35,562 bases of DNA from Prochlorococcus sp. AG-424-A03 (GTDB taxonomy: Bacteria; Cyanobacteriota; Cyanobacteriia; PCC-6307; Cyanobiaceae): NCBI GenBank assembly GCA_003213375.1, contig QCNA01000012.1, forward strand, positions 1 to 35,562, given 5' to 3'. Positions 1 through 35,562 of the stretch are shown piece after piece. Position numbers and translations under genes: made by a program. A model generated the notes under the pieces. It ran no database searches and was not told where the DNA came from. It was given only the letters and a program-made list of their open reading frames with translations. Position 1 is the stretch's first letter, and the number at the start of each line of letters is the position of its first letter.

Positions 1-2
1 TT

Positions 3-701
3 TATGGCCTTGCTGCATTTTATTGGATTAAAAAAGGAAGTTTATTATTATCAGATGAAATTATTGATGCTGTAGGAAAAATGTTATCTTTCTCCAGTAA
101 TAATGCAACAAGCTTTTTAATTGATTTACTTACTGGAACAACAAGTGGACCTCGTATTGAAGGCGAATTATGGGAAAATTGGAAATACCAAAGAAGTATA
201 ATAAATGATTGGCTACATGATTTAAATTGGGAAGAATTGGTTGGTATAAATTGCTGTCAGAAGACTTGGGATGATGGACCATTTGGTCGTGAGAAAGAAT
301 TTTATGGATATGATAATAAAAATAGAAACGCTATGAACTCTGATTCAGCTGCAAGGGTTTTGGAGGAAATTATGATTCATATTGATTATCAAGAAAATAA
401 TTTAAATTTGCGAAGTTTTTTAAAAAGAAATTTAAATAAAGTTGTTCTTAAAAAGGATTCTCTTAATCAAATAGATGGTTTTTTGGGTGAAGGATTACCA
501 GAAAGCATTAATCTTTGGAGTAAAGCAGGCTTAATGTCTGAAGTTAGACATGATTCTGCTTGGTGGATTAATAATCAATCTCTACAAACTTTATTAGTAG
601 TTTTTTGTAATGGAGAAAAATATTCCAAAGATTCTTCCCTTTTACCTTTTATAGCAAAAGAAGTATACGATTTTAATAAGAGATATACTATTGAGGACTA
701 A
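3..701 (+). CDS. Class A beta-lactamase-like serine hydrolase, 5' end cut by window
   Basis: The frame is open from the left edge, so the N-terminus and the expected catalytic SxxK lie outside the window. Two landmarks support a penicillin-binding-fold serine hydrolase. SNNAT, followed by a hydrophobic helix, sits where class A enzymes have SDN. SKAG, followed by RHDSAWW and a hydrophobic strand (LVVFCNG), sits where they have KTG. The C-terminal helix (PFIAKEVYDF) also fits the family. A beta-lactamase or a related cell-wall amidase or esterase are both possible. The altered SDN and KTG motifs argue against assuming antibiotic resistance. Its stop shares bases with the stop of the convergent small gene on the other strand. 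The family call is pattern recognition only. Confidence 0.6.
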   Translation, partial: YGLAAFYWIKKGSLLLSDEIIDAVGKMLSFSSNNATSFLIDLLTGTTSGPRIEGELWENWKYQRSIINDWLHDLNWEELVGINCCQKTWDDGPFGREKEFYGYDNKNRNAMNSDSAARVLEEIMIHIDYQENNLNLRSFLKRNLNKVVLKKDSLNQIDGFLGEGLPESINLWSKAGLMSEVRHDSAWWINNQSLQTLLVVFCNGEKYSKDSSLLPFIAKEVYDFNKRYTIED

Positions 702-910
702 AGTGAATCTTCTAAGAAATTAGAATCTAATTTGTCAGTATAGGCTTCATAAGGCAACATCATTACTTCTTCAAAATCTAAATCATTCATAATCCATTCT
801 CTATATTCAGCTAATAAACTTTTTCTATCTTCATTATCTAATTCATAAATACGCAACGCTGTATCTTTAAAATTTTCTTTAATTAAATTTTCAATTTCTT
901 TCCTCTTCAT
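698..910 (-). CDS. Small acidic hypothetical protein (70 aa)
   Basis: I do not recognise a family. The 70 residues are highly charged and mostly helical in appearance: a basic start (MKRKEIENLIK), then an acidic body and an acidic C-terminus. There is no signal peptide, membrane segment or cysteine motif. Its ATG follows the recombinase stop by one base on the same strand, so the two are very probably co-transcribed. At the other end its stop overlaps the stop of the convergent hydrolase gene by 4 bases. The tight packing and ATG start favour a real gene over a chance frame. Function unknown; a partner of the recombinase-like protein is a guess from position only. Confidence 0.6.
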   Translation of the reverse strand: MKRKEIENLIKENFKDTALRIYELDNEDRKSLLAEYREWIMNDLDFEEVMMLPYEAYTDKLDSNFLEDSL

Positions 911-911
911 T

Positions 912-1535
912 TTATGTAAGTTCTCCTTCCAAAATTACTCTTCTTATTGTTGACAATGCAATTCCTGTTTGTGATCTGATTGATCGATAAGAATATCCTT
1001 CATTACGCAATCTGATTACTAAAGATTCTTTTAGAGGACTTATTTTGGGCCTTCCTCCCAAATTATTTCCAGATAATTTTCTGCGTAATAGTTGTTCTTT
1101 TTTTCTTTCACCTAAACTTTTGTCTTCTAAATTATCTAATTCATATAAAATCTTAAAAATTGAAGAATTTGTATTAGAAGATTCATTAGAAGCAAAAAAA
1201 CCAGTCAAAGTTCGCAATTGAATATCCTTATTAATAAGTTTATTTATTGTTATCAAACATTCTTTTTTATTTTTAAATGCTCGATCAAGCTGAGTGATTA
1301 TTAATTGATCGCCTTTTGATAAGGAATTTATAGCTTTATTGAGTTGGGGTTTGATTTCTTCATCTAAACTTATAAATTCAGAGAATACTAAACTGCATCC
1401 CTCTTCCTTCAAAATTTTTATTTGCTCTTCTAAATATTCATATTCGTTATGAGTAGCTCTAGCATAACCTATTGCTTTAGAGTTTTTACTTTTTTCCGAT
1501 AATAAAATACGTTTTCTTTTAAATTTAAAAGTCAA
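912..1535 (-). CDS. Degenerate serine recombinase (resolvase/invertase family) with C-terminal HTH
   Basis: The N-terminal half matches the resolvase catalytic fold: IGYARAT at residues 22-28, GDQLIITQLDRA in the middle, and a long dimerisation-type helix with GERKKEQLLRR. Next comes GGRPK and a Hin-like helix-turn-helix (YSYRSIRSQTGIALSTIRR). In active enzymes the YAR motif is followed by the nucleophilic serine; here that position is Thr28. Positions that are usually arginine in the RP and LDRxxR motifs read as lysine (KPQL, LDRAFK). It may therefore be inactive or work only as a DNA-binding protein. The chosen start is TTG at 1535: no in-frame ATG precedes the catalytic domain. No inverted repeats or recombination sites were seen beside it. 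Confidence 0.75.
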   Translation of the reverse strand: MTFKFKRKRILLSEKSKNSKAIGYARATHNEYEYLEEQIKILKEEGCSLVFSEFISLDEEIKPQLNKAINSLSKGDQLIITQLDRAFKNKKECLITINKLINKDIQLRTLTGFFASNESSNTNSSIFKILYELDNLEDKSLGERKKEQLLRRKLSGNNLGGRPKISPLKESLVIRLRNEGYSYRSIRSQTGIALSTIRRVILEGELT

Positions 1536-1877
1536 TGTTTTATTACATATATTTTTTACTGTATCAAAAAATAATTAAAAAACACTTTTTAGTACAAAAT
1601 ATTGCAATTATTATTAACTTTTGAGCTATACTTTTAAAATTAGTATGTTCTGATATCTGTATTAAAAATACTATTATGAAATCTGATTCAATTTTAGTTA
1701 ATGAAACAAGAAAGTTGTGTAACGAGTAAGTTTAATTAAGATTTTCTAAATTGCAGAAGGATTAGTTGAATTAATTGATTTATTGACTTCCTTTGAATGA
1801 GCTTCGTCTTTGAAATTATAAATAGTTAATTCATCTTGTTTTTAGTAAAATATAATTACAGGTCAAGAAGATTTAAT
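1536..1877. other. Divergent intergenic region, no gene seen
   Basis: About 340 very AT-rich bases separate the recombinase-like gene from lipA and must hold the promoters of both. The longest start-to-stop frame I noticed is a 17-codon stretch from 1676, too short to support. No clear hairpin, tRNA or paired promoter boxes with standard spacing stand out. Confidence 0.5.
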
Positions 1878-2771
1878 GTGACTAGTAATCCTAATAGTTT
1901 AATTTCAAAACCTGAATGGTTAAGGGTCAAAGCTCCACAAGTTGAGCGAATTGGTAATACTGCAAATTTATTAAATGATTTAAATCTCAATACCGTATGT
2001 CAAGAAGCAAGCTGTCCAAATATCGGCGAATGTTTTGCTAGTGGAACTGCAACTTTCCTCATAATGGGTCCTGGTTGCACTAGGGCATGTCCATATTGCG
2101 ATATTGATTTTGATAGATCTAAGAGAGACTTAGACCCAACTGAACCATATCGTTTAGCCGAAGCCGTTTTTAGAATGAAGCTTAAGCATGTTGTAATCAC
2201 ATCAGTTAACAGAGACGATCTTGAGGATGGTGGCGCATCTCAATTTTTTCAATGTGTTCATCAAATAAGAGAAAAATCTCCTGAAACTACTATTGAGCTT
2301 CTAATACCTGATCTTTGTGGCAACTGGAAAGCGCTTGAAAAAGTTCTTGATTCAAATCCAAACGTTTTAAACCACAATATTGAGACTGTGCCTTCTCTAT
2401 ATAAAAAAGTAAGACCTCAGGGTAAATATGAGAGAACTCTTGAGTTACTTAAAAGAACTAGAGACTATTCTCCCAAAGTTTATACAAAGTCAGGCTTTAT
2501 GCTTGGTTTAGGAGAAAAAGATGAGGAGGTCTTAAGTCTTCTTGAGGATTTAAAAAATAATTTCGTTGATATTGTTACTATTGGCCAATATCTATCTCCT
2601 GGTCCTAATCATTTACCTGTTCAAAGATTTGTGAGTCCCTCAAAATTTAATTATTATAAAGTTTTCGGGGAAAAAAATCTGGATTTTATGCAAGTAGTTA
2701 GTTCTCCTTTAACTCGAAGCAGTTACCATGCTGAAGAGATTCAAAAACTTATGAAAAAGTATCCAAGATAG
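1878..2771 (+). CDS. lipA: Lipoyl synthase
   Basis: Radical SAM enzyme that inserts two sulfur atoms into protein-bound octanoyl groups to make the lipoyl cofactor of pyruvate dehydrogenase and the glycine cleavage system. Both iron-sulfur clusters are visible. The auxiliary cluster cysteines are C41, C46 and C52 ([12 protein letters not shown]). The radical SAM cluster is C67, C71 and C74 (CTRACPYC). The C-terminal RSSYHA motif is also present. I start at GTG 1878, giving 297 residues beginning TSNPNSL, the usual size for cyanobacterial LipA; an in-frame TTG at 1836 would add 14 unconvincing basic residues. The gene ends 6 bases before the convergent YciI-like gene. No lipB is adjacent. Confidence 0.96.
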
Positions 2772-2777
2772 TAATTT

Positions 2778-3071
2778 TCATTTATTTGAATCTACCCACT
2801 CATTTAATTTCCATTCAACTAGATCATTTTTAATCATTGGATCATTCTTAATTATTTTTAGTGCATTTTCATAATTATTTATTTCAAGAATTAGTAATCC
2901 GCCAGCGCCTGGCCTTTTTAACTCATCTACTAAAAAACCACTTTTTATATTAATTCCCTCTTTTTTTAATTTTTTTATCCAATCATTATGTTCGTTAATT
3001 ACTTTTCGTTTTAAATTATCACTAATTAAGTATTCTTTTTTTATAGTTTCAGTTTTTATAAAGAAAGGCAT
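2778..3071 (-). CDS. YciI-like (YCII domain) protein
   Basis: 97 residues with the outline of the YCII fold, a ferredoxin-like small domain: a short N-terminal strand, a central NEHNDWIKKLKKEG helix, then GFLVDELKRPGAGGLLILE and a NDPMIKNDLVEWKLNEW ending. The conserved His and Asp of the family appear as H29 and the ND pair near the end. The biochemical role of stand-alone YCII proteins is mostly unknown. Its ATG follows the glutamate synthase stop with no gap, so it is almost certainly translated from the same message. It has no signal peptide and should be cytoplasmic. Confidence 0.82.
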   Translation of the reverse strand: MPFFIKTETIKKEYLISDNLKRKVINEHNDWIKKLKKEGINIKSGFLVDELKRPGAGGLLILEINNYENALKIIKNDPMIKNDLVEWKLNEWVDSNK

Positions 3072-6000
3072 TTACATTTTCTTAATGCCAAGCATCTCTT
3101 CTTCACTTGGGGGAACAATTAATTTGAAAGTACTCTTAAAATGAGACCAATTTTCAATTATTTTGGCAGCCTTTAAGCTATTTGTTTTTGCTCGATATTC
3201 TCTAATAATTTCAAATAAAATATCTTCCTGCATTGATGAAGTTATTTTATGAATGCTTACTATTTCCTTATTAACTTTATTATTTAAATCATTATTCTCA
3301 TCGATTATGAAAGCTATTCCACCTGTCATGCCCGCACCAATATTTCTTCCTGTGGAACCTAAAATAACTACTTTCCCACCAGTCATGTATTCACAACAAT
3401 GATCTCCTGCTCCCTCTGTTACTGCTGTAGCACCACTATTTCTTACTGCAAATCTTTCTCCCGATTTTCCTAAAGCAAATAATTTCCCACCTGTTGCTCC
3501 ATAAAGGCAGGTATTTCCTAGAATAACTTGTTCGGAAGAGATTTGATCTATTTTTGGTGGAATTATTGTGAGTATTCCGCCATTCATTCCTTTACAAACA
3601 TAATCATTGGCTTCTCCGATTAATTGAACATTCATTCCCTTTAATAAAAAGGCACCAAAGCTTTGTCCCGCATATCCTTTGAAATTTAAGTTAAGTTCGC
3701 CATTGAAGCCGTTGTTTCCGTGAAGTTCTGCGATTTCGCCTGATATTTTCGCACAAACACTTCTATCTGTATTTTTTATCTCAATTTCTTTAGTCAATTT
3801 TTCGTGACTTTTAATTGAATCTATAAATTCAGTATCAGACAAAAACTCGTCCTCTAATACAGAACCATTACTATGAGCATTTTTTGAATGTTTTAACCAT
3901 GATCTATCAGTGGTTATGTGTTTATCATTTACTAAAGAAGAGAGATCAATATTAGAAGTTTTTGGAAGACCGATATTTCTTGAAGAAAGAAATTCTTGAT
4001 TGCCAATCAGTTCTTCCATATTAGAGACTCCAATACTACTCATTATCTGTCTTACTTCTTCAGCAATATATAAGAAAAAATTGACAACATTTTCTGGAAT
4101 ACCTTTAAATCTTTTTCTTAACTCTTCTTTTTGAGTAGCAACTCCAACAGGACACTTGTTTGTATGACAAACCCGAGCCATTATGCATCCTTCAGCAATC
4201 ATCGCTACAGAACCGAAACCGTATTCTTCAGCACCTAGTAAAGCTGCAATAACTACATCCCAGCCTGTTTTTAGACCTCCATCAGTTCTCAAAATTACTC
4301 TTTCACGTAAGTTATTCTCTAAGAGAGATTTATGAACCTCAGCAACACCTAATTCCCATGGTAAACCTGCATGTTTAATAGAACTTAGGGGCGATGCACC
4401 TGTGCCTCCGTCATGACCTGAAATTTGAATTACATCTGCATTAGCTTTGCTTACTCCAGCAGCAATAGTGCCTATACCAATTTCAGAAACAAGTTTAACG
4501 CTCACTTTCGCTTTTGGATGGACTTGGTGTAAGTCATGGATAAGTTGAGCTAAATCTTCAATTGAATAAATATCGTGATGCGGGGGAGGAGATATTAGAG
4601 CTACTCCAGGTTTACTATTTCTTAGTTTTGCGATGTAAGAATCAACTTTTGGACCAGGCAATTGTCCCCCTTCTCCAGGTTTTGCACCTTGAGCCATTTT
4701 AATTTCGAGTTGTTTACCACTTCTTAGATATTCAGGTGTGACTCCAAATCTACCTGATGCTATTTGTTTAATAGCTGAACACGCTGTGTCACCATTTTCT
4801 AGACCTTTAATAAATGGTAAAGTCGCTGATTGAGTATTTTCATCAATATCATTTAAAACATTAAAACGAGCTGGGTCTTCTCCCCCTTCTCCACTATTAC
4901 TTTTGCCACCAATTCTGTTCATAGCAACTGCTAACACTTCATGCGCTTCCCTTGATAAAGCACCCAAACTCATTCCTCCAGTACAGAACCTTTTGCAAAT
5001 TGATTCAACACTTTCAACTTCTTCTAATGGGATGCTTTTTCTTTTTGAACTAATTGTTAGTAAATCTCTTAGGGATGTTGTCGGTCTATTACTAATGAGT
5101 TTTTTGTAAGTTTCAAAATGATCGTATCCTGGACCTTGTTTTACAGCTGAATGTAAAACTTTGGACATCTCAGGGTTATTGGAATGATATTCTCCATTAT
5201 TTCTAAATTGTACAAATCCCAAAAATTCTAATTTTTTTAAATCGATCTCTGGGTAAGCTTTCGCATGTATTGAAATTGTTTCATTAGTTAATTCTTTTAA
5301 TGTTATGCCGGCGATGCGGCTTGTTGTACCATCAAATGCAACTTTTATTAAGTCAGATCCAAGGCCTACTGCTTCAAAAATTTGTGCGCCATGGTAACTA
5401 GATAAAAGTGAGATGCCTATTTTTGAAAGAATTTTCCTAAGACCGTCTTCTAAAGCTTTTTTAATATTTTCTTGAACATCGATTATTGATAATGGATTTA
5501 TTTTTTTGCTATCAATGAGTTTTTGAGTTTTTGGATGTTTTAACCAGTGTCTACCTGCTTCGAAGGTCAACCAAGGGCAAACTGCACTTGCACCATAACC
5601 AATCAAACAAGCCAAGTGATGTGTGCTCCAACATTGACCTGTTTCTATAATAAGAGAAGCTTTTAGCCTGATTTCTTTTTTTAGAAGATAATGATGAATT
5701 GCCCCAATAGCAAGTAAAGGAGGAATAAAAGTCTTTTTAGGGTTAATTCCTTTATCAGAAATAATAATTAAAGAGCAACCTTCTTTTATAGAGAGCTCAC
5801 TCTGTTTACAAATTGCTTTTAATTGGTTTTCTAAACCTTGAACACCTTCCTCAATATCAAACAAACTTGAAATTGTTTGAGATTTAAGTTTTGATTTTTT
5901 AATGGAAATGAGTTCTTCCTCATTGAGAATTGGACTTTGTAAATGAACAAAAGGTTTAGGATCTTTAATCTCAAATGGAGTACATCTTGCTCCAAGATGC

Positions 6001-7646
6001 ATCTCTAAACTCATTACCAGTTTTTCTCTAAGCGGGTCAATAGGAGGATTTGTAACTTGCGCAAATCTTTGTTTGAAATAATCATATAAAATATGTGGCT
6101 TTGAAGAAAGCACTGCTAATGGGATATCGTCTCCCATGCAATAGGTTGGCTCTTTAGCTAATGAGGCCATTGAATCCAAGATAAGATCATTATCTTCTGC
6201 TGAAAAACCGTAGGCAGTTTGTTGTTGTAATAACTCAAGGTCTTTTAGTTTGCAGTCTTTAAACCATTCACTATTTTCAATTTTTATAGTTCTATTACTT
6301 AGAAGATTTTTATAATCATGTCTTTGAGCCGCTTCAGATTTTACCTCCCAATTTCTGAGAATTCTTTTATGGTGAAAATCAACTGCTAACATTTGTCCCG
6401 GTCCTAATCGACCCTTTTCTATTACTTTTTCCTCTTCAAGATCTACTACTCCTGTTTCGGAACCCATTATTACAAAACCATCATTTGTTATTGAATATCT
6501 TGCTGGTCTTAAACCATTTCTATCAAGCGTTGCTCCGACAAAATTTCCATCTGCGAATACAAGTAGAGCAGGACCATCCCAAGCTTCTTGTATGCTCGCA
6601 GAATACTCATAAAATGACTTAATATCATCTCTCTGCTTAAGATCTGGTTGATCTCTAAATGCTTCAGGAACAAGTTTTAATAATGAATCAGTTATTGGTT
6701 GGCCTGAACGAATATTAATTTCAAGTGTTGCATCAAGATTTGATGAATCACTTTTATTTAGATCTACAATAGGCTTTATTTCATTAGATAGCTTTCCCCA
6801 AAAATCATCTATATGTGTCTCTGAAGCTTTAGCCCAATTAATATTTCCTAAAAGAGTGTTGATTTCCCCGTTATGCCCTAAAAATCTCATGGGTTGGGCA
6901 AGTGGCCATTTTGGAAGAGTATTTGTACTAAATCTCCTATGATAAACGGAAAATGAGACCTTAAAATTCTCTTTTTTTAGATCTTGATAGAATTTAGATA
7001 ATATTTCAGACCTAACCATACCTTTATATACAACTGTTTTAGAACTAAGTGAGGCAAAATAAAATTCACAATCCCCAACATCGTTTTTAAAGGTTTCTCT
7101 TATTTTTTTCTCAATTCTTTTCCTTAACTGGAACAAAAGCCTTTCAATATTCTGATTATCTTTTGTATCTATGTATAAAATCCACTGACAAATATATGGG
7201 ACATTTGCTTTGGCTAAAGGACCTAAGATTTCATTATTTACAGGGACTTTTCTCCAAGATGTTTCTTTGATGCTTAATTTTTCTGCTTCCTCCTCACATA
7301 TTGATTTGCATTCTTCGATTTTCTCTTTTTTATTAGGCATAAAAACCATACCTAAACCTCTGTCCAATTTTTGTTTATTAATAAGATTCAATTCTTCATC
7401 TAAAAAACCCCAGGGAATTGAACATAAAATGCCTGCTCCATCGCCTGAGTCACTATCTCCTCCACAACCTCCTCTATGCTCCATGCAGTTGAGACCCTTT
7501 AGTGATTGTTTAAGGATCCAGTTGCTTTCCACACCATCAACATTTGCTACGAAACCAACTCCACACGCATCTTTCTCCCCAATTATTCCATTTGGGGAAT
7601 AACTATCTTGATATGGGCCAACGATTCTTTTGATACTCTCTCCCAT
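3072..7646 (-). CDS. gltB: Ferredoxin-dependent glutamate synthase (Fd-GOGAT; glsF/gltB)
   Basis: Makes two glutamates from glutamine and 2-oxoglutarate with electrons from photosynthetic ferredoxin; with glutamine synthetase it is the main ammonium entry route in cyanobacteria. At 1,524 residues it is full length. Domains in order: a type II amidotransferase whose nucleophile Cys28 follows a short propeptide (KDACGVGF), a central domain, an FMN synthase domain with GAKPGEGGQLPG, 3Fe-4S cysteines C1154, C1160 and C1165, and a GxGxG beta-helix. Between EDPARF and NGDTACSAIKQ is an insertion of roughly 25 residues with LPFIKGLENGD, matching the ferredoxin loop that NADPH-type enzymes lack. No gltD small subunit is nearby, in agreement. 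It is divergent from rpsL. Confidence 0.97.
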   Translation of the reverse strand: MGESIKRIVGPYQDSYSPNGIIGEKDACGVGFVANVDGVESNWILKQSLKGLNCMEHRGGCGGDSDSGDGAGILCSIPWGFLDEELNLINKQKLDRGLGMVFMPNKKEKIEECKSICEEEAEKLSIKETSWRKVPVNNEILGPLAKANVPYICQWILYIDTKDNQNIERLLFQLRKRIEKKIRETFKNDVGDCEFYFASLSSKTVVYKGMVRSEILSKFYQDLKKENFKVSFSVYHRRFSTNTLPKWPLAQPMRFLGHNGEINTLLGNINWAKASETHIDDFWGKLSNEIKPIVDLNKSDSSNLDATLEINIRSGQPITDSLLKLVPEAFRDQPDLKQRDDIKSFYEYSASIQEAWDGPALLVFADGNFVGATLDRNGLRPARYSITNDGFVIMGSETGVVDLEEEKVIEKGRLGPGQMLAVDFHHKRILRNWEVKSEAAQRHDYKNLLSNRTIKIENSEWFKDCKLKDLELLQQQTAYGFSAEDNDLILDSMASLAKEPTYCMGDDIPLAVLSSKPHILYDYFKQRFAQVTNPPIDPLREKLVMSLEMHLGARCTPFEIKDPKPFVHLQSPILNEEELISIKKSKLKSQTISSLFDIEEGVQGLENQLKAICKQSELSIKEGCSLIIISDKGINPKKTFIPPLLAIGAIHHYLLKKEIRLKASLIIETGQCWSTHHLACLIGYGASAVCPWLTFEAGRHWLKHPKTQKLIDSKKINPLSIIDVQENIKKALEDGLRKILSKIGISLLSSYHGAQIFEAVGLGSDLIKVAFDGTTSRIAGITLKELTNETISIHAKAYPEIDLKKLEFLGFVQFRNNGEYHSNNPEMSKVLHSAVKQGPGYDHFETYKKLISNRPTTSLRDLLTISSKRKSIPLEEVESVESICKRFCTGGMSLGALSREAHEVLAVAMNRIGGKSNSGEGGEDPARFNVLNDIDENTQSATLPFIKGLENGDTACSAIKQIASGRFGVTPEYLRSGKQLEIKMAQGAKPGEGGQLPGPKVDSYIAKLRNSKPGVALISPPPHHDIYSIEDLAQLIHDLHQVHPKAKVSVKLVSEIGIGTIAAGVSKANADVIQISGHDGGTGASPLSSIKHAGLPWELGVAEVHKSLLENNLRERVILRTDGGLKTGWDVVIAALLGAEEYGFGSVAMIAEGCIMARVCHTNKCPVGVATQKEELRKRFKGIPENVVNFFLYIAEEVRQIMSSIGVSNMEELIGNQEFLSSRNIGLPKTSNIDLSSLVNDKHITTDRSWLKHSKNAHSNGSVLEDEFLSDTEFIDSIKSHEKLTKEIEIKNTDRSVCAKISGEIAELHGNNGFNGELNLNFKGYAGQSFGAFLLKGMNVQLIGEANDYVCKGMNGGILTIIPPKIDQISSEQVILGNTCLYGATGGKLFALGKSGERFAVRNSGATAVTEGAGDHCCEYMTGGKVVILGSTGRNIGAGMTGGIAFIIDENNDLNNKVNKEIVSIHKITSSMQEDILFEIIREYRAKTNSLKAAKIIENWSHFKSTFKLIVPPSEEEMLGIKKM

Positions 7647-7683
7647 AGATTATTTAATTCTGTTTAGTTATCTATTTATTTCT

Positions 7684-7689
7684 ATTATA
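7684..7689 (-). promoter_or_regulatory. Candidate -10 box for glutamate synthase
   Basis: On the minus strand these bases read TATAAT, 37 bases before the glutamate synthase ATG, giving a plausible leader of about 30 bases. No convincing -35 box is visible. A possible NtcA-like half-site further upstream is listed among the findings. Confidence 0.4.
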
Positions 7690-7802
7690 AAAATAAATAT
7701 GAAAATAAATCTAAAGATAATGAATATTTACCAAATAATTTTAATTTGACAAATTTTAAAAAAAATATAATTAAAAACTTTTAGTTAGTGCTCTTTAAAG
7801 GT

Positions 7803-7808
7803 TATGAT
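7803..7808 (+). promoter_or_regulatory. Candidate -10 box for the rpsL (str) operon
   Basis: TATGAT inside GTTATGATAG, placed to give a leader of about 27 bases before the rpsL ATG. The same nine bases, GTTATGATA, stand before rpsT. The -35 region is weak. Another candidate upstream (TTGACA at 7746 and TATAAT at 7766) has a spacing of only 14 bases. Confidence 0.45.
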
Positions 7809-7841
7809 AGTTAAAAGTTTATTTTTATCTAAATTTAATAG

Positions 7842-8216
7842 ATGCCCACCATCTCACAATTAGTAGGTTCAGAAAGAAAGCGTCTGACAAAGAAAACAAA
7901 ATCTCCTGCATTAAAAGCTTGCCCTGAGAGAAGAGGGGTATGCACAAGAGTCTATACATCAACACCAAAGAAGCCTAATTCAGCTTTGAGAAAAGTTGCT
8001 AGGGTTAGATTAACTTCTGGATTCGAAGTAACTGCTTATATTCCTGGGATTGGACATAATTTGCAAGAACATTCTGTAGTACTACTTAGGGGTGGAAGAG
8101 TAAAGGATTTGCCAGGAGTTCGATATCATATAATAAGAGGAACTTTAGATACGGCTGGAGTCAAAGATAGACGTCAATCCAGATCTAAGTATGGAGCAAA
8201 AGCTCCAAAAGATTAA
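7842..8216 (+). CDS. rpsL: 30S ribosomal protein S12
   Basis: Core decoding-centre protein of the small subunit and classic site of streptomycin resistance. 124 residues, the normal bacterial length, starting MPTISQLV. It contains [13 protein letters not shown] and a [12 protein letters not shown] segment, the two loops that contact the A site, and ends in the basic tail [12 protein letters not shown]. It is the first gene of the str operon: 25 bases separate it from rpsG. The glutamate synthase gene diverges from the other side of its 195-base upstream region. Confidence 0.99.
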
Positions 8217-8241
8217 ATTGTAAAACATCACTTTTTTAAAC

Positions 8242-8712
8242 ATGTCACGTCGTAATGCAGCAGTAAAAAGACCAGTACTTCCTGATCCTCAATTTAATAG
8301 TCGTCTTGCTTCAATGATGATCTCTCGATTGATGAAACATGGTAAAAAATCTACAGCTCAAAGAATATTGTCTGATGCGTTTTCTTTAATAAGCGAGAGA
8401 ACAGGAGGTAATGCAGTGGAATTATTTGAAACAGCTGTAAAAAATGCTACTCCTCTCGTCGAGGTACGAGCTAGAAGAGTTGGTGGTGCAACATATCAAG
8501 TACCTATGGAAGTTCGCCAAGAGAGAGGTACAGCTATGGCATTAAGATGGCTTGTTACATTCTCACGCGCAAGAAATGGCAAAAGTATGTCCCAAAAACT
8601 TGCTGGCGAGTTGATGGATGCAGCAAATGAAACAGGTAGTTCCGTTAAAAAAAGAGAAGATACTCATAAAATGGCAGAAGCTAATAAAGCTTTTGCACAT
8701 TACAGATATTAA
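8242..8712 (+). CDS. rpsG: 30S ribosomal protein S7
   Basis: Primary binder of the 3' major domain of 16S rRNA and part of the E site. 156 residues, full length, with the conserved basic start ([16 protein letters not shown]), the RxxxGKSTAQRI helix, [14 protein letters not shown], and an end near FAHYRY. It is the second gene of the str operon. In Escherichia coli S7 is the translational repressor of this operon; whether that applies here cannot be read from the sequence. Confidence 0.99.
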
Positions 8713-8808
8713 TTTCATCAAAAGTTACTTAAGTAGTTTATTATTATTAAAGTTTGCTTATAAAGTGAACTACACCTATCAAAAATTATTTTATTTGGAG
8801 CTTTAAAA

Positions 8809-10884
8809 TTGGCACGCGACTTTCCCCTAGAACGAGTAAGGAATATAGGTATAGCCGCTCATATTGATGCAGGTAAGACAACCACAACTGAGAGAATTTT
8901 GTTTTATTCAGGTGTAGTTCACAAGATAGGAGAGGTGCATGATGGTGCTGCTGTAACAGATTGGATGGCTCAAGAAAGAGAAAGAGGAATAACTATTACT
9001 GCTGCTGCAATATCTACTAGTTGGCAAGATCATAGGATTAATATTATTGATACCCCTGGTCACGTTGACTTTACTATTGAAGTTGAGAGATCAATGCGCG
9101 TGTTGGATGGAGTCATAGCTGTATTTTGCGCAGTTGGTGGAGTTCAGCCTCAATCCGAAACGGTTTGGCGTCAAGCAGATAGATACTCTGTTCCTAGAAT
9201 GGTTTTTGTTAATAAAATGGACAGAACTGGTGCGGATTTTTTAAAAGTCAATAATCAAATTAAAGATCGACTAAAGGCAAATGCACTTCCAATCCAGTTA
9301 CCAATTGGGGCTGAAGGTGATCTCACTGGCATTATTGATTTAGTAGCCAACAAAGCATATCTTTACAAAAACGATTTAGGTACTGATATTGAAGAAGGAC
9401 CAATTCCATCTGACATGGAGGAGGAAGCTGCTGAGTGGAGATTTAAGTTAATGGAGAGTGTCGCAGAAAATGATGAAGAGTTAATAGAAATATTTCTAGA
9501 AAAAGGAGAATTATCTGAAGAACAACTTAAAAAAGGTATCAGAGAAGGGGTTTTACAACATGGATTGGTTCCAGTATTATGCGGTTCAGCTTTCAAGAAT
9601 AAAGGAGTCCAACTTGTTTTAGACGCTGTAGTTGATTACTTGCCAGCTCCAGTTGATGTGAAACCAATACAAGGTGTTTTGCCAAGTGGTAAAGAAGATG
9701 TTAGACCCTCAGATGATAATGCTCCTTTCAGTGCATTAGCATTCAAAGTCATGTCAGATCCCTATGGGAAATTAACTTTTGTAAGGATGTATTCAGGTGT
9801 TCTTTCGAAGGGAAGTTATGTAATGAACTCTACTAAAGATGCTAAAGAGAGAATTTCTAGATTAGTGATTCTTAAAGCTGATGAAAGAGAGGAGGTTGAT
9901 GAATTGAGGGCAGGGGATTTAGGAGCTGTATTAGGTCTTAAGAACACAACAACTGGTGACACTTTGTGTAACACAGAAGATCCAATAGTTTTGGAGACAT
10001 TGTTTATCCCTGAACCAGTTATCTCAGTAGCTGTTGAGCCAAAAACTAAAGGCGATATGGAAAAATTATCAAAAGCTTTAACTGCTTTGTCTGAAGAGGA
10101 TCCCACCTTTAGGGTAAGTACAGATCCTGAGACAAATCAAACTGTTATTGCAGGTATGGGTGAATTGCACTTAGAAATCCTTGTTGACAGAATGTTAAGG
10201 GAATTTAAAGTTGAAGCAAACATAGGCGCTCCACAGGTTTCATATAGAGAAACTATTAGGTCTAGTTCTAAAGGTGAAGGTAAATATGCAAGACAGACTG
10301 GAGGAAAAGGTCAATATGGTCATGTAATTATTGAAATGGAACCTGCTGAAGTTGGTAAAGGTTTTGAATTTGTAAACAAAATTGTTGGTGGAGCTGTACC
10401 AAAAGAGTATATTGGTCCTGCATCTAATGGAATGAAAGAGACCTGTGAATCTGGTGTTCTTGCCGGTTATCCACTCATTGATGTAAAAGTAACACTAGTC
10501 GATGGTTCATTCCACGATGTAGACTCATCTGAAATGGCCTTCAAAATTGCAGGTTCCATGGCTTTCAAAGACGGGGTTAAAAAATGCAATCCTGTCCTTT
10601 TAGAGCCTATGATGAAAGTTGAGGTCGAAAGTCCTGACGACTTTCTTGGATCTGTAATTGGTGATCTCTCTTCCAGAAGAGGTCAAGTAGAAGGACAATC
10701 TGTTGATGATGGATTGTCTAAGGTACAGGCCAAAGTGCCCTTAGCCGAAATGTTCGGTTATGCCACTCAACTCCGATCAATGACACAAGGTCGGGGTATA
10801 TTTTCAATGGAGTTCGCAAATTATGAGGAAGTTCCTCGTAATGTTGCTGAAGCTATCATTTCCAAGAATCAGGGCAACTCCTGA
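8809..10884 (+). CDS. fusA: Elongation factor G
   Basis: Translocase GTPase that moves tRNAs and mRNA after peptide bond formation and works with RRF in ribosome recycling. 691 residues. GTPase motifs are complete: AHIDAGKTT (G1), RGITI (G2), DTPGHVD (G3) and NKMD (G4). The downstream domain IV includes GGKGQYGHV and the C-terminal domain has RGQVEGQ. The start is TTG at 8809, giving [15 protein letters not shown], which matches the usual family start; there is no in-frame ATG nearby. A 96-base gap separates it from rpsG and 44 bases lead to tuf. Confidence 0.98.
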
Positions 10885-10928
10885 TCTCTAAACTAAACAC
10901 TCTTAAACCCTCGATTCTTTAATTCAAA

Positions 10929-12128
10929 ATGGCTCGCGAGAAGTTCGAAAGAAACAAACCACATGTCAACATAGGTACTATTGGCCATGTTGATCATGGA
11001 AAAACAACACTAACAGCTGCTATTACAAATGTATTAGCTAAAAAAGGTCAAGCTCAAGCTCAAGACTATGGAGACATTGATGGTGCTCCTGAAGAAAGAG
11101 AGCGTGGCATTACCATTAATACAGCTCATGTTGAATATGAAACTGAAGGCAGACATTATGCTCATGTCGATTGCCCAGGTCATGCTGATTATGTGAAAAA
11201 CATGATCACAGGGGCCGCCCAGATGGATGGAGCAATTTTAGTTTGTGCAGCTACAGATGGTCCTATGGCTCAAACAAAAGAGCATATTCTATTAGCTAAA
11301 CAGGTTGGAGTTCCTGCTCTTGTTGTTGCTCTAAATAAGTGCGATATGGTCGATGATGAAGAAATTATTGAACTTGTCGAAATGGAAATTAGGGAACTTT
11401 TAGATAGTTATGACTTCCCCGGAGATGACATTCCTATAGTTCAAGTTTCAGGTTTAAAAGCTCTCGAAGGTGATTCTACTTGGGAATCAAAGATTGAAGA
11501 ATTAATGAAAGCAGTTGATGCTAGCATTCCCGAACCAGAAAGAGAAGTTGATAAACCATTCTTGATGGCAGTTGAAGATGTTTTCTCGATTACTGGTAGA
11601 GGAACTGTTGCTACTGGAAGAATTGAGAGAGGTAAAGTAAAGGTTGGAGAAGAGGTAGAAATTGTTGGAATAAGAGATACAAGATTAACAACTGTTACTG
11701 GAGTGGAAATGTTCCGAAAACTTCTTGACGAAGGAATGGCTGGTGACAATGTTGGTTTACTTTTAAGGGGTGTTCAGAAAGAAGATATTGAGAGAGGAAT
11801 GGTTCTTGTGAAGAAAGGATCTATTACTCCTCATACTCAGTTTGAAGGAGAAGTTTATGTTCTCAAAAAAGAAGAGGGAGGAAGACATACTCCTTTCTTT
11901 GCAGGATATAGACCCCAGTTCTACATCAGAACAACTGACGTGACAGGTCAAATAACAGCATTTACCTCAGATGATGGCTCTAATGTTGAAATGGTGATGC
12001 CAGGAGACAGAATTAAGATGACTGGAGAACTAATTTGTCCAGTAGCTATTGAACAAGGTATGCGATTCGCCATACGTGAGGGTGGACGTACTATCGGTGC
12101 TGGAGTTGTTTCTAAAATTCTCAAATAA
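10929..12128 (+). CDS. tuf: Elongation factor Tu
   Basis: Carries aminoacyl-tRNA to the ribosomal A site as a GTP complex. 399 residues, standard cyanobacterial length. GHVDHGKT is at residues 19-26, followed by [13 protein letters not shown] (effector region), [12 protein letters not shown] and the domain II and III segments ending [13 protein letters not shown]. Codons look richer in C and G than those of the accessory genes, as expected for one of the most highly expressed proteins. It is the fourth gene of the str operon. A strong hairpin lies between it and rpsJ. Confidence 0.99.
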
Positions 12129-12181
12129 TTAATTTGAATTTTAAAAATTTAACCTCAATCATCTAATATAGGTTTATGGAT

Positions 12182-12207
12182 AAGGGTCATTTTAATCAAT
12201 GACCCTT
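12182..12207. terminator. Perfect 10-bp hairpin between tuf and rpsJ
   Basis: Arms AAGGGTCATT (12182-12191) and AATGACCCTT (12198-12207) are exact reverse complements around a 6-base loop, starting 54 bases after the tuf stop and ending 21 bases before the rpsJ ATG. The 3' flank is TACTAG rather than a run of T, so it is not a standard intrinsic terminator. It could be an attenuator, an RNA processing site or a 3'-end stabiliser. Confidence 0.55.
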
Positions 12208-12228
12208 TACTAGAAGTTATTTGCCACT

Positions 12229-12549
12229 ATGACTGCATCAATTGCACAACAAAAAATAAGAATAAGGCTCAAAGCATTTGATAGAAGAATGCTTGATTTA
12301 TCTTGCGACAAAATTATTCAAACTGCTGATACGACTTCTGCCTCAGCTATAGGTCCAATACCTTTACCTACTAAAAGGAAGATTTATTGTGTCCTAAGAT
12401 CACCACATGTTGATAAAGATTCTAGAGAGCATTTTGAAACAAGAACACATCGAAGAATAATAGATATTTACAGTCCTTCTGCAAAAACTATTGATGCTTT
12501 AATGAAATTAGATCTCCCAAGTGGTGTAGATATAGAAGTTAAACTTTAA
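12229..12549 (+). CDS. rpsJ: 30S ribosomal protein S10
   Basis: Small-subunit head protein and, as NusE, a partner of NusB and NusG in transcription coupling. 106 residues, normal for cyanobacteria, containing [33 protein letters not shown] and the end [11 protein letters not shown]. In many bacteria rpsJ opens the S10 operon; here it instead sits after tuf, the usual cyanobacterial arrangement. A hairpin just upstream may set its expression apart from tuf. The next gene begins 57 bases downstream. Confidence 0.99.
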
Positions 12550-12606
12550 TAAATCCCGAAACTGCCCTAAATTGTTTAGTATAAAAAAAAACGAAATGAG
12601 GTTTAA

Positions 12607-13263
12607 ATGGGAGAACTCTCAGTAAGGGAATTACCTTTATTTCCTTTGCCAGAGGTAGTCCTTTTTCCTCAAGAAGTATTGCCTTTACATATTTTTGAAT
12701 CGAGATATAGAATTATGCTCCAATCTGTCCTTGAAAGTGACTCTATGTTTGGAGTGATTAAGTGGGATCCAACTACTAAAAGCATGGCTAATGTTGGATG
12801 TTGCGCACAAATTTTAAAACATCAAACTGCAGAGGATGGGAGAAGCAATATTATTACTCTCGGCCAACAAAGATTTCAAGTCTTGGAAATTACTCGTTCG
12901 ACACCATTTTGTTCTGCGATGGTTAGTTGGATTAGTGATGATAATATTGATGATTTTAAAAAATTAGACACTCTAAAGGATTCAGTAAAAGAAGCACTTA
13001 GTGATGTTATTAATTTAACGAGTAAATTGACTAATACAAAAAAAAATCTACCTGATAAATTACCTGATAACCCAATGGAGTTATCATTTTGGATAGGAGC
13101 TCATTTGGGCGGTCCTGTTGCGGAAGAACAGCAAAGACTTCTTGAAGAGAGAAATACTTTTACCCGTTTGCAAAGAGAATATGAAATGCTTGATCACACA
13201 AGAAAACAACTTGCAGCAAGAACAGCATTGAAAGAGAGTTTTCCTGACATAAAAGAAAATTAA
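12607..13263 (+). CDS. Stand-alone Lon N-terminal (substrate-binding) domain protein
   Basis: 218 residues matching the N-terminal domain of Lon protease without the AAA+ ATPase or peptidase parts. The start (RELPLFPLPEVVLFPQEVLPLHIFESRYR) is typical, followed by FGVIKWD, a GQQRFQVLEI strand and a charged helical tail (EEQQRLLEERNTFTRLQREYEML). Such proteins are common in cyanobacteria and plastids; a role in substrate recognition or as an adaptor is assumed but not established. Its stop is directly followed by the ATG of the methyltransferase gene, so the two are translationally linked. No signal peptide. Confidence 0.88.
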   Translation: MGELSVRELPLFPLPEVVLFPQEVLPLHIFESRYRIMLQSVLESDSMFGVIKWDPTTKSMANVGCCAQILKHQTAEDGRSNIITLGQQRFQVLEITRSTPFCSAMVSWISDDNIDDFKKLDTLKDSVKEALSDVINLTSKLTNTKKNLPDKLPDNPMELSFWIGAHLGGPVAEEQQRLLEERNTFTRLQREYEMLDHTRKQLAARTALKESFPDIKEN

Positions 13264-14199
13264 ATGTTTGAATTATTATTCCCTTTTTTTTTAATATTTT
13301 TATTGTTTCTAGTACTAGCGATAATATGGAGAAAAAATGCTAGAAAATATATTTCTTCCGGTACAGTAGCTTCTGCATATGATGCTTGGACCCAGGATAA
13401 ATTACTTGAGAGATTATGGGGAGAACATATACATTTGGGTTTTTATCCCTCAGGCCAAAAAAATATTGATTTTAGAAAGGCTAAAGTTCAGTTTGTTCAT
13501 GAACTAGTCAAATGGAGTGGTTTAGATAAATTACCGCAGGGATCAAGAGTTCTTGATGTAGGTTGTGGAATAGGGGGAAGTTCTAGGATTCTTGCAGAAT
13601 ATTATGGGTTTAATGTCACTGGTATTACAATTAGTCATGCTCAAGTTAAAAGAGCAAGAGAACTTACTCCTGATGGGCTAAATTGCAACTTCCAAGTTAT
13701 GGATGCTTTGGATTTAAAATTTGAAGATGGATCATTTGATGCCGTATGGAGTGTTGAGGCTGGTGCACACATGAATGATAAAACTAGGTTTGCAGATGAA
13801 ATGCTGAGAACTCTAAGACCTGGAGGGTTTTTCGCATTGGCTGATTGGAACTCAAGAGACCTCGGGGCATACCCCCCATCATTCATTGAAAAGTTAGTTC
13901 TTAAACAACTACTTGAACAATGGGTACATCCTAATTTTATTAGCATTAAGGAATTTAGTAACATTCTTAGAACTAACGAAAATAGTTCAGGAAGAGTTAT
14001 TTCTGAAAATTGGAATTCCTATACAAATCCTTCATGGTACGAATCCATTATTGAAGGCATTCGAAGGCCCTTCGTAATTTTGTCACTTGGCCCATTTGCG
14101 ATAGTTAAGTCGATTAGAGAGATTCCAACAATACTTCTCATGAATTGGGCATTTAGAAAAGGTTTAATGGAGTTTGGAGTTTATAAATGTAGAGGGTAA
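13264..14199 (+). CDS. Membrane-anchored MPBQ/MSBQ methyltransferase (Sll0418-like; tocopherol/quinone synthesis)
   Basis: SAM-dependent methyltransferase. Residues 1-22 form a hydrophobic anchor, followed by SVAxAYDxW-type TVASAYDAWTQDK, WGEHIHLGFY, the SAM loop VLDVGCGIGGSS (about 96-107), GFNVTGITIS, and WSVEAGAHM. The ending has the REIPTILLMNWAFRKGLMEFG stretch. From memory this pattern follows Synechocystis Sll0418, the 2-methyl-6-phytylbenzoquinol methyltransferase of tocopherol synthesis, better than the gamma-tocopherol enzyme. A plastoquinone or related quinol substrate remains possible. Expected on the thylakoid or inner membrane. It abuts the Lon-domain gene upstream and ends one base before the convergent pheA. 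Confidence 0.8.
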   Translation: MFELLFPFFLIFLLFLVLAIIWRKNARKYISSGTVASAYDAWTQDKLLERLWGEHIHLGFYPSGQKNIDFRKAKVQFVHELVKWSGLDKLPQGSRVLDVGCGIGGSSRILAEYYGFNVTGITISHAQVKRARELTPDGLNCNFQVMDALDLKFEDGSFDAVWSVEAGAHMNDKTRFADEMLRTLRPGGFFALADWNSRDLGAYPPSFIEKLVLKQLLEQWVHPNFISIKEFSNILRTNENSSGRVISENWNSYTNPSWYESIIEGIRRPFVILSLGPFAIVKSIREIPTILLMNWAFRKGLMEFGVYKCRG

Positions 14200-14200
14200 A

Positions 14201-15046
14201 TTAATCTAGTTCAATATTTTCAGAAAGATAATTTCCAAAGTCTACAAAATTCTTGCAAAGTGGCTTTAACTTATTTTTTAATTCATGAAAACTTTTAATA
14301 TTATTTTGATCATTGATTTCTAAATCAACATAAATTATATATTCACCTAATTCTCTTTTTGAAGGTCTCGATTCAATTTTACTCATATTAAATCCAAAAT
14401 CTGCAATATAATTTAAAGCTTTAAGCAAAGCACCTGGTTTATTTGAAATTAATGAGAAAGCAAAACTGGAAATATTAGCTAAATTTGAATTTGATTCCTT
14501 GCTCAATAAAACAAATCTAGTGCAATTACCTGGAACATCATTAATAGGAAAGGCTAGTTCTTTAAGTCCTTCAATTTGAATTAACGATTTTGAACCGATA
14601 GCAGCTCTGAATTTACTCCCCTTGATCATATTGACAGCTTCTGATGTTGAATTTGTTGGGAGAGGAATTGCATTTGGAAGATTCTCAGATAACCATTCTG
14701 AACATTGAGCTAATGCTTGAGGATGAGATAATACTTCTGAAATGTTTGAAAGTTCTCCATCACTAATTAATGCATGTTTTATAGGTAAAACAATTGCTTT
14801 ATTTATAAAAATTTCAGGGAATTTCCAAAGGGCATCCAGAGTAGCTGTAACTCCACCTTCTACGGAATTTTCTATAGGGACTACAGCAGCATCACAATTG
14901 TTGTACGCTATTGATTTAATGACCGAATGTAACCCATTACATGGTACAAATATAGGTGTCTGAAAATTGGCAAGCTTTGATAATATATGGGCTGCTTTTT
15001 CTGCGTATGTTCCTTGAGGACCTAAATATGCAACTTGTTTGCGCAT
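14201..15046 (-). CDS. pheA: Prephenate dehydratase (phenylalanine synthesis)
   Basis: Converts prephenate to phenylpyruvate. 281 residues, a monofunctional enzyme without a chorismate mutase domain. It shows the start motif YLGPQGTYAEKAA, the PIENSVEGGV active-site stretch, the NCTRFVLLS motif with the conserved Thr-Arg-Phe, and a C-terminal ACT domain (KPGALLKALNYI, then KIESRPSK) that normally senses phenylalanine. GALL and ESRP are the usual regulatory motifs, so feedback inhibition is likely. It is transcribed divergently from the DUF1997 gene and convergently with the methyltransferase. Confidence 0.97.
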   Translation of the reverse strand: MRKQVAYLGPQGTYAEKAAHILSKLANFQTPIFVPCNGLHSVIKSIAYNNCDAAVVPIENSVEGGVTATLDALWKFPEIFINKAIVLPIKHALISDGELSNISEVLSHPQALAQCSEWLSENLPNAIPLPTNSTSEAVNMIKGSKFRAAIGSKSLIQIEGLKELAFPINDVPGNCTRFVLLSKESNSNLANISSFAFSLISNKPGALLKALNYIADFGFNMSKIESRPSKRELGEYIIYVDLEINDQNNIKSFHELKNKLKPLCKNFVDFGNYLSENIELD

Positions 15047-15098
15047 GATTAAATGTAAAAAAAAAAGAGATCAAATAAGCATTGGAGGAATATAGAAA

Positions 15099-15617
15099 AT
15101 GCTATTGTCTTTTGATGCTAGACAGAAACTCAAGCTTTCTGTAACACGTAATAAAGAATATCTTTCTAAATATCTTTTGGAAGAAGAAAGAGTTGTTGGA
15201 GCAATGCTTGACTCCAAAAAATTAGTACCAGAAGGAGTAGGTAGATATAAGTATACAGTAACAAGTTTTAAGGTTTTTCAATTAGATATTAACCCTGTTG
15301 TCTCAATTGCGGTAGAAAATAAAGATGGAATTTTAAAAATGAGTGCACTTGAAAGTACATTGGATGGTTTGGGGATGATAGATGATTTTAATCTTATTTT
15401 GAAAGCGAATTTGGAAGCTACTGATATTGGTTTAGAAGGTGAGGCGCTTCTTGGAGTATCTGTAAGCCAACCCCCTCTACTGAAGTTGGTACCAAGGAAA
15501 ATTTTGGAATCTACTGGTCATTCGGTATTGAATGGGATTCTGTTGGGTATTAAGTCTAGGGTTCAACAGCAACTCGTAAAAGATTTTTTAGATTGGTGTG
15601 AATTAAATAAGATTTGA
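15099..15617 (+). CDS. DUF1997 family protein
   Basis: 172 residues resembling the DUF1997 family found in cyanobacteria and plants: a short N-terminal region, [32 protein letters not shown], then [26 protein letters not shown] and a C-terminal amphipathic helix. The middle looks like a lipid- or ligand-binding beta-sheet. No catalytic motif, signal peptide or membrane helix is seen, and the function is unknown to me. Its last 15 bases overlap the 3' end of the convergent rnhB gene. The upstream gap of 52 bases to pheA is shared as a divergent promoter region. Confidence 0.8.
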
Positions 15618-16220
15618 TTTCTTTAAAAAACTTTTCCTATGAAGTTTGGTTATTCCATTTTTTTTGATTAATGAAAAATGCTCTCTGGTTCCATAACCTT
15701 TATTTTTAAATATCAAGTATCCTGAATATTTTTTTTCTAACCTCTCCATTAGATTGTCGCGAGAAACTTTGGCAACTATGCTTGCTGAAGCTATCGAGAT
15801 AAACTTTGAATCTCCAGATATTATGTTTTTCTGAATTCCATTCCATGGCCTTAATAATAAGGGACCATCAATTATTAATTCAGATGGCTTTTCTTTTAAT
15901 TTTTTTAAAGCTCTTATCATTGAAAGTTCTGTAGCACTCCTGATACCTAACTTATCTATTTCTCTGGCCGAAGATTGCCCAATTCCATAATCTGAAGAGA
16001 GTAATAAAATTTTTCGTAAAAGTAATTTTCTTTTTTTGGGAGTTAGTTTTTTACTATCTGTTACTCCAAATTGTTTTAAGATTAATTTATTTTTTTCAGT
16101 TAATACTACAGCTGCTGCAAAAACTGGACCAAAAATTGCTCCCCGTCCAACTTCATCTATTCCAACTTCGAATACTTTATTCAATGCTTGCTGAAGATCT
16201 TCTTCTTTTTTTTCTTGCAT
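15603..16220 (-). CDS. rnhB: Ribonuclease HII
   Basis: Removes misincorporated ribonucleotides and RNA from RNA-DNA hybrids. 205 residues, with the diagnostic [13 protein letters not shown] (Asp22-Glu23), [12 protein letters not shown] and the [11 protein letters not shown] motif supplying the remaining acidic residues. The ATG at 16220 lies inside the rne coding region: the first 14 codons are read from the same DNA as the last 14 codons of RNase E, in another frame. No later in-frame ATG precedes the DEVGRG motif, which supports this start. Translation is probably coupled to rne. Confidence 0.95.
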
Positions 16221-18003
16221 TGTTTAGCTCATCTGTAAGTTCAACTTCATCCTTTTTATCTGTAAATACAACTTCATTATTTTTATTAGTTTTATTTGTT
16301 AATTTATCTTTAGAATTTGCATTTTCTTCAACTTTAACTTGAATCTTATCTTCTCCCAATTTTGAGATTTTTTTCATTTGTTTTGCTTTCGTTTTTTTAT
16401 TATCTAAGGGTTTTTCCGTTCCTTTATTACTTTCTTTTAAACGCACAAAATTATTGCTGGCGAGATATTCTTTACCTAACTTTATAAGAGGATTAATACC
16501 TAATTGACTGAAAACAATTTTTTCTTCATTTGTAAGATCAACTGTTATTATATTTTTTTCTTTTGAATTTGATTGGTTCAAATTATCATTATCATTCTCT
16601 TTTTCTTTTTTATTAGAAGAATTCTCTTTACTTAGATCTTTGGAGTTAATTAATTCCTTGTCAATTATTTTTTCCTGCTCATCAGTTGATTGATAAGTAT
16701 CTGCATCTATAGCTTTTAGATTGTTTGATTGATTAGATTTATTTTCAATATTTTTAATTTTGAAGTTAGAAATTTCGTGATTTAAAATATTTTCTACATG
16801 TCCGGTACCATCGCATGTAGAACATTTTTTACCGAATAATTCATATATATTTTGACCTTGTCTTTTTCTGGTTAATTCTACTAAGCCTAATTCAGTAAGC
16901 TGAGCTATTTGAGGCCTAGCAGAATCATCTTTTATTGCTGAGGTAAAATGCTCAAGTAACTGAAATTGATCTCTTCTAGATTCCATATCAATAAAATCTA
17001 TTACTATAACTCCACCAATATTTCTTAATTTCATTTGCCTTGAGATTTCAACTGCTGCTTCGCAGTTTGTCCATAAAACGGTTTGTCTTGAGTTTGCGGA
17101 TCTTGTAAATGATCCAGAGTTTACATCGATTACTGTTAAAGCTTCTGTCGGTTCGATAATGATATAACCTCCCGAAGGAAGATCTACTCTAGGCTGGAGA
17201 GCTTTTTGAATTGTCTTCTTAATTTCGTACTTTTCGAAAATATGTTGGTTTAAACTATTATCGTGAAATTCAATGTCTATGTCAGATTCATAATTTATTA
17301 AAAAATCTTTTGCCCTTGCAACTGAAAATTTACTATCAATAATTATGCTTTTAGTTGATTCTTTAATATAATCTCTCAATATCTTAAGAGAGAAATCATC
17401 ATCTCTTTTTATTAAATTTGGCGGATTAGAAGTTTCAGAAATTTTTAGTATATTTTCCCATTGTTGAGTTAATTGTTCTAAATCTTCAATTAGAAGTTCT
17501 TCTTTTATTTTTTCAGCCTCTGTTCTAAATAACAAGCCTGTGCTGGGTGGTTTTATTAAAACCCCAAGAGCTTTCAAACGGCTTCGTTCTGTTTCTGTAT
17601 TTATTTTTCTTGAAATATTTACTCCTTGGCCATATGGCTGTAATATCAGGTATTTTCCTGGGATCGAAATACTCCCGGTTAGTCTGGGACCTTTAGATCC
17701 TGTGGGTTCCTTTATTACCTGTACTAAAACTTTTTGTTTTGGTTCTAGTAATTCAGTTATTCCAAATGTCCCTTTTTTAAGTCTTAGTGGACCTAAATCT
17801 GAAACATGGATGAATCCATTTTTCTCACTTTCTCCAATATTTATAAAAGCGGCATCAATGCCAGGGAGAACATTTTCAACTGTTCCTAAAAAAATATCGC
17901 CAATTTGATATTGACCTTGTGCGACGACTAATTCATCAACTCGATCATCTGTGAGTAGTGCTGCTATTCGAGCCTGCTCAGCGATGATAATTTGCTGAGA
18001 CAT
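16177..18003 (-). CDS. rne: Ribonuclease E/G, cyanobacterial type
   Basis: Endonuclease for mRNA decay and rRNA and sRNA processing. 608 residues. An S1 domain ([20 protein letters not shown]) is followed by the DNase-I-like core with catalytic Asp293 (VIDVNSG) and Asp336 (VIDFIDM). The zinc link is C394 and C397 (CSTCDGTG). A Lys/Asn/Ser-rich low-complexity region then leads to a conserved [15 protein letters not shown] block. The tail [14 protein letters not shown] matches the arginine-rich element of cyanobacterial RNase E known to bind PNPase. The N-terminal half is more conserved than the spacer. The stop lies inside rnhB. In Prochlorococcus MED4, as I recall, rne expression and its leader change on phage infection; this cannot be seen here. 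Confidence 0.96.
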
Positions 18004-18297
18004 ATAATTGAATCTGAATGATTTGGATTTTGAAAATTTTCTAAATTAAAGAATTAGCTTTTATCTTTTAATAAAGCTTTTTAGCTATTATTATTTACTC
18101 TTTAGAAATTAATAAAGTTAATAGTGATTAAATTATGCTATTTATAAAGCTTTAAACGATTTTCAAACTAATTGAAATTGATTTTACAGCTATGATTATC
18201 TCTTAATTTAACCATAACTAAGATAATTTTAACATCTAATCACCACTTAAGCACGTTAATACATTATTCTAAGTACTGGTGAAATTTTTTATCTAAA
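18004..18297. promoter_or_regulatory. Divergent rne/dapL control region
   Basis: 294 AT-rich bases between two divergent genes. A TATGAT box at 18191-18196 on the plus strand resembles those before rpsL and rpsT and could serve dapL with a leader of about 95 bases. The side next to rne is long enough for the extended leader that cyanobacterial rne genes often carry. Short AAAGCTTT palindromes occur, but no strong hairpin. No coding frame was found. Confidence 0.4.
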
Positions 18298-19524
18298 GTG
18301 GTTCAAGTAAACGAAAATTATTTAAAACTCAAAGCAGGCTATTTATTCCCTGAAATTGCTAAAAGGGTAAAAATTTATTCTCAATCAAATAAGAGTGCTG
18401 AAATTATTAAGCTTGGTATAGGAGATGTTACAGAACCATTACCTAGAGCATGCATAGAGGCTATGGGTAAAGCTTTAGATGAAATGGGAACAACAGATGG
18501 TTTCAAAGGTTATGGACCAGAACAAGGTTATTCTTGGCTGAGAGAAAAAATATCTGAGAATGATTTTATTTCGAGAGGCTGTCAAATTTCACCTGAAGAA
18601 ATCTTTGTTTCTGATGGTTCAAAATGCGATAGTAGCAATATTTTAGATATTCTTGGCAAAGATAATTCAATTGCTGTAACAGATCCTGTTTACCCAGTAT
18701 ATGTGGATAGTAACGTTATGACAGGCAGAACTGGTGATTCTCTTGAAAATGGAACTTATCAAGGATTGACATATCTTGCAATAAACGAGGGGAACAACTT
18801 TCTGCCAGAACTACCTGAAAAAAAAGTTGATATTTTATATCTTTGTTTTCCTAATAATCCGACTGGAGCAACGATTAATAAAGCAGAATTGAAAAAGTGG
18901 GTTGACTATGCTCTTCAAAACAAATCCCTAATACTTTTTGATGCAGCTTATGAAGCATTTATTCAAGATAATGATATTCCACATTCAATATATGAGATTG
19001 AGGGAGCAAAGGATTGTGCTATTGAATTTAGATCTTTTTCAAAGAATGCAGGATTCACTGGAGTTAGATGTGCTTTTACGGTAATTCCTAAAAATCTCAA
19101 AGGTTTGAGCTCAACAAATGAGGAAATAGAGTTATGGCCTCTTTGGAATAGGAGACAATCTACAAAGTTCAATGGAGTAAGTTATGTGGTTCAGAAAGGA
19201 GCAGAGGCTGTTTATTCTCTTGAAGGGAAGAAACAGGTGAGAGGTTTAATTGATTTTTATATGGAAAATGCAAAAATAATGAAAAATAAACTTCAGAATT
19301 CAGGATATAAAGTTTATGGTGGGGACAATGCTCCTTATATCTGGATTAAAGTTCCAGATCAAATGACATCTTGGGACTTTTTTGATTTCCTTCTCCAAAA
19401 AGTTAGTGTAGTGGGAACACCTGGGAGCGGATTTGGATTAGCAGGAGAGGGTTATTTTCGCTTGTCAGCATTTAACTCACGATCAAACGTCCTTGATGCA
19501 ATGGAAAGAATAATTAATATATAA
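18298..19524 (+). CDS. dapL: LL-diaminopimelate aminotransferase
   Basis: Converts tetrahydrodipicolinate directly to LL-diaminopimelate, with glutamate as amino donor, for lysine and peptidoglycan synthesis; this shortcut is used by cyanobacteria, plants and Chlamydiae. 408 residues starting from GTG at 18298 ([20 protein letters not shown]), the family's normal start and length. Visible motifs are [32 protein letters not shown] and CFPNNPTGA. The PLP lysine is K249 (FSKNAGFTG), and VGTPGSGFG lies near the end. It is a class I/II PLP aminotransferase in the cytoplasm. clpS follows 31 bases downstream on the same strand. Confidence 0.97.
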
Positions 19525-19555
19525 TTATGAGTACAATTTAAATCCTAATAAATTA

Positions 19556-19873
19556 ATGCTATCTATAAAGTTAGAACAACGTGTAAATAATAATTCAGCA
19601 GTGATTGAAAAGAAACCTGCTGAATTAAAAAATAAATCTCCAAAATATAAGGTTTTACTTCATAATGACCCAGTTAATTCTATGGAGTATGTCACTATTT
19701 CACTTCGAGAAGTTGTGCCGCAATTAAGTGAACAAGATGCAATCGCCATAATGCTTGAAGCACATAATACGGGTATAGGTTTAGTAATTGTTTGTGATTT
19801 AGAGCCTGCAGAATTTTACTCAGAATCTTTAAAATCTAAAGGAATTTCTAGTTCAATTGAGAAAGAGGATTAA
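19556..19873 (+). CDS. clpS: ClpS adaptor of the ClpAP/ClpC protease
   Basis: Delivers N-degron substrates to the Clp ATPase. 105 residues: a flexible N-terminal tail of about 30 residues, then YKVLLHNDPVNSMEYV with the Asn-Asp pair that binds the substrate alpha-amino group, LEAHNTGIG with the conserved His, and the CDLEPAEFYSESL ending. The pattern fits the ClpS1 type. It has a short gap after dapL and ends 15 bases before the convergent radical SAM gene. Cyanobacteria often have a second ClpS; none is in this window. Confidence 0.93.
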   Translation: MLSIKLEQRVNNNSAVIEKKPAELKNKSPKYKVLLHNDPVNSMEYVTISLREVVPQLSEQDAIAIMLEAHNTGIGLVIVCDLEPAEFYSESLKSKGISSSIEKED

Positions 19874-19888
19874 TAACAATTGCATTTA

Positions 19889-21508
19889 TTATTTAGAATG
19901 AGCTAATTTCCTTTCCGATAAAGGACGGACTTTTAGGGATTCTTTTAAGGAGGACTTTCCATATTCTCTCTCAAGAATGTCGATAACTGTTTTGCCAAAT
20001 TCGTCTTCTGGATTGTCAAAAGCTTCTAAGCAAACCTGGCCAAGTTTTTCCCCTAGTGAGCCTGGATTCCAAAGAAGTTTTCTTGCTGTCCAGGGCATCA
20101 TGCTCATTGGATTATAATTTGGCTTCAAAATTTTATGTTCCAAGGCGTATTTCTCAAGAAGAGTGTGAGGTTGCAAACCTATAAAGAATATAGCTGGATC
20201 AACTAAGCCTTTACCAAAAATATTTTCTAATTCTCTATGGTAAGCAATTGTTTGTCTTATAGTGCTGGGCGTTTCATCAAAAACATTAAATGAATAATTG
20301 ACTGAAACATGATTCTTGAAACCTGATTTGACTAGCATTCTGCAATTATTTAAAACAGTTTCAAGGTCGTACGCTAATCTCATTTTTCTAACAAGTTCTT
20401 GAGATCCCGAGGTGATACCTATTTCAAAATAACTCATACCTGTATCAACCATAAGCTGAGCTAGCTCTGGATCAATATTATCTGCTCTGATGTATGCAGC
20501 CCAATTTATATCATCCCAGCCTTGGTCCTTAATTGCTCGCAAAAGTGTTTTTGCATCTTCAATATGTTTTTTGGCTGGAATAAACTGTGCATCTGTAAAC
20601 CAAAATCCTCTTACACCAAGATCATATAATTGCTTCATTTCTTTGATAACTTCCTTAACAGGGTTAACTCGAACTTGCTTCCCCTCCACAACTGTATAAA
20701 TACAGAAACAACAATTATGTGGACAACCTCTTTTTGTTTGTACACCTACGTAATAATCGCCACCTTCTATATACCAGTCGAATTCAGGCCATATTGATTT
20801 AATATATTTATAGTTGCAGGCAGTTTTGATAGTTCCTGAAGGTTGTTCATGTATTAATTTGTTGCGAGGTTTTTGTCCAGCAATGTAACATCTTTCTTCC
20901 TCTATTGAATCTCCTCTAATGATTTTTTCTATGAGATTTTCTCCCTCTCCAACTGAAATAACAGTTCCTATTGGGAGTAGATTCCCCAATTGTTCGTAGA
21001 AAACACTAACAGCTCCACCTCCTAAAATTATTTTTATATTTTTGTTGTATTTTTGTGCTCTTTTTAGCCCCATTTTGACTAAAGAAGTATTTCTATATAT
21101 TTCTCCATAATGAGATGCAATTAGTTTTAGTCCTCCCCAGGAACCTCTTATTTTTTTAAGGATGTTTTTTGAGTAGAAAACTTCAAAAGAGTTTTGTAAG
21201 GGATTTCCACTTCTACCATCAACAGGTGCATAGATTTGTATATCTCTCCAAGAAAAAATGATTAGGTGTGGTCTAAATTGATCAATTTTTCTAGTTAAAT
21301 ATTTGGATACTTTATTAGATGGAATTATTGCTAGATCGATGAATTGCTGATCTATGCCTGGAAAACATTTATGAATATGGTCTGCTAGATAAATAGGTCC
21401 TATTGGAAATATTGGATTACATGGCAATCTTACAGTTAGTATTTTTCCATAGTTTTTTCTTTGGTAATTTTTTTTATTTAATTTTTCGAGCTTCAAATTA
21501 AAATTCAT
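19889..21508 (-). CDS. Radical SAM protein with N-terminal B12-binding-type domain, function unknown
   Basis: 539 residues. The N-terminal part (about 20-230) has the outline of a cobalamin-binding or Rossmann domain (LPCNPIFPIGPIYLADHI, IILGGGAVSVF, VSVGEGENLIEKII). The radical SAM core carries C262, C266 and C269 (CPHNCCFC), then FWFTDAQFIP, AAYIRADNIDP and YFEIGITSGSQELVRKMR. The typical DXHXXG cobalamin motif is not obvious, so cobalamin may not be bound. The order resembles Fe-S oxidoreductases that modify RNA, tetrapyrroles or lipids, but I cannot assign a substrate. No signal peptide. It sits downstream of the two glycosyltransferases on the same strand, with a gap of about 105 bases. 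Confidence 0.82.
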   Translation of the reverse strand: MNFNLKLEKLNKKNYQRKNYGKILTVRLPCNPIFPIGPIYLADHIHKCFPGIDQQFIDLAIIPSNKVSKYLTRKIDQFRPHLIIFSWRDIQIYAPVDGRSGNPLQNSFEVFYSKNILKKIRGSWGGLKLIASHYGEIYRNTSLVKMGLKRAQKYNKNIKIILGGGAVSVFYEQLGNLLPIGTVISVGEGENLIEKIIRGDSIEEERCYIAGQKPRNKLIHEQPSGTIKTACNYKYIKSIWPEFDWYIEGGDYYVGVQTKRGCPHNCCFCIYTVVEGKQVRVNPVKEVIKEMKQLYDLGVRGFWFTDAQFIPAKKHIEDAKTLLRAIKDQGWDDINWAAYIRADNIDPELAQLMVDTGMSYFEIGITSGSQELVRKMRLAYDLETVLNNCRMLVKSGFKNHVSVNYSFNVFDETPSTIRQTIAYHRELENIFGKGLVDPAIFFIGLQPHTLLEKYALEHKILKPNYNPMSMMPWTARKLLWNPGSLGEKLGQVCLEAFDNPEDEFGKTVIDILEREYGKSSLKESLKVRPLSERKLAHSK

Positions 21509-21613
21509 GTCATGAAATTTAATGAATTTATTTCCATTAAGAATCTAACTACTTTATTACTAATTTGGAGAAATTAAAAATCCTAAAAAATAACTCGCAA
21601 AATTTTATTTAAT

Positions 21614-22705
21614 TCAGATATCAGAAATCATATAGATCCAGCATACTTTGAGAAGTTTTAATCCATCTACCCATCTAGATATATTTGGTGCTCCAGATTT
21701 TCTAGCGTAATACCTAACAGGATAATTTAGGATTTTAATATTATTGTTCGCAGCTTCAAATATTATTGTAAAGTCCCCAAATGGGTCAGACTTGGAATCC
21801 CAACTTCCGTTTTGCTTCATAAGCTTAAAGAATTTTCTTGAAAAAACTTTTGTTCCGCAGAGTGAATCTGATACAGGCTTATTTATGAGAACTGATAGAA
21901 AAATTGCGAAGAGTCTATTTCCTATATAGTTTGCCCATCTCATCGCATCTCTCTCCATTGGAAAAGTTGTGCGGGCGCAATTAATTAGGATATTTTTATT
22001 TTTGGTTGATTCCATAATTGCTGCAATACTGTCATCAATATCTACCGTAAAATCACTATCAATTATGGCGAGGGTCTCACCTGAAGAAATATTAAACCCT
22101 TCCACGACTGCATTTTTCTTCCCTTTGGAAGTTTGTTTTAAAAGAGATATCTTGAAAAATTTTGAAAAATTTTCTTTTAATTCTTTCAAAATTTCATATG
22201 TATTATCATTGCTATTGCCTTCAACAAATATAATTTCTAATTTATTGGGTATATTTTTGAATTTATTTAAGGCATTAATTAAAAGTTCTTTATTACCAGC
22301 TTCATTTCTTGCAGGAATTACAATTGATATTAAATGTTCAGTAATATTTTCACTATATTTATAAAAAACTATTTCGAGTTCATAAGCGAGTTGTTTTATG
22401 ATTGGTATTTTCCTAAAAATATTTTTAATAGATTGTGGAATTACCTTAGTGGGCATAGGAGTTAGTTTTTTTGCATTCCATCTAATTGATCTGTAGTTAT
22501 AAATTTCTGCTAGAGATTCGATATCGCATAAAGTTATTCTTGCTTTGCTAGTAGTTTCTCTAAAAATTCTTGAATCTAATCTTAGCCATCTAGTGATTGG
22601 CTCCCAAGTATTCCCGCGGACTTTAATAGAAATAAATTCGTTATTGTCTTTGAATAATTGATGAAGTTTATTATTAGTTAAATTCCAACTATTAACGGAT
22701 CTCAT
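21614..22705 (-). CDS. Family 2 glycosyltransferase with remnant of a methyltransferase domain
   Basis: The catalytic GT2 domain begins near residue 125 (LISIVIPARNEAG) with IIFVEGNSND and the metal-binding D216-S-D218 (IIDSDFTV). Later motifs are NCARTTFPMERDAMRW and SLCGTKVFSRK. GT2 enzymes of this sort transfer sugars to lipid carriers or surface glycans. About 110 residues stand before the domain: NTWEPITRWLRL, CDIESLAEIYNYRSI, KKLTPMPTKVIPQSIKNIFRKIPII. These resemble the C-terminal end of SAM methyltransferases that are fused to GT2 in other cyanobacteria, while the SAM-binding part is missing. The upstream gene is 41 bases away, so the lost part is not present here. Confidence 0.83.
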   Translation of the reverse strand: MRSVNSWNLTNNKLHQLFKDNNEFISIKVRGNTWEPITRWLRLDSRIFRETTSKARITLCDIESLAEIYNYRSIRWNAKKLTPMPTKVIPQSIKNIFRKIPIIKQLAYELEIVFYKYSENITEHLISIVIPARNEAGNKELLINALNKFKNIPNKLEIIFVEGNSNDNTYEILKELKENFSKFFKISLLKQTSKGKKNAVVEGFNISSGETLAIIDSDFTVDIDDSIAAIMESTKNKNILINCARTTFPMERDAMRWANYIGNRLFAIFLSVLINKPVSDSLCGTKVFSRKFFKLMKQNGSWDSKSDPFGDFTIIFEAANNNIKILNYPVRYYARKSGAPNISRWVDGLKLLKVCWIYMISDI

Positions 22706-22746
22706 TATTAAAGATTACAAACAACAATTTATTATATATGGATTAT

Positions 22747-24300
22747 TTACTTTTTTAATATTAATTTCCATGGATTTAAAACATCATTTTCGTATATCAC
22801 TTCATAAGAATTATCATTATCTTTTATTGTTTTATGGTCAGTTGTCCATGCCAATTCAGATTTTTTTAACTGATTAATACTTTCTAATCCCCTACCTAAT
22901 TTGGGAGTTGATAAAGAAATCCTTATGATTTTTGATTGCGATCGAGAGTTGTTGATTCCTTTTTTATCTACCATGATTGTTTGATTTTTTACTAAATCAA
23001 GGGATGCAACATATTCCATTTTCTCTCTTAGTTCTCTTGATCTATCAGTGAATAAACCTGATTGCAAAATAAATGAAGTGAATAAGTAAGGCCCAATTAT
23101 GAGAGTTATTAATATTTCTTTGAACGAATTTTTATGTTTTATTAATGACCAAGATAAGCCGAAAGATAATAATCCAAGGATTATAAAGGTATTTTCCCTT
23201 GTATTAAAGTTAACTAAATCTTTAAAGAAAAAATAATATGTGAAAGTTAAAGCAAATATAAATAATGGAATTATTTTTGAAGTCATAAATATAAAAAATC
23301 GACTGTATTTATAAGAATTGAATAAATACTTTATTCCTACATATGTATTTAATGAAAAAATAGATGAGATTTGTAGAGTATAGTAGGGTGTTTTTGTAGA
23401 GAAAATGCTTAGTGTCGCTACTAAAATTAAGGGGAAAAAAGCAAGTATATATTTATTCTCTTTACTTTGAAAAATATTGTATGTTGTGCCAATAATTGCA
23501 AAAAAACTCCATGGCAGAAATGTTACCGGTACATTCCAGAAATAATAATAGAAAGGATTTGTAAAAGTATTTTTATTTGATAGAAAGTTAAACTTTTCAA
23601 CTAAGTAAAAAATAATATTTTTATCTAAATAAGGGTTGAGAGAAAACGTCCAGAATAAAAAAGGAATAAATCCAATGATTAGTCCTAACCAAAAGAATTT
23701 GATGAATAAAAAATTTTTTTTAAAAAAAATATATGGTATTAGTGATAATAACGGTACAAAAACTAAAAAAGTTTTCATCATAAAAGCTAAACCAATCCAA
23801 ATTCCAAAAAGCAGAATATAGAATTTGTTATTTTTACTTTTTATTTTGACTAAAGCTAATACTCCAACAGTTACTAAACATGAATAAATAATATCTTGAG
23901 TGGCTAAGTGTGAGTAGTCAAACCATATGTATGTAGTAGCAAGGATTAGTGGAGATATAATTGCATTTTTTTTATTAAATAATTCTTCATGTAATTTATA
24001 GGTCGTAAATAGCATCAATATTGATGCGACTGTTGTTGGTAGATATGCAGAAAAAATATTTCTTCCAAATAAGTCTTGTGACTTTGCAATTAAAAACTGT
24101 AATCCGATTGTTCTATCTAAAGCATATTCATCCCACCATAATGGAATTGTCCAGTTACCTTTTTCTAATATCCATCTAGCTTGTAGTGCATAAAAACCTT
24201 CATCAAACGCAATGTAACTTCTTTTGCCAAAATAAAAAATAAGAGGAATAAAAACAAATAATTTAAAGAGATATCTAAATTTTAAAATTTTATTAACCAT
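22747..24300 (-). CDS. Family 39-type (ArnT/PMT-like) membrane glycosyltransferase
   Basis: 517 residues with many hydrophobic stretches, about ten likely membrane helices. The extracytoplasmic acidic motif near the start (AFDEGFYALQARWI, D33-E34) is the family's catalytic signature, and WWDEYALDRTIGL and SHLATQDIIYS match further family loops. The C-terminal part (about 430-517) is hydrophilic. These enzymes move a sugar from a polyprenyl-phosphate carrier to a lipid or protein at the outer face of the inner membrane. The gene starts 18 bases downstream of the tRNA-Thr 3' end and precedes the GT2 gene by 41 bases, so the two probably form one operon. Confidence 0.87.
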   Translation of the reverse strand: MVNKILKFRYLFKLFVFIPLIFYFGKRSYIAFDEGFYALQARWILEKGNWTIPLWWDEYALDRTIGLQFLIAKSQDLFGRNIFSAYLPTTVASILMLFTTYKLHEELFNKKNAIISPLILATTYIWFDYSHLATQDIIYSCLVTVGVLALVKIKSKNNKFYILLFGIWIGLAFMMKTFLVFVPLLSLIPYIFFKKNFLFIKFFWLGLIIGFIPFLFWTFSLNPYLDKNIIFYLVEKFNFLSNKNTFTNPFYYYFWNVPVTFLPWSFFAIIGTTYNIFQSKENKYILAFFPLILVATLSIFSTKTPYYTLQISSIFSLNTYVGIKYLFNSYKYSRFFIFMTSKIIPLFIFALTFTYYFFFKDLVNFNTRENTFIILGLLSFGLSWSLIKHKNSFKEILITLIIGPYLFTSFILQSGLFTDRSRELREKMEYVASLDLVKNQTIMVDKKGINNSRSQSKIIRISLSTPKLGRGLESINQLKKSELAWTTDHKTIKDNDNSYEVIYENDVLNPWKLILKK

Positions 24301-24318
24301 TTTAATTTGCTATGAAAG

Positions 24319-24390
24319 TGCCGATAATTGGAATCGAACCAATGACCCACTGTTTACGAGACAGTTGCTCTACCTCTGAGCTACACCGGC
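24319..24390 (-). tRNA. tRNA-Thr (anticodon CGT)
   Basis: A 72-base cloverleaf: acceptor stem GCCGGTG/TATCGGC with two G-U pairs, D-arm GCTC/GAGC, anticodon stem ACTGT/ACAGT around the loop CTCGTAA, T-arm ATTGG/CCAAT around TTCGATT, discriminator A. Loop bases CGT give Thr (codon ACG). The 3' CCA is not encoded. It is transcribed toward the glycosyltransferase genes. Confidence 0.95.
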
Positions 24391-24444
24391 TAAATTAAAT
24401 ATTAAATTTTTCATATAGACTTAATTTTATAATTGAAAGAATTT

Positions 24445-24681
24445 ATGTCAAAAATAGATCCTGAATTGAAAAAGAAATTATTAAAGGAATCCCAAGCTCC
24501 TTTCAAGGGATTGAGAAGAATATTGTGGATAGCTTTTAGCGGTTCTGCATTTTTGGGACTTCTAATAATGCTTTCCAGAATTGCGAATGGAACTGAATTA
24601 CAGCTAAATAACCTTCTCATACAGTTGGGTGCTTGTGTAATATTTCCTACTTTATTAATCTTTGACAGAAATAAAGATTAA
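24445..24681 (+). CDS. Small DUF3493-like membrane protein
   Basis: 78 residues starting at ATG 24445 (MSKIDPELKKKLLKES). An in-frame TTG 12 bases earlier is less likely. The body has FKGLRRILWIAFSGSAFLGLLIML, one membrane helix, and LLIQLGACVIFPTLLIFD, a second, with short charged ends. The APFKGLRR motif before the first helix recalls the DUF3493 family of cyanobacteria and chloroplasts; I believe some plant members affect photosystem assembly but am not certain. Expected in the thylakoid or plasma membrane. It ends 16 bases before the convergent infB. Confidence 0.78.
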   Translation: MSKIDPELKKKLLKESQAPFKGLRRILWIAFSGSAFLGLLIMLSRIANGTELQLNNLLIQLGACVIFPTLLIFDRNKD

Positions 24682-24697
24682 TAAACTAGAGGTTTAA

Positions 24698-27600
24698 TTA
24701 TTGTGATAAGGTCCTTTTTTTGGTGACAAACTTGAATGCTTCGATTACATCTCCTTCAATCCATGAAGAGAATTTATCGCATCCAACTCCACATTCAAAT
24801 CCTGTATTTACTTCTTTTACATCATCTTTAGCTCTTTTTAGAGAGTCTAAATTACCCTCAAATATTACTTTCTCTGATCTAATAACTCTCAGAGAACAAT
24901 TCCTTTGTAGTTTACCAGTTTGGATATAACAGCCAGCAATAGCCCCTTTACCAACTGCAAAAGTTGCTCTAACTTCAGCTTGCCCTAATGATTCTTCGAC
25001 AAGATCGGGTTCAAGTAGCCCTTCCATTGCCAACTGAATATCTTCTAAGAGTTTATAAATTACTTCATATTCTCTTATGTCAACGTCATTAGCATCAGCT
25101 GCTCTCTTCGCGCCAGAAGCCAATGAGGTGTTAAATCCAATGATTACTGAACCAGATGCAGCAGCGAGATCGATATCTGTCTCAGTTATTTCTCCGGGAG
25201 CAGAAAGTAGGACTCTAACTTGAACTTCATTTTTTGGTAATTGTTCTAGTGATCCTAATATCGCTTCAACACTACCTTGAACATCAGCCTTGAGAATTAA
25301 GTTTAACTCCTTAAGTTCTCCATCATTTGCTTGAGTTGATAAGGATGATAAGCTGACTCTTCTAGAGGCCATTTGCTGAGCTAATTTTGTGGCTCTAGCA
25401 TCTGTTGCTCTTTCTCCGACAATGGCTCGACCAGTTTTCTCATCAGGGTAAACTTCGAATTCATCCCCTGCAGTGGGTACTTCACTGAATCCTAGTGCTT
25501 CAACTGGGAATGATGGCCCTGCTTCTTTGATTCTAGTACCATGTTCATCAACCATTGCTCTAATTTTCCCAAGGACTGAACCCGCAGCTAAAACATCTCC
25601 AGATTTCAAGGTTCCATTTTGTACTAACAAGGTAGCCACAGGTCCTTTTGCTTTGTCTAGGTGGGCTTCAATAACAGTACCTTTTGCAAATCTATCAGGG
25701 TTAGCTTGTAGATCTTCTACCTCTGAAACTAATAAGATCATTTCGAGTAATTTATCAATGTTTTGTTTTTTGATAGCACTTACTGGAACCATAACTGTAT
25801 CTCCTCCCCAATCTTCAGCAATTAAATCTTTTTCTGATAGTTCCTGCTTTACTCTGTCTGGAGAAGCCCCTTCTTTGTCAATTTTATTTATTGCAACAAC
25901 TATTGGTACTTTTGCAGCTCTTGCATGACTGATAGCTTCAAGTGTTTGAGGTCTGCAACCATCATCTGCAGCAACTACAAGAACAGCCACATCTGTAACC
26001 TTTGTACCCCTTGCTCTCATTGCAGTAAAGGCTTCATGACCAGGGGTATCAAGAAAAGTTAATTTTTTCTTTTGAGATTCATGTTCAAATTCAACTTGAT
26101 AAGCTCCTATGTGTTGAGTGATGCCCCCTGCTTCCCCCGAAGCTACTCTTGATTCTCTAATGGAATCTAAAAGACTTGTTTTGCCGTGATCTACATGACC
26201 CATCACTGTAATAACAGGCGGTCTTCTTATTAAATTATCAATATCATCAGATTCAATCATATCAACTGTTTTCTCAGCAGCTTCTTGGATATCATCTTGT
26301 AAAACAGGCACCCCAAATTCTTCTGCTACTGTTTCGATAGTTGCTAAGTCAAGTGATTGAGTAACAGTTGCTGTTATGCCTTTGAAGAAAAGAGATTTTA
26401 TTATTTCAGAACTTTCAAGGCTTAATTTATCAGCTAATTCTTGAACAGTTAAATTATCTTCGGGAACTATTATCATTTCAGGTCTTACTTGTTTGGCCTC
26501 TTTGGCAGCCTTTAATTCCATTGCTCTCCTTTTCTGCCTTTGTCTTGTGGTCTCTTTTTTCTTCTTCTTAAATTGTTTAATAGATTTTTGAGATTTAGTT
26601 TCTTCAGACTTTTCTTTCTTAGGACGCGCCAGACTTGCTGATAAAATTGAAATTTTCTCTCCTGAATATCCACTGGTTTCAGATGTTAATGAATCATCAT
26701 TTTCACCGATAATGTGCACTTTCTGCCTTTGTTTTTGATGATTTTTACTTCTTAATGCTTCAAGTTTTGCGCTATCATCCCAATCTGTCTTTCCAGGTTT
26801 CTTTGAACTATTTGAAAATGTTCTATGAGGAGGTTTTTTGGAACTTGGAGTAGCATGTGGATGACTATTAGGCGCTTTTGCCTTCTGCTTAGGTGCATCG
26901 ATATTTTGTTTTGCGTTGTTCTTTATACCTAGGTTTTCTTTCTCAGATTTATTATTTTTTTGAAGTTGTAAAAGTTCGTTAGGTGATACTGGCTTCCTAA
27001 TCCCAGAGGAATTTTGGCCATTGAATTTAGAACCAGGCCTATTATTGGGGATGCCAGGTCTGTTGGGAGAAACAGGTCTATTGGGATTGCCTTGCCTATT
27101 AAATGAGCCAGGTCTGCCTTGATCTGAAGGTTTGTTTCTTAAACCAGGCCTATTATTGGGGATGCCAGGTCTGTTGGGAGAACCAGGTCTATTTGAGGCA
27201 GTTTGTTTAAAAGCAATGTTTTGCTTATTATTATTTAGCTTATTTGTATTTATTTTTGGATCATTTCTTCTTATTGGAGCTCCAACGAGCTCAGGTGTTT
27301 TCAATCTATTATTAAAATTGTTTGTTTTAAGTTTGTTCGTATTTTGATCAGGTTTGTTTGGTAGTCGTCTGTTATTCCCTCCACTTGATATGTTCTGGGA
27401 AGATTCATTAGATTTAACATTATTATTTATATTTTTAGGCTTTGCAATTAATTGAATAGGAGGTTTTGCCGGACTTTTGATAGGTGGAGTTGTGTTATTT
27501 TCGAAATTTTTTTTATCTTGGTTTAAATTCTGTGAAGATTTACTATTTATTTTTGTATTCGTAAGATTTGCTCGAGATTGTGAACTATTAATAATATTTG

Positions 27601-27979
27601 GTTTATTGGGATTTTGAAGTTGATTTGAAATTATTTTTACATTCTCAGGCTTGTTAAGTGGTTTTATCAATAAGGGTTTTATGTTTGAATTATCTTTGAG
27701 AGGGTTCCCTTTTTTAGAAGAAATAAAAGGAGATTTATCTTCTTTGTTTTGTTTGAAATTATCTTTTTTAATTGAAGGTTTATTAATGGAAAGTATTTTT
27801 TTATCTGAATTTTTTTTATTAATAAGATTTTTAATTTTTTTTGCCTCTTCTGCACTAATAGAACTGCTGTGGCTTTTTACTGAAATTGAAAGTTTTTGAG
27901 CGGCGTCCAGTACATCTTTATTTTCCAGATTTAAGTCTCTGGAAAGTTCGTAAATTCTGATTTTATCGCTGATAGTCAT
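24698..27979 (-). CDS. infB: Translation initiation factor IF-2
   Basis: GTPase that brings initiator tRNA to the 30S subunit. 1,093 residues, long for the family because of a roughly 350-residue N-terminal linker rich in Asn, Lys, Pro and Arg. The first part ([19 protein letters not shown]) is the IF2 N-domain. The conserved block starts near residue 500. GHVDHGKT is at 594-601, followed by [12 protein letters not shown] and the tRNA-binding C-domain ending GCGVGCDKF. The linker includes [11 protein letters not shown] repeats encoded by a long direct DNA repeat. It is the last gene of the rimP-nusA-ylxR-infB operon. Confidence 0.98.
27031..27193. repeat. Direct repeat within the infB linker
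   Basis: Bases 27031-27082 and 27142-27193 match over 52 positions with one mismatch that I can see, 111 bases (37 codons) apart, so the copies stay in frame. Both encode the [13 protein letters not shown] type of peptide. Further degenerate NRPG units lie between them. It looks like an in-frame duplication in a disordered linker. Confidence 0.85.
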
Positions 27980-28035
27980 TTAATCTGATTTGTACTCTTT
28001 TGAAATTGAAGAGGATTTAATTTAATTATATTCCC

Positions 28036-28308
28036 TTAATGGGGATTGTTATTGTAGCTTGTAATTTCTTTTTCAAGAATTTCAACAAATTCAGGTTCTA
28101 AAAATGTTTTTAAAGCTTTTTGTAGCTTCTTTTTGATCTTGGAATCTGAATAGCATTTTTTTGACTTGCAAATGTAAGCTGATCTCCCCATTCCTTTTTG
28201 AAGCATGATGCCTTGCTTATAATCTTTAGTAATTTTTAAAAGATCTTTCCGATCATATGTTTTTCTACATGAAATGCATACACGCAAAACAGGAATTTGT
28301 TGTATCAC
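28036..28308 (-). CDS. ylxR: YlxR (RnpM-type) nucleic-acid-binding protein
   Basis: 90 residues of the YlxR/DUF448 family: LRVCISCRKTYDRKDLLKI at the start, GMGRSAYICKSKKC in the middle and a basic helix (KIKKKLQKALK). The usual GRGAYVC motif is present in variant form (GRSAYIC). In Bacillus subtilis a YlxR homolog (RnpM) modulates RNase P. It starts with GTG and overlaps the nusA stop by 4 bases (GTGA), so it is translationally coupled to nusA. The cytoplasmic role in cyanobacteria is not known. A 56-base gap follows before infB. Confidence 0.92.
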   Translation of the reverse strand: MIQQIPVLRVCISCRKTYDRKDLLKITKDYKQGIMLQKGMGRSAYICKSKKCYSDSKIKKKLQKALKTFLEPEFVEILEKEITSYNNNPH

Positions 28309-29708
28309 CGTTTTTTCTCCTCTTTGGCAGATATCTCAGTATCTTGAACAGTCTCTAATGGATCATTATCTGTGAATTCTTCCCCTTCGTATTGTTCCTC
28401 TCCATATTCTTCTTCATCTTCGGGAAGGGGATAAAGCTCTCTTAATCTTGCATCTTCTGCAGCACGCTCAGCTTGCTCTGCTTCTAATCTTAGTTCAGCT
28501 TCTCTCTGGAGATTCTCTTCTTCTTCCCTTTGAATGATTAATTCAGAGACTGCAGCATCTTCTGCTTCCTGATCGTATTCATGTGAGTTTTTAACGTCAA
28601 TCTTCCAACCAGTTAATCTTGCGGCAAGTCTTACATTTTGACCTTCTCTACCAATTGCGAGACTTAATTGATCAGGTGGAACTAGTACGTGCGCATGTTG
28701 CCCTGCTGGGTCTACAAGTCTTACTTGATCGACTTTCGCAGGACTTAAAGAGTTTAAAATATATTGAATTGGATTAGATGACCATTTAATAACATCAATT
28801 TTTTCTCCTCTTAATTCATTTACTACTTGTTGTATTCTTGCTCCTCTTGCTCCAATACAGGCACCTACAGGGTCCACTTCTTCTTCGGCACTATCAACAG
28901 CAACTTTTGTTCTTGGCCCAACAGCTCTTGACGGAGGGTTGGCTTCTCTTGAAACAGCAACAATTTTCACTGTGCCTTCTTGAATTTCCGGGACTTCATT
29001 TTCAAACAAATAAACCACTAAACCAGCATTTGCTCTACTTACAAAAAGTTGCGGCCCTTTTCTTGCAATTTCGCTAACTTCCTTCAAAAATACTTTGAAA
29101 GTTGCATTTGCTCTATAATTATCATTTGGTAATTGATCTCTCTTGGGAAGTTCGGCCTCTACTTCAGGTCTACCAATACCCGAACTAACTCCCATAATGA
29201 CTGATTGTCTTTCAAATCTTATAACTCTTGCAGTTAAAACAGGATCTTCCAAATCGGCAAATTCTTCTTGGATCATTTTTCGTTGTTGATCTCTTAATTT
29301 TTGGGCTAAAACTTGCTTTGTTGTTGAAGCAGCCATTCGCCCAAAATCCTCTTTTTCTGGAGTAACGTCTAAAACAACTGTGTCACCTATTTGAGCATCA
29401 TCGGCTACTTGTTTAACTTCTACAAGAGATATTTGATGATCTTCGCTCTCAACTTCTTCAACAATTATTTTACTCGATAATATCCTATAACCTTCTTCAT
29501 CTAGATCTAGTCCAACATCAAAATTACTAAAATATTCTTCATCAAATGGATCTTGGTTAACTCCAATGTAAAAAGTTTTTCTATATTTTTCGTATCCTTT
29601 TAATAAAGCTTCGCGTAAGGCTAATTCCACGATATTAGGAGGTAACTTTTTTTCCTCACTAATGTCTTCAATAAGATTGTTTAAACCTGGGAGAATAACT
29701 AATGCCAT
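28305..29708 (-). CDS. nusA: Transcription termination/antitermination factor NusA
   Basis: RNA polymerase-associated pausing factor. 467 residues: the N-terminal NusA domain (VELALREALLKGYEKYRKTF), an S1 domain (TARVIRFERQSVIMGVSSGIGRPEVEAELP), and two KH domains with CIGARGARIQQV and AIGREGQNVRLAARLTGWKID. Instead of the acidic repeats of enteric NusA it ends in a Glu-rich tail (EEEEYGEEQYEGEEF-like composition), as is common in cyanobacteria. It lies in the rimP-nusA-ylxR-infB operon, 34 bases after rimP. Confidence 0.97.
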   Translation of the reverse strand: MALVILPGLNNLIEDISEEKKLPPNIVELALREALLKGYEKYRKTFYIGVNQDPFDEEYFSNFDVGLDLDEEGYRILSSKIIVEEVESEDHQISLVEVKQVADDAQIGDTVVLDVTPEKEDFGRMAASTTKQVLAQKLRDQQRKMIQEEFADLEDPVLTARVIRFERQSVIMGVSSGIGRPEVEAELPKRDQLPNDNYRANATFKVFLKEVSEIARKGPQLFVSRANAGLVVYLFENEVPEIQEGTVKIVAVSREANPPSRAVGPRTKVAVDSAEEEVDPVGACIGARGARIQQVVNELRGEKIDVIKWSSNPIQYILNSLSPAKVDQVRLVDPAGQHAHVLVPPDQLSLAIGREGQNVRLAARLTGWKIDVKNSHEYDQEAEDAAVSELIIQREEEENLQREAELRLEAEQAERAAEDARLRELYPLPEDEEEYGEEQYEGEEFTDNDPLETVQDTEISAKEEKKR

Positions 29709-29742
29709 CTATGATGGGAAATTGAATAATGGTTGAAAATAA

Positions 29743-30210
29743 TTAATCTTGTAATTTACAGAGACTAATTTTTAGTACTTCATCAAAAGGGATTTTTTTA
29801 ATCTTACCTTTTATGTTAATGGCTAAATAATCTTTAGACTTTTCATAAAGTAAACCATTCAGAAATTTTATTTTTGAATTCTTTTGGTTTAACTCAACAT
29901 TAACTGGAAAACCTTTAAAAGTTTTGAAGTCTCTTTCTGAGGTTAGTTCATCACTGACCCCTTGACTACTAATTTCTAACACATATGAACAATTTAAAAG
30001 ATTTGACTTTTCTATTTCGTCAGATACTGGGGTATTAAATAGCGCACAATCATCTAAGGAAATGTCATCCCCATTAGTTTTTCTTATAGTTATTTTAATA
30101 ACTATTGGATTTTGATAAGTTTGTACATTTAAACCGCAAATTTCTAAATCCCGCTCATTAGCAACTTTTTCTAATAAAGCTTCTAGTTTATTTTTGTTTT
30201 CTTTATTCAA
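29743..30210 (-). CDS. rimP: Ribosome maturation factor RimP
   Basis: Needed for late assembly of the 30S subunit. 155 residues, typical length, with LALLEKVAN-type start ([16 protein letters not shown]), [29 protein letters not shown] (the SSPG-like site reads SSQG here) and [15 protein letters not shown]. First gene of the operon with nusA, ylxR and infB. The upstream 159 bases are shared with the divergent protease gene and probably hold both promoters. The altered SSPG residue is a small deviation only. Confidence 0.93.
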
Positions 30211-30345
30211 ATTTATTTATAGATTGATTTAAAAATTATTTTCACACATTAAGAAGTTTTTTTAGAGAAAAATTTAAAAAATTTGCATTTTATGGATGTA
30301 AACAAAAAAACAACAATAATCTCTTTCTTCAATTAGATTTATTAA

Positions 30346-31500
<1,155 letters not shown>

Positions 31501-31547
31501 AGCACCCATTGAAATTTAATAATCTATAACAATTAGAGAAAAAGATT

Positions 31548-32261
31548 TTGGATTCACAAACTCAAATGAAACAAGTAGTTGCTGATGCAGCAATAAGGGA
31601 AGTAAAGAGTGACATGATTCTTGGATTAGGTTCTGGATCTACAGCTGCGTTAATGATAAAAAGCCTTGCGGATGAAATTCGTTCTGGAAAACTCCAAAAT
31701 ATAAGAGGTGTTGCAACTTCTTTTCAATCAGAAGTTTTAGCTCTTGAACTGGATATCCCGCTTATCGATTTAGCTTCTGTATCTCAAATTGATCTAGCTA
31801 TTGATGGAGCAGATGAAGTTGATCCAGGATTTCAATTAATAAAAGGAGGAGGAGCATGCCATGTTAGGGAAAAGTTAGTAGCATCTAAAGCTAATCAGTT
31901 ATTGATTGTTGTTGATGAAACTAAACTCGTACAAAATCTAAATCAATCTTTCCCTTTACCTGTAGAAGTTCTTCCAAATGCTTGGAAGCAAGTTCAGGAA
32001 GTCATTTCAGAAATGAATGGCAGTTCTTCTTTAAGAATGGCTATTAAAAAAGCTGGCCCAGTTGTTACTGACCAAGGCAATCTCATCCTAGATGTATTAT
32101 TTAAGGATGGTATTAATAATCCAAAAGACATTGAAATGAAGATTAATAATATTCCTGGAGTATTAGAAAATGGATTATTTGTTGATCTTACAGACAAAGT
32201 ATTAGTTGGTAAAATTGAAGATAACATTCCGAGGGTTTACTCACCCTCAAGAGCTTGCTAA
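31548..32261 (+). CDS. rpiA: Ribose-5-phosphate isomerase A
   Basis: Interconverts ribose 5-phosphate and ribulose 5-phosphate in the Calvin cycle and pentose phosphate pathway. 237 residues. Motifs: [13 protein letters not shown] (phosphate loop), [11 protein letters not shown] (active-site acids), [16 protein letters not shown] and PVEVLPNAW. Start is TTG at 31548, giving MDSQTQMKQ, as in related cyanobacterial proteins; an in-frame ATG 18 bases later would remove only six residues. Its stop overlaps that of the convergent hisD by 4 bases, the same arrangement as at 698-701. Confidence 0.97.
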
Positions 32262-33545
32262 TCTTCAAATCTTATTTCTACAGAGCTAGCATGGCTATGT
32301 AAGCCTTCACTTTTAGCAAGATTAATAATATCGAGGCTATTAACTTTTAAACTTTCTTCATTAAATTCTATTATTGAGGTATTTTTCATAAAAGTTTCAA
32401 CCCCTAAAGAACCGCTAAATCTAGAATTTCCTGACGTAGGTAAAGTATGATTTGGTCCAGCAAGATAATCTCCAACGGCTTCTGGAGTCCATTTTCCTAA
32501 AAATATCGCTCCTGCATTTTCAATACTTGCAAGAATCTTTTTTGAATCTATCGTAAGGATTTCTAAATGTTCAGGGGCAAAGTTATTGCTTAATTCGACA
32601 CATGATTCGTAATTCTCGCAAATCACAATTAAACCCCAATTTTTTATTGATTGCATGCAAATTTCTTTTCTTGGATGATCATCTATTTTTTTTATAAAGT
32701 TCTTCCAAAACTTCTTTTGCCTGGTTCTTTGATGTAGTTAAAAGTATTGATGAAGCTAAAGGATCATGTTCTGCTTGCGCTAGTAGATCAGATGCAATAT
32801 GAGTACTCTGAGCTGTTTCATCTGCAATGATTAATATTTCACTTGGACCAGCTAAAGAATCAATCCCTGTAGAGCCATAAATGAGTTTTTTCGCAGTCGT
32901 AACATAAATATTCCCTGGACCTGAAATAACATCAACTTTATTGATTTGATTTGTGCCAAATGCTAAAGCACCAATTGCTTGAGCTCCTCCAATTCTAAAT
33001 ACTTTATTGATCCCTGATAAGTGAGCTGCAGCTAAAACAGTTTTGTTTATTTCCCCTTCTTTATTCCCGGGAGATACCATTATAATATCTTCTACTCCTG
33101 CTACTTTTGCAGGTATAGCATTCATCAATACTGTACTTGGATAAGCAGCTCTACCTCCAGGAATATAAATACCTGCATTTTTAACTGGTCTCCATCTTCT
33201 TTGAACGATATCACCATATTCACCTTTTATAGTGAAAGATTGAGGAATTTCTTTTTCATGGAATTTTTGAATTCTTTCATGAGCTACCACAAGTGATTGC
33301 TTCAAATTGTTATCGATTTCATCCCATGCATTTTTTATTTGATCCGCACTAACTTGCATAGGGTTAGGGTCGAAACCATCAAATTTTTTTGTATATTTTT
33401 CTACCGCTATATCTCCAGAAATTTTTACATCTTGAATAATTTCTTCAACAATTTTACTTATCTTATTATTGTTTTCTGAATTAGTTCGAGTAGAAATCCT
33501 TTTTAATTCTTCAATAGCCTCTTTTTTTTTATTTATGATCTTCAT
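32258..33545 (-). pseudogene. hisD: Histidinol dehydrogenase, split by a +1 frameshift at an A8 run
   Basis: HisD makes histidine from histidinol in two NAD-dependent steps. One frame (from ATG 33545) carries GGRAAYPSTVLM, VISGPGNIYVTTAKK, DSLAGPSEILI and LLAQAEHDP (zinc-binding Gln and His), then stops at 32679. A second frame continues with [10 protein letters not shown] (catalytic Glu-His), [17 protein letters not shown] and [11 protein letters not shown]. Deleting one A from the run of eight at 32686-32693 joins them into about 428 residues, the normal length, reading [14 protein letters not shown] across the join. Every expected catalytic residue is present. It could be a real recent mutation, an assembly error or a gene rescued by slippage. 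In every case the identity is hisD. Confidence 0.93.
32686..32693 (-). other. A8 homopolymer at the hisD frameshift
   Basis: Eight T on the plus strand, read as eight A in hisD (TTTAT then A8 then TAG). Seven A would keep the hisD frame. It is the only point in the gene where a single change restores the full-length protein. Confidence 0.9.
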
Positions 33546-33609
33546 TTGCTTAATTTTTTCAAATAGAAAGGCTCAAAACCCAATTTAATATCTTCTAAAT
33601 TATATATGA

Positions 33610-33639
33610 TTGATTAGTAGTCGATTTATTTGTTATGAT
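33610..33639 (+). promoter_or_regulatory. Candidate rpsT promoter
   Basis: TTGATT at 33610-33615 and TATGAT at 33634-33639 are 18 bases apart, a good sigma-70-type layout. The expected start is about 20 bases before the rpsT GTG. The -10 context GTTATGATA is identical to that before rpsL. Confidence 0.55.
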
Positions 33640-33665
33640 AAGTATCTTCTATTTATGCACCCTCT

Positions 33666-33959
33666 GTGGCTAACAACAAATCAGCAAAAAAGAGAATACA
33701 AATTGCCGAAAGAAATCGTTTAATAAATAAGTCATATAAATCTACTGTTAGGACTTTAACCAAAAAAACCTTAGAGAACTGCGAAAAATATAAAAAAAAT
33801 CCTAATGAGGATAATAAAAATTTAGTGAAAATAAGTCTTAATAAAGCTTTTAGCTTAATTGATAAAGCAGTTAAAAAAAATGTTCTTCACAAGAACAACG
33901 GCGCTAATAAAAAATCGAAAATCAATAATTTTGTAAAAACTACTCTTACCACTAAGTAA
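33666..33959 (+). CDS. rpsT: 30S ribosomal protein S20
   Basis: Small-subunit protein bound to 16S rRNA at the base of the body. 97 residues, lysine- and asparagine-rich: MANNKSAKKRIQIAERNRLINKSYKS at the start is diagnostic, followed by SLIDKAVKKNVLHKNNGANKKSK with the conserved LHKN. The start codon is GTG, with no ATG in frame close by; the family's usual MANNKSAKKR reading supports it. It diverges from hisD, and tatD follows after 17 bases on the same strand, probably co-transcribed. Confidence 0.97.
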   Translation: MANNKSAKKRIQIAERNRLINKSYKSTVRTLTKKTLENCEKYKKNPNEDNKNLVKISLNKAFSLIDKAVKKNVLHKNNGANKKSKINNFVKTTLTTK

Positions 33960-33976
33960 AAAGACGGGTCATAATA

Positions 33977-34777
33977 ATGAGCGATATAGAACTCATAGAT
34001 TCACACTGTCATTTAATATTTGAAAATTTTGAGAAAGATCTTGAAGATGTTGTTTTAAGATTGCGTTCAAGAGGTATAAAAAAATTAGTTCATGCTTGTT
34101 GTGAATTAACAGAAATTCCAAAGTTGAAAAAAATATCCCATGAATTTAATGAAATTTACTATTCGGTTGGTTTGCATCCGCTAGAAGCAAAAAAATGGGA
34201 ACAAAGTTCAAAATCTCTTCTAAGAAAATCAGCTCTAGAAGATAGACGAGTTGTAGCTATTGGGGAATTAGGGTTGGATTTTTTTAAAAACGAAAATAAA
34301 ACTCAGCAGATTGAAGCACTTATTCCGCAAATGGAATTAGCTTATGAACTTCAATTGCCCGTAATTATCCATTGCAGAGATGCTGCAAATGAAATGATTG
34401 AAATATGTAGTGATCTCTCTAAAAAAGGAAAATGTCCTGATGGTGTACTTCATTGTTGGACAGGAACACCAAAAGAAATGAAGCATTTCTTGGATTTTGG
34501 ATTTTACATCAGTTTTAGTGGTATAGTCACCTTCCCAAAAGCATATGAAATTCATGAGTGTGCCAAAATAGTCCCAAATGATAAATACTTAATTGAAACT
34601 GATTCACCATTTTTAGCTCCTGTCCCTCATAGGGGTAAAAGAAATGAACCTGCGTTTGTTGAAAATGTTGCCAATTTTATGGCAGATTTGAGATCTACTG
34701 AATTAGCTACAATTGCTAGAGAGTCATATAAGAATGCTGAAGATTTGTTTAAATTTGACTTGTTAAGTAGACGCTGA
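33977..34777 (+). CDS. tatD: TatD-family metal-dependent hydrolase/DNase
   Basis: 266 residues of the amidohydrolase-fold TatD/YcfH family. The metal ligands are visible: SHCHLIF with H10 and H12, GELGLDFF (Glu), VIIHCRDA (His), VLHCWTG (His) and LIETDSPFLAP (Asp). The PHRGKRNEPAFV stretch is also typical. TatD proteins are 3'-5' DNases, and YcfH- and YabD-like relatives have less certain roles, so the exact activity is open. It follows rpsT closely and is separated from rpoB by a 228-base untranslated region. Confidence 0.93.
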   Translation: MSDIELIDSHCHLIFENFEKDLEDVVLRLRSRGIKKLVHACCELTEIPKLKKISHEFNEIYYSVGLHPLEAKKWEQSSKSLLRKSALEDRRVVAIGELGLDFFKNENKTQQIEALIPQMELAYELQLPVIIHCRDAANEMIEICSDLSKKGKCPDGVLHCWTGTPKEMKHFLDFGFYISFSGIVTFPKAYEIHECAKIVPNDKYLIETDSPFLAPVPHRGKRNEPAFVENVANFMADLRSTELATIARESYKNAEDLFKFDLLSRR

Positions 34778-35005
34778 AGCTGGTAGGATTAGAAATTACT
34801 GGAAATTTTTCTTAATTTTTTGACTTTAACAAACACAGTTATCATTTATCAGCATTAAAAAAAATTAATTCTTATTATTAGATTGTTTTTTTTGTTGAAA
34901 TCGAGATTTAATTGTTGATTTCATTTTGCGTGACAAGTTAAAAGACTAATTATTGAGTAAATTAAAAGTAAATAGTAAATCTCACAAAATCGCAGGTTTT
35001 CTTGG
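34778..35005. promoter_or_regulatory. Leader and promoter region of rpoB
   Basis: 228 AT-rich bases with no coding frame. TTGACT at 34820 and TATCAT at 34840 lie only 14 bases apart, so this promoter is doubtful. No clear terminator for tatD was found. Confidence 0.35.
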
Positions 35006-35562
35006 ATGAGCAGTAGCGCTTTACAGGTAGCAAAAACAGACACTTATCTACCAGATTTAGTTGAAGTACAAAGAGCAAGCTTTAAATGGTTTTTGGAAAA
35101 GGGTTTAATAGAAGAATTACAAAATTTTTCCCCTATTTCTGATTACACAGGTAAATTAGAATTGCACTTCATCGGCGAGGAGTATAGGTTAAAAAGACCA
35201 AGGCATGATGTTGAGGAAGCAAAAAGAAGAGATGCTACATTTGCATCTCAGATGTATGTAATTTGCAGGTTAATTAATAAAGAGACAGGGGAAATTAAAG
35301 AACAAGAAGTATTTATTGGCGAACTACCGTTAATGACTGAAAGAGGAACTTTCATTATTAATGGAGCAGAAAGAGTTATTGTTAATCAAATTGTTCGAAG
35401 CCCTGGAGTATACTTCAAAGATGAACTGGATAAAAATGGTCGAAGAACTTACAACGCTAGCGTTATTCCTAATAGAGGAGCATGGTTAAAATTTGAGACT
35501 GACAAAAATAATTTACTTTATGTAAGAGTTGATAAAACTAGAAAAATTAATGCTCATGTTCT
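35006..35562 (+). CDS. rpoB: RNA polymerase beta subunit, 3' end cut by window
   Basis: The first 185 residues or so of the beta subunit, running off the right edge. It starts at ATG 35006 ([18 protein letters not shown]) and continues [77 protein letters not shown], the strongly conserved beta-subunit N-terminal stretch. It is the core of transcription. In cyanobacteria rpoC1 and rpoC2 normally follow; they are outside this window. Confidence 0.98.

What the first reader, a model, noticed from the sequence alone, without database searches (positions are those of the whole stretch)
32258..33545. hisD split by a single extra A in an A8 run while all catalytic residues survive
The two frames together encode a normal-length HisD, and no other damage is visible in either half, so the break is either very recent, artificial or tolerated. 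A run of eight A is a known place for RNA polymerase or ribosome slippage, which could restore a fraction of full-length protein. A true loss would make this cell a histidine auxotroph, which would be surprising in a free-living photoautotroph. The homopolymer makes a sequencing error equally plausible.
Basis: partly seen in the sequence, partly recalled or inferred. Interest (0 to 1): 0.75.

Follow-up and report, generated by a model that had tools for sequence, protein, structure and literature searches.

The report
Probably spurious extra A in hisD
A gene for making histidine looks broken in this draft genome of an ocean cyanobacterium, but the same draft also breaks genes that no such cell could live without, so the extra letter is most likely an amplification, sequencing or assembly error rather than biology.

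Summary
In detail: on the minus strand hisD (33545 to 32258) is split by a run of eight A (T8 at 32686-32693); both halves are HisD and nothing else in the gene is damaged. The window lies in a fragmentary Prochlorococcus draft, G000 (57 contigs, 64.5% complete), probably a single-cell genome. Of 110 relative loci examined, 109 read one hisD frame across codons 270-300 (the last is cut by its locus end); none has eight A, 89 have seven. The change is private, not a conserved slippage site. In the 71% of G000 examined, the draft also has single-base frame breaks in glyS (G run), chlD (C run), lpxD and three other genes. A photosynthetic cell without glyS and chlD could not live, so at least some of these breaks must be errors, and hisD shows the same kind of change, about 3 kb from a contig end. 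Slippage rescue is unlikely: undoing an insertion needs the rarer slippage directions. Limits: reads were not available; the number of breaks exceeds that in 80 relative loci (p = 0.03) but not significantly that in one closed isolate (p = 0.72), so the case rests on which genes are broken. Verdict: most likely an artefact; low interest.

The parts
32679..33545 (-). N-terminal frame of hisD, 288 aa as read, the last residues out of frame after the A8
32686..32693 (-). run of eight A (T8 on the + strand); seven A in 89 of the 109 relative loci counted, eight in none
32258..32656 (-). C-terminal frame of hisD, 132 aa from its first ATG; homology to HisD begins upstream of this ATG, near the run
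33522..33530 (-). second, in-frame A run (nine A) near the start of hisD, harmless as it stands

Best explanation
hisD is an ordinary Prochlorococcus histidinol dehydrogenase gene, and the eighth A is a false insertion that arose while DNA of (probably) a single cell was amplified, sequenced and assembled. Shown: the insertion is private to this assembly, and the same assembly has other single-base frame breaks, two of them in genes that a photosynthetic cell cannot do without. Inferred: that this particular insertion is one of the errors, and that the draft is a single-cell genome. Which step made it (amplification, low read depth near a contig end, or assembly) cannot be told here.
For: Of 110 relative loci none has A8; 109 read one frame across codons 270-300 and L089 is cut by its locus end at codon 294. 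In 775,753 bases of G000 compared with 1.2 Mb of closed G012, 6 of 507 gene alignments have interior frame breaks: hisD, glyS (G3 to G4), chlD (C run +1), lpxD (A7 to A8), R1_739626 (A7 to A8), an AhpC/TSA-like gene (names); a seventh, R1_740682, has a +1 and a -1. glyS in G000 is 507 + 217 aa, chlD is split at profile positions 290/278 while 19 of 24 genus relatives have one full-length frame. The 80 relative loci have 0 breaks in 444 gene alignments (Fisher p = 0.03). hisD is broken in only 3 of the 212 genus genomes with a match, all three incomplete drafts. For one single-cell workflow used on Prochlorococcus 3.0 indels per 100 kb are stated (passage of PMC6122165); G000 shows about 1.9 (9 events in 463 kb).
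Against: No reads were available. Against the closed isolate G022 (2 of 313) the number of breaks in G000 (6 of 507) is not significantly higher (p = 0.72). The 80 relative loci, most of them single-cell drafts by title, have 0 breaks where the stated benchmark rate would give about 13, so single-cell drafts are usually cleaner than that rate; PMC5519541 also says P. marinus single-cell assemblies tended to have the fewest indels (passage). Long A/T runs are not miscalled in general: 101 of 101 coding runs of eight or more agree with G012. No inverted joins were found in G000. That G000 is a single-cell genome is inferred from its size, fragmentation and completeness.
Confidence: 0.86

Rival explanations
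1. A real, very recent replication-slippage mutation in this one cell (or its near kin), making it a histidine auxotroph or a doomed mutant, while some of the other breaks are errors.
For: A7 runs are mutable; the gene is otherwise intact, as expected of a fresh mutation. The closed isolate G022 also has one A7 to A6 difference inside a gene, so such changes need not be errors.
Against: Fresh lethal frameshifts should be rare in a random cell (inference). At least glyS and chlD cannot be truly broken, so the assembly does make this kind of error. A mutator cell is not indicated: the mutS frame is open as far as the contig goes.
Confidence: 0.1
2. The A8 is real and tolerated, because slippage of RNA polymerase or ribosome on the run restores a fraction of full-length HisD.
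For: Frameshifts in homopolymer tracts of otherwise intact genes occur in Blochmannia and are thought to be rescued (passages of PMC3017870). Frame-shifting indels in an 8A repeat of a laboratory gene were bypassed (passages of PMC3812077).
Against: No relative shares the A8. Rescue needs a one-base transcript deletion, a two-base insertion or a +1 ribosomal shift; in Buchnera 151 of 157 transcription insertions but only 16 of 57 deletions lay in homopolymer tracts, 80% of insertions added a single base, and no restored reading frame was detected (passages of PMC5574713). A-run slippage would not explain the G4 in glyS, although PMC3812077 reports bypass at some short and G/C repeats (abstract and passages).
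Confidence: 0.03

Closest known systems
hisD, histidinol dehydrogenase (TIGR00069, PF00815) of Prochlorococcus
   Same: Gene order around it, length, and protein sequence (95% identity to closed G012 in the first half)
   Different: One extra A in a seven-A run
Indel errors of single-cell or other draft assemblies
   Same: Private single-base indels in genes that must be intact, in an incomplete and fragmentary draft
   Different: Reads not seen, so the error itself is not shown; relatives of the same kind are cleaner
Poly-A frameshifts with presumed transcriptional slippage in Blochmannia and Buchnera (passages)
   Same: AT-rich genome, frameshift in an A run of an otherwise intact gene
   Different: Not conserved between relatives; free-living cell with no known relaxation; shorter run (the Blochmannia paper counts tracts of nine or more)

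Membership tests
HisD (TIGR00069 / PF00815) | Profile match over the whole enzyme | tested here: met
   Two frames together cover TIGR00069 1-254 and 266-393; neither alone is complete
HisD (TIGR00069 / PF00815) | One open frame | tested here: not met
   Frame changes at the A8
Conserved slippage-dependent frameshift gene | The frameshift is kept in relatives | tested here: not met
   0 of 110 relative loci with eight A
Conserved slippage-dependent frameshift gene | Full-length product from mixed transcripts | not testable with these tools
   No RNA or protein data
Draft-assembly indel error | Same kind of break in other indispensable genes of the same assembly | tested here: met
   glyS and chlD
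Draft-assembly indel error | More breaks than in comparable sequence | tested here: inconclusive
   6 of 507 against 0 of 444 in 80 relative loci (p = 0.03) but against 2 of 313 in closed G022 (p = 0.72)
Draft-assembly indel error | Raw reads disagree with the assembly | not testable with these tools
   No reads available

The most novel reading that the evidence does not exclude
The A8 is real, and the cell lives by slippage at several homopolymer frame breaks (hisD, lpxD, chlD, glyS): a free-living cyanobacterium tolerating frameshifts as insect endosymbionts are thought to.
Probability: 0.03. Interest if true: 0.6.

Novelty: not a real feature. Interest (0 to 1): 0.07.

Why it matters
Mainly as a caution: private single-base breaks in indispensable genes of incomplete Prochlorococcus drafts should not be read as auxotrophy or slippage without the reads. 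If it were real, it would extend presumed slippage rescue from endosymbionts to one of the most abundant free-living phototrophs.

Tried and rejected
Phage-borne copy: no match in the phage collection in near mode. A second, intact hisD: none found, but the assembly is 64.5% complete. Conserved slippage site: rejected by relatives. Decay of the his pathway: hisG, hisB and one hisA/hisF-type gene are open; only one strong hisA/hisF-type match was found, which an incomplete draft does not allow me to interpret; the other his genes were not looked for. Mutator by loss of mutS: its 774-aa frame is open up to about the contig end, the N-terminal part lying beyond it (contig end inferred from the locus length); mutL was not looked for. 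General miscalling of long A/T runs: rejected (101 of 101). Inverted joins typical of amplification chimeras in G000: none found against the held part of G012. G079 as draft control: dropped, because it is only 83% identical to G012 and its listed breaks mix alignment noise with possible real ones, among them a +1 well inside R1_550624. Breaks in the first 12% or last 10% of predicted ORFs were left out because predicted starts may be too long; this dropped R1_77767, R1_87692, R1_425441, R2_398112 and the first indel of R1_740682 of the list for G000. In-frame stops listed were not counted as breaks either: those lie near gene ends, except in R2_189595 (76% identical, near its start), and the two stop-only rows are short ORFs of 381 and 387 nt. 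Papers on Prochlorococcus with slippage, homopolymer frameshift or histidine auxotrophy (search listings only; PMC3812077 and PMC5009743 of the listing were opened for passages) gave nothing on this case in what I saw.

Full report
What is there. The window is G000:C12:1-35562 of a Prochlorococcus draft (the genus is named by the record titles of its relatives). On the minus strand hisD runs from 33545 to 32258. A run of eight A in the sense strand (32693-32686) shifts the frame, so the first frame ends after 288 aa and the rest of the enzyme is read in another frame. Both frames match histidinol dehydrogenase over adjoining parts of the profile. From recall, the metal ligands and the catalytic Glu-His pair are divided between the two halves, so neither alone should be active; this was not tested.

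Is the run length normal? Among 110 relative loci from two collections (some genomes are probably held twice), 109 read one frame across codons 270-300; the last, L089, is cut by its locus end at codon 294. In the 109 the longest A run near the site is seven in 89 and four to six in 20; L089 has seven. None has eight. So the eighth A is private to G000. The gene is not decaying: 18 synonymous and 6 nonsynonymous codon differences from L033 before the run, 17 and 1 after it. Genus-wide, 212 of 266 genomes have a hisD match and 3 of them show it in two pieces, G000, G214 and G259, all incomplete drafts.

Is G000 a reliable sequence? It is 64.46% complete and in 57 contigs. I compared 775,753 bases of it (71%) with 1.2 Mb of the closed genome G012. 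By a filter that ignores the first 12% and last 10% of each predicted gene, 6 of 507 gene alignments have frame breaks: hisD, glyS (G3 to G4), chlD (C run, +1), lpxD (A7 to A8), R1_739626 (A7 to A8; no family match for the 226 aa searched) and an AhpC/TSA-like gene with two +1 changes and one +3 (names). A seventh gene, R1_740682, has a +1 and a -1 and no family match. In glyS the two frames are 507 and 217 aa; G012 and G022 have three G there. chlD is split in G000 at profile positions 290/278; of the 24 genus relatives searched, 19 have one full-length frame and 5 show only a partial or ChlI-like match.

Why this points to error. The beta subunit of glycyl-tRNA synthetase and subunit D of Mg-chelatase are indispensable to a chlorophyll-bearing cell (established knowledge of the pathways), and no second copy was found in G000. 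The assembly therefore cannot be true at all these places. hisD has the same kind of change as lpxD and R1_739626. Three of the six broken genes lie near a contig end: AhpC-like 1.9 kb, chlD 2.6 kb, hisD 2.9 kb if C12 ends with the window (contig order bounds it to at most about 3.7 kb), where 18% of the sampled bases lie within 4 kb of an end (p = 0.07). This hints at low depth but does not show it. For one single-cell workflow used on Prochlorococcus, Berube et al. 2018 state 3.0 indels per 100 kb (passage read, PMC6122165); G000 shows about 1.9 (nine single-base events in 463 kb). That G000 comes from such a workflow is inferred.

Results against this reading. The 80 relative loci have 0 breaks in 444 gene alignments, where the benchmark would give about 13; they sample few gene families and were found through hisD, but they show that drafts are usually cleaner. 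PMC5519541 says P. marinus single-cell assemblies tended to have the fewest indels (passage read). The closed isolate G022 has 2 of 313, not significantly fewer than G000 (p = 0.72); one of these two is a short stretch with several indels in a gene I take, from recall, for purC. So the argument rests on which genes are broken, not on the rate. Long A/T runs are not miscalled in general: 101 of 101 coding runs of eight or more agree with G012, and 2 of 214 runs of seven are longer by one (the hisD run was not counted there because its flank differs).

Slippage. An extra base can be undone by a one-base transcript deletion, a two-base insertion or a +1 ribosomal shift. In PMC5574713 transcription insertions prevail in homopolymer runs and are mostly of one base, deletions mostly lie elsewhere, and no restored reading frame was seen (passages). 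Against this, indels in an 8A repeat of a laboratory gene were bypassed (passages of PMC3812077), and Blochmannia genes with such frameshifts are thought to be rescued (passages of PMC3017870). In the G012 stretches 374 of 1086 mechanical ORFs hold a sense A run of eight or more, so such runs are ordinary here. With no relative sharing the A8, there is no sign that it is used.

Verdict. An artefact is the best-supported reading, about 0.86; a real private mutation about 0.1; slippage rescue about 0.03.

Noticed in passing
L140 (G264:C36, contig start): A hisD fragment is joined in one open frame directly to rpoB, which in the window lies nearby on the opposite strand: it looks like an inverted amplification chimera in another draft.
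   Followed up: partly
G000 contig C1, about 38.9-44.8 kb (L205, L217): Three neighbouring genes (lpxD, R1_739626, R1_740682) carry four single-base homopolymer changes within 6 kb; a local patch of poor sequence or real decay.
   Followed up: partly
L136 (G259:C6) and L139 (G214:C35): Two other incomplete genus drafts have hisD in two frames, at different places from G000.
   Followed up: partly
G024 (genus genome, one contig, 90% complete): glyS gives two matches, so one-contig status does not rule out frame breaks.
   Followed up: no
window 912-1535 (-): A serine-recombinase-like protein with a Resolvase N-terminal domain, PF00239, 207 aa; no match in the 1.2 Mb of G012 held, as for its neighbours at that end of the window, so nothing follows from the absence.
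   Followed up: no
window 22747-24300 (-): A 517-aa membrane-type protein with only 41% identity to its best match in the held part of G012, at a different place, while the genes on either side are 93-97% identical and collinear: probably a variable gene inserted here.
   Followed up: no
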